Shown: positions 1 through 64,000 of the stretch, one piece after another
How positions within the stretch are numbered: the first letter of the stretch is position 1
Layout of the letters: every line of letters begins with the position of its first letter
Origin: a bacterium
GTDB taxonomy: Bacteria > Planctomycetota > Planctomycetia > Planctomycetales > Planctomycetaceae
Reading direction: 5' to 3'
Assembly (NCBI GenBank): GCA_016124895.1
Contig: WGMU01000070.1
Span: forward strand, 25,053 to 89,052
DNA length: 64,000 nt
Notes under the pieces: model-generated
The model's input: only the letters and a program-made list of their open reading frames with translations
Databases searched by the model: none
What the model was told of the DNA's origin: nothing
Program-made: the position numbers and the translations under genes

Positions 1-1395
1 TTGCGTAAGCATCGCGGCCGTGCGGCCAGAGTGCCTGGCTGCCAGATTAGTTTGCTCGGACGGGTCGGCAGACAGGTGGTACAGCTCGAGGGCTTCGTTC
101 TCGAATGAGCCGGGCCTTGCTTTCGGATGATTGACGACAAGTTTCCATTCACCCTCGCGCAGGGCTTCGTTACGGCCTCCGTTGTTCGACAGAGAGGCCC
201 AGTAGAGTGGCCGCGTCGGCAACGACTTCTGCTCGAAGAGAACCGGCGAGAGGTCGACGCCATCGAGCGGCAGCTTCGGCGACGGAGCCTCGGAAAGCTT
301 CAGCAGTGTGGGCATCACGTCGAGACTGATAAGTGGCTCGTTCGAGACGCTGCCAGATTTGATGCGTCCCGGCCACCAGGCGATGGCGGGAACTTTGTGG
401 CCGCCTTCGTAGACGGAACCCTTCCGGCCGCGCAGTGAGTCGTCGCCGCTGGGGAAGTCCGCGGCCGGGCCGTTGTCAGAGAAGAACAGGACGAGCGTGT
501 TCTCGGCGATGCCCAGTTCGACAAGAGTGCGTCGCAGCTCGCCGATGCCCTCGTCGATCGGCAGCGTCATGCCGCGATACTTTTCGATGCGTTCCTCTGT
601 GCTGACTTCCTGCCACTTCCAGCGGTCCCAGTTGTCGAGCGTTCTCCGCACGGGATCGCCGGGGACCTGGACGGGGTTGTGGATCGCTTCGTGAGCGACG
701 TACAGGCAGAACGGCTTGTCGGACTTCGCGTGCCGCCGCACGAACTCGACCGAGTAGCGGTTGATGAGGTGCGTCGAGTAGCCCTCTTCCGGCGTTTCCC
801 TGCGCCCGTGCCACCAGTCGTGGCGGTGGTGGTCACCGACGTGGCTGACGAAATCGATATTGCCGCTGTGGTAGCCGACGAACTCGTCGAACCCGTGGTT
901 CTGCGGATGAAACTCGTCCGAAACTTCCGTGTAACCCTGATGCCACTTGCCGATCAGCCCGGTCACGTACCCGGCCGCCTGGAGCGATTCGCCAAACGTC
1001 GTCTCCGCCCGCCGCAGCCCCTTGCGATGCTCAGGGTGGTCACTGACCGGATGAATGACCGCCTCAATCCCCGCCCGCTGCTGATACCGCCCCGTCAGCA
1101 GCCCCGCCCGAGTCGGCGAGCAGACCGTCCCCGACGAATGAAAATCCGTCAGCCGCATCCCTTCCGCAGCCAGCCGGTCAATCTCGGGCGTCTTGAAATA
1201 CGGATTCCCGAAACAACTCACCCCGGCATACCCCATATCGTCGACCATAACAACGATCAAATTCGGCCTCCCCGCCGCGTCAGCAGACGAGAAAGCAACG
1301 CCCGCCAGCAGCAGCAGAACGAAACGGATCAGCAATCGGGACATGTCTCGGTGGATCATCTGCGCTCGGTGGATCATCTGCTCTCGGTGGATCAT
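1..1395 (-). CDS. Secreted Cys-type sulfatase, C-terminus cut by the window edge
   Basis: Sulfatases hydrolyse sulfate esters, here probably of polysaccharides outside the cytoplasm. The frame runs leftward off the window, leaving about 465 codons. Reading from 1395: a short MIHR repeat, a hydrophobic signal peptide (about residues 18-42), metal-binding DDMGY, CSPTR with the formylglycine-forming Cys at residue 92, then GKWHQG and SDNGP. All catalytic motifs are intact, unlike the sulfatase-fold protein at 32336-33922. Four in-frame ATGs (1395, 1377, 1359, 1344) arise from an 18-bp tandem repeat. AGGAG at 1401-1405 lies five bases before the first, so I chose 1395; 1344 gives a more ordinary signal peptide start. 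The substrate cannot be told from sequence. Confidence 0.9.
   Translation of the reverse strand, partial: MIHREQMIHRAQMIHRDMSRLLIRFVLLLLAGVAFSSADAAGRPNLIVVMVDDMGYAGVSCFGNPYFKTPEIDRLAAEGMRLTDFHSSGTVCSPTRAGLLTGRYQQRAGIEAVIHPVSDHPEHRKGLRRAETTFGESLQAAGYVTGLIGKWHQGYTEVSDEFHPQNHGFDEFVGYHSGNIDFVSHVGDHHRHDWWHGRRETPEEGYSTHLINRYSVEFVRRHAKSDKPFCLYVAHEAIHNPVQVPGDPVRRTLDNWDRWKWQEVSTEERIEKYRGMTLPIDEGIGELRRTLVELGIAENTLVLFFSDNGPAADFPSGDDSLRGRKGSVYEGGHKVPAIAWWPGRIKSGSVSNEPLISLDVMPTLLKLSEAPSPKLPLDGVDLSPVLFEQKSLPTRPLYWASLSNNGGRNEALREGEWKLVVNHPKARPGSFENEALELYHLSADPSEQTNLAARHSGRTAAMLTQ
1345..1395 (-). repeat. 18-bp tandem repeat carrying in-frame start codons
   Basis: On the minus strand the unit ATGATCCACCGAGMGCAG occurs twice in full (1395-1378, 1377-1360) and once as 15 bases (1359-1345). 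Each unit is six codons and begins with ATG, so each adds MIHR plus two residues in the frame of the sulfatase. Confidence 0.9.
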
Positions 1396-1420
1396 CTGCG
1401 CTCCTGCGAGCCTCGTGTGA

Positions 1421-1768
1421 AATGCGGCAAGCGGCATCTGTCAGTGGGCACGTACGGTAGAAAGAACCTGCAGGCGGCTATAGTCGCGGTTCAGGACGGC
1501 CGATCAGTACGAAGCATCCTGGTTCGTTTGCCGGTCCGCCTGAGGTGTTCTGCGGAGACTGCGACATGTCATCACTATGTCGCAGAATGCCTCGAAAGTG
1601 GGTGGCACCGACAACTTGTTCGGACAACTTGTTGTCCGTGTGCCGCAGGCACAAGATGCCTGTCGTTCAGGCCGGAATCTAAATCACTGAGCGTGAAAGT
1701 GTTGCGCAGGAGATCTTGCGCGAAGTACCGGTCGATGTCGGGAACTGACTTCGGGAGCATTCCTTTCG
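1421..1768. other. Intergenic region with two palindromes, upstream of the sulfatase
   Basis: This stretch lies between the ExbB-like gene and the sulfatase, both minus. I see no convincing gene. It holds a perfect 9-bp stem with a 9-base loop at 1559-1585 (CTGCGACAT / ATGTCGCAG) and a palindrome GGACAACTTGTTGTCC at 1622-1637 whose left half also repeats directly just before it (from 1609). Either could be an operator or an mRNA structure; no role is shown. A 61-codon minus frame at 1575-1760 has no recognisable family. Confidence 0.5.
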
Positions 1769-3358
1769 TTAACGGGCGTTACTGAACCATCCTCGCTTCC
1801 GCGGCGTCTGAACCTGCTGCACAACGACCTGCTGCTGACCGAGTTGCTGCAGCACGCTGCTCAGACTGTTGAGTCCCTGCTGCAGACCGGCGAACTGCTG
1901 CTGCAGCGTCGCCTGAGCCTGGGCGAACGAACCCGTCACGTCGTTCTGCATGGTCGCCGCCTGACTGCCAACTCCGGCCAGCGTCTTCTGAATTTCGGTC
2001 GCCGACGCGGCCATTTCGTTGAGTTGCGTCTGCAGCAGCTTCTGCTGTTCCGACTGCTGCTGCTGTAACTGAGTCGAGTGCTCCAGTTGCTGCTTCTGAA
2101 TCCGCGTGTTGATTTTGTCCCAGCCTTCGGCAACCTGTCCCGTCAGTTTGCCGCCGATCGCATCGAGCTTCGTCAGCCACTGTTCCAGCTCGGCATGATG
2201 CGTGCCCATTGCGGCTTCAACGGCTTCGCGGAAGATTTTGACGTCAGCTCCATTGTTGCCACCAGCGCCGCGTTCTGCTCCGCCTTCGCGGCCGTCGTTC
2301 AGCCGTCGCAACAGGATTTCGTTACAGTATTCGTCGACGGAGGTGATCAGATCCTCTTCACTCTTCTGCAGTGCTGACGTCGGAATCTTGACGAGCATAC
2401 TCATGATGAGCGCCAGCAGCGTCGTGTCGAAGGCGGTGCCCAGGCCGGCGAAGACCGAGTTCAGCGCACCTTTCATCGCCGTCATGTCCGCCGCCGAATC
2501 GAGACTGCTGGCGAGGCTCGCCACGGCAGCGCTCACGCCAACGACCGTCCCGATGAATCCCAGAATCGGCAGTGCCCAGATAAATGCCTTCAACAGCGTG
2601 TAACTGCCGGCGACGTTATTCGCGTCGATAGCCGACTGCGACTCCATCATGGTCACGGTTTCCGCGGCGCTTTTGCGGACCCGGAAGTGCTCGATGCCAC
2701 GCAGAACACGGTTGATCAGAAAGCTCTCGGACCCGCCGACCGGCAGCCCGTTAATATGTTTCACGAACGAGTTCAGCGAATCGAGCGTGATTTCACCGGC
2801 AACCTCGGTCGGCAGCACGTCGAGCAGCATCGACTCTTTCTGCTGTTTCAGGTTCAGCCATTTGAGAATCAGGATGCCGACCGACCAGAACATCAGAAAC
2901 GTCGTCGCGAACGGAATCAGTCCACGGTCCCAGAAGAGCTGCCCCATCTGGTAACCGCGGAGCGGCAGCATCGCGGCCAGCCAGACGACCGACATTCCGG
3001 CGCCCATCGCTCCGCTGATGATCAGGCTGACGTCGCTGCTGGCCGAATCTCCGCTGCCCGCGTGAAACCAGCTCTTCTTTCTCCGCCGCGACGGAGCCGC
3101 ACCACTCTGCGACAACGCTGCGGTTCCCGCCGGTAACGCTCCTGAAGTCGGAACCGGCGCCGGACCGGACGCCGCATTCGGTGTGACGACAATGTTCGGA
3201 AACTCCTCACCTGCAGCTTCCGGCGGCGACGCGACCGCGTCGGGAATCTTCACCGCACTGTGACAGTAGGGGCACTTTCGAGTCTGCCCCGCCAGGTCCT
3301 GAGAAACCTTGAGCGGCTTGCCGCACTGTGAACAGACGAGCTTGAAAAACGACGCCAT
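1769..3358 (-). CDS. Zinc-ribbon plus MotA/TolQ/ExbB-like proton channel protein
   Basis: ExbB/TolQ/MotA proteins form inner-membrane proton channels that energise TonB-type transport, envelope processes or motility. The 529-residue protein begins with a zinc ribbon (Cys9, Cys12, Cys29, Cys32), has a Pro/Ala-rich linker, hydrophobic segments near 108-132 and 147-170, and the paired helices typical of the ExbB core near 250-282 (ALPILGFIGTVVGV) and 295-325. The last 130 residues are Gln-rich and probably coiled coil. An ExbB is usually followed by ExbD; none is adjacent here. The cytoplasmic zinc ribbon and Gln-rich tail are additions to the core, so the partner and the energised system are unknown. 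Confidence 0.8.
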   Translation of the reverse strand: MASFFKLVCSQCGKPLKVSQDLAGQTRKCPYCHSAVKIPDAVASPPEAAGEEFPNIVVTPNAASGPAPVPTSGALPAGTAALSQSGAAPSRRRKKSWFHAGSGDSASSDVSLIISGAMGAGMSVVWLAAMLPLRGYQMGQLFWDRGLIPFATTFLMFWSVGILILKWLNLKQQKESMLLDVLPTEVAGEITLDSLNSFVKHINGLPVGGSESFLINRVLRGIEHFRVRKSAAETVTMMESQSAIDANNVAGSYTLLKAFIWALPILGFIGTVVGVSAAVASLASSLDSAADMTAMKGALNSVFAGLGTAFDTTLLALIMSMLVKIPTSALQKSEEDLITSVDEYCNEILLRRLNDGREGGAERGAGGNNGADVKIFREAVEAAMGTHHAELEQWLTKLDAIGGKLTGQVAEGWDKINTRIQKQQLEHSTQLQQQQSEQQKLLQTQLNEMAASATEIQKTLAGVGSQAATMQNDVTGSFAQAQATLQQQFAGLQQGLNSLSSVLQQLGQQQVVVQQVQTPRKRGWFSNAR

Positions 3359-3847
3359 CAGCCGAATCTTTCGTCAGTCGATCTGAAAACAAACAGCGGC
3401 ATAGAGGAAACAACGAAGCCGCAGGGACATTGGAAGCCAACGAGGATGATGGCCCGGATGGCGAGAGTCCAGGCAACTCGACCGCAATTCGCAGTTGTCG
3501 CAACGGCATTGCCACAACAAAGAACAGTGGCCGTCGATGCGTTACTGCCTCGCGACGCAGTCCCCACCCCGAAAAATCCAGGGCGACCATCCGAGCCGTC
3601 GCGAAACGCGCGCAGAGTCCTGGTGGAGTGTTTCGGTGACCTGAAACGGCCGGAAGTCTGCGCGACTTTCTCGACGGACAGACTTCCGTTCAATCCGCCT
3701 CGGTCAGCGGTACCCCGCCGCAAAGGAAACCCAGTCGACTCCTTTGAGTCGATCACTCGGTGCGTCTAACATCTCGGCCTTCGCTGATATGAAACCGGCC
3801 GTCCAGCCAGGCTGGATGGCGGAAGACACACCTTTCAGGAGTCTCCA
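3359..3847. other. Divergent intergenic region
   Basis: About 490 bases separate the start of the ExbB-like gene (minus) from the 1783-codon gene (plus), so promoters for both probably lie here. I saw no recognisable gene. A 132-codon minus frame at 3358-3756 lacks any family signature and is probably chance. Confidence 0.5.
3802..3816. promoter_or_regulatory. Palindrome upstream of the 1783-codon gene
   Basis: TCCAGCC-A-GGCTGGA is a perfect 15-base palindrome ending 31 bases before the ATG at 3848. Position fits an operator or a short hairpin in the 5' leader; no regulator is identified. Confidence 0.3.
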
Positions 3848-6800
3848 ATGCTGCTTCGACGTTGCCTCAGCGTGGCGGGTCTGCTCGCCTTCTGCGCTCT
3901 GCTGCTGTGCCCGGCCCCGGCGTCTGCGGACGATGGCTGGGAATCGATCTTCGACGGCAAGACACTCGAACACTGGGATGGCAATCCGGATTTCTGGAGC
4001 GTTCGCGACGGAGCGATCACAGGTCAGACAACGAAAGAAAACCCGACCAAAGGCAACACGTTCATCATCTGGCGCGGCGGTGAAGTCGGCGACTTCGAGC
4101 TGAAGCTGCAGTACAAGATCGTCGGCGGCAACTCTGGCATTCAGTACCGCAGTTTCGAGGTCGAGGGTCAGAAGTGGGTGATCGGCGGCTACCAGGGTGA
4201 TTTCGAAGCCGGTGATACTTACTCGGGAATTCTGTACGGCGAGCGTTACCGCGGCATTCTGGCCAACCGCGGCCAGAAGACCGTCATCGGCGACGACGGA
4301 AAGCCGAAGCTCGTCGGCTCGGTCGGCGACTCGGCTGAGATTCAGTCAAAGATCAGGAAGGAAGACTGGAACGACTATCACATTGTCGCCAAAGGGAATG
4401 TCTTCAAGCACTTCATCAATGGTGTCCAGACGATTGAATGTGTGGACGAAGATGACGCTGCGCGGGCGAGCGGAATCCTGGCCCTCCAGCTTCACGCTGG
4501 CCCGCCGATGACCGTTCAGTTCCGAAACATCCAGCTCAAGCGGCTCGGTGAGAAGAAGTCGGCAGCGGTCGATTCAAAAAAAAAACGGGACATAACGACT
4601 GACGTTGGCGCAGACCGGCCCAAGCGCAGCGCCGCTCCGGCAGCAACGGCCGAAACCGGTACCAAATCTTCGGAGATCGTCGATTCACAAAGTGCCGGAA
4701 CGGCGCGGAGCTTGTTCCGGTCTACAAGCGACGAACAAATTGGACTTGCCGGATTCGCTGCGGTCAGTGACACGCCGGCGCGGGCAAAACGGATCGCGTT
4801 CGTCGCTGGGCGGCAGAGTCACGGATACGGGTCGCACGAGCACAAAGCGGGCAGCATTCTGCTCGCGCGGAAGCTCGAAGAGGCAATGCCCAATCTGAAG
4901 CCCGTCGTGTTCACGAACGGCTGGCCGCAGGATGCCGCGGCACTCGACGGCTTTGACTGCATCGTCATGTACTGCGACGGCGGCGGCGGACACGTCGTCA
5001 ATCCGCACCTCGATCAGATGGACGCTTACGCGAAGCAGGGAGTCGGGATCGTCTGCCTGCACTATGGTGTTGAAGTGCCTGCCGAACCGGCCGGGAAGAA
5101 GTTCCTCGACTGGATCGGCGGCTTTTTCGAGATCAACTGGTCGGTCAATCCGCACTGGACCGCCAACTTTACGAAGTTCCCCGAGCACCCGATTACCAGC
5201 GGAGTGAAGCCGTTCTCGACGAACGACGAGTGGTACTACCACATGCGGTTTCGTCCGAACATGCAGGGCGTGACGCCGATCCTGACCGACCTGCCGCCAG
5301 CCAGCACGCTGGTGCGTCCTGACGGGTCACTCGCCCGGCCGGACAACGCTCACAACAACAATCCGTATGTCCGCGAAGCAGTCCTCGAACGCAAAGAACC
5401 ACAGCACGTCGCCTGGGCAGCGACTCGCCTCGACGGCGGTCGCGGGTTCGGCTTTACGGGCGGACACAGCCACTGGAACTGGGGCAACCCGCAGCAGCTC
5501 AAGCTGGTGCTGAATGCGATCGCGTGGTGTGCTCGTGCTGACGTTCCGGCGGGTGGCGTGCCCGCGACGGAGGTCACGCTCGAAGAATTGAAGGCCAATC
5601 AGGACTACGAACCGAAGCCGGATTTCAACTTCGCTGCGATTCAGAAGCAGCTTGACGAGTGGCATGGTCGCAAGTCGCTGTCGCTGGTTCCGGCAGGCGC
5701 ACCGCGGCTGAAGCCCGAAGCGGACAATGCTCCGCAGGCAACTGCTGGCGATGGCAGGCTGTTTCAGAGCCCCGTGGTTTCGAAGTCGACCAACGGGCAC
5801 GCCGTTGAGATCAACGTCGAACTGCACGGCGCGAAAACGCTGTGGCTGGTCGCGAGTGATGGCGGCGACGGATTTGGCTGTGACTGGGCAGACTGGGTGA
5901 ATCCGCGATTCGTCGGCCCGAATGGCGAAAAGAGTCTCACTGAGCTGAAGTGGAAGTCGGCGGTCGCCGGGTTCGGCACAGTCAACGTCAACAGGAATGC
6001 CGGCGGGCAGGCTCCACGAGTTGACGGCAGGCCGGTTGAAAAGTGCATTGGAACGCACGCGAATTCGGTCATCGAGTTCGATGTCCCGGAAGGCATGACG
6101 CATTTCAAAGCGACGGGATCGCTCGATAACGGCGGCACGAATCAGGGCTGCGGTTCGACCGTTGTGTTTGCCGTGTACTCGAAAAAGCCCAACCTGGCGG
6201 CCATCGCTCCGGCCAGCGGCGGTAGCGAGAGTCACGACGCCGCCGACGCGCTCAGTCAGCTCGACATTGCCGAGGGGCTCGAAGCAACTCTGTTCGCCTC
6301 CGAAGCGAGCAAGCCGTCAGTCCTCAGCGTTTCGGCGATTGACATTGATCACAAAGGCAGAGTCTGGGTCTGCGAAGTCGTCAACTACCGGCACCGCAAC
6401 GGAGAACGCCCCGAAGGTGACCGCATCCTCGTGCTCGAAGACACCAACGCCGACGGCATCGCGGACAAGGAGACCGTGTTCTATCAGGGCCGGGAGGTTG
6501 ATACAGCTCACGGCATCTGCGTGCTTGGCAACCGAGTCATCATCTCGGCCGGCGATCGCGTGATGAACTTCTGGGACGACAACGGCGATTCAAAGGCAGA
6601 TCGTCACGATGTGATGTTTCAGGGCATCAGCGGCACGCAGCACGATCACGGCATTCACGCGTTCTCGTTCGGGCCGGATGGCAAGCTGTACTTCAACTTC
6701 GGCAACAGTGGGAACCAGATCAAAGACAAGGACGGAAAGATCGTCGTCGATCTGGCCGGGAATGAGGTTGCCGCCCGTCGGCAGCCGTATCAGGAAGGCA

Positions 6801-9199
6801 TGGCGTTCCGCTGTGATCTCGACGGCTCGAACCTCGAAACGCTCGGCTGGAACTTCCGCAACAACTGGGAGCTGTGTGTCGACAGCTTTGGCACGATCTG
6901 GCAAAGCGACAACGACGACGACGGCAACCGCGGCGTCCGAATCAACTACGTCATGGAGTACGGCAATTTTGGCTACAAGGACGAGTTCACTGGAGCCGGC
7001 TGGCGCGAGCCTCGCACCAATATGGAGAAGGAGATTCCGCTGCAGCACTGGCACCTGAACGATCCGGGCGTTGTGCCGAATCTGCTGCAGACCGGCGCTG
7101 GCGCTCCGACTGGCATCTGTCTTTACGAAGGTGACCTGCTGCCGGAAGTCTTCCACGGTCAGATCATTCACTGCGACGCCGGCCCGAACGTTGTTCGCGC
7201 CTATCCGGTACGAAATGACGGAGCCGGCTACTCGGCCTGGATTCAGAACATTCTCGTCGGAACACGCGATAAGTGGTTCCGCCCGTCAGATGTTGTGGTT
7301 GCTCCGGACGGTTCGATCATCATTGCAGACTGGTACGACCCCGGCGTCGGTGGTCATCGCATGGGCGACGCTGAGAAAGGCAGACTGTTCCGGGTCGCTC
7401 CGCCGAACTCCCCGTACAAGGCTCCGGCCTACGATTTTGATTCGATCGACGGGGCGATCATCGCGCTGCAGAGCCCGAATCTCGAAGCCCGGTACCTGGC
7501 GTGGCAGAAGTTGCACGCGACAGGTGAAAAGGCGGTGCCAGCACTGACGAAGCTTTTCAAGGAATGTGACAATTCTCGGATCCAGGCTCGGGCTCTGTGG
7601 CTGCTCGGCAAGATTGACCACGGTGGTGAGCAGGCTGTCGCGACAGCAGTTGGCGACAGCGACGCCGACATCCGGATTCTCGGCCTGCGTCTGGTCCGCG
7701 AGCTGAAGCTCGATCTGATTCCGATCGTGAAGCAGCTTGTTGACGATCCGTCTCCGCAGGTGCGTCGCGAATGTGCGATCGCGCTGCGGTTTGATCATTC
7801 GTCGGACAAGGCTCGACTGTGGGCTCAGCTTGCGGCTCAGCACGACGGCCTGGATCGCTGGTACCTGGAAGCCCTCGGGATCGGGGCGGCTCTGGACTGG
7901 GACGCGTGCATCAACGCCCTGCACGAGGGGGTTGACTCGACGCCGGCGCTGCAGGTCAGTGACGCGGCAACACTTGACCTCGTCTGGCGCAGCCGAGCCT
8001 CAGATACACCTGACCTGCTCGCCAGACTGATCAAAACCGGCAAGGCGTCGAACGACGATCTGCCGCGCCTCATGCGCTCATTCGACTTCCAGAAGAGCGA
8101 CGACAAGGAATCCGTGCTGTTCGACCTGGCCTTTCACTACAACGGCAATGGCGATCAGCAGCGAGCCAACTTCGTCAACACGGAAGCCGTCGATCGGCTG
8201 GGCAGCGGAATCAAGAACCGGGACGGAGCACTAACTGCGCTGAACCGGATGCTGGACCGCGTTGCAGGCACGTCGGAGTTCATTCGACTGACAGCGAACT
8301 TCGACATGGCGGATCGCTACCCCGCGCTGCTCAACCTTGCAGTTTCACATCCGGAAGAGCAGCTTGGTGTCGACGCGATCAGCGCGCTGCTGGGCAAAGG
8401 GCAGCAGAAGCTGGTGAGCGACTCGTTGAACAGTACGGACGAAAAGGTCGCGCTGGCGACTGTCCGGGTTATTGCGGTTTCCGGTCACGGTGGTGCGGTC
8501 GGGCCGTTGCTGCAGATCATGCAGAACGAAGAGAAACCGGCTGAACTGCGTCGCCAGGCGGCTCAGGCAATCGGTGCTTCGCGCAATGGTGCGCAGCGGC
8601 TGATCGACATGGCGAAAAAGGACGAAATTGACGCAGAGCTGATTCCCGCCGTCTCGGCCAGCCTGCACGCCTCGGCTGCGGGCAACATTCGGGAGGAAGC
8701 TCAGAAGCTGTTCCCGTTGCCGCCGAGCAAAGATGCGAAGCCTCTGCCGCCAATCAGCGAACTCCTCGGCCGCAAAGGTAACCTTGCCCGCGGACAGGCC
8801 ATCTTCGAAACGACAGGCACGTGCGCCAAGTGCCACATCGTGAATAAGAAGGGCAAGGACGTCGGGCCGGACCTGTCCGAAATTGGCAGCAAGCTCAGCC
8901 GGACCGCATTCTTCGAATCGATCATCTTCCCGAGCGCCGGCATCGCTCACAATTACGAGATGTACGCCGTGGTTCTGAACGACGGCAACGTCATCAACGG
9001 ACTGTTGAGCAGCCGGACGGATCAGTCGGTCACCGTCAGAAATGCCGAAGGCATCAGTCGCACGATTCCGATGTCTGAGGTCGACGAGATCGTCAAACAG
9101 AAAGTCTCGATCATGCCTGCCGATCTGCAGAAACTGCTCAGCGAACAGGATCTCGTCGACGTCGTCGAATACCTGCAGACGCTGAAGAAGGCGCAATAG
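3848..9199 (+). CDS. DUF1080-ThuA-NPCBM-PVC dehydrogenase-HEAT-cytochrome c multidomain protein
   Basis: A 1783-residue exported protein, probably for sugar or polysaccharide oxidation at the cell surface. Domains in order: signal peptide (1-27, ending PASA); DUF1080 / 3-keto-disaccharide hydrolase fold (about 30-232); a Lys/Arg and Ala-rich linker; ThuA-like domain (about 315-570); NPCBM-type carbohydrate-binding domain (about 640-785); PVC-type membrane-bound dehydrogenase beta-propeller with Asp-rich loops such as DTNADGIAD (about 800-1190); HEAT-like repeats (about 1195-1620); and a cytochrome c domain with CAKCH (Cys1659, Cys1662, His1663). AGGAG ends six bases before the ATG. These modules are common in Planctomycetes, often in separate or smaller combinations. 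A run of ten A at 4576-4585 in the linker could cause slippage (see findings). Confidence 0.88.
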   Translation: MLLRRCLSVAGLLAFCALLLCPAPASADDGWESIFDGKTLEHWDGNPDFWSVRDGAITGQTTKENPTKGNTFIIWRGGEVGDFELKLQYKIVGGNSGIQYRSFEVEGQKWVIGGYQGDFEAGDTYSGILYGERYRGILANRGQKTVIGDDGKPKLVGSVGDSAEIQSKIRKEDWNDYHIVAKGNVFKHFINGVQTIECVDEDDAARASGILALQLHAGPPMTVQFRNIQLKRLGEKKSAAVDSKKKRDITTDVGADRPKRSAAPAATAETGTKSSEIVDSQSAGTARSLFRSTSDEQIGLAGFAAVSDTPARAKRIAFVAGRQSHGYGSHEHKAGSILLARKLEEAMPNLKPVVFTNGWPQDAAALDGFDCIVMYCDGGGGHVVNPHLDQMDAYAKQGVGIVCLHYGVEVPAEPAGKKFLDWIGGFFEINWSVNPHWTANFTKFPEHPITSGVKPFSTNDEWYYHMRFRPNMQGVTPILTDLPPASTLVRPDGSLARPDNAHNNNPYVREAVLERKEPQHVAWAATRLDGGRGFGFTGGHSHWNWGNPQQLKLVLNAIAWCARADVPAGGVPATEVTLEELKANQDYEPKPDFNFAAIQKQLDEWHGRKSLSLVPAGAPRLKPEADNAPQATAGDGRLFQSPVVSKSTNGHAVEINVELHGAKTLWLVASDGGDGFGCDWADWVNPRFVGPNGEKSLTELKWKSAVAGFGTVNVNRNAGGQAPRVDGRPVEKCIGTHANSVIEFDVPEGMTHFKATGSLDNGGTNQGCGSTVVFAVYSKKPNLAAIAPASGGSESHDAADALSQLDIAEGLEATLFASEASKPSVLSVSAIDIDHKGRVWVCEVVNYRHRNGERPEGDRILVLEDTNADGIADKETVFYQGREVDTAHGICVLGNRVIISAGDRVMNFWDDNGDSKADRHDVMFQGISGTQHDHGIHAFSFGPDGKLYFNFGNSGNQIKDKDGKIVVDLAGNEVAARRQPYQEGMAFRCDLDGSNLETLGWNFRNNWELCVDSFGTIWQSDNDDDGNRGVRINYVMEYGNFGYKDEFTGAGWREPRTNMEKEIPLQHWHLNDPGVVPNLLQTGAGAPTGICLYEGDLLPEVFHGQIIHCDAGPNVVRAYPVRNDGAGYSAWIQNILVGTRDKWFRPSDVVVAPDGSIIIADWYDPGVGGHRMGDAEKGRLFRVAPPNSPYKAPAYDFDSIDGAIIALQSPNLEARYLAWQKLHATGEKAVPALTKLFKECDNSRIQARALWLLGKIDHGGEQAVATAVGDSDADIRILGLRLVRELKLDLIPIVKQLVDDPSPQVRRECAIALRFDHSSDKARLWAQLAAQHDGLDRWYLEALGIGAALDWDACINALHEGVDSTPALQVSDAATLDLVWRSRASDTPDLLARLIKTGKASNDDLPRLMRSFDFQKSDDKESVLFDLAFHYNGNGDQQRANFVNTEAVDRLGSGIKNRDGALTALNRMLDRVAGTSEFIRLTANFDMADRYPALLNLAVSHPEEQLGVDAISALLGKGQQKLVSDSLNSTDEKVALATVRVIAVSGHGGAVGPLLQIMQNEEKPAELRRQAAQAIGASRNGAQRLIDMAKKDEIDAELIPAVSASLHASAAGNIREEAQKLFPLPPSKDAKPLPPISELLGRKGNLARGQAIFETTGTCAKCHIVNKKGKDVGPDLSEIGSKLSRTAFFESIIFPSAGIAHNYEMYAVVLNDGNVINGLLSSRTDQSVTVRNAEGISRTIPMSEVDEIVKQKVSIMPADLQKLLSEQDLVDVVEYLQTLKKAQ
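4576..4585 (+). other. Ten-A homopolymer inside the 1783-codon gene
   Basis: Codons 243-246 (TCA AAA AAA AAA) contain ten consecutive A. One extra A in the transcript gives TGA six codons later; one A fewer gives TAA four codons later. Slippage in either direction would thus leave a DUF1080-only protein of about 250 residues. It could also be a place where the assembly miscounts. Confidence 0.6.
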
Positions 9200-9201
9200 T
9201 C

Positions 9202-9429
9202 ATGGTTGACCGGATCGCCATTGACGGCCGGATCATCGACATCGTCGACGATGAAATGGCAGCCGTTCTGCGTTCCAAAACGGGCGCAGAACGACTGGCC
9301 ATTGCGGAAGCCATGTGGCGTTCTGCCCGAGCGATGATTCTCGCGCGGCTGCAGTCCGAGCATCCCGACTGGACGGAAGAAGTGCTCGAACGTGAGACCG
9401 CGTCCAGGATGTCTCATGGAACCGTCTGA
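9202..9429 (+). CDS. Small conserved planctomycete protein, function unknown
   Basis: A 75-residue protein beginning two bases after the stop of the cytochrome c fusion gene, so very likely co-transcribed with it. It is mostly helical by eye, with the pattern KTGAERLAIAEAMWRSAR followed by EHPDW and a C-terminal SRMSHG. I recall similar short proteins in other planctomycetes but know no function. No signal peptide or membrane segment is visible, so it should be cytoplasmic. Its 3' end overlaps the phosphatase gene by 14 bases, which suggests translational coupling. Confidence 0.7.
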   Translation: MVDRIAIDGRIIDIVDDEMAAVLRSKTGAERLAIAEAMWRSARAMILARLQSEHPDWTEEVLERETASRMSHGTV

Positions 9430-10147
9430 CGAAATCGAACAGCGGAGTTCTCGAACCATCGCCATTGGCGACATTCACGGCTACCTCGGAGCACTGACGA
9501 CGCTCGCTGAGTTTGCAGAGTTCGGGGCAGACGATCAGTTGATTTCGCTGGGCGATTACGTCGACCGCGGGCCGGACAGTGCGGGCGTCCTGGACTGGCT
9601 GATTGAACGCTTTGAGACTGAGCAACTGATTCCGCTGCGTGGCAATCACGACATCATGTTTCTGGACGCGATCGACGGCGGCGAGTGGAAAACCGCGTGG
9701 CCGGGATTCGGTGGGGACACGACGCTGCAGTCCTATCGCAATCGAGGCATCAATCCGATCGTCGACGGGATTCCGGAACGGCATCGACGGTTTATCGAAG
9801 ACGACTGTCAGCGGATTCACGTCACCGACACGCACTTCTTTGTGCATGCGATGGCGCATTACAACATGCCGTTCGGCGAGCAGCCGGACTGGCTGATCTA
9901 CTGGGAAAAGTGGTTCGATCCGCCGCCGCATGTTTCAGGCAAAACGCTGGTCTGCGGACACACGGCTCAGAAGTCTGGATGGCCACTGGATATCGGGCAT
10001 GCGGTCTGTATCGATACCTGGATTTACGGACGCGGCTGGCTGACGGCGCTGGATGTCGATTCGGGCGAGTTCTGGCAGGCTCGCGAAAACGGCGAAACAC
10101 GCGTCGGCTGGCTTGACGAACTGCCGACGCAGAGCGACGACGCTTGA
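9416..10147 (+). CDS. PPP-type serine/threonine protein phosphatase (metallophosphoesterase)
   Basis: A 243-residue cytoplasmic phosphatase of the PPP/calcineurin superfamily. It carries the full metal-binding set: GDIHGY near the N-terminus, GDYVDRGPDS, RGNHD, a later conserved His (HAMAHY) and CGHT. Bacterial members dephosphorylate phosphoproteins (PrpA/PrpB) or cleave diadenosine tetraphosphate (ApaH); the length and GDYVDRGPDS favour the protein-phosphatase type, but the substrate is not settled. ATG at 9416 has AGGA eight bases upstream; an in-frame GTG at 9392 would add eight residues and is less likely. It overlaps the preceding small gene by 14 bases, so the two are probably translated together. 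Confidence 0.85.
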   Translation: MEPSDEIEQRSSRTIAIGDIHGYLGALTTLAEFAEFGADDQLISLGDYVDRGPDSAGVLDWLIERFETEQLIPLRGNHDIMFLDAIDGGEWKTAWPGFGGDTTLQSYRNRGINPIVDGIPERHRRFIEDDCQRIHVTDTHFFVHAMAHYNMPFGEQPDWLIYWEKWFDPPPHVSGKTLVCGHTAQKSGWPLDIGHAVCIDTWIYGRGWLTALDVDSGEFWQARENGETRVGWLDELPTQSDDA

Positions 10148-10356
10148 GTTCTCTCGTCGGCGAAACGACGGAAACACGGGCTCCCTAAACGGCCAGTCCT
10201 GTCTAATCCGCAGGGACGTTACTGCCAGTCCGCAAGTGGCTTTCACCGAGGTATGACAGGCGTGGTGTCGCTGCGTACGATGGCCAGCCGATCCGGCGTC
10301 GACGTATCACAGCCCGACCGACATCCCGCCGCGCCCCTTCAGCAGTAACTGAGTCC

Positions 10357-11175
10357 ATGACTGAGATCACAGAAGTCCCGGAAGCCGTCAATCCTTTGCT
10401 GGCCAGTGCGTCGCCAAAGACTGGAGAGAAGCCTCGCGTGATCGCGGTGATGCCGGCGTACAACGCGGAGTCGACGCTGCAGAAGACGATCGATGACATC
10501 CCGCGCGGAACAGTCGACGAGATCATTCTGGTTGATGACTGCAGTTCGGATAACACGGTCGGACTGGCCCGCGAACTCGGCCTGACGGTCATCGAGCACG
10601 AGACGAATACTGGTTACGGAGGAAATCAGAAAACGTGCTACACGCACGCGCTCGAACGCGACGCCGACTACGTCGTCATGATTCATCCCGACTATCAGTA
10701 CGACAGCCGGGTCATCGATGTCGCGGTCAAGGTGATGCAGCTCGGCATTCTGGATTTCGTCATGGGCTGCCGCATCCGCACGCGGAAGGAAACGCTCGAT
10801 GGCGGGATGCCCGTCTACAAATACATCGCCAACCGCTGTCTGACGACGATCGAGAATATCGCGCTCGGTCAGAATCTCGGCGATTTCCACAGCGGGTTTC
10901 GCGCGTACCGGCGGGAAGTGCTGGAGACGATTCCGTTCATGAATAACTCGGACGACTTCGTTTTCGACAGCCAGTTCCTCGCCCAGGCGGTCCACTTCGG
11001 TTTCAAGATCGGCGACATCCCGGTGCCGGTGCGATACTTCGACGAAGCCTCCAGCATCAACTTCCGCCGCAGTACAACCTACGGACTGGCGACGTTGGGA
11101 GTCGTGGCGACTTACTGGCTGAACCGCCTGGGTATCAGGCGGTCGAAGCTGTTTGAGCAGAAGACTGTCAAATAA
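10357..11175 (+). CDS. Family 2 glycosyltransferase, dolichyl-phosphate mannosyltransferase-like
   Basis: A 272-residue GT-A fold glycosyltransferase. The N-terminal part has [17 protein letters not shown] and NTGYGGNQ, which fit nucleotide-sugar binding in GT2 enzymes; the metal-binding DxD position reads HPDYQYD, and [10 protein letters not shown] is the acceptor-side motif. No clear membrane segment is present, so it probably acts at the cytoplasmic membrane face, like the DPM/DPG synthase-like group that loads sugars onto lipid carriers or extends surface glycans. Donor and acceptor cannot be told. It stands alone: 209 bases follow the phosphatase gene and a palindromic repeat lies just downstream. 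The ATG at 10357 agrees with where the conserved fold begins. Confidence 0.85.
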
Positions 11176-11185
11176 CCTGGACTCA

Positions 11186-11327
11186 GGAATGTGTCCGCAA
11201 CAACTTCCCGAAATCAGCCAGCACGCGCTAGCGTCCAGTTCTGATCGGAATTGAAAGAACCGGACGCTAGCGCGTGCCGGCTGATTGTGTATGCCCCGGA
11301 ATTGGGAAGTGAGTTCCGACACATCCC
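11186..11327. repeat. MITE/REPIN-like palindromic repeat, copy 1
   Basis: A 142-bp inverted-repeat element. The inner arms are 11213-11241 and 11257-11285 (each spelling CGCTAGCG at the core, ending in the sequence for AGCCGGCACGCG or its complement). The outer arms (11186-11206 and 11303-11327) share ATGTGTC and ACTTCCC boxes in opposite orientation. The same inner and left outer boxes recur at 59335-59447. It lies right after the glycosyltransferase stop and may also act as a terminator. Confidence 0.8.
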
Positions 11328-11411
11328 GTGACGTGGGCAACGACCTTCGACAGCGACGTTTCAGCCCATTCGTCGGAACTGTTCAAGAACCTTTTCACCA
11401 CGGATGGATTG

Positions 11412-12305
11412 ATGGAAGGCCAACAGAACGATCAGAGTCGGGAACGGGATGTCGCGATCGGCTGCGCACTACTTGTCACCGCCGCTGCGGTAATCACCGC
11501 TGTGGCCTTTCCGTCTGCCCTTCCGCCGCAGGCGAGTTTCAACGATCGCGAAAATCGGCTCCTGGATTCGCAGGCCGCTCGCGACACGGGTTCCACCGGT
11601 TCGGATTCCCGTCTCGCGCCGCTGCTCGTCCAGCGAGAACAACTGGGACTCAGCGCCCGTGGCGAACCGATTGACCTGGTGCGGATTGGCGACGGCCCGA
11701 TCCCGATACTGATCCTGGCGTCGATCCACGGCAATGAATCTGCAGGCACGGCGCTGTTGATTCGCCTCGAACGGGAACTGCAGCGTTTCCCGGAACTCGT
11801 CGACGAACGGAGTGTGTTCCTGATCCCGATGGCCAATCCGGATGGAGTCGCCTTGAATCAGCGGTTCAATGCAAACGGCATCGACCTGAACCGCAATTTC
11901 CCGGCCGACAACCGCCAGAACTCACTACGCTTCGGCAGGGAGGCTCTCTCGGAACCGGAAGCCCGGGCGATTCACGGGGCAATCGAGGCGTTTGCACCGT
12001 CGCACATCGTGACTCTGCATGAACCGCTGACCTGCGTTGACTACGACGGTCCCGCCGAATCGCTCGCCAGCGCCATGAGCGACGTCTGTCCGTTGCCTGT
12101 GAGAAAGCTTGGCAGTCGACCGGGGTCGCTGGGGTCCTATGCCGGCTTAACCCTGGGAATCCCGATCGTCACGTTTGAACTGCCGCGCAATGCTCGCGAC
12201 CTCAATGACGATCAGCTCTGGGCTCTGTATGGCAGTGCTCTCATTGCAGCCGTTCGCTGGCAGCCGACTGCAATTCCAGTCACTGCTCTCCCAGTAACTC
12301 CGTGA
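11412..12305 (+). CDS. M14 zinc carboxypeptidase-like protein (MpaA-like), membrane-anchored or exported
   Basis: A 297-residue protein of the M14 metallocarboxypeptidase family, nearest in feel to the MpaA/succinylglutamate-desuccinylase side, which trims murein peptides or other amide-linked acids. Visible catalytic set: zinc ligands His106 and Glu109 (ASIHGNE), substrate-binding Arg161 in DLNRNF, third zinc ligand His203 (VTLHEPL) and the general base Glu256 (VTFELP). An N-terminal hydrophobic stretch (about residues 16-37) implies a signal anchor, so it acts outside the cytoplasm. I prefer the ATG at 11412 over an upstream frame beginning at 11328 close to the repeat element. It ends by overlapping the convergent sigma factor gene by 26 bases. 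Confidence 0.8.
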   Translation: MEGQQNDQSRERDVAIGCALLVTAAAVITAVAFPSALPPQASFNDRENRLLDSQAARDTGSTGSDSRLAPLLVQREQLGLSARGEPIDLVRIGDGPIPILILASIHGNESAGTALLIRLERELQRFPELVDERSVFLIPMANPDGVALNQRFNANGIDLNRNFPADNRQNSLRFGREALSEPEARAIHGAIEAFAPSHIVTLHEPLTCVDYDGPAESLASAMSDVCPLPVRKLGSRPGSLGSYAGLTLGIPIVTFELPRNARDLNDDQLWALYGSALIAAVRWQPTAIPVTALPVTP

Positions 12306-12888
12306 GTTTCCGCACGGCGCGCATCCAGAGCATCTGAGTCGCCGGGCGCGAGCGGTTCATCTGCTCGGCGACTTCGTTAAACGGCAGTCGCTGCAGGCTC
12401 CGCAGAATGATCACCTGCTGATACTCCTCGGGAAGCTGCTCCAGCGCATTGGCGACTTCGATTTCCTGCTCACGGCGCGACACGATCGAGCTGGGCGATT
12501 CGCCCTGATCAACGAGTATCGGACCCGGCCGGAAGTAACTCGACTGCCCGCCACCGATCGCGACTTCCAGAGCGGCTCGCCGCTTGGCCGCTCCAAACCG
12601 CCGCACAAAGTCGGTCGCATTGTTGCGGAGAATCCGCTTCAGCCAGGCGAGCCATTCGCCCTCGGTATTGCCGGTGAACTTCGGGAAGGCTTCGTACGCT
12701 TCCAGCAGGGTCTGCTGGATCAGGTCTGACGAATCGACTTTCGGCATCAGCCAACTGTCGACATGTGACTTTGCCAGGAATCCAACGTACGCGCGACAAC
12801 GCTGAAACAGCGCGTCCCGTGCCGACGCGTCACCGCTGCGGGCGCGTTCCAGCAGTTGATCGAGTTGTGACGTGTCACCGCTGGCCAC
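12280..12888 (-). CDS. ECF-type RNA polymerase sigma factor, planctomycete subfamily
   Basis: A 202-residue sigma-70 family factor lacking region 1, hence ECF type. Region 2 is about residues 25-98 (DSSDLIQQTLLEAYE, WLAWLKRILRNN) and region 4 about 135-200 (LEQLPEEYQQVIILR, FNEVAEQM, then a helix for the -35 element). The sequence pattern matches what is called the Planctomycetaceae-specific sigma subfamily. Translation starts at GTG (12888). No anti-sigma factor or Ser/Thr kinase, the frequent partners in this phylum, is adjacent, so how it is controlled is not visible. Its 3' end overlaps the convergent M14 gene by 26 bases. Confidence 0.88.
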   Translation of the reverse strand: MASGDTSQLDQLLERARSGDASARDALFQRCRAYVGFLAKSHVDSWLMPKVDSSDLIQQTLLEAYEAFPKFTGNTEGEWLAWLKRILRNNATDFVRRFGAAKRRAALEVAIGGGQSSYFRPGPILVDQGESPSSIVSRREQEIEVANALEQLPEEYQQVIILRSLQRLPFNEVAEQMNRSRPATQMLWMRAVRKLTELLGEQ

Positions 12889-13098
12889 TCACGGTCTCGC
12901 TTTCCGGGGAGAACTCAGTGTCATCAGGCGGGCAGACAGGTTACGCACCCGCGATGGTTTCGCCTATCGAGACGCCGTCGACAACTGCTTCTCGCCGTGA
13001 ATCTTCGGCAATCGGATTGGAGTTGCTGGCCAGCGTCACTTCCGATATCCCGTTTCAGTTCGCGACCACTCATCATCGTTCGCTTCCGGAGCAAACTG

Positions 13099-14550
13099 AT
13101 GCTCGAAATCCTCGGCCAGCCTCGTCAAACCTGCGAACGCCCTGCTGTCTCGGCATTTTCCCGTCGACAGGTCCTGCAGGCAGGTGGCGCCGGACTGCTT
13201 GGCCTGAATCTGCCGAAACTGCTCGCTGCCGAGGCCGCTGCTCCGTTCCAGAATGCTCGTGCAAAGAACGTCGTCTTCCTCTTTTTATTCGGAGGACCAG
13301 CGCAGCATGAGACGTTCGATATGAAGCCCGAAGCGGCGGATACGATTCGCGGACCGTTCAAACCGATTGCCTCGCGCACGCCCGGACTGCTGATCTCTGA
13401 GCACCTGCCGAAGACGGCCGCCGTCTCTGATCGATTTACCGTGATCCGCACGATGAGTCACGACTTCAACGATCACAGCGGCGGCGGGCACTACATCCAG
13501 ACGGGACATCGCTGGCACCTGCCGATCGGCGGCGGGTTCAACGTCACGCCCAAAGACTGGCCGTCGATGGGCTCGGTCGTCGAGTACCTGACGCAGCACC
13601 ATCCGGATGCGGTTCGGGACATGCCGAGCTACGTCGTCGTGCCAAACTTTCTGGGCCGGCTGCAGGAGTACCGTGTGCAGTTGCGGCGGCCTGGAGAAAC
13701 CGCCGGCTGGCTCGGTCGCGGCTTCGATCCCGTCAACACGCGGATCGACAAACGTGACGCGAAGGACAACCCTTACTGGCGGGACATGACGGACGACGAA
13801 CTGACGTTTCAGATTGAAGGGCTCGTGAACCACGAAGCGGTCACGCTTGATCGCGTCTCCCGCCGCAGCAGCCTGCTCGATCAGTTTGACGAGAGTCGTC
13901 GCGCGCTGACGTCGGCATCCATCGCAGCGTACGACCGGTTTCAGCAGAGGGCGTTCGACCTGGTGGCGTCCGAGCGAACCCGGCAGGCACTCGATATCTC
14001 ACAGGAGCCCGCAAAACTCCGCGACGCCTATGGTCGGCATCTGTTCGGCCAGTCGACGCTGATGGCCCGACGACTGATCGAAGCTGGAACGCGCTTCGTC
14101 ACTGTGCATTACGACTGCGTCGACGGCTACTCGTGGGACTCGCACAGCCACAGCAACGATGTCCGGGATCACCTGCTGCCGACTCTCGATTCAGCACTCT
14201 CAACGCTGCTGATCGATCTCGAAGATCGCGGGCTGCTGGATGAAACACTCGTCGTCTGCATGGGCGAGATGGGCCGCACGCCAAAGGCCAACGGAAGCTG
14301 GGGCCGCAATCACTGGAGCACGCTGTTCCCCGCCGTGCTCGCTGGAGCCGGCATCCGCCGCCGAGCACTGTACGGCGAAACTGATCAGGATGCAGCGTAC
14401 GCCATCACGCCACCGACGAGACCAGAAGACCTCGCCGCAACGATCTATCACGCGCTGGGTGTCGACCCCGAACTCCGAATCCCCGACGCCACCGGCCGCC
14501 CGACTCACATCGTCGACGGCGGCTCACCGCTGCTTGAGTTGTTCGGTTGA
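13099..14550 (+). CDS. DUF1501 protein with twin-arginine signal
   Basis: A 483-residue member of the DUF1501 family, which is very numerous in Planctomycetes and has an alkaline-phosphatase/sulfatase-like fold; the biochemical role is not established. The N-terminus carries SRRQVLQAGG followed by a hydrophobic stretch to about residue 47, so it is exported folded by the Tat pathway. Hallmarks: FLFGGPAQHETFD, then VIRTMSHDFNDHSGG, GWLGRGFDP, and near the end GEMGRTPKANGSWGRNHW. DUF1501 genes usually sit beside a DUF1549/DUF1553 cytochrome gene; none is next to this one. GGAG lies seven bases before the ATG at 13099, which I prefer to an in-frame start at 12997. Confidence 0.88.
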   Translation: MLEILGQPRQTCERPAVSAFSRRQVLQAGGAGLLGLNLPKLLAAEAAAPFQNARAKNVVFLFLFGGPAQHETFDMKPEAADTIRGPFKPIASRTPGLLISEHLPKTAAVSDRFTVIRTMSHDFNDHSGGGHYIQTGHRWHLPIGGGFNVTPKDWPSMGSVVEYLTQHHPDAVRDMPSYVVVPNFLGRLQEYRVQLRRPGETAGWLGRGFDPVNTRIDKRDAKDNPYWRDMTDDELTFQIEGLVNHEAVTLDRVSRRSSLLDQFDESRRALTSASIAAYDRFQQRAFDLVASERTRQALDISQEPAKLRDAYGRHLFGQSTLMARRLIEAGTRFVTVHYDCVDGYSWDSHSHSNDVRDHLLPTLDSALSTLLIDLEDRGLLDETLVVCMGEMGRTPKANGSWGRNHWSTLFPAVLAGAGIRRRALYGETDQDAAYAITPPTRPEDLAATIYHALGVDPELRIPDATGRPTHIVDGGSPLLELFG

Positions 14551-14650
14551 GGGACGGCAGAGCGGATTCTTCGACAAACGGAGCGGATGTCTTCCGGCAT
14601 TGAACGACTGCATTGCAGGCGACCTCCTGCCCGCACCAGAGAGACGAATC

Positions 14651-14715
14651 GGCAGAATAATCGGCGGCAGAATAACTTCAGCTCATTCGCATGATTCTGC
14701 CACAATCATTCTGCC
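14651..14715. repeat. Imperfect palindromic repeat between convergent genes
   Basis: GGCAGAATAATCGG then GGCAGAATAAC (14651-14676) is mirrored by GATTCTGCC and CATTCTGCC (14693-14715). The double GGCAGAAT box in each arm makes an imperfect stem-loop between two convergent genes, where it may act as a two-way terminator. Confidence 0.6.
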
Positions 14716-14738
14716 ATCGACTGAACATTCGAGTTCGC

Positions 14739-17012
14739 TCAACGAAATCGGAACGTCTGCCGCATGAAACGCAGCGTGCGCTGGGCGAGAGAGCGGTCGG
14801 TGACTTCGATGCGGATTCTGGCGGGCGCGCGCAGGGTGAAAGGCAGCGACCTGTCGGCGTCCAGACGAACGCGCACCTGATAGGCGGTTGCCGCGGGACG
14901 CACGCTGCCGTCAGCGTCGAGTCGTGTCGGGAAGTCTTCGTGCTCGGTCAGTTCGCGCGGCGCTTCGGTGAGGTCGACTTCGGCGATGTCCGCGACCGCG
15001 CCGCTCAGCCAGCGGTCGGCCAGATGATCGACGAGCAGATCTACGCGCTGGCCGACCGCCACCAGTTCGACGTCGGACTCTGACACTGCCGCGACAGCTT
15101 CAAATCGGCCGCTGGACGAGACCAGACAGAACTCAGTTCCGACTTCGAGCGTCGCGCCGAGATTACTGACGTCGAGCGGAGTGCCGGTCCACTGTGGCAG
15201 CGTCCGCTCGTTGACGGCTTGTGTTTCGTCCTGACCAGCCGGATCAAGGCGATCGGACGGCGGCAGAATCGTGCCCGCGACGGGAGTTCGCAGCGTCAAA
15301 CGTTCCTGATCGAGTTTCCGCTGACGCAACTCGTCGCGCTTATCAGCAAGCTGCTGCTGCGTCGTCGGAATGAGCGACTCAACCGCTTCCGGATCTCGGA
15401 TGCGGCGGCGCTGCAGGGTGTCGAGTTGTCGTTCGAGCTGCGTAACGTCGCCCTCCAGTGACGCGACGCTGCGTTCGATATCGAGGTTTTCGAGTCGCCC
15501 CACGACTTCATCTGCGGCAACCGTCTCGCCCGGAGTCGCTGCTTCGACCAGTCGGCCAGGCACGCCAACGTAAACGCTGCGGGCTCCCTCTGCCTGAATG
15601 ATCGCCGGAGCCGTCACCGAACATGGCAGCGGCAGCGTTGCGAGGCCCGCGATCATGACCAGCGCGATCGCACTGCGGATGCGAAATCGAGGCCAGTTCA
15701 CCGTGCGGCTCCAGAAGGGGTTTCTCAGCAGCGTGACGAGCTTCACCAAAGGGACGAGGACGATTCCAGCGACCGTCAGAATACCGACCGCCACAGCAAG
15801 CGCCTGCAGACCGTACGGCTTCAGCACCGCATGAACAAACCAGAGAATACTCCAGACGACCACGATTCGATAAACCAGTGCCGCCAGCGACCAGCCGATC
15901 AGAAATCCTCGTCGCCGATCGGGCAGCAGCCGCTGATTGCCGATTTCGGTCCCGAGAAAAATCTGTGACAGCGCATTGCGAATCAACGCTCCGGCCTGCT
16001 GCCGCAGATTCGGAATCTCGACCAGGTCCGACAGAATGTAATAGCCATCGTAGCGCAGCAGCGGGTTGCCGTTGAACAGAAGTGTCGATATCGAGCAGAC
16101 CAGCACGACGTTCAGGCACGCCGCATTGAATGGCCCCGGCACTGAAAACCACCACAGAAACAGACAGACCGACGCGAGCACCAGTTCGACATAAACGCCT
16201 GCAGCGCTGATCGCGATCCGGTGCCAGCGTTTCGGCAGCATCCAGGCATCCGAGACGTTGCAGTACAGGCACGGCGTAAACACGAGAAGCATCAATCCCA
16301 TCTCGTGACACTCGGCCCCGAAGTGCCGGCAGGCGACTGCGTGTCCGAGTTCGTGCAGTACCTTCGTCGCTCCGAGTGTCACCGCCAGCCAGAACAGATT
16401 GCCAGCCGAAAACAGTTCGTGAAATCGAGGGAGCCGCGCCGTCAGCGCGTCACTGTGCAGCCCGGCCAGCAGCAGAGCACCGGCCATCAACGTCAAACAC
16501 AGCGTGACACAGACTGGAGAAAACGCGAATCGTACCTGTGGAACGAGCCAGTTCAGAAAGCGGTGCGGATCGAACCCCGGCAGCCGGATCGCCAGCACGC
16601 TCGACACCGCCGAAACCAACCTCTGCCAGTTCTGCTGCCGTGTTCGCTCAATCAGATGTTCGGCCTGGCCGGGCGTCTCGGACACGATCAGCCCCGAGCC
16701 GTGCAGCATTCCGAGAAACGACTGAATCTGCATCGGCGCCAGTCGCTGCGGAGCAAACTGCTGTTCGAACCGCCGCCGAATGTCCCGCAGCGAGACTGTG
16801 CCATCGAGCATCTGCAGCACTGCGTACTCTTCCGGCTTGAGCTGGAAGTAGCGCAACGCGATCGGATCTTTGACGTGCCAGTAAGTCGTACCCCCGAACT
16901 GCTGCTCGCGGCAGGTCAGATCCGGCCGGCGCCGCAGAGGCAGCGGCCGGGTTTCAGCAGTGTGAGCGGCAGTGGCTGGCATGAATTGATCAGAGAAAGG
17001 AAGTCCCGGCAT
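14739..17012 (-). CDS. PqqD-like / M50 site-2 protease / HlyD-like membrane protein
   Basis: A 757-residue inner-membrane protein. An N-terminal PqqD-like winged-helix domain (about 30-115, with LDGTVSLRDIRRRF) is followed by a multi-pass M50 protease core: HELGH at 220-224 and the second motif NPLLRYDGYY with Asp322 supply a full zinc site. Membrane helices continue to about 470. The C-terminal part (about 485-757) is a HlyD-like periplasmic adaptor with a lipoyl-like half (GETVAADEVVGRLENLD), a coiled coil with RRIRDPEAVE, and a beta-barrel end. Such fusions are known near peptide export or RiPP systems, but no precursor, ABC exporter or radical SAM gene is adjacent. Start could also be the ATG at 16982; neither has a clear ribosome site. 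Confidence 0.82.
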   Translation of the reverse strand: MPGLPFSDQFMPATAAHTAETRPLPLRRRPDLTCREQQFGGTTYWHVKDPIALRYFQLKPEEYAVLQMLDGTVSLRDIRRRFEQQFAPQRLAPMQIQSFLGMLHGSGLIVSETPGQAEHLIERTRQQNWQRLVSAVSSVLAIRLPGFDPHRFLNWLVPQVRFAFSPVCVTLCLTLMAGALLLAGLHSDALTARLPRFHELFSAGNLFWLAVTLGATKVLHELGHAVACRHFGAECHEMGLMLLVFTPCLYCNVSDAWMLPKRWHRIAISAAGVYVELVLASVCLFLWWFSVPGPFNAACLNVVLVCSISTLLFNGNPLLRYDGYYILSDLVEIPNLRQQAGALIRNALSQIFLGTEIGNQRLLPDRRRGFLIGWSLAALVYRIVVVWSILWFVHAVLKPYGLQALAVAVGILTVAGIVLVPLVKLVTLLRNPFWSRTVNWPRFRIRSAIALVMIAGLATLPLPCSVTAPAIIQAEGARSVYVGVPGRLVEAATPGETVAADEVVGRLENLDIERSVASLEGDVTQLERQLDTLQRRRIRDPEAVESLIPTTQQQLADKRDELRQRKLDQERLTLRTPVAGTILPPSDRLDPAGQDETQAVNERTLPQWTGTPLDVSNLGATLEVGTEFCLVSSSGRFEAVAAVSESDVELVAVGQRVDLLVDHLADRWLSGAVADIAEVDLTEAPRELTEHEDFPTRLDADGSVRPAATAYQVRVRLDADRSLPFTLRAPARIRIEVTDRSLAQRTLRFMRQTFRFR

Positions 17013-17121
17013 CCTCCAGGGCCACCAGACCGTCCGTGTGCCGCTGGCTTTATCCGTACGTCCCCGCGGAACGGCACTTGCCAGGCCAGCGACACGCGGT
17101 CAAGTCTGATCGACTGGGCAG

Positions 17122-17346
17122 CTACAACGTCTCGACCATGATGATCGTGGTGTCGCCGCCGCGGAGACTGAGGCGGTGGTTATCGACAGCGATGATACAC
17201 GGCTCGCCGGATTGGACCATCGTCACTTCCGCGTCCTCGCGCAATCCCATTTCACGCAACCGTGTCACGAGGTTCGGTTCGCCATCGAGATCGACGATGC
17301 GTGCGTGCTCACCAGCCTGCAGAAGATCGAGCGGAATCAGCGGCAC
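17122..17346 (-). CDS. feoA: FeoA-domain protein
   Basis: A 74-residue protein made of a single FeoA / SH3-like beta-barrel domain: LDLLQAGEHARIVDLDG, LVTRLREMGLREDAEV and a final SLRGGDTTIIMV are typical. FeoA assists the ferrous iron transporter FeoB in the cytoplasm; similar domains also form the third domain of DtxR regulators. No feoB follows: the next gene on this strand is the M50/HlyD-like gene 109 bases away. So it may serve a distant FeoB or another protein. The only other metal-linked gene in the window is the permease with a DtxR-like tail at 23751-25115, which lacks this SH3-like domain. Confidence 0.8.
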   Translation of the reverse strand: MPLIPLDLLQAGEHARIVDLDGEPNLVTRLREMGLREDAEVTMVQSGEPCIIAVDNHRLSLRGGDTTIIMVETL

Positions 17347-17428
17347 GATGCGGTTGCTCCAGGAGCAGTAACAGGACCACGAAAGATGAGAATCGTTTGC
17401 TGTCGGGCGCCCGACGCCTCACGCTCGA

Positions 17429-18493
17429 TTACTGTGCAGTTGGGTCCGCAGCTTCCTCAGACGAAGAGCCACCATCGACAGAATTGTCTGCGGAATCAGA
17501 TGTGTCCTCGAACGTCACTGCAACAGATTCAGTGCCGGCTTTCTGGCCATTTCCGGAGCGAGTTTTCGAGCGGTCACTGCGGCGACGACGTCCTTCGTCA
17601 TTTCCGCCACCGTCCTCGGACGAATCATCCGGATCACGCTTCTTACGGGTGCGACTGTCTTCACTCCCGCCGCCGCCTTTGCGACCGACGACGGTGACAA
17701 TGTCAGCCTTGTCGACGAGCATCCGGCGACCGCCCTCGAAGACGACCAGCACTTTCTGAGCAAGGATTTCCTGTCCGATGACTTTGCCCTGCCCCTGCTT
17801 CGTGACAACCATCGCTCCGTTGTTCGGCAGCTCACGGCGGTATTCTTCGTACGTGTCGAATTCGTAGCGCAGGCAGCACTTCAGCCGGCCGCAGCGACCG
17901 GAAATCTTGTTCGGGTCGAGCGTCGCCTTCTGCATTTTGGCCATCTTCATCGAGACCGGCGGCATCTCGCGCAGGTGTGTGCCACAGCAGACCGGCTTGC
18001 CACAGTCTCCGAAATCGGCCAGCAGCTTCGCCTCGTCACGCACGCCAATCTGACGCATTTCGATCCGCGTCTGCAACCGCTTGGCGAGATCCTTGACCAG
18101 TTCACGGAAATCGATCCGCTGCTCGGCCAGGTAGTAAAAAATGATCCGTTCGCCACCGAACATGCACTCGACATCAACAAGCGTCATCTGCAGCTTGTGC
18201 TCGCGAATGACTTCCCGGCCGCGATCAAAGACATCACGTTCGCGCGCCCGCACATCGTCAAGCTGCTGCCAGGCTTCCTCGTCGGCGGCGCGCAGAATAC
18301 GACCGACCTGCTCCTGAGTGCCCATGTATTCGCGAGTGCGATCGGTGGCCGGGCAGAGCACTTCGCCCCATTCGGTGCCGCGATTGCTGCGAATCAGCAC
18401 CGCATCGTCACGTTTGAGATCCTGCGGGCCTTTGAAACTGAACTCGGCCACGTTGCGGGTCGAGCCGTATCGAACGATATAGTCGCCGGGCAT
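17429..18493 (-). CDS. PSP1/RicT-like protein with four-Cys cluster
   Basis: A 354-residue protein whose first 260 residues match the PSP1 C-terminal domain family (RicT/YaaT). RicT of Bacillus works in a complex with RicA and RicF that influences RNase Y maturation and can carry 4Fe-4S clusters. The expected cysteines are present in CGKPVCC and RCGRLKCC. The last 95 residues are low complexity (Gly, Ser, Arg, Asp) and probably disordered, beyond the usual family length of about 275. I start at the ATG at 18493 (MPGDY), where family similarity begins, not the frame opening at 18613. It lies 116 bases after the citrate synthase-like gene on the same strand. Confidence 0.85.
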   Translation of the reverse strand: MPGDYIVRYGSTRNVAEFSFKGPQDLKRDDAVLIRSNRGTEWGEVLCPATDRTREYMGTQEQVGRILRAADEEAWQQLDDVRARERDVFDRGREVIREHKLQMTLVDVECMFGGERIIFYYLAEQRIDFRELVKDLAKRLQTRIEMRQIGVRDEAKLLADFGDCGKPVCCGTHLREMPPVSMKMAKMQKATLDPNKISGRCGRLKCCLRYEFDTYEEYRRELPNNGAMVVTKQGQGKVIGQEILAQKVLVVFEGGRRMLVDKADIVTVVGRKGGGGSEDSRTRKKRDPDDSSEDGGGNDEGRRRRSDRSKTRSGNGQKAGTESVAVTFEDTSDSADNSVDGGSSSEEAADPTAQ

Positions 18494-18609
18494 TGAGTTT
18501 TCTTTCCCGGTTGAAGTGCGGGCGGACGCAGTCTGCGTCAGTTGGCTGCGGACAAGCGAATCAAGGCATCGATACCACCTGGCCGGCTGAACTGTCAAGC
18601 TGCGGTACG

Positions 18610-19893
18610 TCAATCCTCGGAAGCCTGATCGCCGGACGAAAGTCCGACCGCCGAGCTGGCTTCCTCAATGAGACTCAGAGCCGAATTGACCAGTGATTCG
18701 AGCTTACCGTCCGGCTGGCCATCACGCGACAACGATTGCAAGCAGCCCGACAGGAAGAACGCAGCTCCGGCCAGCAGTTCCGGCGAGGACGACTCGGCCA
18801 GGAACTGAGCTGCTGCGTCATCGATTTCCGCTCCGGCCGCGAGTGCCTGCGACTGATCGACAAACCGGTCTCCGTCGCCGGCGCCGCTCTTCACTGGAGG
18901 ATTGACGACTTCCACATCGCGTGCTGATCGAAACCGATCGAGCGCCGCCTGGTCGACTCGTTCCCTTTCGGCTGCCTCACTCCGGGCGCGTCGAGCCGAA
19001 CTCGGCAGAACACTGCGAATCCGGTTGAACGTCTTCGAGTCGCGCAGGCCATTGAACCACTTGTTGATCTTTTTGAAGTCTGCATTGAACAGCTTCGGCA
19101 TCGCGACCGGCAGAAACATGAACCGCTTCATCGTCTGATAAGGCATCTCGGTCTGCTCTTCGACAATGTGCGCCAGCATCGCAGACGAGCGAGCGAGCAG
19201 GAACAGTCCGGTTCCATGCTGCGGTTGAAAGCCCAGGTGAAGCATGATCGCTCCCGTGATGCCGTCGACGTTGGGCGGAATTCCCTTCGACTCCTGCAAC
19301 AGCCGGGCGACCCCATCGTAGACATCGAAATACGGGCCGCTGGCTCCGAGTTCGGCGATGATGCGTCTGGTGTGAATCGGACGTGGATCTTTTCGCAGCA
19401 ACGGGTGCCCAAATCCGCCCAGCGTTTCGCCACGCTGCAGTCGCACCTTCGCCGCTTCGTACGCGAATTGTTCGAGTTCCCCAGCCGTTGGGGGCGTATC
19501 GGACTGCCGCGAGGCAAAAAACTCATCTGCGATCTCGCCGTACATTTTCATGGCGAGTTCGGCCGCTCCGACGTGATAGGGGCCGCTCGCGAGAAATCCT
19601 GCCGCCATCGCCTGAGCCGTCCCGACTCCCGTTCCGGCCACCAGTCGCGGCACCAGAGTCGTCGGCGGCAGAATGCCAAAGCCGGCATGAAAGGCGACAA
19701 GGACCAGATCGAGCAGTTTCCGCTCCTGCTCAGTGGGTATTCGCCCCAGCAGAACGTGAAACAATGCCTCGGTGTAGGTCACCGTCCCGATCAACTCGTT
19801 GAGGTCACGTGACCTCACATTGAGTTGCTCAGCGTTGATATGGACACCATCAATGGCGGTTCCCAGATAGAAATCCGGGGCAGTTTGAGACAT
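18610..19893 (-). CDS. Citrate synthase-family protein (citrate synthase or citryl-CoA lyase type)
   Basis: A 427-residue protein. Roughly residues 1-270 follow the citrate synthase fold: the three catalytic positions appear as His in GPYHVGA, His in GFGHPLLR and Asp in PPNVDGITG. In the family these condense an acyl-CoA with a keto acid. The C-terminal 120 residues (after about 300) are Ala/Arg/Asp-rich and unlike standard citrate synthase, and the large domain looks shortened. The small size before this tail suggests a citryl-CoA lyase or methylcitrate-like relative instead of the main TCA enzyme. No TCA gene is nearby. ATG at 19893 has AGGG six bases upstream; an open frame continues to 20004. 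Confidence 0.75.
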   Translation of the reverse strand: MSQTAPDFYLGTAIDGVHINAEQLNVRSRDLNELIGTVTYTEALFHVLLGRIPTEQERKLLDLVLVAFHAGFGILPPTTLVPRLVAGTGVGTAQAMAAGFLASGPYHVGAAELAMKMYGEIADEFFASRQSDTPPTAGELEQFAYEAAKVRLQRGETLGGFGHPLLRKDPRPIHTRRIIAELGASGPYFDVYDGVARLLQESKGIPPNVDGITGAIMLHLGFQPQHGTGLFLLARSSAMLAHIVEEQTEMPYQTMKRFMFLPVAMPKLFNADFKKINKWFNGLRDSKTFNRIRSVLPSSARRARSEAAERERVDQAALDRFRSARDVEVVNPPVKSGAGDGDRFVDQSQALAAGAEIDDAAAQFLAESSSPELLAGAAFFLSGCLQSLSRDGQPDGKLESLVNSALSLIEEASSAVGLSSGDQASED

Positions 19894-20238
19894 GAGTCGC
19901 CCTGAAAAGTTTTCCCGCCGACCGTTGCAACTGATCTGCAGGCTGTGAATTGCGAAGACGCTCACCGGCTTCGCTGAGGGATTCCCTGATCGAAAAGACC
20001 GCAAAACAAGGTGTAAAACCTACGTGGCTGATACGAAAGCGGCGCGACTTTAGCACTCCGCGTCGGAGTGTCAATTTTGCTGGTTCCCGGTCGAGCGGTG
20101 GTCGATAAGCAACGACAGCGCGAATTGAAGCCGGACGTCGCCAGAACTCCCCGCGGCTGCAGCGCCGGAGTGACGTGTTCCGAACTGTCCACTGGTGAGG
20201 AAAAACCTGCGGGCCACTTTCCCTGCAGGGAGTCTGTC

Positions 20239-20988
20239 ATGTCTGATCAATTGAGTGCCCGACACAATCCCCTCGTCGATCTGGAAAACGACGGAACAAC
20301 GGTAACTCTGGTTTCGCCGCCAGTAGCGCCGCTGACTGACTCGCCAGCGCTGCCGGGGCCTGGCCGCTCACCCAGCATTGGACGCCTGACCCCAACGGAA
20401 TTTCGCCGCCGACTGGTGCATATTCTGCCCGGTCTGCTGCCCGTTTTTCTGTGGTTCAAGCATCACCGCGATCCGTTGTCCTGGGACTGCCGTGCGTGGC
20501 TGGGCGCCGTGATCGTTGGCATCGGAGTCGCAACAGCCGTCAAGTACCGGCAAATTGCCCGTCGCGGCGAGAAGAGCAATCCCGCCTGCATTCTCGGATA
20601 CACAGTCCCCATCTTCCTGCTGCTGATGGCGATTCCAGACAAAGCGGAACTCGGGCTCGCCACGCTGGCGATCATTTCGTTCGGCGACGGCTTCGCGACG
20701 CTGGGCGGGCTGCTGCTGCGCGGCCCTGCCCTGCCCTGGAACCGCGACAAGAGCTGGGCCGGATTCCTGTGTTTTCTGGTCTTCGCGGCTCCCTGGTCGG
20801 CGGCGGTCTACTGGGCCGAGTCAAACCCGGCCGTCTTCTTTGCCCCGGCTTTTGCCGCTGGACTGCTGGCGACATCTCTGGCCGCCGTCGCCGAATCGAT
20901 CCGCAGCCGCATCGACGACAACATCCGCGTCGGCGTGGCCGCTGCTACTGGAATGCTGCTGTCGCAGACAATCTTCTTCGGCTGGTAG
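20239..20988 (+). CDS. Phytol/dolichol kinase-like integral membrane protein (CTP-dependent family)
   Basis: A 249-residue multi-pass membrane protein. It has a disordered N-terminus of about 50 residues, then RRRLVHILPGLLPVFLW and six to seven hydrophobic segments. The motif SFGDGFATLGGLLLRG, followed by WNRDKSWAGFL, corresponds to the nucleotide-binding region of the phytol kinase / dolichol kinase / CDP-diglyceride synthetase superfamily, which phosphorylates or activates isoprenoid or lipid alcohols. The substrate is unknown. Translation most likely begins at ATG 20239, preceded by AGGGAG; the frame is open further upstream but the extra residues look random. It is read divergently from the citrate synthase-like gene. 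Confidence 0.78.
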   Translation: MSDQLSARHNPLVDLENDGTTVTLVSPPVAPLTDSPALPGPGRSPSIGRLTPTEFRRRLVHILPGLLPVFLWFKHHRDPLSWDCRAWLGAVIVGIGVATAVKYRQIARRGEKSNPACILGYTVPIFLLLMAIPDKAELGLATLAIISFGDGFATLGGLLLRGPALPWNRDKSWAGFLCFLVFAAPWSAAVYWAESNPAVFFAPAFAAGLLATSLAAVAESIRSRIDDNIRVGVAAATGMLLSQTIFFGW

Positions 20989-21181
20989 ATCACGCGGCAG
21001 TTCAAGCGTGTGAGGTTTTCCGATATCGTTTCCTGCGCAGCAGCGGATCGAACCGCGCTCGTTCAACATGGCCTGAGCGCTCAGTCGCGAGGCTTCCGAC
21101 AGGCTCGCTCCCGGCGTCAGGCTTCATCAGAGTTTTTTGCACGCCGACCAGACTCCATTTCACCTACAGGAACTTATTCCC

Positions 21182-22552
<1,371 letters not shown>

Positions 22553-22576
22553 CGTTGTCTGATTCCGGACATCGAC

Positions 22577-22620
22577 GGGGCGGAGCCACTGAACCACAGT
22601 AACTCCGCCCCTGTCTTTTG
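22577..22620 (+). terminator. Rho-independent-type terminator after the oxidoreductase
   Basis: GGGGCGGAG (22577-22585) pairs perfectly with CTCCGCCCC (22603-22611) across a 17-base loop and is followed by TGTCTTTT, 24 bases after the stop codon. Confidence 0.75.
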
Positions 22621-22807
22621 TGCAGATGGGTGGCACGTCCCTGAGTTTGCCAAGGGAGTGGCGGCACTGCGATGGAAAAGGCAAACGCGTCTCCATCACG
22701 CCCATCGCCGGAAGCTCTGGACTTGCCACCCAACCGACGTCAGCGTCGACAGAGATCTGACAATGAGCGTGCCACCTGTCCCAGCTAATTCGAAGCAACG
22801 CTTCGAG

Positions 22808-23224
22808 TCAAAGTAATCGTCCTTTTGACAACCGAATGGTGATCAAGGTCTTGCAACTCCGGAATGTCTTGACACTGACTGGCGGAAACGGCGATTGACC
22901 TGGTCCCATGACGGCCTCAAACCTGATTTCGTCACCCTCAGCCACTCTGGTCCAGGCTGACCGAGCCTCGTCGGAGATTGGCAGACTGACACCGTCAATC
23001 GTAGCTGTCCGTCCATCATTCAAGTCGAACTGTTGCGCCGGGAGAGCGACATAAACAACCGGCGCAAGGTTATCCAGGTCGATCTTTTCAACTGTTCCGT
23101 ACCAAGTCACCGTCTTGCCACAAATACGAGGCAACAATTCATCCAGACACTCATCAATTGCCAAATTATCGCGGAGAAGATCAGCAAACGAGAGCCAGTT
23201 CTTTTGCCAGAGTGATTCCATCAA
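22808..23224 (-). CDS. Hypothetical protein, unknown function
   Basis: A 138-residue protein that I do not recognise. It has no signal peptide or membrane segment. The first 35 residues look helical (MMESLWQKNWLSFADLLRDN), and the rest looks like beta strands, with GKTVTWYGTVEKIDLDN and EGDEIRFEAVMGP giving an OB-fold-like impression. The coding region is visibly more A/T-rich than its neighbours, which may mark it as a recent arrival. It lies 40 bases downstream of the Rieske gene on the same strand and could be the last gene of that unit. Confidence 0.6.
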   Translation of the reverse strand: MMESLWQKNWLSFADLLRDNLAIDECLDELLPRICGKTVTWYGTVEKIDLDNLAPVVYVALPAQQFDLNDGRTATIDGVSLPISDEARSAWTRVAEGDEIRFEAVMGPGQSPFPPVSVKTFRSCKTLITIRLSKGRLL

Positions 23225-23264
23225 TTGCCCTTATCCGATCAGGCTGGAGACGTGCAGTAGCGAT

Positions 23265-23570
23265 TCAAAGCTCAACGAAGACATCGCCATCCTCGACGGT
23301 CACCGGAAACAACTGCTGGCAGATCGTCGGTGCCAGACAGTGCTGACCGGTTTTGACGTCATACTGCCAGCCGTGCCAGGGGCAGGTCACGATGTTGCCT
23401 GTCAGTGCCCCGTTGCCGACCGGGCCGCCGGCGTGGGCGCAGATGCCGTCGATCGCGTGAAACTCGCCATCAACGTTGAACAGCGCGATGATCCGGCCAC
23501 CGGCGACGCATTCTTTCCCAGTGCCAGGTGCGACTTCGTCAACGGAGGCGAGGCGGTATCGTTCGGGCAC
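23265..23570 (-). CDS. Rieske 2Fe-2S ferredoxin-like protein
   Basis: A 101-residue soluble Rieske protein. The cluster ligands are in CAHAGGP and CPWHGWQ (Cys-x-His and Cys-x-x-His, 16 residues apart). Small proteins of this kind pass electrons to oxygenases or resemble the NirD subunit of nitrite reductase; no oxygenase or nirB lies nearby, so the partner is open. The frame is open to 23720, but the GTG at 23570 has AGGAG eight bases upstream and gives the usual length, so I start there. It lies 180 bases downstream of the metal permease gene, with a short palindrome between them. Confidence 0.82.
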   Translation of the reverse strand: MPERYRLASVDEVAPGTGKECVAGGRIIALFNVDGEFHAIDGICAHAGGPVGNGALTGNIVTCPWHGWQYDVKTGQHCLAPTICQQLFPVTVEDGDVFVEL

Positions 23571-23692
23571 GGAGCGGACTCCTGTTTTACCTGGCTGGGG
23601 TTCCGATAAGCATTCAGCTCGTATCCAGCGTTGCGTCAAACAGTCGGGCGCAATTGCTGTTTTGTCCAGAAGTGGGACTGATCGTCGTCGCA

Positions 23693-23718
23693 GCACTGCT
23701 GGGCAAGCCAGCAGTGGC
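23693..23718. repeat. Short REP-like palindrome
   Basis: GCACTGCTGG and CCAGCAGTGGC pair around a five-base loop (GCAAG). The CAGTGGCAC box at its right edge is shared with the palindrome at 48917-48978 and with 61054-61062. Confidence 0.6.
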
Positions 23719-23750
23719 ACCGTGGATTCAATGGATGACCAGAGCGAAGT

Positions 23751-25115
23751 TTAGCGATCCTCGCCGTCGGTTCGACCGGGAATCTCGCGGCCGTGCGGGT
23801 CGTGTTCGGGATGTTCCAGTTCGTCGGCGATCTGCGAGACCAGAGGTTCGTCCAGAAAGTGCTCGACGCGATGCGCCATTTCGTCGAGATGGTCGTCCGG
23901 CAGCGCGAAGTGCCGCGCCATGTAGGACTCCCACAGGCGGTGAGAACGAATCAGATGCTGCGCTGCGGCACGGCCGGGGTCGGTCAGCACGGGATCTCCG
24001 GCGTCGACGGTCACAAACCCCTGACGAGCGAGTCGCCACACGGCCAGGCGTCGAATCAGTGGCTCGCAGGCTGCCGGCCAGCCGGCAGGAATGACTCGCG
24101 GAGCGGTTGTCCGTTCCGATTCCTGCTGCCGGTACAGGCCACCAAGCAAATCCTCGCAGGCCATGCGAAGTCCAAAACGAATGCGTCGCGCGGCGGCGGA
24201 GACGATCCCCTTCTGCGGACTCAGCAGCACCGCCAGCAGCAGCAGCAGGCCGCTCGACACCGCCGTCATCCCGGCGGTCGAGGAATCATCCACCGTCGTG
24301 AACCCCAGCGGCCGGAACACCAGCGCCGGAGCCACCAGAGCCAGCACGTGACCACCGACGGCTGAAACGGCTGCCACTCCGACGGCGACGGCCAGCAGAG
24401 AACTCAACCGCGACGTCAGCAGCGACGCGGTCACAGCCGGGACGATCAGCATCGTCAGAACCAGAATACTGCCGACAGACTCGAACGCCGCGACCAGTGA
24501 CATCGACGTTGCTGCCATCAGCGCGTAATGCACGAGCGCCGGACGGTATCCGAGATTCGACGCCAGCTCGGCATCAAACGTCGTGATCCGCAACTCCTTG
24601 AAGCACGCACCGACCAGCAGCAGATTGACGGCCGCGACGCTCAGGTTGATCACGAGTGCCTGCGGAATCGACGTCGAACCAACCGTCTCGAACACGATGG
24701 TTTCAATCGCCCCGAACAGGACACAATCAGCGTCGAGATGCACGTTGTCGGCGAACAGGCGAACCAGCAGCAAACCGGCGGCAAACAGCGACGTATAGAC
24801 AACGCCCAGCGCCGCTGCCGCTTCGACGCGACCAAGCCGCTGCACCGCGTCGGTCAGAAACGCCGTCAGCACTCCGACAACCGCCGCTCCGACCAGAACG
24901 ACGAAATGCCCGGTCGCTCCCGACGTGCCACTTGCTCCCGCCCACCAGTGAGCGAGCAGAAATGCGGTCACGATACCCGGCAGCGCGGTGTGGCTCATCG
25001 CATCGCCGAGCATGCTCTGCCGCCGGAGCATTAGAAAGACGCCGGGAATCGCGCACGAGACCGCAGCGGCCATTGCCGTCAGCACGATCCAGGTATCAAG
25101 ACTGCTCCAGGTCAT
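23751..25115 (-). CDS. Metal ABC transporter permease fused to a DtxR/MntR-like metal-sensing domain
   Basis: A 454-residue protein. Residues 1-300 form an ABC-3 type permease (ZnuB/MntB/TroC family) with about eight hydrophobic helices, including MLGDAMSHTALPGIV and TMLIVPAVTASLL. Residues from about 340 resemble a DtxR-family regulator: a winged-helix remnant (LARQGFVTV, LTDPGRAAAQ), then HRLWESY, the helix HLDEMAHRVEH with the Glu-His pair of the metal site, and HDPHGREIP as in DtxR/MntR. At the position of DtxR Cys102 there is His. So the transporter may sense its own metal in the cytoplasm. No ATPase or binding protein gene adjoins it. I start at ATG 25115; the open frame to 25409 crosses the divergent lipoprotein gene. 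Confidence 0.82.
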   Translation of the reverse strand: MTWSSLDTWIVLTAMAAAVSCAIPGVFLMLRRQSMLGDAMSHTALPGIVTAFLLAHWWAGASGTSGATGHFVVLVGAAVVGVLTAFLTDAVQRLGRVEAAAALGVVYTSLFAAGLLLVRLFADNVHLDADCVLFGAIETIVFETVGSTSIPQALVINLSVAAVNLLLVGACFKELRITTFDAELASNLGYRPALVHYALMAATSMSLVAAFESVGSILVLTMLIVPAVTASLLTSRLSSLLAVAVGVAAVSAVGGHVLALVAPALVFRPLGFTTVDDSSTAGMTAVSSGLLLLLAVLLSPQKGIVSAAARRIRFGLRMACEDLLGGLYRQQESERTTAPRVIPAGWPAACEPLIRRLAVWRLARQGFVTVDAGDPVLTDPGRAAAQHLIRSHRLWESYMARHFALPDDHLDEMAHRVEHFLDEPLVSQIADELEHPEHDPHGREIPGRTDGEDR

Positions 25116-25347
25116 CGCTTGTTGCTCTACCTGCAATCGCCAACGGCATAAGCCTGCGGCAGACCCCATCGAACCTGTCAGCAGAACGCGGTCTGCTCGC
25201 TGTCGTCGGAACAGTTTCCTCAGCCCGCAAAATCCGCAAAACCACTCAAGTCTACCAGGCCTCTGATCCGAAGTCAGAGAAAGGGAAACCGCGCCGCCTG
25301 ACGCTTCTGCGCGGCCGGATTTTGAGTCACCCTTCGGAACAGCTTCC

Positions 25348-26217
25348 ATGTCACGAACTGCCTGCCCTGCCCTGCTTCTGACCTTTTGTCTGAGTCTGAC
25401 CGGCTGCACCTCGTGCTACCAGGGCGGCTACTACGATCCGTGTGGCGGCTGCGTCTATGGTCCCGGTTTTCAGAAGCCGAGTCTACTGACAAAGCTGTTC
25501 AGCAAAGACAAGCATCATAAGCACGACCGCGACTGTCCGCTGTGTGCCGTGGAACACGAACACGGCCACTCGCCGGACTGGTCATCACCATCCTGTGCCG
25601 CTCCCAGTTGTGCTGCACCATCCTGTGCCGCCCCGAATTGCTCAGCCCCTTCCTGCGCTGCCCCCAACTGTTCGGCACCAAATTGCGCCGCGTCGACACC
25701 GATGAGCTACCCGGTCTCTGCGAACTGTTCGGCCCCATCCAATTGCTCGTGCAGCGGCGGCGTTGCGTACGACAGCGGACCGATCGTCCATGCCCCGTCG
25801 ACCTGCAGTTCCTGCGGTGGGTTTGTCGAGTCTGCACCGATCAGTTCTGGCTGTTCTGGCTGCTCTGGCGGAGTCGTCTCCGGATGTTCGAGCTGCGGAG
25901 GCGGCATGACTTCCGGCGACGTGATTTACGATGGCAGCTCTTACCCGACCGAAGGCTTCGGCTCCGGAGGTTGCTCGGCCTGCCAGGGGGCCACGATCGG
26001 CCCAATGTACGAAGGCGAAACGATTCCGGGCGACGCTGCCGGCCAGCCCGTCAACCCAGCCCAGGCACCGCCCGCCGAGACAGAATCCAGCTCCGTTCCG
26101 GGACCTCCGACAACCTTTGTCACGCCAGGGCCGGAATCAACCATGATGATCCCGGCCTTCGTCGAACAGCCGCAGCCGGCGCGTCAGGTCCACTGGGTGC
26201 CGAGTTCGCTCAAGTAG
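25348..26217 (+). CDS. Cys-rich repeat lipoprotein, function unknown
   Basis: A 289-residue predicted lipoprotein: signal peptide with lipobox LTGC, lipidated Cys near residue 20. After CxxC-rich and His-rich stretches (KDKHHKHDRDCPLC) come about seven tandem pentapeptides of the form C(A/S)AP(S/N), about residues 83-117. Further CSSCGG and GCSGCSGG motifs follow, and the last 90 residues are Pro/Glu-rich. Over 30 cysteines in an exported protein suggest a disulfide-linked or metal-binding surface component. Cys-rich coats are typical of planctomycetes, but I know no named family for this one. It is read divergently from the metal permease, which makes a metal-binding role conceivable, though unproven. 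Confidence 0.75.
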   Translation: MSRTACPALLLTFCLSLTGCTSCYQGGYYDPCGGCVYGPGFQKPSLLTKLFSKDKHHKHDRDCPLCAVEHEHGHSPDWSSPSCAAPSCAAPSCAAPNCSAPSCAAPNCSAPNCAASTPMSYPVSANCSAPSNCSCSGGVAYDSGPIVHAPSTCSSCGGFVESAPISSGCSGCSGGVVSGCSSCGGGMTSGDVIYDGSSYPTEGFGSGGCSACQGATIGPMYEGETIPGDAAGQPVNPAQAPPAETESSSVPGPPTTFVTPGPESTMMIPAFVEQPQPARQVHWVPSSLK

Positions 26218-26244
26218 GGAGCAGAGAAGAGGGAGCAGGGGTTC

Positions 26245-26293
26245 GGCAGCAGGCAATCGAGGCGGCAAAGGGCAAGACACTATGCCTGCTGCC
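26245..26293 (+). terminator. Hairpin between convergent genes, likely terminator
   Basis: GGCAGCAGGCA (26245-26255) and TGCCTGCTGCC (26283-26293) form a perfect 11-bp stem with a 27-base loop, followed by TTCTTAC. It lies just after the lipoprotein stop and just before the stop of the convergent PLP enzyme gene. Confidence 0.6.
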
Positions 26294-26296
26294 TTC

Positions 26297-27397
26297 TTAC
26301 TGCAGCTTGCCGCGTCCCTGAATCGGCCACACGACTTCCAGACGCTCACCGCGGAATCCGTAAAAGCAGTCGTGCATGACCGTCGTAAAGTCCGCGTAGC
26401 CGACAATCAGTTCGACCTTGTCGCCAATCTTCAGGTCCCGGGAGTCGCCTTCAAGGGCGACCTGACAGTGTTCGGCACTGACGTGCGTGACTGTCGCTCC
26501 AGGATGGCCTTTGACCAGCGGCTTGGTGAAATCGGGATGCTGTGATTTTCGGCCACTGTCGAGCACCGCTCGATCCAGCGCTGGACGGCTGACAACGGTC
26601 GCGAGCACCGTCAGCGCGTAATCGAGGCCACCCACCCCCATATTCACCTGATACATCGGGTCGGCAAAAATCCCGCCGCCGCATTGCAGCTCGGTGATGC
26701 CGTCGCACTCGGACGTGATCTGGTACGATCCTGTCCCGCCAGCACTGACGATCGAGCAGTCCATGCCGTCGTTAAGCAGCCGATCCCGGCAATGCCGCAG
26801 AACGCTCATCGCTTCTTCGATCTTCTCACGTTTCTCGACAGGATCAGCGACAGTCAGCAGATGGCCTTCGTAGCCCATGATCCCCGACAGCGTGACGCCT
26901 TCCAGCCCATCGATCGCTTTCGCAAGTTCGTGCGTGTCGACCCCCGGCCGACAGCCGACGCGGTTGAGCCCGATGTCGACTTCAATGATCACCCGACAGT
27001 TCACTCCGCGTTCCCGACACTTGGCCGCGAGTGGCTCCGCCTGAGCAAAATGGTCCACGGCGACAATCGGATCCGCGTGCCGGCACAGTGCGGCAACGCG
27101 TTCCAGCTTCTGCCGGCCGACGATCATATTGGCGATCAGAATGTCGCGGATGCCCGCCGCCGCCATGACTTCAGCTTCCGAGACTTTGGCACAGGTGACG
27201 CCGATCGCGCCGTGAGCAATCTGTTTGAGAGCGATGGCTGGCGTCTTGTGGCACTTCTCATGCGGACGCCACTGCTTACCGCGTGACATAATGAACTCGG
27301 CCATCTTCTGCATGTTCGAGTCCATGACTTCAAGGTCGATGCAAAGAATCGGCGTATCGAGTTCCAGCTTCGGAGTGCCGATACAGGACTGTGTCAC
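26297..27397 (-). CDS. DSD1-family PLP enzyme (D-threonine aldolase / D-serine dehydratase-like)
   Basis: A 366-residue enzyme with an alanine racemase-type N-terminal TIM barrel that binds pyridoxal phosphate. WRPHEKCHKTP near residue 40 holds the expected PLP-region basic residues; IIEVDIGLNRVGCRPG and SAGGTGSYQ are typical of the family. The C-terminal metal-dependent domain has SAEHCQV, whose His and Cys are candidate metal ligands. Relatives cleave D-threonine and other D-3-hydroxy amino acids or dehydrate D-serine; activity here is not settled. The start is GTG 27397 with AGGAG eight bases upstream; the frame is open to 27568 but the extension is unlike the family. It is probably cytoplasmic and stands alone. 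Confidence 0.85.
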   Translation of the reverse strand: MTQSCIGTPKLELDTPILCIDLEVMDSNMQKMAEFIMSRGKQWRPHEKCHKTPAIALKQIAHGAIGVTCAKVSEAEVMAAAGIRDILIANMIVGRQKLERVAALCRHADPIVAVDHFAQAEPLAAKCRERGVNCRVIIEVDIGLNRVGCRPGVDTHELAKAIDGLEGVTLSGIMGYEGHLLTVADPVEKREKIEEAMSVLRHCRDRLLNDGMDCSIVSAGGTGSYQITSECDGITELQCGGGIFADPMYQVNMGVGGLDYALTVLATVVSRPALDRAVLDSGRKSQHPDFTKPLVKGHPGATVTHVSAEHCQVALEGDSRDLKIGDKVELIVGYADFTTVMHDCFYGFRGERLEVVWPIQGRGKLQ

Positions 27398-27716
27398 AGT
27401 GCGTCTCCTGCCCGCAAAGCGGGGCGCAAGGTTCAGAAAAGCCGTACCCACCACGGCGGCGGAGTATAGCCCCGCCGCCGGACTCCGAAACGGATCGGTA
27501 ACAGCCAGTGCGTTGAGCACGGTCGCCGACAGGCTTCGACGCAGGCGGCTCAGCGCGAACCCGGCCATCGTTAGACGGCTCAGCAGGCGAACGCGGTTCG
27601 TGCTTCACGAGTTTCCCGCAATTGGCCGAGGCAGGCATTCGTAGTTTTTCCGGCGGTCATTAGAATTTGTCCGTGTGCCATCGGCACCCTTCGGTAACCC
27701 ACTCGAGATCAGGTCC

Positions 27717-28946
27717 ATGAGAAGCGAATCGGAAACTCAGTTTGAAGACAAACCGTTTGAAGTCCCCGTTGCGGAGCGACTCAAACGACTGCCGCCGTAT
27801 ATGTTCGGCAAGATCAACAAGCTCAAGCACGAGAAACGTGTCGCAGGCATCGACGTCATCGATCTGGGCATGGGCAATCCGACGGACGCTCCCGACCAGT
27901 TGATCAGCGACAAGCTGGCCGAAGCCATTCAGGATCCGCGTAACCACCGGTATTCGGTGTCGAGCGGTGTCGGCAATCTGAGGAAAGAAGTTGCCGCTCG
28001 CTACCTGCGGAAATACGGCGTCGAACTCAATCCAGACAACGAGGTCATCGCGTGTCTGGGCTCAAAAGAAGGCTTCAGCCACATGTGTCTGGCTCTGATG
28101 GGCCCCGGCGATACCGCCATTGTTCCGGCACCATCTTTCCCCATCCACGTTTACGCGGTCGTGCTCTCGTCGGGCAACGTAATCGCACTCGACTGCCGCA
28201 ATCCTCCCGAGTTTCTCGACAAAATCGCCTACACCTGCGAGCACCTGTTTCCGAAACCGCGGCTGGTCATCGTCAACTTTCCGCACAATCCGTCGACAAC
28301 ATGCGTTGAGCAGGACTTCTATGTCGAACTGGTGAAGCTCGCGAACAGGTACGGCTTTATGGTCATCAGCGATTTCGCGTACGCGGATATCTGCTTCGAT
28401 GGTTATGTCGCCCCAAGTTTTCTGTCGACCCCCGGTGCCAAGGATGTCGGTGTCGAGTTTACGACGATGAGCAAGGGCTACAGCATGGCCGGCTGGCGCA
28501 TCGGCTTCTGCGCCGGCAACTCGGAAATGGTCCGGGCGCTGTCCACGATCAAGGGCTACTACGACTACGGAATCTTTCAGGCCGTTCAGATCGCCGCCAT
28601 CGTCGCGATGCGACACTGCGACGACGCCGTTGACGAAGTCGCGAAGAAATACGAAAAGCGCCGTGACGCGTTGTGTGAAGGTCTGGAACGCCTGGGCTGG
28701 GAGATCGAACGCCCGCAGGCATCAATGTTCGTCTGGGCGAAGATTCCTGCCCCCTGGAACGAACTGGGCTCGATCGCCTTTGCCATGAAACTGCTGGACG
28801 AAGCCGGCGTCGCCGTCAGTCCCGGCCGCGGCTTCGGTCCGGAAGGCGAGGGTTACCTGCGGCTGGCAATCGTCGAAAACACACAGCGTCTGCGGCAGGC
28901 CGTCCGTCAGATCGGCCGTTGTCTGAAACAGGGCGATGGCGAATAG
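27717..28946 (+). CDS. Class I/II aminotransferase, AlaC-like
   Basis: A 409-residue PLP-dependent transaminase. The N-terminus has [13 protein letters not shown] and DLGMGNPTD, typical of the alanine transaminase (AlaC) and LL-diaminopimelate aminotransferase group. Further motifs: [19 protein letters not shown], the PLP Lys in [15 protein letters not shown] and the C-terminal carboxylate-binding Arg in [10 protein letters not shown]. By these patterns alanine/glutamate transaminase is the best guess. Start ATG 27717 is preferred to the GTG at 27675. It ends 12 bases from the convergent YfhO-like gene. Confidence 0.88.
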
Positions 28947-28958
28947 CAGCGGACGCAA

Positions 28959-31244
28959 TTACGTGGAACGTCGTCGCACAGTCACGGCCGAAATGAGCAG
29001 TCCGAGCAGCGAGGCCGCGGAAAGGACAAGTCCGAGTTTCTGGCCGGGGCACTCGTACGCGAACTCGATAACGTGCCGACCGGCAGCGAGAGGGACCGCT
29101 CGCAGGGCGAGATCCGCAGGCAGAATCTCCGTCGTCGTGCCGTCAACGGTTGCGTGCCAGCCGGGGTGAAACAGGTCGCTCAACACGAGATACCCCGGCG
29201 CGTCGAGATCAACGGACACCCGCACGTGATCGGCTTTGAAATCCTCGATCTGCGCCACTTTGAAATCCGACCGCGGTCCGTCGGAGAGAACGTCACGTTC
29301 AAGCTGCACGGCCTGTCGCAGGTCGAGCTTCTCCACTTGATCGATCCGCTGCTGAGCTTCCAGATCGGCACACTCAACGGCCCGGCCGACGACGAACGCC
29401 CGCGGCAGGACGTCGAGGTTTTCGTAAATCTGAAACGCGATGCCCGCTTCTCGTTCCGCACCGCGAAGCTCGACTGGCGGCGTGATCTGACCGGTCGAAA
29501 CTTGACGCCAACCGGGCAGCTCCGGCTGCTCGCGCCCCGTCACAACAAATCGAACGCCAAGCAGGTTCGCAACTGGGTGATTGACCGTCGCCAGATTGCA
29601 GTCGCGAAACCCTGCAAAGTCGAGTTCGCCGTCCGGCAGGTCAAACAGCGCGTCGATCGCCCAGACGAGTCGAATCTGCGGAACCGGTTCGTACCCCCGG
29701 ACACGCTGCACGCCATCGGCAAATGACTCGATGTCTGAATACAGATCCTGCGACGCGAGCACTCGGACAGGTGACTTCAGCTCGGCGGCCTCGGCCTGCT
29801 TCAGGAACTGACTGACCTCCGAGTTTCTGCGCAGTGCCGCAGGCTCAACGGTCGCAAGAACGCGATCGGCATGTCGCCACAGCTCGAATCCCGTGACCGA
29901 GGCAAAAGCCAGGCCGATCAGTACGCCGATCCACTCCCTGCCGCTCGACGGTGAAGAACTCAACGCCTCGCTGTCCGCCCCTGTGTCCACCTCACTGTGG
30001 CCACCCGTTGCAGGCTCGCTGCTCACCAACTCTGACCGACGCCCAAACAGCGTCTCAGCCCCAATTGCGGCCAGCAGGGCCACAAAGAACGAGCATAGAA
30101 AGAGGATCCGGGTCGGCACGCGAAACGAACCGAGAACCGGAATCACTCGGTAGCAAACCGTGAAAAACGGCGTCGCCGTCCCGAACGCAAAGATCACCGC
30201 AACAGCCAGCATCCAGAACAGGCGGCGCGTCTGAGGACGTTTCCACTGAACGAGTATCGCCAGCGCGGCCAGCATCAGCGGAACGATTCCAAAATGAAAC
30301 AGCTTCGTCCAGTAGAAGCCGTACTTCGACGTCGTTTCTTCCGGCGCATTCAACGCGAACGGATCCAGCAGTTGCTTCAGATGCGCGATGCTCAGCCCAT
30401 CTCCAGCAACACCCAACGGCATCCGCTCACTCCGCACGGCCAGACGACTGTTCATCCAGACGGGAATCAGATCGCCACAGACCAGCCCGGCCGAGAGCCC
30501 GCCAGCCAGAAACCAGTGGACGATCAGCGACGTCGCGGCCTCGCGTTTTCCCGACCGCCGCTCACGCCACGCCGACACAACCACGCAGCCACTCAGCAAC
30601 AGCAGCAGGTAGTAGAGTTCCTGCACATGGCCAGCCAGGAAACTCAGCGCCACACACACCGGCACCATCCGCCAGTGGCGACCTGACGTTTCGAGAAAGC
30701 GTTCAAAGGCGAGCAGAATCCACGGCGTCCAGGCAACTGTAAACAGTTGCGCGACGTGCCCCTCGGCCAGATGCGCGACTAGATACGGAGCCCCCGCCGC
30801 CGCGACTGCTCCCATCAGCGAGGCGACACGACTCAACCCAATGTATCTGGCGAGCAACCAGACACCGACACCTCCAAACCACAGATGCGCGACCATCAGC
30901 CAGCTCAGCGTCTGTTCCGCACCGAAGGCGAAGCACAGCCAGTTCGGCGGGTACAGAAGCCCGGCCTGAGGATTGCCATGCACTGGCAGTCCGAGCGCCA
31001 GATACGGATCCCAGTTCGACCACTCGCCAAAGCGTTGGTGCAGGACCGTCGGCGTGTCGCGAAATCGCAGAAACTGCGTCGTCAGATCGTTACGGCCGGA
31101 CGAGTGAACTCCAACCAGCAGATCCGACGGATGCTCAGTCAGCATCAGAAACAGAGACAGAGATACGCCAGCGACAACCACACCGGCCATCACCACGTCG
31201 CGCGGGCTTACTCTTCCGGTCAGATCGACTCGACGACGTGACAT
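28959..31244 (-). CDS. YfhO-like multi-pass membrane protein
   Basis: A 761-residue inner-membrane protein. The N-terminal 430 residues contain about eleven hydrophobic helices, with WDPYLALGLPVHGNPQAGL after the first one, as in YfhO-type and other GT-C-like proteins. The C-terminal part (about 470-740) is a mainly beta soluble domain, followed by a last helix (LVLSAASLLGLLISAVTV). Members are linked to glycosylation of envelope polymers or lipoproteins; donor and acceptor are unknown. ATG 31244 begins at MSRRRVDL; a longer frame to 31367 would run into the terminator of the next gene upstream, so I reject it. Confidence 0.8.
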   Translation of the reverse strand: MSRRRVDLTGRVSPRDVVMAGVVVAGVSLSLFLMLTEHPSDLLVGVHSSGRNDLTTQFLRFRDTPTVLHQRFGEWSNWDPYLALGLPVHGNPQAGLLYPPNWLCFAFGAEQTLSWLMVAHLWFGGVGVWLLARYIGLSRVASLMGAVAAAGAPYLVAHLAEGHVAQLFTVAWTPWILLAFERFLETSGRHWRMVPVCVALSFLAGHVQELYYLLLLLSGCVVVSAWRERRSGKREAATSLIVHWFLAGGLSAGLVCGDLIPVWMNSRLAVRSERMPLGVAGDGLSIAHLKQLLDPFALNAPEETTSKYGFYWTKLFHFGIVPLMLAALAILVQWKRPQTRRLFWMLAVAVIFAFGTATPFFTVCYRVIPVLGSFRVPTRILFLCSFFVALLAAIGAETLFGRRSELVSSEPATGGHSEVDTGADSEALSSSPSSGREWIGVLIGLAFASVTGFELWRHADRVLATVEPAALRRNSEVSQFLKQAEAAELKSPVRVLASQDLYSDIESFADGVQRVRGYEPVPQIRLVWAIDALFDLPDGELDFAGFRDCNLATVNHPVANLLGVRFVVTGREQPELPGWRQVSTGQITPPVELRGAEREAGIAFQIYENLDVLPRAFVVGRAVECADLEAQQRIDQVEKLDLRQAVQLERDVLSDGPRSDFKVAQIEDFKADHVRVSVDLDAPGYLVLSDLFHPGWHATVDGTTTEILPADLALRAVPLAAGRHVIEFAYECPGQKLGLVLSAASLLGLLISAVTVRRRST

Positions 31245-31353
31245 GTGATTCGGGCAGGCTGCGAATGAGAAACCGGCCACTTGGCAACACATGCCAGCGG
31301 CACTTTCACAGCACCCTAACCATGACCATCTGTCATCGCCGCGCAAAAGAAAA

Positions 31354-31382
31354 GGCGGCCCGGACAATTCACGCGAGCCGCC
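31354..31382 (-). terminator. Terminator of the Cys-rich secreted protein gene
   Basis: On the minus strand GGCGGC and GCCGCC pair across a 17-base loop and are followed by TTTTCTTTTG. It begins 12 bases beyond the stop codon at 31394. Confidence 0.7.
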
Positions 31383-31393
31383 TGATGATTGCG

Positions 31394-32017
31394 TTACTTC
31401 GTTTCTTTCCTGCTGTTCAGGATGTCTTCGACATTCGGGTAATGCGTCCGGATGTCCGGGATCTGATCCGAATTCGCGGCCAGTGGACCAGGCCCGTGGA
31501 CCGCGATGAATTCATTCTGAATCGCCGTCAATGGGTCGTTCGAGTACGGCGCTCTGGGATCGATCCCTGGAAGCGCCTGCCGTGCCCATTCTATGTGAGT
31601 CCAGTTGTAGGGCCGGAATGAGTAATAGCCGTGATCACTGGGGTAGTACCAGTAGTGAGGATACAGGTCGCTGGTCGTCGTCCTGTATTTGAGATCCTTG
31701 TTCCAGCAGTGCCGCGGACAACCCCAACAGCTTCCACACCAGTTGCCGCAGCAGTTGAAACCACAGCAGTAACCATCAACGCAGCACGAGTTGCAGCCTG
31801 ACTTCGATTTGCAGCATGGTTTTGCGCAGGGATCGCACTGCGTCGGGCAGCAACCGCTCGACGGAGCACAGGCAGCAGGAGCCGCACACGAGTGGCTCAT
31901 CTGCAGCACAATGGCATCGAAATCGATGTTCCGCGCAGCCGCCGTCTGAACTTGAGCGTCGACCGGCGAAGCGGAGGCGATCGCCAATCCAATCATCAGT
32001 GCAGTGAGATTTGCCAT
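31394..32017 (-). CDS. Cys-rich secreted protein, planctomycete type
   Basis: A 207-residue exported protein. A signal peptide (1-21, ending VDAQ) is followed by a block from about 44 to 105 with some 24 cysteines, many as CC, CxxC and CGxC pairs, including KSGCNSCC and CCGFNCCGNWCGSC. The second half has no Cys and contains YYPSDHGYYSFRPYNW, a pattern I have seen in several planctomycete surface proteins. It is likely a disulfide-stabilised envelope protein; no enzymatic motif is seen. It has its own terminator and is separated by 318 bases from the upstream gene, so it is probably transcribed alone. Confidence 0.72.
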   Translation of the reverse strand: MANLTALMIGLAIASASPVDAQVQTAAARNIDFDAIVLQMSHSCAAPAACAPSSGCCPTQCDPCAKPCCKSKSGCNSCCVDGYCCGFNCCGNWCGSCWGCPRHCWNKDLKYRTTTSDLYPHYWYYPSDHGYYSFRPYNWTHIEWARQALPGIDPRAPYSNDPLTAIQNEFIAVHGPGPLAANSDQIPDIRTHYPNVEDILNSRKETK

Positions 32018-32335
32018 CGAAGTGGCCTTTCCGTTCGATCGTATTCAGGAGACGCAGGAAACTCAGTCGGTGACAGCACGCGTCGGTTCAGGGCTCGTCA
32101 ACGAGGAAAGCTGTCGCGCATTTCGACTCGCGAAGTTCCCATCGACACGTGCCGCAGTGATTCTGCCACTTTCCTGCGGTTGGCGACACACGCGTCGTCT
32201 GGCGCAGAATCGACACGATCTGATTGCGCCCGAGCAGGCCGAATAACCCGGCAATCCCGGCCATCCTGCACTGCACAGCGGCGTCACAATCACTCGATGC
32301 AAACTCGTCCGCACAGCCGGTCCGACGCGAACGAC
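32018..32335. other. Intergenic region without recognised features
   Basis: About 318 bases between two minus-strand genes. No open frame with a recognisable product and no strong hairpin was found. The promoter of the Cys-rich gene should lie in its left part. Confidence 0.4.
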
Positions 32336-33922
32336 TCAGCGTGTCAACTGCTTCAGTACTTCCGGATGACGATCGGCAACGTTGATCGCTTCCGCAGGAT
32401 CGTCGTCCAGGTTGTACAGCGAAATGACGCGGCTGCCGGGCAGCCGGACGCACTTCCACGCGCCCATACGAGCGATCTGTCCTTTCTGCCCGGCGGTCGT
32501 TTCCCAGTACAGCAGCGGATGCTCGGGCTGGTCGCGTCCGACGAGCAATGGAACGAGTGAAATGCCGTCCGTCCTTTGCGGTCGATGCTGGGCAATCGCC
32601 AGCTCACACAGCGTCGGCACCAGATCGCACGTCACCGCGGAGTAATCACTGACCGTCCCGGCCGCGACGTACTTTGGCCAGCGAACGACCATCGGCACAC
32701 GCAGGTTGCCCTCAGCCAGACCATGTTCCGCGAGTCGCAACTCGCCCGTCAGATTGAACGTCTGCACAATCTTCGATTCAGTCGGTGCCGGGCCGCTTTC
32801 CGCCGTCACTACTACGCAGGTTCGATCCACCAACCCCGCCGCGCGAAGGACATCGAGCAACTGGCCGACGAGCTGATCCGTGCGTTCAACGATTTCACGA
32901 CGTTCTTCGGCCGTCTCCTCACGACCGCCGTCCTCAGCCGCCACTCGGCTTATCGTGTTCAACATGACGTGCGCAAAGAACTGCCGTCGCTGAGTACGAA
33001 CATGCTCAAACCACGAATGCAGCTCGCTCGCGAATAATCGATTCACTGAAACCTGTCGGGCTCCGTCACGGTTTTCCAGAACTCGAAACTCCGCACCATC
33101 AACGTGGATCGTTTCCGGATAGCCGCCGCCAATCTCCGCTTCAGTCCGAAAGCCGGACCAGTGTTCAAACCCGTGCAGTGTCGGCTGGTCGCCGTTCGGC
33201 CAGAGTCCAAAGCAGGCCGTCACATAGCCGGCCTCCCACAGCCATTCGGCCATCGTCTGATCCGCGCCGTGAATGCGGTACCGATCACTGCGATCTGCCG
33301 GTGCGTGCCCGGTGTTCAGACCGGTGAGCAGTGTCCAGCGAGCGGCCTGCGCATCGGCACTGCCAGCGTAAAACCGGTTCAAACGCATTCCCTGCTGAGC
33401 CAGTTCATCAATCCGCGGCGTCCGAATCTGCTCCTGTCCGTAACAGCCCAGCTCGCGCCAGCCCAGTCGATCGATCGTAATTAATAGCAGATTCGGCGAC
33501 TGCCTGGCTCGCCCGACGCGTGATTGACGATTGATCGACTTCAACGCCAGCCGATTCTGCTGTCGGATCAAACTCAGTTCCTGATCGGCCTGTTCGAGCT
33601 GTCTGGTCAACGCCCCAGCCGTCCCACTCTCTTCAAACGCATCGAGATCGCCAATTGTCTGTTTCAAGCCGCGCAGCAGCGGGCTCTGCAACTCCTGCGA
33701 GTCCGGACGCCTGGCCTCGCGCTCGTCGGCCGAGAAACCCTCACCGTCCTGCGATTCGGCCTGCCTGGCCGTTTCGGCCGGCCCATCTGGATCCGGCGGC
33801 GCCGCAGACAGGCCTGCTGTCACCGCGAGGCTGGATACTCCAACGCCAGCCAGCAGGACCCACCAGCCGCACCTCTCCGACCACAGCTTCTGACGCACCC
33901 GCCTGTCTTCGCGCTGTAACAT
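32336..33922 (-). CDS. Sulfatase-fold protein lacking all catalytic residues (pseudo-sulfatase)
   Basis: A 528-residue exported protein with the sulfatase fold. Order: signal anchor (about 20-42), an acidic linker, a predicted coiled coil (about 78-135), then the sulfatase domain from 142. Every catalytic motif is altered: the first metal motif is DRLGW (Asp151, Arg152) instead of DDxGW; the CxPSR motif reads AQAAR with Ala191 in place of the Cys/Ser turned into formylglycine; GKWHxG is GLWPNG (239-244); SDNG is AESG (374-377). The scaffold motifs LLTGLNTG, RVPMVVRWP and YWETTAGQKGQ are well kept, so it is not decaying. It probably binds a ligand or partner. Compare the intact sulfatase at the window start. 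Confidence 0.82.
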   Translation of the reverse strand: MLQREDRRVRQKLWSERCGWWVLLAGVGVSSLAVTAGLSAAPPDPDGPAETARQAESQDGEGFSADEREARRPDSQELQSPLLRGLKQTIGDLDAFEESGTAGALTRQLEQADQELSLIRQQNRLALKSINRQSRVGRARQSPNLLLITIDRLGWRELGCYGQEQIRTPRIDELAQQGMRLNRFYAGSADAQAARWTLLTGLNTGHAPADRSDRYRIHGADQTMAEWLWEAGYVTACFGLWPNGDQPTLHGFEHWSGFRTEAEIGGGYPETIHVDGAEFRVLENRDGARQVSVNRLFASELHSWFEHVRTQRRQFFAHVMLNTISRVAAEDGGREETAEERREIVERTDQLVGQLLDVLRAAGLVDRTCVVVTAESGPAPTESKIVQTFNLTGELRLAEHGLAEGNLRVPMVVRWPKYVAAGTVSDYSAVTCDLVPTLCELAIAQHRPQRTDGISLVPLLVGRDQPEHPLLYWETTAGQKGQIARMGAWKCVRLPGSRVISLYNLDDDPAEAINVADRHPEVLKQLTR

Positions 33923-33940
33923 GAATCAGCCCCTCCATCT

Positions 33941-33954
33941 GAGCGATCGCTCAG
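33941..33954. promoter_or_regulatory. Perfect palindrome upstream of the pseudo-sulfatase gene
   Basis: TGAGCGATCGCTCA is a 14-base perfect palindrome beginning 18 bases upstream of the start codon at 33922. Its place fits an operator; no regulator is adjacent. The rest of the gap up to 34164 is A/T-richer and shows nothing else. Confidence 0.35.
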
Positions 33955-34164
33955 CGCGATCGTCGCTCCATGGTCAGTTTCCGCCCCCGGATCGCTGACA
34001 TACCGACGCCACTGTCACGACGACAAAGCAGCCCGTGGCAACCAGAGGCGTCGAGCGGAAGTGTGCTGAAAAACCGGCAAAGATGCCAGACAGCAACGAT
34101 TAGTCAGAATGCGACGAATACACAGCAAAGTAAATAAAGGCAGGCAGCAAACACCCGAGCCCAC

Positions 34165-34953
34165 CTATTTACCCTCTTCTACAAGCGGCTCCGAAACAGA
34201 CTCAGCATCCCAATCCACCCCCTCCAGCGGCGGCATGATCCAGATCTCGCCAAACTCCTCTTCCTGGTCCGCCCGGAAATGGTGATGCCGTAACAGTTCG
34301 AGAATGGCCAGGAAGATGCCGATGATTTTGCTCCGCTCACTGGCGTCATCAAACAACGACGAAAATGCGACTCGCTCCTGCGTGCGGACGATCGAGCCGA
34401 CGCGTTCCACCCAGACGGAGATTGGAGTGTCGTCATCGCGGATGCGGGCCTTCTCGTCGACGACCTTCTTTTCGAGCACGCGGGCCAGCGCACTGACGAG
34501 GTCCCAGAGTTCGACCTCCTTGATCAGGTCATCCTGCGGCTGATTGCCGACCTTGGGCCGCTCACTGGTCAGTCGCGGATAGCGTTCCTGCCATTCGGCG
34601 GCATGCTCTTCAAGCGCGGCTGCGGCGTCCTTATAGCGGCGGTATTCGAGCAACTGTCGGATCAGATCGCTGCGCGGGTCGTCGTCCGCAGCCTCAACCT
34701 CCTCGGCCGCTTCCTCTTCCGGAGACGGCAGAACCAGCCGGCTTTTGATCTCCGCCAGCGTGCTCGCCATGACCAGAAACTCGCCGACGAGTTCCAGATC
34801 CAGAAACTGCAGCACAGTCAGATACTGCTCGAACTGCTGAGTAATTCTCGCGATCGGCATCTCACGAATATCGAGTTCATCGCGCCGGACAAGGTACAGC
34901 AGCAGGTCGAGCGGGCCGCGAAACAGATCGAGTTCGACGCGCCAGTCGCTCAC
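34165..34953 (-). CDS. scpA: Segregation and condensation protein A (kleisin)
   Basis: ScpA is the kleisin that bridges the SMC ATPase heads in the bacterial condensin complex and works with ScpB in chromosome compaction and segregation. The 262-residue protein starts with the conserved RVELDLFRGPLDLLLYLVRR (split from DELDI by one turn), has the family block EFLVMASTLAEIKSRLVLP, an acidic central linker (EEEAAEEVEAADDD) and a C-terminal winged-helix region (about 180-250). It begins with GTG, overlapping the stop of the HEAT-repeat gene by four bases, with GAGGAG eight bases before, so its translation is coupled to that gene. No scpB lies next to it, although the two are often neighbours. 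Confidence 0.9.
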   Translation of the reverse strand: MSDWRVELDLFRGPLDLLLYLVRRDELDIREMPIARITQQFEQYLTVLQFLDLELVGEFLVMASTLAEIKSRLVLPSPEEEAAEEVEAADDDPRSDLIRQLLEYRRYKDAAAALEEHAAEWQERYPRLTSERPKVGNQPQDDLIKEVELWDLVSALARVLEKKVVDEKARIRDDDTPISVWVERVGSIVRTQERVAFSSLFDDASERSKIIGIFLAILELLRHHHFRADQEEEFGEIWIMPPLEGVDWDAESVSEPLVEEGK

Positions 34954-37517
34954 GCGGACCGCTCCTCATACTGAGACAGCGAGGTACTGTCCCGCTTCAG
35001 CCCGGCCAGAATCTCATCGGCGTCGTCACGTTCGAGCAGTCGCGGCATCACAGCGAGCCCGATTCCGCTGAGCGCTGCCGCGGCAATACGCCGGACTTCG
35101 GTATCGACATCGTCGAGCGCCCGACGCAGCAGCGGTACCGATGCCAGATCAATCTGTGACACTGAGGAGACCACCGCTCGCCGCACTTCAACCGCAACGT
35201 CATGCAGCAACGGTTCCAGATCGCCGATCGCTTCTTTTGCCGTCGGCCCGAGTTCGCTCAGCGAGTGACACGCAGCGGAGCGAATGGCCGGCGCATCGTC
35301 CGACAGCGCTCCGCGAATTGCCGTCAGAGCTTCCGGATGCCCGAGCCCCAACTGCCCGAGTGCAACAACCGCGTGAAGACGAACGGTCGGATCGCTGTCC
35401 TCGCTCGCTTCGCACAGCGCCGACAGAATCCTGCTGTCGACATGTCCGATTCGGCACAGCGCCTGAGCCGCCGCAGCCCTCACCGTGCGACTGTCTTCCA
35501 GGAGCGTCTCCGTCAGCGACGGGCAGGCCGCGATTGCTGCTGACCCGATTCGCCCCAGCGCGATTGCCGCTTCCGACCGACACGCCGTGTTTTCGTCGCT
35601 GAGCAGTTCAATCAGCGACGCAACAGCCGGCGCCGCCAGCGACCCCTTCGCGCCCAGAGCCCGCGCTGCATGCTGCCGCGTTTCCGCCTGAGCATCGCCG
35701 AGAGCGGCAGTAAGCGGTTCGAGCGTCCGTTCTTCATGACTCGGTAACGCCGCCACTGCTTCGCGGCGAACGCTCGCATCCGGATCGTTGATCGCGTGCG
35801 CAACCGCGGACGTCATCAGCTTCTCAATCCGCACCAGCGTATGTGCCGCATTCCGCCGCACGCTGGCTTCGCCATCAGACAACGCGGCTTCCAACTCAGG
35901 CAGCGCCGTCAGAACAATTCCAGAAAGCTGATCCACGGCCTGCTGTCGCAGCGACACGTTACTGGAATCGAGTGCCTGGCCGAGTGTTGGAATCACCGAA
36001 CACGCCGCACTTCCCAGCCGTTCGAGCATCTCGCCCGCAGGCGGCTGAGCTGGCTGAGCCTGAGCGTTTCTCGACTCGGCAACGGCGACAGCTTCTTCCG
36101 TCGCATCTGCAGAGTCCACCGCTGACTCAGAAACAACCGTCGGAAAACGGACCAGGACCGGCAATCCGCCCTCGGCAGCGTTTTCAGATGTGCAGCCCGC
36201 GTCAGCGACCAGTGCTTCGCCGACCGGTTCCGCAGGAGTACCAACTGCAAGACTCACTTCCTCGTCAGATTCCGCAGCCACCACTTTGAGTTCGACCGGC
36301 TCATTCGCAGCCGGCAAAGCTTCTGACTCCACTTCCCTTGCGGTTTCCATCGCGATTCCGCTCGCGTCGTCTGCCCCGGAATGAGCCGTCAACGTCGGTG
36401 TCCCTTCGGCAGCAGTCGACGGTTCAACGGCATCTGCCAGTGGCGCTGACTCTCGCTCTGACGTCAGCGCGGTCATCGCTTCTGCTGGCGCGCTGAGTTG
36501 AATCAGCCCCCTCAGAGACGGCATCGTCGCTCCGCCGGACACAATTACGAGATAAGCGATCTCATTGCTTTGATACGCCTGCGTGACCAGATTTCGAGTC
36601 TGCACCGGCGTCCGATGCCAGTCCTCGACGACGACCAGTACCCGGTGCTTCTCCAGCAGAATCGACAACCACTCGTTCGTGACGTCGGCTTTAAGACCGT
36701 CAACCCGCTGCAGTTCCGAATGCAGCAACCGTCGCAGTTCCGACTCGTCGGACGAAGTACCGCCGCGTTCTTCCGCCGTGCTTTCCCGCCGCATCAGACG
36801 TTCCAGACATTTCCGATCGAGCACGACCGGCAGCAGCGGATGACTGAGCAGCCTCGACTCCGCCTGCGGGTGCAGAGCCAGCCGTAACAGCCCGTTCAAT
36901 ACGCGAGCGTCCCAGCGACGACTTTCCCCATACAACGCCAGGCACGCCTGTTTTCCTGACAGCCGACAGCGAAATGCGGCTGCGTCGTCGACGGCGAACC
37001 GTTCGCCCCGAACTTCAATCTCGACCACATCGGACGTTGAAAAATCAATCGCGTGCCACTCAGCCAGCGCCGCCTGCCACGACTGGATCCACGCGTCGAC
37101 GACACGTTCGTTGGAAACAAACGCCCGTACGAAAACCAGGTGCGCGAGCGTCACCTGAGTCCCGTCGCTGAGCTGCCAGTCACCAATGCTGACCGCACTG
37201 AGCCGGTCATTGATCTGTCGAATCTTCAGCGGAGCCACCCACAGCAGAATGCCCCAGGCCGACAGCGAGCCGACAAGCCAGAACTCGGCCAGCCCCAGAG
37301 GCCACAACACCCAGCGCGACAACCAGGCTGATCGACCAGCTTTAACCGGCTGGGCAGCCGCTTCGCCGGAATGCCCTTCCCCGGACGCTTCGGCCTGCTG
37401 CAGCGAAACGTCCGATGGCTCTTCAGCAGCCCCCAACGGGACGAGCGTCGCCAGAAACGCGGTCAGTGCAAGAACGTAAAGCGGCAGAGTTCGACGCCAG
37501 CTCATGGTTCGATCCAT
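34950..37517 (-). CDS. Membrane-anchored HEAT-repeat protein coupled to scpA
   Basis: An 855-residue protein. An N-terminal signal or first helix (about 8-30, ending LGAAEE) and a second helix (about 68-94) anchor it; residues 95-330 are a mixed domain with LLEKHRVLVVVEDWH, which looks like a Walker B strand, though no P-loop is seen. A Glu/Ala-rich linker (about 350-475) leads to about ten HEAT repeats (480-835), such as SVRREAVAALPS and EVRRIAAAALSGIG. If the first helix is a cleaved signal, the HEAT array is cytoplasmic and could meet ScpA. It sits 91 bases after the coiled-coil gene and overlaps scpA by four. Starts 37517 and 37505 are both possible. Confidence 0.75.
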   Translation of the reverse strand: MDRTMSWRRTLPLYVLALTAFLATLVPLGAAEEPSDVSLQQAEASGEGHSGEAAAQPVKAGRSAWLSRWVLWPLGLAEFWLVGSLSAWGILLWVAPLKIRQINDRLSAVSIGDWQLSDGTQVTLAHLVFVRAFVSNERVVDAWIQSWQAALAEWHAIDFSTSDVVEIEVRGERFAVDDAAAFRCRLSGKQACLALYGESRRWDARVLNGLLRLALHPQAESRLLSHPLLPVVLDRKCLERLMRRESTAEERGGTSSDESELRRLLHSELQRVDGLKADVTNEWLSILLEKHRVLVVVEDWHRTPVQTRNLVTQAYQSNEIAYLVIVSGGATMPSLRGLIQLSAPAEAMTALTSERESAPLADAVEPSTAAEGTPTLTAHSGADDASGIAMETAREVESEALPAANEPVELKVVAAESDEEVSLAVGTPAEPVGEALVADAGCTSENAAEGGLPVLVRFPTVVSESAVDSADATEEAVAVAESRNAQAQPAQPPAGEMLERLGSAACSVIPTLGQALDSSNVSLRQQAVDQLSGIVLTALPELEAALSDGEASVRRNAAHTLVRIEKLMTSAVAHAINDPDASVRREAVAALPSHEERTLEPLTAALGDAQAETRQHAARALGAKGSLAAPAVASLIELLSDENTACRSEAAIALGRIGSAAIAACPSLTETLLEDSRTVRAAAAQALCRIGHVDSRILSALCEASEDSDPTVRLHAVVALGQLGLGHPEALTAIRGALSDDAPAIRSAACHSLSELGPTAKEAIGDLEPLLHDVAVEVRRAVVSSVSQIDLASVPLLRRALDDVDTEVRRIAAAALSGIGLAVMPRLLERDDADEILAGLKRDSTSLSQYEERSA

Positions 37518-37608
37518 TCTGTTCCAGACGGTCCCTGATTCTGTTTCAACAGGCGTTGCGGACTTGCTCGTCTCACCGCTTCCGCCTCTGGCTCTCCGAA
37601 ACGACGGC

Positions 37609-40413
37609 TCATTCACCAGATCCAACGTCTTGAGATTCCCCCCCCGACTCCGGACTGCGCAGAGTGGACAGCTCCGCCAGTTGAGCCTGCAGATCGCCGA
37701 GCTGTGACCGGTAACGATCCAGCAACTGCCGCCGCGGACTCGACTGTGCCGCGTCAATTCGATGCGCGACGCCACTCAAACCAGCAGCCGACTCACCGTC
37801 TGACTCAAGTCCCGCGTCGGCGTTGATCGCGTCCTCAGACTCCGCAGCCAGCGAGTCGTCTTCCTGTTCCGCGTGAACTTCCAGGTCAGAACAATCAGCA
37901 TCGCTATCGAATGCCCGCTCAACAGACTCGACATCCGGGATCCCGCGGATGTCAACGTCGTCAATAGGCACCGTGTGAGCACCGGCTTCCGGCTCGTCAT
38001 TCACGTCAGGACTCGCGGCCGTCAATTCGTCGTCGGAGAACTCGGCCTCGTTGCGATCAACAAGCTCATCGTCACGTCGTTCCGCCATCTCTGTGGGAGT
38101 GGTCGTGGCGTGATCGATCTCCAGCGGACCATCCGGCGTGGCCAGGCCGAGCCATTCTGTCAACGAAACTTCCTCAGCACTGCGTGGCGAATCGTCCTGC
38201 GTCTCAAATGGAAACTCTCCGATCAGCGACGCGGCTTCTTTCTGGAGTGCCGTTGTCGGCGACCGTTTTGGCGGAGCCGACGCATGAGCCGGCGACGGCT
38301 GCTGCACCTGATCGAGGAACTCAACTTCGCCTTCCAGATCCGGCGGAGCGTGTCGGTGCGAGAGGTTCTGCGGAGTCGAACGTTTCAGCGTCCGGCTCTC
38401 TGGCACTGACGTTCCCAGACTCGTCGAGAGCATCCGCAACTGCGCGTCCATCTGGTTCAGCCCATTCCGCAGCAGCGTCCGTTCGTGTTCAAGCTGCGAC
38501 CGGACACGCGCCACTTCGTGCTCAAAGTCGCGACGCTCGTTGTCCAGTTCGTCGCGTAGACTGCGTACTTCGTCGAGTTCCGACGCCAGATCCTCGCGAC
38601 GACGGTCGCACTGATCCTCGAATTCGCGCCGGTCTTCAACGAGCCGCCGCTCATGCAGCTCGTGCATCGATTTGATTTCGTGTTCGAGCCGTTCCCGCCT
38701 CGCCTGCAGCTCGATCTCCTGCTGAGCGATCCGCTGCTCAAGAATCTGCCGCCGATCAGCAAACTCGCGTTCGGCACGAGCGACCGCCCGCTCGTGCTCT
38801 TCCCTCTCAGCAGCAATCTTCTCTGAATGCTCCTCGTGCTGCCGAATCAGTTCCGCGTCGCTGGCTTGCCGTCTCGATTCGAGTTCCGCCAGCTCGGCCT
38901 GCAATGCCTCGCGGTCGGATTCCAGTTGCTGCAATGCCTGCTTGAGAATCGCGGCTTCTTCGCCGCGTTCGCCGTGCCACGCAGTCCGTTCCTGCTCGAT
39001 CTGTTCGCGCGCCGCATCAAGAAACGACTCCGCTTCGGACCGTTCATCCGCCAGCAGACGCAGTTCTTCACAACGAATCTGTTCGATTTCTTCCCGTAGT
39101 TCGACTCGCAGCCGATCCGATTCTTCCATGAGCTGCTGACGTTCCACCTGTAACTGCTGTTCGTGTTCCTGCCGCCGCTGCTGCAGCAGGACCTGCAGCC
39201 GTTCGACGGACTCGCGCAACGTGACTCGTTCCTGTTCGAGCTGCCGTTTTTCCGACGCGACAAACGCCGCGTGCTTCTGCTCAGCCGCCTGCAGTTCACG
39301 ATGAGCCGCGTTGATCGATGCCGTCTCTTCCGCGACGAACGACTGAAACTCCGCTCGTTCCTGAGCCAGTCGCCGCTCGTGCGTTTCCGTCTGATCCCGA
39401 AGTTCCTGTCGATGATCTGCAAGCCGGCGTTCCCACTCCCGCTGCTCCTGCCGAATCGCCGCCCGTCCAGCCGCCACTTCATCCTCAGTCCGCCGTCGCA
39501 ACTCCGCCAGCGACTGCTTTTCTTCCGTCAGTTCGGCCATCCGCCGGTCACACTCTTCAATCACCTGCAGCCGGCGCACCGTGCGTTCGTCTTCCGAGTT
39601 CTCCAGTTGAGCCCGCAGTTCGGTCACCTCACGAGCGTGTTCGCGCGAACGGCGATCAAGTTCCTGCTGCAGTCGTTCAATCTCACCCGCCAGTTCCGCC
39701 CTCTCTGTCGAGCACTGATCGAGAAGCTGCTGCGTTTCGGAATGCACCTCAGCCTGGCGATCGCGGAACTGTCGTTCGAGCCGGACCTTCTGGTCGCGTT
39801 CGGCCTCTGACAGAGCCTGTTCACGCTCGACGAGCTGCAGCTTCCACTCGTCGATCTGAGCGAGCTGCTGCTCAAGCTGGCGCGTCTGCTGGGCGTGCCG
39901 CGCGGCCCAGCGTCGCTGTTCTTCCTGCAGGTCAATCCGAGCCTGCGCAATCTGCTCCCGTTCCCGCTCAAACTGATCGCGGGCATTCCGCACTTCCGAT
40001 CGTGGCATTACGGACTCGTATCTGTCCTCAACGGCTGTCGTTGCTTTGCTGGCGGCAGACTCACCATCTTCGATTTCGTCTTCCGGCGCGAATACGCGTA
40101 ATCGCTGCGGCCGATCCGCTCCGTGACCACTCGCGATTCCGAGATCCGCATCCGTCGGTCCGATGTCGGCCTGGTCACCAGACTGTGGATCCGGAAGATC
40201 ACGTGCCGCCACATCGTCCAGCGTCTCCGCCAGCTCCGTCATCATGGGTGAATGACGGCCTGACGCGCTGTGATCAGCCGAGCCCGAGCCCTGCTGCAAC
40301 TCGTTCTGCAGACGCGAAGCCAGCGCACCGGCGTCGCGCAGGAACCGCTCCTCGTCGAACTGTCGCCGCTCCGCTCGGGCCTGATTCGCCGGAGATTTCA
40401 CCAGACGTCCCAT
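37609..40413 (-). CDS. Long coiled-coil protein upstream of the HEAT and scpA genes
   Basis: A 934-residue cytoplasmic protein. After a polar N-terminal 140 residues, an almost unbroken Glu/Arg/Gln-rich coiled coil runs from about 143 to 665 (for example QFEREREQIAQARIDLQEEQ), about 75 nm if fully extended at 0.15 nm per residue. The final 270 residues are acidic and low complexity, closing with a short helix (RYRSQLGDLQAQLAEL). There are no SMC heads: no Walker A, Walker B or signature motif. A structural or scaffolding role is likely. ATG 40413 (MGRLVKSP) is chosen; the frame is open to 40719 without protein-like sequence. Eight G in a row near the C-terminus (37638-37645, written as C on plus) may be slippery. 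Confidence 0.75.
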   Translation of the reverse strand: MGRLVKSPANQARAERRQFDEERFLRDAGALASRLQNELQQGSGSADHSASGRHSPMMTELAETLDDVAARDLPDPQSGDQADIGPTDADLGIASGHGADRPQRLRVFAPEDEIEDGESAASKATTAVEDRYESVMPRSEVRNARDQFEREREQIAQARIDLQEEQRRWAARHAQQTRQLEQQLAQIDEWKLQLVEREQALSEAERDQKVRLERQFRDRQAEVHSETQQLLDQCSTERAELAGEIERLQQELDRRSREHAREVTELRAQLENSEDERTVRRLQVIEECDRRMAELTEEKQSLAELRRRTEDEVAAGRAAIRQEQREWERRLADHRQELRDQTETHERRLAQERAEFQSFVAEETASINAAHRELQAAEQKHAAFVASEKRQLEQERVTLRESVERLQVLLQQRRQEHEQQLQVERQQLMEESDRLRVELREEIEQIRCEELRLLADERSEAESFLDAAREQIEQERTAWHGERGEEAAILKQALQQLESDREALQAELAELESRRQASDAELIRQHEEHSEKIAAEREEHERAVARAEREFADRRQILEQRIAQQEIELQARRERLEHEIKSMHELHERRLVEDRREFEDQCDRRREDLASELDEVRSLRDELDNERRDFEHEVARVRSQLEHERTLLRNGLNQMDAQLRMLSTSLGTSVPESRTLKRSTPQNLSHRHAPPDLEGEVEFLDQVQQPSPAHASAPPKRSPTTALQKEAASLIGEFPFETQDDSPRSAEEVSLTEWLGLATPDGPLEIDHATTTPTEMAERRDDELVDRNEAEFSDDELTAASPDVNDEPEAGAHTVPIDDVDIRGIPDVESVERAFDSDADCSDLEVHAEQEDDSLAAESEDAINADAGLESDGESAAGLSGVAHRIDAAQSSPRRQLLDRYRSQLGDLQAQLAELSTLRSPESGGESQDVGSGE

Positions 40414-40712
40414 GAGAGCCTCACCCTGGAATTCCGCTGGCCAGCCCAACCTGCAGACAGATTCGATGGCCAGCAAACGCCGTTGCTCAGATTCTTCCGG
40501 GCGTCGAGCTGTGCACACTCCGCGGCGCGCAGGGCACCTCGACACGTCAGCTTTATCGGTCAAGGCAGGAGTACCGGTTGAGCGAAATCTGCCGGTCACA
40601 AGAATTCGAGAAGCTGCGCAAACTTTGCGGCTGAGGCGATTCTCAGGCAGGCAGAAGAGCAGTGTGCCGTTCCGGCAGAGCGTCGCGACAACCACTCCGC
40701 AATGCTCACGAC

Positions 40713-41681
40713 TCACCACGGCAGCCTGTCGAGATTCACGTTGCCGCCGCTCAGAATCAGGCCGACGCTCTCGATATCCACAACGCTGCGGAACTGGTCA
40801 TCAAGAACAGCCGCCAGTACCACGGCCGAACTCGGTTCTATCAGCAGTTTCGCCCGCTCCCAGAGCAGGCGCATGGCCGCAATGATCTGCTCGTCGCTGA
40901 CAGTAATGATCTGCTCGACCTGATCACGGATGATCGGCCAGGTCAATTGACCGAGGCTCGTCAGCAGGCCATCAGCGATCGTGTTCGGTGCTGTCTGGGG
41001 AATGAACTCACCCGCCGATTTTGACCTCGCCGCGTCATCCGCTCCGGCTGGCTCCGCCGCGAAGACCCGCATCCCATCGCTCAACCCGTGTGCTGCAATG
41101 GCCGTCCCGCTAAGCAACCCGCCGCCGCCAACCGGAGCAACCACAGCCGAGAGGGACTCGCCCAGTTCCGCAATCTGCTCAATCAGTTCCAGCGTCGCAG
41201 TCCCCTGCCCTGCGATAATATGCGGATGATCGTACGGATGAATAAAGGTCGCCCCGGTCCGCTGCTGCACTTCGGACGCGGTCGATTCCCGCGCCACCAG
41301 CGTCGGTTCACAAAGTACGACTTCCGCTCCGTAATCCAGCACGGCCGCCTGCTTGACCGGCGACGCCGTACGCGGCATCACGATAAACGCCGGAATGCCC
41401 CGCATCTTCGCCGCGAGAGCGAGTGCCTGCGCATGATTGCCTGAACTGTGCGTCACAACGCCCGCAGCCGCCGCTTCGTCTGGCAGCCGACTGACCGCAT
41501 TGAACGCGCCGCGAAACTTGAATGCACCAACTTTCTGAAACTGCTCACACTTGAAGAACAGTCGCCGCCCGGACAGTGCGTCGAGCGTCCGACAGGTCAT
41601 CACGGGAGTTCGATGCACCGCCCCGCGAATTGCCTCGGCAGCCGACAGGACATCTTCAAATCGAACAGACGATTCAGGCAC
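40713..41681 (-). CDS. Threonine/serine dehydratase-like PLP enzyme
   Basis: A 322-residue fold-type II PLP enzyme without the C-terminal ACT regulatory domain, as in catabolic threonine dehydratase, serine racemase and threo-3-hydroxyaspartate ammonia-lyase. Motifs: HRTPV near 23-27, FFKCEQFQKVGAFKFRGA with the PLP Lys, SSGNHAQALA binding the cofactor phosphate region, and PVGGGGLLSG. GHRT-like substrate loops do not distinguish the substrates by eye. About 300 bases separate it from the coiled-coil gene, with no recognisable gene between. It lies 57 bases downstream of the haemoglobin gene, across a palindromic repeat. Confidence 0.87.
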   Translation of the reverse strand: MPESSVRFEDVLSAAEAIRGAVHRTPVMTCRTLDALSGRRLFFKCEQFQKVGAFKFRGAFNAVSRLPDEAAAAGVVTHSSGNHAQALALAAKMRGIPAFIVMPRTASPVKQAAVLDYGAEVVLCEPTLVARESTASEVQQRTGATFIHPYDHPHIIAGQGTATLELIEQIAELGESLSAVVAPVGGGGLLSGTAIAAHGLSDGMRVFAAEPAGADDAARSKSAGEFIPQTAPNTIADGLLTSLGQLTWPIIRDQVEQIITVSDEQIIAAMRLLWERAKLLIEPSSAVVLAAVLDDQFRSVVDIESVGLILSGGNVNLDRLPW

Positions 41682-41709
41682 TCGATGCCCCTTTTATACA
41701 AAGCCAGCA

Positions 41710-41739
41710 GGCCGGACCGGCGCTACGCTCGTTCCGGCC
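41710..41739. repeat. REP-like palindrome at the haemoglobin stop codon
   Basis: GGCCGGACCGG (41710-41720) mirrors CGTTCCGGCC (41730-41739), around CGCTACGCT. The stop codon of the haemoglobin gene starts at its edge. Elements of this look are scattered in planctomycete genomes as I recall them. Confidence 0.6.
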
Positions 41740-42122
41740 TACAGTTCCTCGACGATTTCCGCCTTCGTACTCTCAATAAACGCGAGCACCTCGCCTCGCT
41801 CCGCCTCTGGCACATCGAAGTGGTCGAGCGTCGCCTTCAGGTGGCCGCTAAAACGCAACCAGTCGGACTCGGAAATTCGCATCCCGCGATGCGCTGTCGT
41901 CATGTCACGGCCGGTGTAATACAGAGGCCCACCAGCACAGTGGCAGAGAAAATCAATCAGCAGTTGCTTCTCTCGCAGCAGCCCGTCGGTACCACGATGA
42001 GCCCAGAACCGTCCGAGCTGTTCGTCTCCGATCAATCGCGGCAGCAGGTTTTCTGCCACGGCGGAGACCCCATCATATCCGCCCAGCCGGACATACAGCG
42101 TTGCCCTGTCAGCGTCACTCAC
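41739..42122 (-). CDS. Truncated haemoglobin, group I-like
   Basis: A 127-residue haem protein that would bind O2 or NO. LYVRLGGYDGVSAVAEN is the typical N-terminus; the proximal His lies in TTAHRGMRISESDWLRF. At the B10 position, usually Tyr (in FY), I read Leu (NLLPRL), which would change ligand stabilisation. The start is GTG 42122, with GGAGG five bases upstream; the frame is open to 42284 but those residues do not fit the family. The gene is divergent from the REC-glutamate dehydrogenase gene, so their promoters share about 290 bases. Confidence 0.83.
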   Translation of the reverse strand: MSDADRATLYVRLGGYDGVSAVAENLLPRLIGDEQLGRFWAHRGTDGLLREKQLLIDFLCHCAGGPLYYTGRDMTTAHRGMRISESDWLRFSGHLKATLDHFDVPEAERGEVLAFIESTKAEIVEEL

Positions 42123-42410
42123 AGCCACCTCCCTCCAGGTAACCGCCCTGGCCCAGACCAGCCCGACACCCGCCGCAGCCAGATCTGCAGCGGACACGCC
42201 AGGCGGCAGTGTTGCGTCCGGCAACCAGAGTTGCCACTGGCAGCCACATCGTGATTTTCCAACGCAGTCAGCAGACCGACGCAAGGAATCGTATTGACTC
42301 TTTAAGACCGCTACCGCAACAGTCAGTCCTGCCTGCCCGCCTGCACGGCGTCGGACAGGACAGGATGTTCGAGCCGAACATGCCGGAGCCTCAGTTCAGG
42401 GAGCCGCTCG

Positions 42411-44054
42411 ATGAAACCGTTTCTCGTGCTGATGATCGAGGATAGCGCCGTTGACGCTGTCGTCATTCGGGGAATGCTCTCGAAGGTGCAGGCGACGCGG
42501 TTCAATGTCGAATCCGTAAAGACACTCGCCGACGGAATCTCCCGACTGGACCGTGGTGGCGTCGACGTTGTTCTGCTTGACCTGACGCTGCCGGATAGTC
42601 AGGGGCTGGAATCGTTTCAGCGAGTCGTGAAGGCCGCCCCCCATGTGCCCGTTGTTGTGCTCACGGGGACCGACGACCTGACGATGGCGGCAACCGCCGT
42701 CGAAGAAGGCGCGCAGGCCTACCTGGTCAAAGGCAAGATTGACGCGCGCAAACTGATACGCACCGTCCGCTACGCGATTCAGCACGTCGAAGCAGAACAT
42801 GCCGAGTGGGACTCGCCAATGTTCCGCCTGGCTCAGCAGCAGTTCATGAAAGCCGCGCAGATCATGAACCTCGACGACAACGTGCGCGAGCGGTTGCTGT
42901 TTCCGCAGCGCACGCTGGTCGTCACGCTGCCGTTCCGCCGCGACGAGTATTCTGAAGTCGAGAACGTGTTTGGCTACCGGGTGCAGCATCTGCTGACGGC
43001 CGGCCCGACCAAAGGCGGCATTCGTTATCACGAAGATGTCAGCCTCGGCGAGGTTTCAGCGCTCGCCATGTGGATGAGCTGGAAATGCGCCCTGATGCAC
43101 CTGCCATTTGGCGGTGCGAAAGGCGGCGTCCGGATCGATCCGACGGGCGTCAGCCGGCACGAACTGCAGCGACTGACGCGGCGCTACACCTCGGAAATCA
43201 TTGGCATGATCGGTCCCGACAAGGACATCCCGGCTCCGGACATGGGCACCAATGAGCAGGTCATGGCCTGGATCATGGACACCTACAGCCAGCAGGTCGG
43301 CTATGCCGTCCCGACGGTTGTGACGGGCAAGCCGGTCGTTCTTGGTGGATCACTCGGACGCCGCGAAGCAACGGGCCGCGGCCTCGTCTATCTGGTTGAA
43401 GAAGCGGCCGGTCACATTGGACTTGACCTGAAACACGCGACCGCCGTCGTGCAGGGGTTCGGCAACGTCGGCAGCAACGCCGCGAGATTTCTCGAAGAAC
43501 TCGGAACGCGAATCGTCGCCGTGAGCGACGTTTCAACGGGGGTCTACAATCCGCGAGGCCTGTCCGTCACCGCGCTGGCTGAATACGTCGATCAGAACGG
43601 AACGCTGATTGGATACCCCGATGGCGAAGCAGTCTCCAATCAGGAGATGCTCGAACTGCCGTGCGACATTCTGGTACCGGCCGCTCTGCAGAATCAGATC
43701 ACCGGTGACAATGTCGAGCGGATTCAGTGCAAACTGCTGGCGGAAGGAGCAAACGGACCGACGACTCTGGAGGCCGACGAAGTGCTCCACGAGCGCGGCG
43801 TCTTCGTTCTACCGGACATTCTGGGCAACGCAGGCGGCGTCACGGTGTCGTACTTCGAGTGGGTGCAGGGCACGCAGAACTACATGTGGTCACTCGAAGA
43901 AATCAACAGCCGGCTGCACCGCATTCTGACCGACGCGTTTCAACGCACGATGCGCCGCGCTCAACGCGACCAGATCGACGTCCGCACCGCAGCACTGATC
44001 GAGGGCATTCAGCGCGTTGCTGAGGCCAAACTTGTCCGTGGACTCTTTCCGTAG
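42411..44054 (+). CDS. Response-regulator receiver domain fused to glutamate dehydrogenase
   Basis: A 547-residue fusion. Residues 1-122 form a receiver domain with every key residue: Glu10 and Asp11, phospho-acceptor Asp57 (LLDLTLPD), Thr85 and Lys107 (YLVKG). Residues about 135-547 are a Glu/Leu/Phe/Val dehydrogenase: substrate-side TKGGIRYH (Lys201) and Lys225, catalytic-region GGAKGGV (Lys237), Asp277 in PAPDMGTNEQVM, and NAD(P)-binding GFGNVG (349-354). It converts glutamate and 2-oxoglutarate plus ammonia. Phosphorylation of Asp57 could gate this reaction. One frame runs through without interruption, and GGGAG lies seven bases before the ATG. No histidine kinase gene is nearby. Coenzyme choice is not clear. 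Confidence 0.9.
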   Translation: MKPFLVLMIEDSAVDAVVIRGMLSKVQATRFNVESVKTLADGISRLDRGGVDVVLLDLTLPDSQGLESFQRVVKAAPHVPVVVLTGTDDLTMAATAVEEGAQAYLVKGKIDARKLIRTVRYAIQHVEAEHAEWDSPMFRLAQQQFMKAAQIMNLDDNVRERLLFPQRTLVVTLPFRRDEYSEVENVFGYRVQHLLTAGPTKGGIRYHEDVSLGEVSALAMWMSWKCALMHLPFGGAKGGVRIDPTGVSRHELQRLTRRYTSEIIGMIGPDKDIPAPDMGTNEQVMAWIMDTYSQQVGYAVPTVVTGKPVVLGGSLGRREATGRGLVYLVEEAAGHIGLDLKHATAVVQGFGNVGSNAARFLEELGTRIVAVSDVSTGVYNPRGLSVTALAEYVDQNGTLIGYPDGEAVSNQEMLELPCDILVPAALQNQITGDNVERIQCKLLAEGANGPTTLEADEVLHERGVFVLPDILGNAGGVTVSYFEWVQGTQNYMWSLEEINSRLHRILTDAFQRTMRRAQRDQIDVRTAALIEGIQRVAEAKLVRGLFP

Positions 44055-44105
44055 CCACACTCCGGCGACCTCGACGCCAGACGGAAACCGGCAACGCCAG
44101 CAGAG

Positions 44106-44939
44106 TCACGCGACGTCCCGGTGGCGCGGCGGTGGTGCAGACTTCGCGTTGCGGGACTCGGCGACTTTCGCCAGCACGGCATCCAGACGACCGATGATCT
44201 GCTGCTGAAAATCGAGCAGCGTCGCGGCGGTCTTCTGAAAATCCCGATGACTCAGTCGCAAAGCACGCTGTTCGAGTTCTTCCGCAAAACGCGTCAGAGA
44301 TTCAATAGCCGATTCGAGTTCAACCAGCAGGTCGCGCGGACGTTCGGAAACCGGACACTGCTCGATTTTCGGCTGAGGAATAGGTTCTTCATTCGGCTGT
44401 GTATCGCGAAGCGTTTTCATCAGCGTTTCGATGCCCATCCGCTTGCGGGCTTCGAACTCTTCGATCAGCTCTTCTTCCTGCTCGATCAGCTCAATCAGTT
44501 CGGCTGGCGACAGTGTCGATGGATCAATCTCCGGTTCGTCATCAAAGTCATCGACCGAGAACGCCTGCAGAATCGGCGGCGGCGTTTCGGCTCCCGTGTC
44601 GCGCAGAGCAAGTTGAAACGCACCCACTTCGAGTTCGTCACCGTCGGCCAGATGAGTCGATCGAGTCGCCTGTCCGTTGACTTTCAGTTCCGGCCCGTCG
44701 GCGATCATGTCAATCCAGACGTCGATCCCGTCGACGTAGAGAATGCTGTGCAGCGGCGGCATGTCACTGCCACCAAGCCGCAGGTCGCAGCGTTCGCCGG
44801 CTCCGATCAGAAATCGCTCGTGCGTAATCGGCCGCAACGGGTTCTGCGTGCGTCCGCGGGTGATCTCCAGGAGAAACGGGTACTCCACAGAGTCGTTGTG
44901 TCGAGGTGCCGGATCGGTGTGTGTGTGCTGTTCTGTCAT
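44106..44939 (-). CDS. FHA-domain protein with C-terminal coiled coil
   Basis: A 277-residue cytoplasmic protein. Residues 20-112 look like a forkhead-associated domain (RFLIGAGERCDLRLGG, DMPPLHSILYV, KVNGQ, LADGDELEVGAFQ). FHA domains bind phosphothreonine, but the Arg after IG is replaced by Ala here, so phospho-binding may be weak or lost. Residues 130-277 are helical and partly coiled coil, with an acidic centre (LIELIEQEEELIEEFEARKR). It probably acts as an adaptor, perhaps in Ser/Thr kinase signalling, which is rich in planctomycetes; no partner gene is adjacent. It converges on the glutamate dehydrogenase gene with a 51-base gap. Confidence 0.78.
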   Translation of the reverse strand: MTEQHTHTDPAPRHNDSVEYPFLLEITRGRTQNPLRPITHERFLIGAGERCDLRLGGSDMPPLHSILYVDGIDVWIDMIADGPELKVNGQATRSTHLADGDELEVGAFQLALRDTGAETPPPILQAFSVDDFDDEPEIDPSTLSPAELIELIEQEEELIEEFEARKRMGIETLMKTLRDTQPNEEPIPQPKIEQCPVSERPRDLLVELESAIESLTRFAEELEQRALRLSHRDFQKTAATLLDFQQQIIGRLDAVLAKVAESRNAKSAPPPRHRDVA

Positions 44940-45348
44940 GGCTGACGGTCACCGGAAAAACGGGAGACTTGCCCTTCGAGATCGAGTCTCGTCTCTATCG
45001 TCTTTCGACCGTCCAGCCGTCAAACATGACAGAATCGTTACAGTTCCCCGAATTTCGCACCGACTTAATGGGACGTGGCGGAAACACTTTCCCTGGATCA
45101 AAGTGGCACGCGACTCCGTTGCGTCGGCCCAGTCTTTTCTTTCCGCACAGAGTGCGGAGCCACTTTGGCGGAGTTATTTCAGACACGTTCCTTAACCACG
45201 GTCCTTCACAGATCGCCGGGTTCGAAACAGCGTTTCTCGAACCGGCTGAACGGAATGAGTTCCGTTCCACGATCTGGCGATCGCAAGTACGTTTCGCCGC
45301 GGCAACCATTCGCAAACAGCAGCACACACAGGACACGGGAACCATTCG
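44940..45348. other. Intergenic region with hairpin-forming sequences
   Basis: About 409 bases between the divergent FHA and MazG-like genes. It holds an imperfect stem-loop at 45215-45246 (GCCGGGTTCGAAAC / GTTTCTCGAACCGGC) and, further left, CAAAGTGGC near 45098 with its inverse GCCACTTTG near 45160, so it may be degraded repeat sequence. No gene was recognised. Confidence 0.45.
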
Positions 45349-45690
45349 ATGACCGACGGCGGTGCTTCCAGGATCAGTCTGAGCGACCTGCAGCAGCTCA
45401 TTCGCACGATGTATGGCGCGAAGGACGAGGCACGCGGGATTCCCGGCACGTTTATGTGGCTGATGGAAGAAGTCGGAGAACTCGCCGCCGCACTGCGTGA
45501 AGAAGACACCTCGCAGGACGCCGCGTCCGAGGCTCTCGCCAGTGAATTCGCCGACGTGCTCGCCTGGCTGGCGACGATAGCCAACGTCGCCAGAGTCGAC
45601 CTCGAAGCCGCCGTCCGCGCGAAATACGGCAACGGCTGCCCCGGCTGCGAACGCATGGTCTGCGAGTGCTCGATCAGCGAGAAGCCGTAG
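45349..45690 (+). CDS. MazG-like nucleotide pyrophosphohydrolase
   Basis: A 113-residue all-alpha NTP pyrophosphohydrolase of the MazG superfamily, which removes pyrophosphate from nucleoside triphosphates, often unwanted ones. The metal-binding pattern is EEVGELAAAL followed by SEFADVLAWL. The single domain and small size fit the minimal MazG-like group instead of two-domain MazG. A Cys-rich end (GCPGCERMVCEC) could bind zinc. It is 25 bases from the stop of the convergent ABC permease gene. Confidence 0.82.
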   Translation: MTDGGASRISLSDLQQLIRTMYGAKDEARGIPGTFMWLMEEVGELAAALREEDTSQDAASEALASEFADVLAWLATIANVARVDLEAAVRAKYGNGCPGCERMVCECSISEKP

Positions 45691-45715
45691 CATCGCCGCG
45701 AAGCAGTGCTCGTTC

Positions 45716-46837
45716 TCACTTCCAGCCGAAGCGAACGAAACTCGACCGCGCCAGCGTGAACCACACGGCGACGATCGCCGCCATCGTCGCGAGATGAGTC
45801 AGCACGACGGTCGGCGGCAGCGGCGCCTTCAGCGTCTGGTACAGCAACGGAAAGCTGTAGTTCTCGAACACGCACTGCTTGAGTGCCGCGAACGCGCTGA
45901 ACTTCGTCGACAGATAAAACAGCACTGCTCCAGCCAGCATGTAACACAGGGCGAGCAAACCGGCGGCGGCCTGAGTTCGGGCAAATGTCGAGATGCACGT
46001 ACCGACGCTCATCAGGCCGAAACTCGTCAGCAGCAGCACCGTCCACAGCGTCGGCTGCAGCAGCGCGGCCGGCTGCAGGATCGCAACAATCGCGACGCAG
46101 CCTCCCAGTGACAGACCGAGATGGAAGACGAACTTCGCTGCCAGGATTTCGCTCGACGTGGCCGGGCTCAGCGTCAAAGCCATCAGCGTGCCGCGTTCGC
46201 GATCCTGCGAGGTAAACGAAACCAGCAGGTGGCAGCACGCGAAAAACTGAACGATTAACAGCAGCACCGCGCCGATCAGTTCCGGCGTGACAAAGTCGGC
46301 GACCGATGCTTCCTGCAGAGCCTGCGCGACTGACTCTGGAGCCGGATGCAGCGGCACAACGTGCTGCTCGAATCGCGCTCCCTGCGTGAAGGCACTCGTC
46401 GCCGTCGGCCAGAACCAGTTCCAGAACGGGTCGAGTACCGCGGGTTCTTTGCCGGAAAACCGGCCGATGACGCGGATCACCGGCTGATCGCTGGCGTCCG
46501 CGCCGAGCTGAATCTCGACGCCGTGATCGCCCGGCGGGTAAGCGAGCGAGCGACCTGCATCCTGCCCATCGGTGCCGCGCAGGTCTTCGCGCGGGCTTGC
46601 CACGATCTCAGGCGACTTCGGCAGATTCGCAACAACGTGCTCAATCCACGGAGCCCGGTGGTCATAGGTCAGCCAGATCCGAGGAGCGGCAGCAGCAGGC
46701 TGCTTCGTCACTGGCCGACTGGTCGCCATCAGCAGCGCCACCGCCGCCAGTAGCCCAATCAGCATGAGAGCCGTCGGATTCTTCTGCAGCCGCCGCAACT
46801 CACGGGCGATCAGGATTCTGAGCATGAAAAAACGCAT
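45716..46837 (-). CDS. ABC-2 type transporter permease
   Basis: A 373-residue inner-membrane protein, partner of the ATPase gene at 46968-47921. One helix near the N-terminus (about 24-42) is followed by a periplasmic domain of about 140 residues and a cluster of five to six helices (about 185-360), including the family region SFTSQDRERGTLMALTLSP. ABC-2 exporters move drugs, lipids or polysaccharides outward; the cargo is unknown. Start 46837 (MRFFML) or 46825 (MLRIL). The 130-base spacer to the ATPase gene contains ATGACNAAxGAC-like short repeats. Confidence 0.83.
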   Translation of the reverse strand: MRFFMLRILIARELRRLQKNPTALMLIGLLAAVALLMATSRPVTKQPAAAAPRIWLTYDHRAPWIEHVVANLPKSPEIVASPREDLRGTDGQDAGRSLAYPPGDHGVEIQLGADASDQPVIRVIGRFSGKEPAVLDPFWNWFWPTATSAFTQGARFEQHVVPLHPAPESVAQALQEASVADFVTPELIGAVLLLIVQFFACCHLLVSFTSQDRERGTLMALTLSPATSSEILAAKFVFHLGLSLGGCVAIVAILQPAALLQPTLWTVLLLTSFGLMSVGTCISTFARTQAAAGLLALCYMLAGAVLFYLSTKFSAFAALKQCVFENYSFPLLYQTLKAPLPPTVVLTHLATMAAIVAVWFTLARSSFVRFGWK

Positions 46838-46967
46838 GGGAGGAATCCGGAATGTGAAGTTCGGAATAAGGAATCAGAGAATCTGAGATCCGACTGAGCG
46901 GGATTTGAATTCTCAAATGCCCCGCTTGCTCACTGATGACGAATGACAAAGGACCAATGACCAACGC

Positions 46968-47921
46968 TTACCCAAACGCCTGCCCCGTCAGCTTCAGGAA
47001 GACATCCTCGAAATCGAATTCCTGTGAATGCACGCGCACGCAGTGTTCGGTGCGGATCAGGTGGGCGAGACGGTCGCGCTCGGACTCGACATCAAGGTCC
47101 AGCAGTTCTCGAATCACCTCGCCATCGCATTCGTACTGCGTCTGCACGAAACGTCGTGAGTGACGGGTGATGAAACTGGTCGGCGTGTCGCAGTCGATCA
47201 GTTCACCGCGACAGAGAATCGCTACGCGGTCGCAGATTTGCTCGACCTCTTCCATGTTGTGCGTCGTCAGAAAAACGGTCGTGCCATCCGCGGCCAGTTC
47301 GCGCAGCAGATCGCGCACCAGTTCGGTCGAGTGCGCATCGAGGTTCGCAGTCGGCTCGTCAAGATACAGCACGCGCGGCCGATGCAGAATCTCACGAGCG
47401 ATCAGCAGCTTGCGGCGCATCCCCTTCGAGTAGGCTCGCACGGCAACATCCGCGGCTTCCGTGAGTTCCAGTCGGGCGAGCGCATCATCGACGCGCGTCC
47501 GCGGAGCCTCATACAGCGACGCGAACAACTCCAGGTTCTCGCGTCCAGTGAACTCGTCCATGTGGTTTTCAGTGTCCGGCACGTAACCGAAGCAGCACTT
47601 CGCCCGTCCGAACTCCTCCGGAATTCGGCAGCCAGCCACAGTGACTCGCCCGCCCGCTGGCCGCTGCCCACCGATGAGAACGCGAATTGTCGTCGTTTTG
47701 CCGGCTCCGTTCGGACCAAGGAACCCGAACAGCTCGCCTTTGCTGACTGACAGACTCAGTTCATTGACCGCGGTGAAGCGGCCAAACCGGACGACCAGCT
47801 TTTTGATCTCGATCATCGGCTCGCGCAACTTCGGTATCGCAGCCTGCGGTGGCGGCGACACGTTCTGTGCCGGCTCACGGACATGAATCGGCTGCTCGGT
47901 TTTGACAGGTGAATCAGGCAT
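46968..47921 (-). CDS. ABC transporter ATP-binding protein
   Basis: A 317-residue ATPase that would drive the ABC-2 permease encoded next. Walker A is GPNGAGKTT, the signature is YSKGMRRKL (a variant of LSGGQ), Walker B is VLYLDEPTANLD and the switch His lies in LTTHNMEEVE. The first 35 residues are a Pro-rich, probably flexible extension before the core begins at MIEIKKLVVRFG; a shorter start at 47816 is possible. The C-terminal 70 residues are variable, as in ABC-2 ATPases. The two genes likely form one unit, ATPase first. Confidence 0.88.
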   Translation of the reverse strand: MPDSPVKTEQPIHVREPAQNVSPPPQAAIPKLREPMIEIKKLVVRFGRFTAVNELSLSVSKGELFGFLGPNGAGKTTTIRVLIGGQRPAGGRVTVAGCRIPEEFGRAKCCFGYVPDTENHMDEFTGRENLELFASLYEAPRTRVDDALARLELTEAADVAVRAYSKGMRRKLLIAREILHRPRVLYLDEPTANLDAHSTELVRDLLRELAADGTTVFLTTHNMEEVEQICDRVAILCRGELIDCDTPTSFITRHSRRFVQTQYECDGEVIRELLDLDVESERDRLAHLIRTEHCVRVHSQEFDFEDVFLKLTGQAFG

Positions 47922-48086
47922 CAGATCGGCGTGACGCAGTCGTAGAAGTAGAGAAACGCGAAGACGCACGCCGCCGCTTGTTGCTGCAACGCTCTGTGAC
48001 TATAGGTCGATGCCACAGTGCTGCGGCGGATCGGCTGCTGCGAGCCACGAAGTCCGCCAGTTGCCACGATTCCAGGATGCGTTCTG

Positions 48087-49520
48087 ATGTTGTTGCCGCT
48101 TCTGCGAGCCGTCGTGGCGATCGCCAGCCTGTGCCTGATCGCTGCAACCCGCAACCTGTGGTTCGGTGACTCCGGCTTCCCGCTGATCCCGTTTCTCGAC
48201 GGGCTGACTGACGTGCCGCTGTGGATCGACAACGTGCTCTCGACGCTGCTGGTCGCTTCGCTGCTGTTGCTGACGTGCGTCTCGATCCGGAATCGATTCC
48301 GTTACCGCTCGCTCAAAACAGCGGCTGACAGTCGATGCAGCGTCGTCCGATTCGCCTGCTCGCTGATGATCCTGTGCGGAGTCAGCCTCGCTCTGCTGAA
48401 CCAGCACCGCCTGCAACCGTGGCTCTATCATCTGATGCTGCTGTGCCCGATTTTGACACTTGACGAACGGCAGTCTGTCAGCCAGTCACAGCAACTAGTG
48501 CTGCGGTCTCCGGCCGGGCTGATCATCTTCCTCACCGCGAGCATCTACTTCTGGTCAGGCATCTCGAAGTGCGACCGCGCGTTTATCGAGGGACACGGCC
48601 AGACGTTCGTCTCCGCGATCGCCAACGTGCTCGGCCTGTCGCTGAAGTTCTGGTCGCCAGCGATGCGTTCGGCCTCGGCCGCCGTCCTGCCGATCGGCGA
48701 ACTGCTTGTCGCCGTCTGTCTGTTCATTCCGAAGGCGCGACGGCTGGCGCTGTTCGCCTCGCTGCTGATGCACGGACTGCTGATCACCGCCGTCGGGCCG
48801 TGGGGCATGGATCAGCGCCCCGGCGTGCTGCTCTGGAACGTCCTGTTCATCACGCAGAACGTCCTGCTGCTCAGACATCAAATCGGGCAGAGCCGCAGGT
48901 CAGACGCAGACCGATCGTGTGCCACTGACTCTGCCAGCGCAACTGTCGAAACAGGCGCTGGCAGCGCCAGTGGCACACCTTCGGGAAGTTCTGCTGAGCC
49001 GGTGTTGTTATCACGCTCACTGCAGTTCGCCCGTGGCGTCGTCATCGTCGCGGCGGTGACTCCTGCTCTGCGTTTTGCCGGCTGGTTCGACAACTGGCCA
49101 TCATGGGCCGTCTACACGGCGGGCAACGAGCACGCTTATGTGCTGATCGATGAGGACGCCATCGACTGCCTGCCGCCGGACATCCGCCACTTCGTTCAAC
49201 CGCGAGCAATGAATGATGGCTGGTCCTGGCTGCGCATCGACCTGTGGTCCATCGCCACCGTCGATGCGCCACTGTACCCGCAGAAACGCTTCGCCGTCGC
49301 CTGCGGTCTTGCCGTCGCGCAGCTTCCCGGACTGCAGGATTCCGTCCGCATCCTGACCGAATCATCCGCCAACCCACTGACTGGCGAACGCACCGCACAG
49401 TCGTTCGTTGGCCAGACTGGGCTGCAGCAACTCGCCAATCAGTTCACTCTGAACTTGAAAAGCCGGTCAGTCTCCATGCGACCTGAACGTGAAAGGACTC
49501 CACTCTCCAGCGAGAGATGA
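48087..49520 (+). CDS. Multi-pass membrane protein, DoxX/HTTM-like, interrupted in frame by a palindrome
   Basis: A 477-residue membrane protein with about nine hydrophobic segments. KDRAFIEGH-like sequence (GISKCDRAFIEGHGQTFVSAIAN) and GELLVAVCLFIPKARRLALFASLLMH recall HTTM/DoxX-type proteins, but I would not name a function. Residues about 278-298 (SCATDSASATVETG and following) are encoded by a 62-base palindrome at 48917-48978 that resembles intergenic repeats and keeps the frame; they fall in a loop between membrane parts. A soluble part follows the last helix. I start at ATG 48087, after AGGA; the frame is open to 48018. Confidence 0.7.
   Translation: MLLPLLRAVVAIASLCLIAATRNLWFGDSGFPLIPFLDGLTDVPLWIDNVLSTLLVASLLLLTCVSIRNRFRYRSLKTAADSRCSVVRFACSLMILCGVSLALLNQHRLQPWLYHLMLLCPILTLDERQSVSQSQQLVLRSPAGLIIFLTASIYFWSGISKCDRAFIEGHGQTFVSAIANVLGLSLKFWSPAMRSASAAVLPIGELLVAVCLFIPKARRLALFASLLMHGLLITAVGPWGMDQRPGVLLWNVLFITQNVLLLRHQIGQSRRSDADRSCATDSASATVETGAGSASGTPSGSSAEPVLLSRSLQFARGVVIVAAVTPALRFAGWFDNWPSWAVYTAGNEHAYVLIDEDAIDCLPPDIRHFVQPRAMNDGWSWLRIDLWSIATVDAPLYPQKRFAVACGLAVAQLPGLQDSVRILTESSANPLTGERTAQSFVGQTGLQQLANQFTLNLKSRSVSMRPERERTPLSSER
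48917..48978. repeat. REP-like palindrome inside a coding region
   Basis: Two 24-base arms (48917-48940 and 48955-48978), from GTGTGCCACTG inward to GCCAGCGC, differ at two positions and enclose a 14-base loop. The whole is read through in frame by the membrane protein gene. The GTGCCACTG box is shared with 23693-23720 and 61054-61062. Confidence 0.8.
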
Positions 49521-49588
49521 CAGCCGTCGGGCTGCCATCCCTCTGCTTGAGAATATTCACGTCGTGCTGCATCCGAAAATCCAGCGAG

Positions 49589-50593
49589 TCAGCGCGCGAT
49601 GGTCGACAGACTCGCCTGACTCATCTGCATCGGCTGCAGCCTGAAACTTTCGACCGCCTGATACGCATCGTTCAGCAGACGCAAGCCCGTGACGACTTTG
49701 TATTGAGCCTGCGGGTTGGCAGTGACGACCAGAACTCTCATTGACTTGAGGTAGACGATTGAGCCAGCCATCTGAGCCATGACGAGCACGTCGTTGTCAT
49801 CGGCAGTCGTCATTACAGTTCCATTGACCCGGACACCTCCGCGGCCGTCGCTCGTCGACACGTTCCAGTATCCGCCCGACTGACTGCAGAGCAGTTCGAT
49901 AATCCGCTGGCAGTCATCGGAATCGTGCAGCAGATGACCGACCAGATAAATCCGAGTATCGCGCGTTGCAGCCGGTCCATAACCACAAATACCGAACTCA
50001 ATTCCAGACGCAGTCGGTGCAAACGTGAATGAGAACAATGAGTCTGGAGGACTGAGGGACTCTATCTCGAACGCCGCCATGAAGACCTTCTGAATCACCA
50101 GACTTAATGGCTTGCCTTTGAACTCCGCACTGAATCTGCTGGCGCTCTCATAGCCGAATTCATCACCGAACTGGCCCAGCCCGGCCCCCAGTCCAACGGG
50201 GACACCCGCCAGTTCTGCAAGTTTGTCAAATGCCGTCTTCAGATCGACATCTTCAAACCTGACCGTGACCGGCAGGTCGAGCACGGCCTCGGCCTTCGCT
50301 TCCATTTCCGTAAATGCAGGGACACGTTGAATCGCGCTGGTGGAAGCCACCGGAAGCGGCGCGACGCCGATTGGTGGCGCCGGCTGCGGTTTCAACACAA
50401 GCGGTGGGGGCTCCTGCAGTTTCGCTTCCGGGGCGGCTGGCGAATCGAAGGCTCCAGAACCGACTCCCGCCCCCTCTGCGGCGGACAAACCTGCTGGCCG
50501 TGCGCCGTTGAAGCACGCGGCTCCGACTGCAGCGAGCACTCCAGCGGCGCCAAGCAGTGCCAGAGCGGCTGAGTTTCGAGTTCTCTGCGTCAT
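49589..50593 (-). CDS. Exported protein with secretin/TonB short N-terminal-like domain
   Basis: A 334-residue exported protein of uncertain function. It has a signal peptide (about 8-32), a Pro/Ala-rich linker to about 85, then a domain whose start (VTVRFEDVDLKTAFDKLAELAGVPVG) matches the STN/secretin N-terminal fold, which usually gates outer-membrane channels. A second, mixed domain follows (IYLVGHLLHDSDDCQRIIELLCSQ and on). It has no secretin barrel. Several such proteins occur in planctomycetes. ATG 50593 has AGGAG nine bases upstream, so the longer open frame to 50737 is not used. Confidence 0.72.
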   Translation of the reverse strand: MTQRTRNSAALALLGAAGVLAAVGAACFNGARPAGLSAAEGAGVGSGAFDSPAAPEAKLQEPPPLVLKPQPAPPIGVAPLPVASTSAIQRVPAFTEMEAKAEAVLDLPVTVRFEDVDLKTAFDKLAELAGVPVGLGAGLGQFGDEFGYESASRFSAEFKGKPLSLVIQKVFMAAFEIESLSPPDSLFSFTFAPTASGIEFGICGYGPAATRDTRIYLVGHLLHDSDDCQRIIELLCSQSGGYWNVSTSDGRGGVRVNGTVMTTADDNDVLVMAQMAGSIVYLKSMRVLVVTANPQAQYKVVTGLRLLNDAYQAVESFRLQPMQMSQASLSTIAR

Positions 50594-50838
50594 CGTGAAA
50601 GCTCCTTCCATCGCGAGTGAACTTACCTCAGAGCACGGCAGCACGGACCGGGACTGTACGGACGGCAGATCGACCGTCATAGAGGAAGCCCGACGGATTC
50701 TGCTTTGACACAATTCCCCGCGCTGACCAGCAGTCAATGCGGGACACCTCCGCCTCGCTGGCTGTGCGGTGACCGATTCGCCGATAGACTCACTCGCCGT
50801 GTTTCAACCGATGATTCACCCTTTGTGAGAGATCAGCC

Positions 50839-52332
50839 ATGCGGATTGCCAGTGGAGGAGTGCAGCATGAAACCAATACGTTTGCGTCGACGCCGACGCC
50901 GTTGGCGGACTTTCTGCGTGACAGCGACTGCGGGCCGGAACTCAGTGGCGGCGAGACAATCTTCAGCCGCTTCCGCGGGACGGGTTCGATTCACGGTGGG
51001 TATATCGACGGAGCTGAAGCGGCCGGATTTGAACTGCTGCCACTGCTGACCGCGCGGGCTCAGCCAGCAGGCGTTGTCGAGCAATCCGCGTTCGACATGA
51101 TGCTCGGTTGGTTCCTGGAACGGCTCAAGCAGGTGATGCCCGTCGACGGCGTGCTGCTCGATCTGCACGGCGCGATGGTCACCCAGCAGCACGAAGACGC
51201 GGAAGGTGCCTTCATCGCAGCCGTGCGGGAACTCGTCGGGCCAAACGTGCCGATCGTCACGACGCTCGACCTGCATGCAAACATCACGGCGCAGATGGCC
51301 GAGCAGTCCGACGTCATCATCGGCTTCGACACGTACCCGCACGTCGATATGGCTGAACGTGGACGCGAAGCCGCCGAACTGATGGCGCGGATCGTGTGCA
51401 AAGAAGTCTCGCCGGTGCAGGAGTATCGTCAGTTGCCGCTCGCCACACTGCCGCCGATGCAATGCACGCTGCGCGAACCCATGCAGTCTCTGATGCGCCG
51501 TGTTAAAGAACTCGAAGCCGAACCCGGCATTCTGACGGCGACGGTGTCGATGGGCTTTCCGTTTGCCGACATCCGCGACATGGGCGTGTCGGTTCTCGTC
51601 ACCGCTGACGGCGATGCCGATCTCGCCAGACGCAAAGCCGACGAACTGGCCGGCTGGCTGTGGGAACTCCGCGACGAGCTGCAACCGAAACTCACTACGA
51701 TTGAAGACGTCATCCGCTTTCGCAACGAGCATCCCGACGACGGCCTGATCGTTTTCGCTGACGGCTCCGACAATCCCGGCGGCGGCGCACCGTGTGATGG
51801 CACAGTCGCGCTGCGAGCCATGATTGACGCCGGTGTCGAAGGCGGAGTCGTCGGCGTAATCTGCGATCCGGAAACCGCTGCGCAGGCGCACAAGGCCGGG
51901 TGCGGCGCGACGATCCGAGTCCGTCTCGGCGCGAAGACCGACGATCAGCACGGTACGCCGATCGAAGCTGACGCTTACGTGCGTACGTTGAGCGACGGTC
52001 GTTACCGCTACCGCGGCCCGATGCTGCACGGAGTTGCGGATCAGCTCGGCCCAACCGCGACGCTGGTCATCGGTGGCGTCGAGGTCGTTGTCTCGACCTA
52101 TCGCCGGCAGTTACTCGACGCCGAAATGCTCCGCATCGCCGGCATCGACCCGACCGCGCGCCGCCTGCTGGTGGTCAAAAGTGCCGTCCACTTCCGAGCC
52201 GACATCGGCCCGCTGGCAGCCCACATTTTCGACGCCGACACACCCGGCATCCACCGCCCCGACTTCGCCTGCTTCAACTACCAGAAGCTGCGACGGCCGA
52301 TTTACCCGCTGGACGCGGACGTCAATCTCTGA
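50839..52332 (+). CDS. M81 family metallopeptidase, MlrC (microcystinase C)-like
   Basis: A 497-residue protein of the M81/MlrC family. MlrC opens breakdown products of the cyclic peptide microcystin, but most homologues act on other, unknown substrates. Family features: MRIASGGVQHETNTF at the N-terminus, LLDLHGAMV, TTLDLHANIT and GFDTYPHVDM with likely zinc ligands, and DGSDNPGGGAPCDG in the C-terminal half. No signal peptide is seen, so it is cytoplasmic. It is monocistronic by position, divergent from the STN-domain gene with about 245 bases between, and 125 bases from the convergent DUF1501 gene. Confidence 0.87.
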   Translation: MRIASGGVQHETNTFASTPTPLADFLRDSDCGPELSGGETIFSRFRGTGSIHGGYIDGAEAAGFELLPLLTARAQPAGVVEQSAFDMMLGWFLERLKQVMPVDGVLLDLHGAMVTQQHEDAEGAFIAAVRELVGPNVPIVTTLDLHANITAQMAEQSDVIIGFDTYPHVDMAERGREAAELMARIVCKEVSPVQEYRQLPLATLPPMQCTLREPMQSLMRRVKELEAEPGILTATVSMGFPFADIRDMGVSVLVTADGDADLARRKADELAGWLWELRDELQPKLTTIEDVIRFRNEHPDDGLIVFADGSDNPGGGAPCDGTVALRAMIDAGVEGGVVGVICDPETAAQAHKAGCGATIRVRLGAKTDDQHGTPIEADAYVRTLSDGRYRYRGPMLHGVADQLGPTATLVIGGVEVVVSTYRRQLLDAEMLRIAGIDPTARRLLVVKSAVHFRADIGPLAAHIFDADTPGIHRPDFACFNYQKLRRPIYPLDADVNL

Positions 52333-52457
52333 CTCGACGTCGAGACGGACAGCCACCGTTGGTCACAGATGCCACTCGCCCTGATCTGTGTTGACCGGTG
52401 TCGATCTGCGGCCAGTTCGCTGCTTCTGCCGAGTCACCAATCAGTCGAGGACGCAGC

Positions 52458-53843
52458 TCAGCCGAACAACTCAGCGATCGGGCGGCCGCCATACAGGTGG
52501 TGGCCGCGGTTCTGGCGATCGTAGAGCATCGTTTCTTCAGACACGCCCAGCGCCTGCAGGACCGTCGCCGCGTAGTCCTGCGGTGAGACGGGATCGGTCG
52601 CCGGATAGGCGCCTTGCGCGTCGCTCGCGCCATACACCGCTCCGCCGCGGATACCGCCGCCGGCCAGCAGACCGCTGTAGCAGAACGGCCAGTGCTCACG
52701 TCCGGAGTTGCCCGCCGTGATTTCCGGACGACGACCAAACTCGCCGACCCAGGCAATAACCGTCTCTTCCAGCAGACCACGCTGTTCCAGATCGTCGAGC
52801 AATGCGCACAGCGCCCGGTCGGATGGCGGAACCAGATCGTTCTTCAGCCGATTGAAGTTGTTGCCGTGCGTGTCCCAGAAGTTCTGGCCGTCGTTGTGCC
52901 AGTTCACATTGACGAACGGCACGCCATGCTCGACCAGTCGCCGCGCGAGCAGCACACATTGACCATGAATGTTCCGCCCGTACCGGTCCCGGGTTTCGTC
53001 GGACTCTTTGCTCAGGTCGAACGCCTCGCGAACGGCGGACGACGTCAGAAAGTCAACGGCCTTTGCCTGATGGGCGGACATCGTCTGCGACTGAGCCGCC
53101 GCTGCGAGTGCCACCCGCTGCGAATCAATCGACTGCAGCAGATGACTGCGAGACAGCAGCCGCTCGGCAGAAACTCCATCCTGCAGCGCGAGTGCCGGGA
53201 TGCTCCAGTTCGGCGTGTTGGGATCTCCGCTCAGCAGAAACGGATCCCAGCTTCGCCCCAGCCACCCGCCGTGCTGTCCCGGAGCCTGACCTCCCGGAGC
53301 CGCCGGGTGATACGCTTTCCACGGCAGCGTGACGAAGTCCGGAAGAGGACCGGTCGCGGCTGGACCTTCAAACCGTCCGGCCTGCTTCAGGTAGGAAATC
53401 ACCGAGCCAAGATGCGGCGTGTCCCGCTCGCTGGGCGGTGCGGCGTCGCTGCGGATCACCGGCGCGAGATGCCCGGTCAGTGTCGCATGGCCGCTCGACA
53501 GGTGCGCCGGATCCGAGTGATTCAGCGACCGGATCACGGCCACGCGTTCCATTCGCTGACTGAGCTGTTGGAAGTGCTCACTGACCTGCACGCCCGGCAC
53601 CGACGTCGCGATCGGCGAGAACTCGCCTCGCACTTCCGCAGGCGCATTCGGTTTCAAATCCAGCGTGTCGAGCTGCGAAGGTCCTCCCCACATGAAGAGG
53701 AAGATACAGGCCTTCGCCCGTTTTGGAGTCGTATTGCCAGCGAGCGCCGAGTCAGTCAGCGGCAGCCCCGACAGTCCGGCAAATCCCGCCTGCAGAACAG
53801 CACGACGAGACAGCGGCAACGTATCGGCGAGCGGTGAAAGCAT
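52458..53843 (-). CDS. DUF1501 protein with twin-arginine signal, second copy
   Basis: A 461-residue DUF1501 protein, paralogous to that at 13099-14550. Tat signal: LSRRAVLQAGFAGLSG. Hallmarks: FMWGGPSQLDTLDLKP, VIRSLNHSDPAHLSSGH, GWLGRSWDP and near the end GEFGRRPEI and GREHWPFCYS. Exported, role unknown. As with the first copy no DUF1549/DUF1553 cytochrome gene is beside it, which is unusual. I start at ATG 53843; the frame is open to 53990. A divergent sugar kinase gene begins 246 bases away. Confidence 0.87.
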   Translation of the reverse strand: MLSPLADTLPLSRRAVLQAGFAGLSGLPLTDSALAGNTTPKRAKACIFLFMWGGPSQLDTLDLKPNAPAEVRGEFSPIATSVPGVQVSEHFQQLSQRMERVAVIRSLNHSDPAHLSSGHATLTGHLAPVIRSDAAPPSERDTPHLGSVISYLKQAGRFEGPAATGPLPDFVTLPWKAYHPAAPGGQAPGQHGGWLGRSWDPFLLSGDPNTPNWSIPALALQDGVSAERLLSRSHLLQSIDSQRVALAAAAQSQTMSAHQAKAVDFLTSSAVREAFDLSKESDETRDRYGRNIHGQCVLLARRLVEHGVPFVNVNWHNDGQNFWDTHGNNFNRLKNDLVPPSDRALCALLDDLEQRGLLEETVIAWVGEFGRRPEITAGNSGREHWPFCYSGLLAGGGIRGGAVYGASDAQGAYPATDPVSPQDYAATVLQALGVSEETMLYDRQNRGHHLYGGRPIAELFG

Positions 53844-54089
53844 GGCAGGGGTCACTTCGAGGCAGGAATCATTGACCGGCAGGTCGGGCGACCAGTCAGG
53901 CGGGGCCGGAAGTCTACCACCCTCACGCGTCGACGTCAGCATTTTGTCGCGAGAACTCCGTTCGAGCCAGGGTCGAAGCTCCGTCAGCACGATCAGCTAC
54001 GGACCCGATTCTGTCGAACGTCAGCAGCCTCTATCCTTCGCGGATCGACTGACGGACTTTCACAGAACGAATCAGGAGCCCCATCCGTC

Positions 54090-54995
54090 ATGATCAGCAA
54101 ACGACGCCCAGTCATCGTCGGGCTGGGTGAGATTCTGTGGGACGTTTTTCCCGACGGAGCGAAGTTCGGCGGTGCCCCAGCCAACTTCGCGGCGCACGCG
54201 GCAGCGCTCGGCGGAGACGTCTGCATGGTCAGCGGCGTCGGGCACGACGAACTTGGCGAAGCAGCCCTGAGGACGCTCGCAGAGAAGCAGCTCAGCACGG
54301 AATTCATTCAGCAACCGGCTGGTTTCCCGACTGGTGCCGTGCGGGTTTCCGTCGACGCGGCAGGGTATCCGTGTTACGAGTTCGGCTACGACGAAGCCTG
54401 GGATCATCTGCACTGGAGTGACGGCCTCGCCGAGCTGGCACACCAGGCGGACGCGGTCTGCTTCGGCACGCTCGGCCAGCGCGGCGAGAAGTCCAGTCAA
54501 ACCATTCAGCAATTCGTCGCGGCGACTCGAAGCGATTGTCTGCGCGTCTTCGACATCAATCTCCGCCCTCCGTTCGTCAGTCTGCCGGTCATTGACGAGT
54601 CACTGCAACTGGCGACGGTGCTCAAGCTGAATGATGACGAGCTGCCGGTTCTCACCGAGCAGTACCGTCTGGTCGGCTCGCCAATGACACAGTTGCAGTC
54701 GTTGAGCCAGATTTTCGATCTTCAGGCCGTTGTCCTGACCCGCGGCGCTGCCGGCTCAATTCTTCTGCGCGGCGACGAGATCAGCGAGCAACCCGGCCTG
54801 CAAATCAGGATCAATGATACGGTCGGGGCCGGCGATGCGTTTACGGCCGCCGTCACACTGGGACTGTTCCGCGGCCTGCCGCTCGACACCATCAACCAGC
54901 ACGCAACTCGCGTCGCAGCGTTTGTCTGCTCGCAAGCGGGTGCGACGCCGCAACTGCCTGGCGAACTGCTCTCACCGGAAGAGGCTCTGCAATGA
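54090..54995 (+). CDS. PfkB-family sugar kinase, fructokinase-like
   Basis: A 301-residue cytoplasmic ribokinase/PfkB kinase. GLGEILWDVFPDG and KFGGAPANFAAHAAALGG form the sugar-binding N-terminus, and NDTVGAGDAFTAA holds the catalytic Asp and anion hole. These patterns fit fructokinase best. It would feed sugars released by exported enzymes into glycolysis. GGAG lies eleven bases upstream of the ATG. It is followed by 155 bases without a recognised gene before the convergent beta-helix gene. Confidence 0.88.
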   Translation: MISKRRPVIVGLGEILWDVFPDGAKFGGAPANFAAHAAALGGDVCMVSGVGHDELGEAALRTLAEKQLSTEFIQQPAGFPTGAVRVSVDAAGYPCYEFGYDEAWDHLHWSDGLAELAHQADAVCFGTLGQRGEKSSQTIQQFVAATRSDCLRVFDINLRPPFVSLPVIDESLQLATVLKLNDDELPVLTEQYRLVGSPMTQLQSLSQIFDLQAVVLTRGAAGSILLRGDEISEQPGLQIRINDTVGAGDAFTAAVTLGLFRGLPLDTINQHATRVAAFVCSQAGATPQLPGELLSPEEALQ

Positions 54996-55150
54996 CTCGG
55001 TTCAGTACGCAGCGGCAACAATCAGATCGATCCTCGGGCGCGACCAGCACCGATAGGCAGCGCGTGAGTTGAGGTCTACTCAACCGGGGTAAGCCAACGT
55101 TGAGCCGCTTCGATACCTGGCATCTCAAATCGATCTGGCACGAATAGTCA

Positions 55151-56494
55151 TCACGCCGTGCGCTGATCGATGACCTCGCTCGCAAAGCCCTCGATCGTGT
55201 TTTCGACGAGCGTAATCGTCCCGGCCTTCTCACCGATCCGGATCGCAACGCGGTTCATCGGAGCCCGCTGTTCGCGAATCTCGTTGCCGGCAATGCGGAC
55301 ATCTTTTGTCTGTCCGGTAATGTCGATCGCGACGCCGTCGTCGCCACCGCTGTTAATGATGCGGTTGTTCTCGACGATGTTGCGGTTCGCCCAGAAATCC
55401 CGGCCTCGCGCATCATCACGGAACAGAATGCCGACCTTGCCGCTGTTGGTGATTTCGTTGTTCCGCATCACGTTGTCGGTGTCGCAGTGACCAATCGAGA
55501 TTCCGTAACTGCGGTTTCCGTCGATGCGGTTGCCTTCGGCGAGCCCGTACTTCACTCCCCAGCACCAGAACAGGCCGAGGTTGTTGCGTTCGAGGCGGTT
55601 GTTGCGGATCAGCGGCCGCTGCGACCCCGACCCCGGATGCACACCCAGGTCCGCGTTGTCGTGGCTGTGGCAGTTTTCGACCACGACGTCATGGCAGATC
55701 TGAAAGCTGATGCCATCGCCGTTGTAGTTGCGGGCCGTCACGCTGCGCAGCGTGTATCGGTTACAGTCCTGTAGAAAGACGCAGCCGCCGTAATTGCCGT
55801 TGAAGTTGGCGTTGTTCTCGCGGTTGCCGTCGAGCGTTAGATTCTCGATGACGACGTCTGCTGTGTATTCACTCGTCAGCAGCGGAAACAGCGACGAGCA
55901 CGTCGGCTTGCCGTCCAGCCAAAGATTCTTACGGAGGCCGTCATCCAGCTTGAAGCGATTGCCGGACCGCGCGACGAGCGTCCGCTTAATCACCGTACTG
56001 CTGCCGTCGTGCGGATTCTTCGCCTGCAGGACGACACCGTCGCCGACACGAAAGTCGCCTGCCTGCCTCAGCGTGATCTCCTGGTCGTACCAGTCCGAAT
56101 CGTCCGCCAGCTCGATCTGCCCGGACGCGATCTTTGTGATGACCGACTCAGCGCCGCTGCCCTGCAGTCGGATTCGCGACGGCAGAAATACCGCGTTTCG
56201 CAACGTGTAAATTCCCGGCAGCACCTTGACCGTCCCGCCGCCCAGCCGAGCGACATAGTCCACCGCCGCCTGCAGCACTTTGTCGTCGCTGCCGATCAGA
56301 TCGCCACTCTTCTGCCCAACGGAGATCGTCAGCCGCTCATCCCAGTTCGGCTCAAACCGCTCGTCCCCATCCGTTGCCCGCGGATTCGTCACCCGCGGCC
56401 GATCATCTGCCCGGAGACGAGTGGAACCAACGACCGCGGCCATGCCCCCCAGACTCGCCAGAAAACCACGCCGACTTGTTTGAGACGCAGGCAT
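55151..56494 (-). CDS. Tat-exported right-handed beta-helix protein
   Basis: A 447-residue exported protein. Tat signal: TSRRGFLASLGG. From about residue 70 a pectate lyase-like entry (KVLQAAVDYVARLGGGTVKVLPGIYTL) leads into a parallel beta-helix (about 200-430) with Asn/Asp turns, for instance VVENCHSHDNADLGVH and VMRNNEITNSG. Such proteins bind or cleave polysaccharides; catalytic residues cannot be assigned by eye. AGGAG lies seven bases before the ATG. The gene follows the amidohydrolase gene on the same strand with 32 bases between, so the two probably share a transcript. Confidence 0.85.
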   Translation of the reverse strand: MPASQTSRRGFLASLGGMAAVVGSTRLRADDRPRVTNPRATDGDERFEPNWDERLTISVGQKSGDLIGSDDKVLQAAVDYVARLGGGTVKVLPGIYTLRNAVFLPSRIRLQGSGAESVITKIASGQIELADDSDWYDQEITLRQAGDFRVGDGVVLQAKNPHDGSSTVIKRTLVARSGNRFKLDDGLRKNLWLDGKPTCSSLFPLLTSEYTADVVIENLTLDGNRENNANFNGNYGGCVFLQDCNRYTLRSVTARNYNGDGISFQICHDVVVENCHSHDNADLGVHPGSGSQRPLIRNNRLERNNLGLFWCWGVKYGLAEGNRIDGNRSYGISIGHCDTDNVMRNNEITNSGKVGILFRDDARGRDFWANRNIVENNRIINSGGDDGVAIDITGQTKDVRIAGNEIREQRAPMNRVAIRIGEKAGTITLVENTIEGFASEVIDQRTA

Positions 56495-56526
56495 CGCAAT
56501 GCTCCTTAAATGTCGGTCATCTCGTT

Positions 56527-57378
56527 TTATTTTTGCTGCAGAATCGGTTGCAGCAGGCGGCGGTAGTTCTCGCCGAGAATCAGCTTGCGGTCGTTTTCGG
56601 AAATGTCAGCGCCGACAATTTTGCCGAGTTCGGTTCCCAGCGACCGCGACGGAAGGTGGCTGCCGAAGACGATTCGCTCGGCGCCGAGTTCCCGCACGGC
56701 CATCTCGATGAATCCAGCAGTCGCGTCGAAGCCGGACGTTTCAACGAGGATGTTCGGTGTCGCAGCGACCGCGCGGATGCCCTGTTCCCATTCGCCGCCG
56801 GCGTGAGCGCACAGGAACTTCTGTTCGGGATACTTCGCGGCCAGTTCGGCGAGTTCACTCGGTGTCGATTCACCCGGTCCCTGCTTGCCGCCGGTTTTGA
56901 ACCAGGTGTGCTGCATGATGACACCGCGCAGTTCGATGATCCGCTCGACCAGCGGAAAGAAGTTGCGGTGCGAGCACGTCATCGCTCCCGGCCCGCCGCC
57001 GGGGAAGTAGACACCGAGCATTGGGCCGTCGCGCAGCCAGCGGTTGAGCGCATCAAGAGACGCGCGGACATCGTTCGCGTTGAGCTGAATCATTCCCAGC
57101 AGCAGGTCCGGCCAGCGTTCCAGCGGCTTGAGAATCACGTCCGGATTTGACTGCGCCAGCTTCTCGTAAGCGGCGTCCGTCGTCGTGCCAACTCCAACGT
57201 GTGGAAAGTAGCACGCCTTCTCGAACTGAGCCTTCCGCATCACCGGCAGCGAGCGTTCCACATCTGCGAAGATTCCGCTGCTGCCGTCACGGCCGGGATG
57301 CGAATACGACGGCGTGAAGTACGAATCCCAGATCCGGTATTCCTTCAGCTCCTGAGATGACGGCAGGCCAGGCTGCAT
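56527..57378 (-). CDS. Amidohydrolase 2-type TIM-barrel protein
   Basis: A 283-residue TIM-barrel metal-dependent hydrolase of the amidohydrolase-2 (ACMSD-like) group. Motifs: IWDSYFTPSYSHPG near the start, where family members have HxH (this reads DSY, so the first metal site is altered), FLCAHAGG and RIVFGSHLP, where FGSD is the usual form. It may therefore act with an unusual metal site or be inactive. No signal peptide is seen with ATG 57378, which has GAAGG six bases before it. It sits upstream of the beta-helix gene, probably in one operon. Confidence 0.75.
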   Translation of the reverse strand: MQPGLPSSQELKEYRIWDSYFTPSYSHPGRDGSSGIFADVERSLPVMRKAQFEKACYFPHVGVGTTTDAAYEKLAQSNPDVILKPLERWPDLLLGMIQLNANDVRASLDALNRWLRDGPMLGVYFPGGGPGAMTCSHRNFFPLVERIIELRGVIMQHTWFKTGGKQGPGESTPSELAELAAKYPEQKFLCAHAGGEWEQGIRAVAATPNILVETSGFDATAGFIEMAVRELGAERIVFGSHLPSRSLGTELGKIVGADISENDRKLILGENYRRLLQPILQQK

Positions 57379-57554
57379 AGCAGACCTTCGCATGGTGATG
57401 AGAGGCAGGAACAGAGCACTGCTGCAAACAGCACGGCGCAAGCGCCCCACAGTTCCAGAGCCTGCAGGCCGTACTACCGGAACGCTGCTGCGTTCCCTGG
57501 TTCTGCCTGCGTTTATTTCAAACGTCGCCGTCAGCGACAACTCTGTTGAACGCA

Positions 57555-57590
57555 AAACGGGCGACCGATCGTGGGATTGGTCGCCCGTTT
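57555..57590 (-). terminator. Strong hairpin terminator of the oxidoreductase gene
   Basis: AAACGGGCGACC (57555-57566) and GGTCGCCCGTTT (57579-57590) pair perfectly over 12 bp with a 12-base loop. On the minus strand it is followed by TTTTGCG, 59 bases after the stop codon at 57649. Confidence 0.75.
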
Positions 57591-57648
57591 GAGATTCAAG
57601 GACCGGTGGCGATCCCCGGTGCAGGAGGGCTCGTGATCTGGCCGCTAC

Positions 57649-58992
57649 TTACAGCGTCCAGCCTTCGCGGTAGTCGCGTTTCAGGAGCTTGTCGTGTTCG
57701 GCGTTGCCGGTTGTAAACTTCGCGCCGTCCCAGTTGACCTTTTCGCCGGCTCGCAGAGCGACATTCCCCAGCAGGATGGTGCCGGTCAGGCGAGCAGCGT
57801 AGCTGAAGTCGGACATCGCCTTGTCGCCGCCCTTGATCGCATTGGCGAACTCGACGAAATGGCCAGGGGAACGCGGCAGGCTCGGTTCCGGTTTTTCGAT
57901 CTTCAGATCTTCGCTGGTGCCCGGCTTGAAAATGCTGAACGCAGCGCCGTAATCATTCGGCGAGAACAGCGTGCCCTTCTCGCCGACCAGCAGTGACCCG
58001 CTGCTCGAAAACTTGGTGCCGGGCACCAGGTCCTGAGACGGCAGGTTGCCGCCGTCGTACCAGAACATCTTTGCGGCCGACCACTTGCCCTGACCGTCGC
58101 CGCGATCACGTTCGGGGAACTGGAACGTGATCTTCGCGCGGCTCGGGTAAGTCTCGCCCTCAAAGATGCCGGGCGAATCGGCTTCGATCCAGCTCGGATC
58201 GAACAGGTCGAGCGCCATCACAGCCATGTTCGCCGTGTGGCAGGCCATGTCGCCCAGAGCGCCGGTGCCGAAGTCGACCCAACCGCGCCACTTGAACGGG
58301 TGATAGACGTCGCTGTAAGGCCGCATCTGCGCCGGGCCGATAAACAGATCCCAGTGCAGGCCACTGGGCACTTCTTTTTCTTCAGTCGGACGCCCGATCC
58401 CCTGCGGCCAGATCGGGCGGTTGGTCCAGACGTGGACTTCCTTGATCTCGCCCAGCAGACCCGCGCGAACGATTTCGACCGCTTCCCGCAGGCCGGTGTT
58501 CGACGTTCCCTGGTTGCCCATTTGAGTGGCGATGCCCTTTTCGGCGGCCAGGTCCTTCATCACTTTGGCTTCGTAGACTGACCAGGTCAGCGGTTTCTGG
58601 CAGAAACAGGCTTTGCCGAGCTTCATCGCACCGACGCTGGCAGGAGCGTGGCTGTGGTCCGGTGTCGAAACCGTAACGGCATCGAACTTGTCGCCCATCT
58701 CAGCGTACATTTCGCGGTAATCGACGAAGGTCTTCGCATTCGGAAAGCGGACGGCAGCCTTTTCGAGACGGCGTTCGTCGATATCACAGATCGCGACAAC
58801 GTTGCCGTTCTTGCCGGCATCCTGCGAGTCGCTCGAACCTTTGCCTTCGACGCCGACACAGGCGAAGTTGATGTTTTCGATGTTCGCGCGGCTCTGAGCG
58901 AACGCCGGAGTCAGGCTGTGCCCGACCCACCAGGCCGTGCCGGCAGCGGCCGACGTTTTCAGGAAGTCACGACGGTTGGTCTGATGGCTCAT
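57649..58992 (-). CDS. Tat-exported Gfo/Idh/MocA oxidoreductase, second copy
   Basis: A 447-residue exported NAD(P)-dependent oxidoreductase. Tat signal: [14 protein letters not shown]. Rossmann region: [39 protein letters not shown] and [14 protein letters not shown] with the catalytic Lys. The second domain has [16 protein letters not shown]. Close in architecture to the copy at 21182-22552 but with a different substrate loop. AGGAG lies seven bases before ATG 58992, which decides the start. It has its own terminator at 57555-57590. Confidence 0.9.
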
Positions 58993-59334
58993 GGGAGATC
59001 TCCTCTGTTTGAATCCCCTGCGGGAAGGCGGAAACCAGGGTGAAGGCAGATTACGGACGTCGAGGCTCCGCGGCGAAGAACTTCGAGAATCTGCATCGGA
59101 AACCGCCGATGATAGCAGCCCGCGAATCAGCGACCAGTGAGCGCAGAAGGTGACCCAGCGAAGTGGTCGGAACTGGACTGAGCTTGCGAAGGAAGCCTCG
59201 GGGTTTCGCTCGTAACTCGCTCCAACCCCGGCCACCCGTCGCGCCGGCGAGTGAGATTCCAACAATTGCGTTCCGCCAAAGCCGGGGATAGCCTGCGCCG
59301 CCCTCGTTCCGAGAGAGGCCATTATTCAGGTAAC
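58993..59334. other. Intergenic region without recognised features
   Basis: About 340 bases upstream of the divergent oxidoreductase gene. It should contain that gene's promoter. I saw no gene and no strong palindrome before the repeat at 59335. Confidence 0.4.
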
Positions 59335-59447
59335 GTGTCCGAAGTAACTTCCCGATTCCGCCCCCTTCTGGATCAGCCGGCACGCGCTAGCGTCCGGTTC
59401 CCTGTTCATCCTGGAGTCGAACCGGACGCTAGCACGTGCCGGCTGAT
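59335..59447. repeat. MITE/REPIN-like palindromic repeat, copy 2
   Basis: The inner arms (59372-59400 and 59419-59447) match those of the element at 11186-11327 with the same CGCTAGCG core. On the left, GTGTCCGAAG, ACTTCCCGATTCCG (59335-59360) matches the outer box of copy 1; the right outer box is missing, so this copy is shorter. Confidence 0.8.
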
Positions 59448-59534
59448 TTCGAGAACTTGTTTCTTGATTCAGACTCATTCATCAACGCCGAACTGCGGAA
59501 TTCTTCCTGTCTGATCCGAAAGCTGACTGTTTCG

Positions 59535-60872
59535 ATGAGAACTCTGTTTCCTGTTCTGTTCGCTGTAACCGTTTCTCTGAGTCTTCTGCCTGGCTGCAAG
59601 CCGACGGCTGCTCCAGCGCCAGGGGCTGGTTTGCCGGAAGCTGGCGCAAAAGTCGAAAAGCTGATCCCCGAGGCGCTTCCGTCCGACGATGCCGAAGCTG
59701 TGGCGCAGCTCAAGGCGAAAAACGTCGTGCTGCAGACGGACGCCTCTGGCCACGTCGTGCTCGCCGACTTCCGCTCGACTGAAACCGGCGACGAGGACCT
59801 CGCGTTGCTGAAGAAACTGCCGGGTGTGACACGCGTCATTCTGTTCGGGCCGAACTTTACCGACGCTGGCTGTGAGCATCTCGCAGCCTGTCAGAGCTTT
59901 CAGATCCTCGACGCCGCGAGCACCCGGATCGCGGACAAGGGCGTCGAGGCGCTGTCGAAGGTCGAGAGCCTGCGGGCGCTGGGACTGCGGCGGACCGACG
60001 TGACGGATGCGGGGATCGCGCACCTGGCCGGCGCGAAGCATCTGGTCGACATCGACCTGCGGTTTACCAACGTGTCAGACGAATCCGCGAAAACGCTGGC
60101 TCGCATCCCGTCGCTGCGCGTTGTCAAGCTGCAGGAATGCCCGAACATCACTGACGAAGGCATCAAGGCACTCGCGACTCTGCCGAAGCTCGAATCGATC
60201 AACATCAGCAAGAATTCGCAGCTCACGGAAGCATCGCTCGAAGCACTGGGCAAAGTCAGCACACTGAAGGTGCTGGAACTCGAAAACGACGTCGAAATCC
60301 CCGGATCGGCGTTCGTTCACATCACCGGGCTGAGCAATCTTGAATCGCTCAATGTCCGATTTAACCGTGTCTTCAGCGACGACCTGAAACACCTAGTCGG
60401 GATGACGAGCCTCAAAGAGCTGTATCTGCGAGAGTCTGCCGTGACGAATGAAGGCGTCGCCCATCTCACCGGTTTGAAGAATCTCGAAGTGCTCGACCTG
60501 ACCGGTTCGATCGTCGACGACGGCTGCATCGGAACGCTGGCCGGGTTCCCGAAACTCCGCGATCTGGCTCTCGAATACTGCAGCATCACCGATGCCGGTC
60601 TCGAAGAACTCGGCAAGCTGACAACACTGACGGCGCTCGATTTGTCCAAGTGCGAAATCACCAGTGCGGGGCTCGCTCATCTGACCGGACTGGAGAACCT
60701 CGAGACGCTGGAACTCGACGAATGCACGATGCTCGACACCAGCGCCGTCGAGTCACTCAGCAAGCTGAAAAAACTCAAGAAGCTGAAGCTCGGCCTGACC
60801 GCGATCGGTTACGACGAAGACGCACTGAACACGCTCAGAGAAGCGATTCCGGGGCTGAGCATCGAGATTTGA
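59535..60872 (+). CDS. Leucine-rich repeat lipoprotein
   Basis: A 445-residue predicted lipoprotein: signal peptide with lipobox LLPGC (Cys about residue 20), a Pro/Ala-rich spacer, then about fourteen LRR units (from about 90 to 440), for example VTDAGIAHLAGAKHLVDIDL and NEGVAHLTGLKNLEVLDLTG. Such GALA/internalin-like arrays bind proteins; planctomycetes have many. It acts at the cell surface or in the periplasm. An open frame to 59436 starts inside the palindromic repeat and I reject it. A REP-like element follows the stop. Confidence 0.85.
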   Translation: MRTLFPVLFAVTVSLSLLPGCKPTAAPAPGAGLPEAGAKVEKLIPEALPSDDAEAVAQLKAKNVVLQTDASGHVVLADFRSTETGDEDLALLKKLPGVTRVILFGPNFTDAGCEHLAACQSFQILDAASTRIADKGVEALSKVESLRALGLRRTDVTDAGIAHLAGAKHLVDIDLRFTNVSDESAKTLARIPSLRVVKLQECPNITDEGIKALATLPKLESINISKNSQLTEASLEALGKVSTLKVLELENDVEIPGSAFVHITGLSNLESLNVRFNRVFSDDLKHLVGMTSLKELYLRESAVTNEGVAHLTGLKNLEVLDLTGSIVDDGCIGTLAGFPKLRDLALEYCSITDAGLEELGKLTTLTALDLSKCEITSAGLAHLTGLENLETLELDECTMLDTSAVESLSKLKKLKKLKLGLTAIGYDEDALNTLREAIPGLSIEI

Positions 60873-60903
60873 CGCGGGCAGCGGCTGAAAGCTACCGGTT
60901 TTC

Positions 60904-61017
60904 CTCGTTCCCATGCTCCACGTGGGAACGCCGCATCCGATGCTCCACGTCGGAACGCCCGGCAGATTGGACGCGGAGCGTCCGACAGTGCGTCCCAACG
61001 TGGAGCGTTGGAACGAG
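60904..61017. repeat. REP-like element with long inverted ends
   Basis: CTCGTTCC followed by GCTCCACGTGGGAACGC (60904-60931) is the inverse of GCGTCCCAACGTGGAGC and GGAACGAG (60990-61017), with an inner pair CGTCGGAACG and GGAGCGTCC between. Its location just after the LRR gene fits a terminator or inert repeat. Confidence 0.65.
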
Positions 61018-61100
61018 AAATCAAATCACTGGCTGATTTCAAATCACTGGCAGAACCAGTGGCACACGTATCTCGAATCAATGCACAACGGGATTCTGCA

Positions 61101-62042
61101 ATGGCATCCAATCTGTCCCGACGGGGCTTCCTCACGGCCGCCGCTGCTTCGAGCAGCATCACGCTGGCTGCTTCGCTGCCGGCTCAGGCGGCGGCAACAA
61201 AGGCTCCGCAGTTTCGCTATTGCTTTAATACGAGCACGATTCGGGGGCAGAAGCTGCCGCTGGCCCAGGAAGTCGAGCTGGTTGGCAAGGCCGGATACGA
61301 CGGCATCGAACCCTGGATCGGGCAGATCGAGACACACGTGAAAGACGGCGGTTCGCTGAGCGATCTTCGCAAGCGGATCGAGGACGCGGGACTGAAGGTC
61401 GAAAGTGCGATCGGCTTTGCGAACTGGATCGTCGACGACGACGAGAAGCGAAAGCAGGGGCTCGAACACGTGAAGCGCGATATGGACCTTGTTGCTCAGA
61501 TCGGCGGAACACGGATTGCCGCGCCCCCGGCGGGAGCGACCCGCGGCGGGAAGCTCGACCTGTTCAAAGCGGCCGAGCGTTATCGTGCGCTGCTGGAGGT
61601 CGGTCGGCAGGCCGGCGTGACGCCGCAGCTTGAAGTCTGGGGCTTCTCGGAAAACCTCTCGCGGCTCGGGGAAACGGCACTCGTCGCCATCGAGTCGCGG
61701 CATCCCGATGCCTGCATCCTGCCGGACGTTTATCACCTCTACAAAGGCGGGTCGGACTTCACCGGGCTCGAGCTGATCGACGGCGGAGCGATCCAGTGCT
61801 TCCACATGAACGACTACCCGGCCGATCCGCCACGCGACTCGATCGCCGATCGCGACCGCGTGTATCCCGGCGACGGCGTCGCTCCGCTGACGCAGATTCT
61901 GCAGACTCTGGCAGGGACCGGCTTCAGCGGCGTTCTGTCGCTCGAACTGTTCAACCCCGGCTACTGGGAACAGGACGCCGCAACCGTCATCGGAACCGGG
62001 CTGGCAAAAATGAAGGCCGCTGTTGAAAAGGCGTTCGCGTGA
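61101..62042 (+). CDS. Tat-exported sugar phosphate isomerase/epimerase-like TIM barrel
   Basis: A 313-residue exported TIM-barrel protein of the xylose isomerase-like (AP endonuclease 2) family. Tat signal: LSRRGFLTAAAASS. The barrel has FNTSTIRG, GYDGIEPWIGQ, PQLEVWGFSE, ILPDVYHLYKGG, CFHMNDYPAD and LSLELFNPGYW, with the Glu, Asp, His and Glu that bind the metal. Substrate unknown; likely a sugar or inositol. ATG 61101 follows the REP and direct-repeat region; the frame opens at 61008 inside it. It overlaps the next gene by four bases (GTGA). Confidence 0.85.
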   Translation: MASNLSRRGFLTAAAASSSITLAASLPAQAAATKAPQFRYCFNTSTIRGQKLPLAQEVELVGKAGYDGIEPWIGQIETHVKDGGSLSDLRKRIEDAGLKVESAIGFANWIVDDDEKRKQGLEHVKRDMDLVAQIGGTRIAAPPAGATRGGKLDLFKAAERYRALLEVGRQAGVTPQLEVWGFSENLSRLGETALVAIESRHPDACILPDVYHLYKGGSDFTGLELIDGGAIQCFHMNDYPADPPRDSIADRDRVYPGDGVAPLTQILQTLAGTGFSGVLSLELFNPGYWEQDAATVIGTGLAKMKAAVEKAFA

Positions 62043-62530
62043 GCCTGACCCTCGAAGATCTCACCATCAGCCCCGAAGGCATCGATCCGGTTGCGCTGCT
62101 CGCCGACTGGGAATGGGCGATGGAGCACCTGATGCTGCCGGTCCTGGTGACGGCAATGGGGGACGTCTTCGCTCAGTCGGATTCGGGCGAAGTCTGCTTC
62201 ATTGACGTCGTTGGCGGTGAAATCGTACCGGTCTGCGACTCGACCGAGGCATTTGAAGAAGCACTCGACGATGAGGAGTTCGTTGACGAGTTCTTTTATC
62301 CGGAACGCGTCCTGGAGTTGCGTGCTGCGGGGCTCACGCTCGGCAACCGACAGGTCTACAGTCACAAGGTGCCGCTGGTTGTCGGCGGCGATGACGAAGC
62401 GTCAAATTTCGAGGTCTCCGACGCGGTCGTCCACATCAGCGTTCACGGGCAGATTCACAGGCAGGTGAAAGACCTGCCCGAAGGTGCGCCGCTTGGTGAC
62501 ATCGAAATCATTCCGCCGGACGTGCCATAG
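62039..62530 (+). CDS. DUF1851/Tdi1-like protein, function unknown
   Basis: A 163-residue protein. The N-terminal half resembles the T6SS immunity protein Tdi1 C-terminal (DUF1851) fold: GDVFAQSDSGEVCFIDVVGGEIVPV and EEFVDEFFYPERV. Members often serve as general SMI1/SUKH-like accessory proteins in bacteria without toxin genes; no toxin gene is near. It starts with GTG at 62039, overlapping the TIM-barrel gene by four bases, so it is translationally coupled to it, which points to a link with that exported enzyme. Confidence 0.7.
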   Translation: MSLTLEDLTISPEGIDPVALLADWEWAMEHLMLPVLVTAMGDVFAQSDSGEVCFIDVVGGEIVPVCDSTEAFEEALDDEEFVDEFFYPERVLELRAAGLTLGNRQVYSHKVPLVVGGDDEASNFEVSDAVVHISVHGQIHRQVKDLPEGAPLGDIEIIPPDVP

Positions 62531-62760
62531 GGCTCGGTGCGAACGCCTGCGGGACTGTCGCCTCTGAGAAGTCGAACAGGTCTCGCAGCAGCCAACATTG
62601 ATCTGTTCGACAATCTCTGGAATCGCACCCTGATCGCGGCCTTTTCTGCGTCAACCTCTCGTTGACTCTCTGGAAAAGCGTCGCTATTTTTCGCCTCTTC
62701 CGAATTTTCCGCCTGACTGCAGGCGATTCTGTGTCCACTAGATTGTTTAAGGATTGACCG

Positions 62761-62934
62761 ATGGGACGCGTAGAGCGTGATCGTGAGATCGCACGGCGCC
62801 GCACCCGGCGGGCCAAGCTGAAGAAGCTGCGGGCCAAGTACGAAGCTGCTCAGAGCCAGGGTGAAAAAGACGAGATTTTCGCGAAGGCACGGCGGCTCAG
62901 CCCGTTTATCGATTTCGCAGCTACGGCCGAGTAA
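62761..62934 (+). CDS. Small DUF6800-like conserved protein
   Basis: A 57-residue highly basic protein (MGRVERDREIARRRTRRAKL onwards) with a long helical Arg/Lys-rich start and a C-terminal RRLSPFIDFA. It fits a short family that is widespread in planctomycetes (DUF6800 as I recall it), of unknown function. The charge suggests nucleic-acid or ribosome binding, which is inference. AAGGA lies nine bases upstream. It precedes glnS by 144 bases on the same strand. Confidence 0.78.
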   Translation: MGRVERDREIARRRTRRAKLKKLRAKYEAAQSQGEKDEIFAKARRLSPFIDFAATAE

Positions 62935-63078
62935 TCGAGTTTCTGCGCCGCCTCTTGGCGGTTCTGAATGAGTTTTTCAAGCTGGGATTGCCCTGCAGTC
63001 CCGGCTTGTTTTCATGCGCGGTTCAAACAGAACGCTCGGAGTAGCGATCACGCTCGGGGCGACGACGGAGAGTTGGCA

Positions 63079-64000
63079 ATGGGATCCGAACAGGATCACG
63101 GTTCCGGCGAAGCCGCTGGAGATTCGGGAGCTTCCGAAGAAACACGGCGACTCAATTTCATCGAGCAGATCATCGAGAAGGATCTCGCAGCCGGAAAAAA
63201 CGGCGGACGCGTCCACACTCGATTTCCACCCGAACCGAACGGGTATCTGCACATCGGCCATGCGAAGTCGATCTGCCTGAACTTCGGCCTGGCCGCGAAG
63301 TACAACGGCCTGTGCAATCTGCGATTCGACGATACCAACCCGACGAAGGAAGACGTCGAGTACGTCGATTCGATTCAGGAAGACGTCCGCTGGCTGGGCT
63401 TCGACTGGGACGAGCGGCTGTACTTTGCGTCGGATCAGTTCGAGCATCTTTACCAGTACGCGGAGAAGCTGATTCAGTCCGGCAAGGCGTACGTCGACAG
63501 CCAGTCGCCTGACGAGATTCGCGCGAACCGCGGAACGGTCAGCGAGCCCGGTACCAACAGCCCGTTTCGCGACCGTTCGATCGAGGAGAATCTCAATCTG
63601 CTCCGTCGGATGCGGGCGGGCGAGTTCGCGGACGGCGAACACGTGCTGCGGGCAAAGATTGACATGGCGCATCCCAACATGCTGATGCGCGACCCGCTGA
63701 TGTACCGCATCCGCCACGCCGAGCATCACCGCACTGGCAACGACTGGTGCATTTACCCGATGTACGACTGGGCTCACGGCCAGTGCGACTCCATCGAGGG
63801 CATCACGCATTCGATCTGCACGCTGGAATTTGAAACGCACCGCGCTCTGTATGATTGGTTTATCGAGCAGCTCGGCATTCATGCGCCGCAGCAGATCGAA
63901 TTCGCCCGGCTGAATCTCAGCTACACCGTGATGAGCAAGCGGAAGCTGCTGGAACTGGTCGAAGAGGACCTCGTCTCCGGCTGGGACGATCCGCGGATGC
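63079..64000 (+). CDS. glnS: Glutaminyl-tRNA synthetase, 3' end cut by the window edge
   Basis: GlnRS joins glutamine to tRNA-Gln in the cytoplasm. The first 307 residues are present. After a short acidic N-terminus (1-22), the class I fold shows [17 protein letters not shown] (HIGH at 58-61), [31 protein letters not shown], and the KMSKS-like VMSKRKL at 284-290. HIGH and MSK motifs together with [12 protein letters not shown] identify GlnRS over GluRS. ATG 63079 has GGAGA seven bases upstream; the frame is open to 63014. Presence of GlnRS implies direct charging of tRNA-Gln in this bacterium, at least in part. Confidence 0.95.

Follow-up and report, generated by a model that had tools for sequence, protein, structure and literature searches.

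In this study, we report a planctomycete gene, located in the 64 kb stretch of DNA that was analysed (the window), which encodes one protein consisting of a complete response-regulator receiver and a complete predicted glutamate dehydrogenase (GDH). Relatives of this REC-GDH fusion occur in several phyla, often next to a hybrid histidine kinase gene. The activity of the dehydrogenase is likely switched when the receiver residue Asp57 is phosphorylated by way of a hybrid histidine kinase, a reading to which we give a probability of about 0.7 from comparative sequence evidence. In the usual view, two-component systems affect metabolism by way of transcription.

The fusion gene and its product

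The REC-GDH gene lies at 42411..44054 on the forward strand and is a stop-free reading frame of 547 amino acids plus stop. The sequence AGGGAG at 42398..42403 (forward strand), 7 bases ahead of the ATG, is the likely ribosome-binding site. Pfam searches of the window protein identified Response_reg at residues 6-119 (E 4.7e-17), ELFV_dehydrog_N at 165-293 (E 4.6e-51; positions 1-128 of 129 of PF02812) and ELFV_dehydrog at 312-544 (E 7.3e-82; positions 1-241 of 241 of PF00208), both GDH domains being full length. The single continuous frame, receiver followed by dehydrogenase, described in an earlier reading of the DNA without database searches (the sequence-only reading) was thereby confirmed. 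Chance could not account for a 547-codon frame whose three curated domains are kept in several phyla.

The receiver was assigned to residues 4-122 (42420..42776, forward strand) from the Pfam match and the secondary structure of the model. The pocket residues Glu10, Asp11, Asp57, Thr85 and Lys107, named in the sequence-only reading, are all present at these positions in the window protein; the codon of Asp57, the predicted phosphorylation site, is at 42579..42581 on the forward strand. The dehydrogenase was assigned to residues 136-547 (42816..44051, forward strand) from Pfam, the model and alignment to solved GDHs. Residues 136 to the last align end to end with the solved enzymes, the best being that of Thermotoga maritima (1b26), which was also the best fold match of the model. 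The AlphaFold2 model was built from 72 aligned sequences (pLDDT 89.7, pTM 0.77) and replaced an earlier model from 47 sequences (pLDDT 75.3, pTM 0.66). Its secondary structure shows the alternating strand and helix order in the receiver, with helix alpha5 at residues 112-130, and places the first GDH helix at 136-152. The junction between the two, residues 123-135 (42777..42815, forward strand), comprises the end of helix alpha5 and AEWDS. Because the unfused relatives also begin at an EWDSPMFR-like stretch, the receiver is joined directly onto a normal GDH start. Residue 137, a methionine at which an internal start could lie, is M in 138/148 fusions.

Lys237 of the PFGGAKGG motif (codon 43119..43121, forward strand), which we take to be the catalytic lysine, is invariant, in agreement with the earlier claim of a complete dehydrogenase with its catalytic residue. 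Together with K201, K225, D277 and S480, which are, from GDH structures, presumably the catalytic and glutamate-binding residues, it is identical in 48/48 fusion loci and invariant in the 72-sequence alignment, unfused GDHs included. The window protein does not reach the cut-off score for any of the named NCBIfam GDH equivalogs. The hexameric NAD(P) enzyme of T. maritima aligns with residues 136-547 with its active-site residues kept, whereas GDHs of the 1b26 type lack a receiver and are not known to be regulated by phosphotransfer.

The window neighbours of the fusion encode a globin, a PLP enzyme, an FHA-like protein and ABC transporter parts. The bacterial globin gene (41739..42284, reverse strand; PF01152) and the FHA-like gene (44106..44939, reverse strand; PF16697) probably lie outside the system; neither these nor the other window neighbours recur beside fusions in other genomes. 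The FHA-like gene is convergent with the fusion gene and 51 bp away from it. GarA-type proteins are FHA regulators of GDH in mycobacteria, and a role of this kind for the FHA-like neighbour was considered and dropped, the gene not being conserved beside fusions elsewhere. A 1036-aa frame at window positions 37609-40719, apparently a coiled coil, has no Pfam family at E<=1e-4.

Distribution, conservation and history of the fusion

The best 120 of 8000 scored homologues all carry the three Pfam domains. When these were combined with the fusions from the inspected loci and duplicates were removed, the survey of fusions proposed in the sequence-only reading yielded 148 distinct proteins from several phyla with an invariant pocket; having been found with the window protein as query, the set is biased towards it. 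Residues E10, D11, D57 and K107 are identical in 148/148 aligned fusions, and position 85 is T in 99, S in 48 and V in 1 (T or S in 147/148). Among the separately read loci, D57 and K107 are kept in 48/48, and E10 and D11 in all 47 that cover them. One homologue, 94% identical to the window protein, is present on three other contigs. The sequence-only reading had allowed that a frameshift or assembly error might have joined two genes; this explanation is refuted by the 148 distinct fusions, by the 94% identical copy on other contigs and by the absence of internal stops from all the listed full-length matches.

Mean identity to the window protein over the 148 fusions was 52% for the receiver and 79% for the GDH part. 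Of 17 pairs tested, 11 had a receiver dS <1; in these, dN/dS was 0.021-0.188 for the receiver and 0.032-0.111 for the dehydrogenase, ratios which indicate that the receiver of the relatives is under purifying selection. For the window's own receiver dS was saturated. Among fused receivers, mean entropy was 0.67-1.11 bits for alpha4, beta3, beta4 and beta5, 1.54 for alpha5 and 1.84-2.19 for alpha1-alpha3 and beta2. The junction (0.76 bits) and the first GDH helix (0.49 bits) were among the most conserved stretches, again as measured in fused proteins only.

The fusion is rare. In Planctomycetota it was found in 12 of 392 genomes sampled, one copy being cut by a contig end. Matches at E<=1e-190 were present in 14 of 16 genomes of the phylum group of a Latescibacterota genome and in 8 of 188 genomes of the Myxococcales group; at the same threshold, 369 genomes of Gammaproteobacteria (the class of Microbulbifer) and 200 genomes of the Gemmatimonadetes group gave no match beyond the search centre. 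Of 21 named fusion genomes, many of them incomplete metagenome assemblies, 14 contain nothing but the fusion that matches the query at E<=1e-60. Nine plasmid records, that of NGR234 included, carry a full-length fusion at 60-80% identity; among the matches listed, all are from Sinorhizobium or Ensifer.

A tree of 133 GDHs placed 39 fused and two unfused proteins (L131 and L132) in one clade of 41 rows with support of 100. Three receiver changes are needed in this tree, and the history is most simply read as one gain followed by two later losses of the receiver. L131 and L132, close relatives of the window GDH, are 73-76% identical in the dehydrogenase part, and no receiver was found upstream of either in any frame. 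Since both lost it, the receiver is dispensable. The GDH frame of L132 contains one in-frame TAG.

These data bear on the possibility that the receiver is phosphorylated without effect on catalysis, and instead governs how GDH assembles, where it is located or which partners it binds, or that the fused protein acts as a phosphate sink for the neighbouring kinase. Such a role would agree with active-site residues that are the same as in unfused GDHs and with relatives whose GDH part stayed 73-76% identical after the receiver was lost. We nevertheless consider it unlikely, given that the joined unit has a single origin and was retained in several phyla, and that variation at the junction and in the first GDH helix is so much lower than in alpha1-alpha3 and beta2 (1.8-2.2 bits, fused proteins only). 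Control of catalysis by the receiver is the preferred reading.

Histidine kinases linked to the fusion

To determine kinase linkage, 45 fusion loci were scanned for histidine kinase motifs, and those left without a motif match were searched by tblastn. A hybrid histidine kinase gene was present at the fusion in 30/30 non-planctomycete loci; 24 of these kinases were found by motif within 600 bp and six by tblastn, of which five run off the contig end. The 15 planctomycete loci comprised six linked (L151-L154, L023 and L157), seven unlinked (the window, L147-L150, L155 and L156) and two that end at contig ends (L158 and L028). The kinase at L157 is of a different type and lies 497 bp from the fusion; this protein (L157:2105-4318) has one receiver, no Hpt and no recognised sensor. 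In L028 (Roseiconus), a kinase sister to the linked planctomycete kinases stops 59 bp short of the edge of another contig, which fits the linked arrangement but falls short of showing linkage. Locus L045, which is 75% identical and has its 5' part missing at a contig end, is probably also a REC-GDH fusion; its kinase lies 98 bp downstream.

On the rhizobial plasmids a kinase adjoins the fusion in all four inspected of the nine full-length records at 60-80% identity, and the GDH-kinase order is constant across the four while the upstream genes differ. The linked kinase of S. fredii NXT3 (L224:9775-12622) is annotated as two overlapping CDSs and may be broken there. Among the adjacent kinases three arrangements were seen: the kinase gene was downstream on the same strand in 20 cases, upstream on the same strand in 6 and downstream on the opposite strand in 4 (L151 being counted twice). 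As a control, 40 loci of the nearest unfused GDHs, mostly from other taxa and each flanked by 3 kb or more on either side, were scanned; a kinase was found within 600 bp in 0/40 and within 6 kb in 2/40.

Fifteen linked kinases were scanned by Pfam. HisKA and HATPase were found in 15/15, two receivers in 14/15 and an Hpt match in 10/15, with none in the other 5. Their sensor ends were dCache-HAMP-PAS in one, CHASE in five (one with PAS), paired PAS_7 in three and none recognised in six. In a kinase-core tree of 29 linked and 30 background kinases, from which the rhizobial kinases were left out, the linked kinases did not form one clade: five changes were counted, at least two of them forced by strong branches. 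A fused enzyme of single origin has thus been accompanied by kinases of different lineages and sensors. The HisKA-HATPase-REC-REC-Hpt order of the linked kinases is shared with BarA/GacS-type hybrid kinases, a likeness in domain order alone. Kinases of the BarA/GacS type carry an Hpt and act on a DNA-binding regulator, whereas the receiver protein encoded next to the linked kinases is an enzyme.

A linked histidine kinase, for which the sequence-only reading had suggested a check, was present at 30/30 non-planctomycete loci, 6/15 planctomycete loci and 4/4 rhizobial plasmids, but none linked to the fusion was found within the window's own 64 kb. We infer that the partner kinase of the window organism is encoded elsewhere in its genome. 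Hpt-bearing hybrid kinases are present on contigs C59 and C31 of this genome and are candidate partners by architecture only. No clear orthologue of the linked planctomycete kinase was found there, the best cores in the window genome being 47-60% identical as against 76-100% among the linked kinases. A second REC-GDH was likewise rejected, the matches that combine a receiver with some downstream similarity being a REC-PAS-phosphatase-like and a REC-kinase protein. The genome also encodes an unfused GDH paralogue, 47% identical, which is preceded on the same strand, at a distance of about 1.6 kb, by a gene for a 1274-aa hybrid kinase (L171:2829-9765).

The lack of a linked kinase in 64 kb, and the loss of the receiver in the nearby relatives L131 and L132, would be expected if the receiver of the window organism were an orphan relic that is no longer phosphorylated. 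This appears improbable to us: the window protein keeps all pocket residues, the genome holds Hpt-bearing hybrid kinases, and in the unlinked relatives L101-L103 the receiver has a dN/dS of 0.012-0.021, a rough value as dS is above 1, which points to purifying selection there. A functional receiver served by an unlinked kinase is the reading we retain.

Predicted control of glutamate dehydrogenase

According to the sequence-only reading, GDH would be switched directly by a two-component system. The invariant pocket, purifying selection on the receiver and the adjoining kinases support this proposal, and control of activity is deduced from them. A signal perceived at the kinase would pass phosphate through the kinase receiver and Hpt to Asp57 of REC-GDH; kinases without an Hpt match may transfer phosphate to it straight from HisKA. 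The alpha4-beta5-alpha5 side of the receiver, linked by helix alpha5 to the first GDH helix, would pass the change to the hexamer. In its unphosphorylated state the receiver would hold GDH back, and phosphate would free it. Given control by phosphorylation, release from restraint is the probable direction, since the two receiver-less relatives keep a GDH that is 73-76% identical. A precedent is CheB, where the unphosphorylated receiver restrains the enzyme and phosphate releases it.

The gene surroundings suggest which reaction may be controlled. In 4/4 loci of the Blastopirellula/Bremerella type (L147-L150) the fusion sits within a catabolic arginine succinyltransferase (AST) cluster encoding AstA, AstB, an aldehyde dehydrogenase and a class III aminotransferase, along with an M20 peptidase-family protein and a 2-oxoadipate dioxygenase/decarboxylase family protein. 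The AST pathway breaks down arginine and ends in glutamate. On an Ensifer adhaerens plasmid (L223:1-12635) the order is methylaspartate-pathway genes, REC-GDH and hybrid kinase, the upstream genes encoding methylaspartate mutase and ammonia-lyase, a CoA transferase, a CoA ester lyase and fumarate hydratase. The methylaspartate pathway can use newly made glutamate; its genes were not accepted as conserved neighbours of the fusion, having been seen at the Ensifer locus only. The main flux is probably the conversion of glutamate into 2-oxoglutarate and ammonia as amino acids are broken down.

The control could also run in the opposite direction, with the phosphorylated receiver inhibiting GDH, or the enzyme could be mainly aminating, as the position of the Ensifer plasmid gene behind methylaspartate-pathway genes might suggest. 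We regard this as possible but clearly the weaker reading, for the AST neighbours in 4/4 Blastopirellula/Bremerella-type loci point to glutamate breakdown, and loss of the receiver with retention of the enzyme fits a receiver that restrains. Release by phosphate of a GDH working in glutamate breakdown is preferred.

CheB, PorX and the response regulators with GGDEF, EAL or PP2C outputs are signalling or protein-modifying enzymes. They likewise carry an N-terminal receiver with a full pocket on an enzyme, and the frequent presence of a kinase gene next to the REC-GDH relatives is as seen for enzymatic-output response regulators; PorX and others gave weak receiver matches to the window protein. 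Unlike these types, REC-GDH has as its output an enzyme of central nitrogen and carbon metabolism.

Fusions of receivers with enzymes are a known kind. The table of enzymes in two-component proteins from the 2009 P2CS paper (PMC2716373) lists glutamate dehydrogenase, EC 1.4.1.3, as 'Probable', in an entry that names no protein, organism, kinase or function. According to excerpts of PMC5847659, bacteria are known to have receivers attached to standard metabolic enzymes, and archaea have receiver fusions with thioredoxin reductase, pyruvate phosphate dikinase and glycosyltransferase. In these excerpts the archaeal fusions are narrow, within a family or genus, whereas REC-GDH occurs in several phyla with a kinase neighbour. 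The excerpts of PMC1183210, PMC4426382 and PMC4053727 contain no description of a REC-GDH fusion. For the kinase-paired REC-GDH no description was found in open-licence PubMed Central, and an earlier one is possible.

Taken across the phyla, we lean slightly towards the view that the hybrid sensor kinase and REC-GDH form a travelling two-gene cassette for direct phosphorelay control of the glutamate/2-oxoglutarate branch point. One fused enzyme would have been re-paired repeatedly with kinases of differing sensors (dCache-HAMP-PAS, CHASE, PAS or none recognised) in Planctomycetota, Latescibacterota and relatives, Gemmatimonadota, Myxococcota and Proteobacteria, conjugative rhizobial plasmids included. 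If so, different outside signals would gate nitrogen and carbon flux at the enzyme within seconds. Direct control of GDH by a kinase could be tested at once in Sinorhizobium fredii NGR234, a tractable laboratory symbiont whose megaplasmid carries the fusion with its kinase. Sensor exchange next to a single conserved fused enzyme would offer a natural set of input variants. If the proposed control is true, a kinase would determine the phosphorylation of GDH itself and couple an outside signal directly to the carbon-nitrogen branch point.
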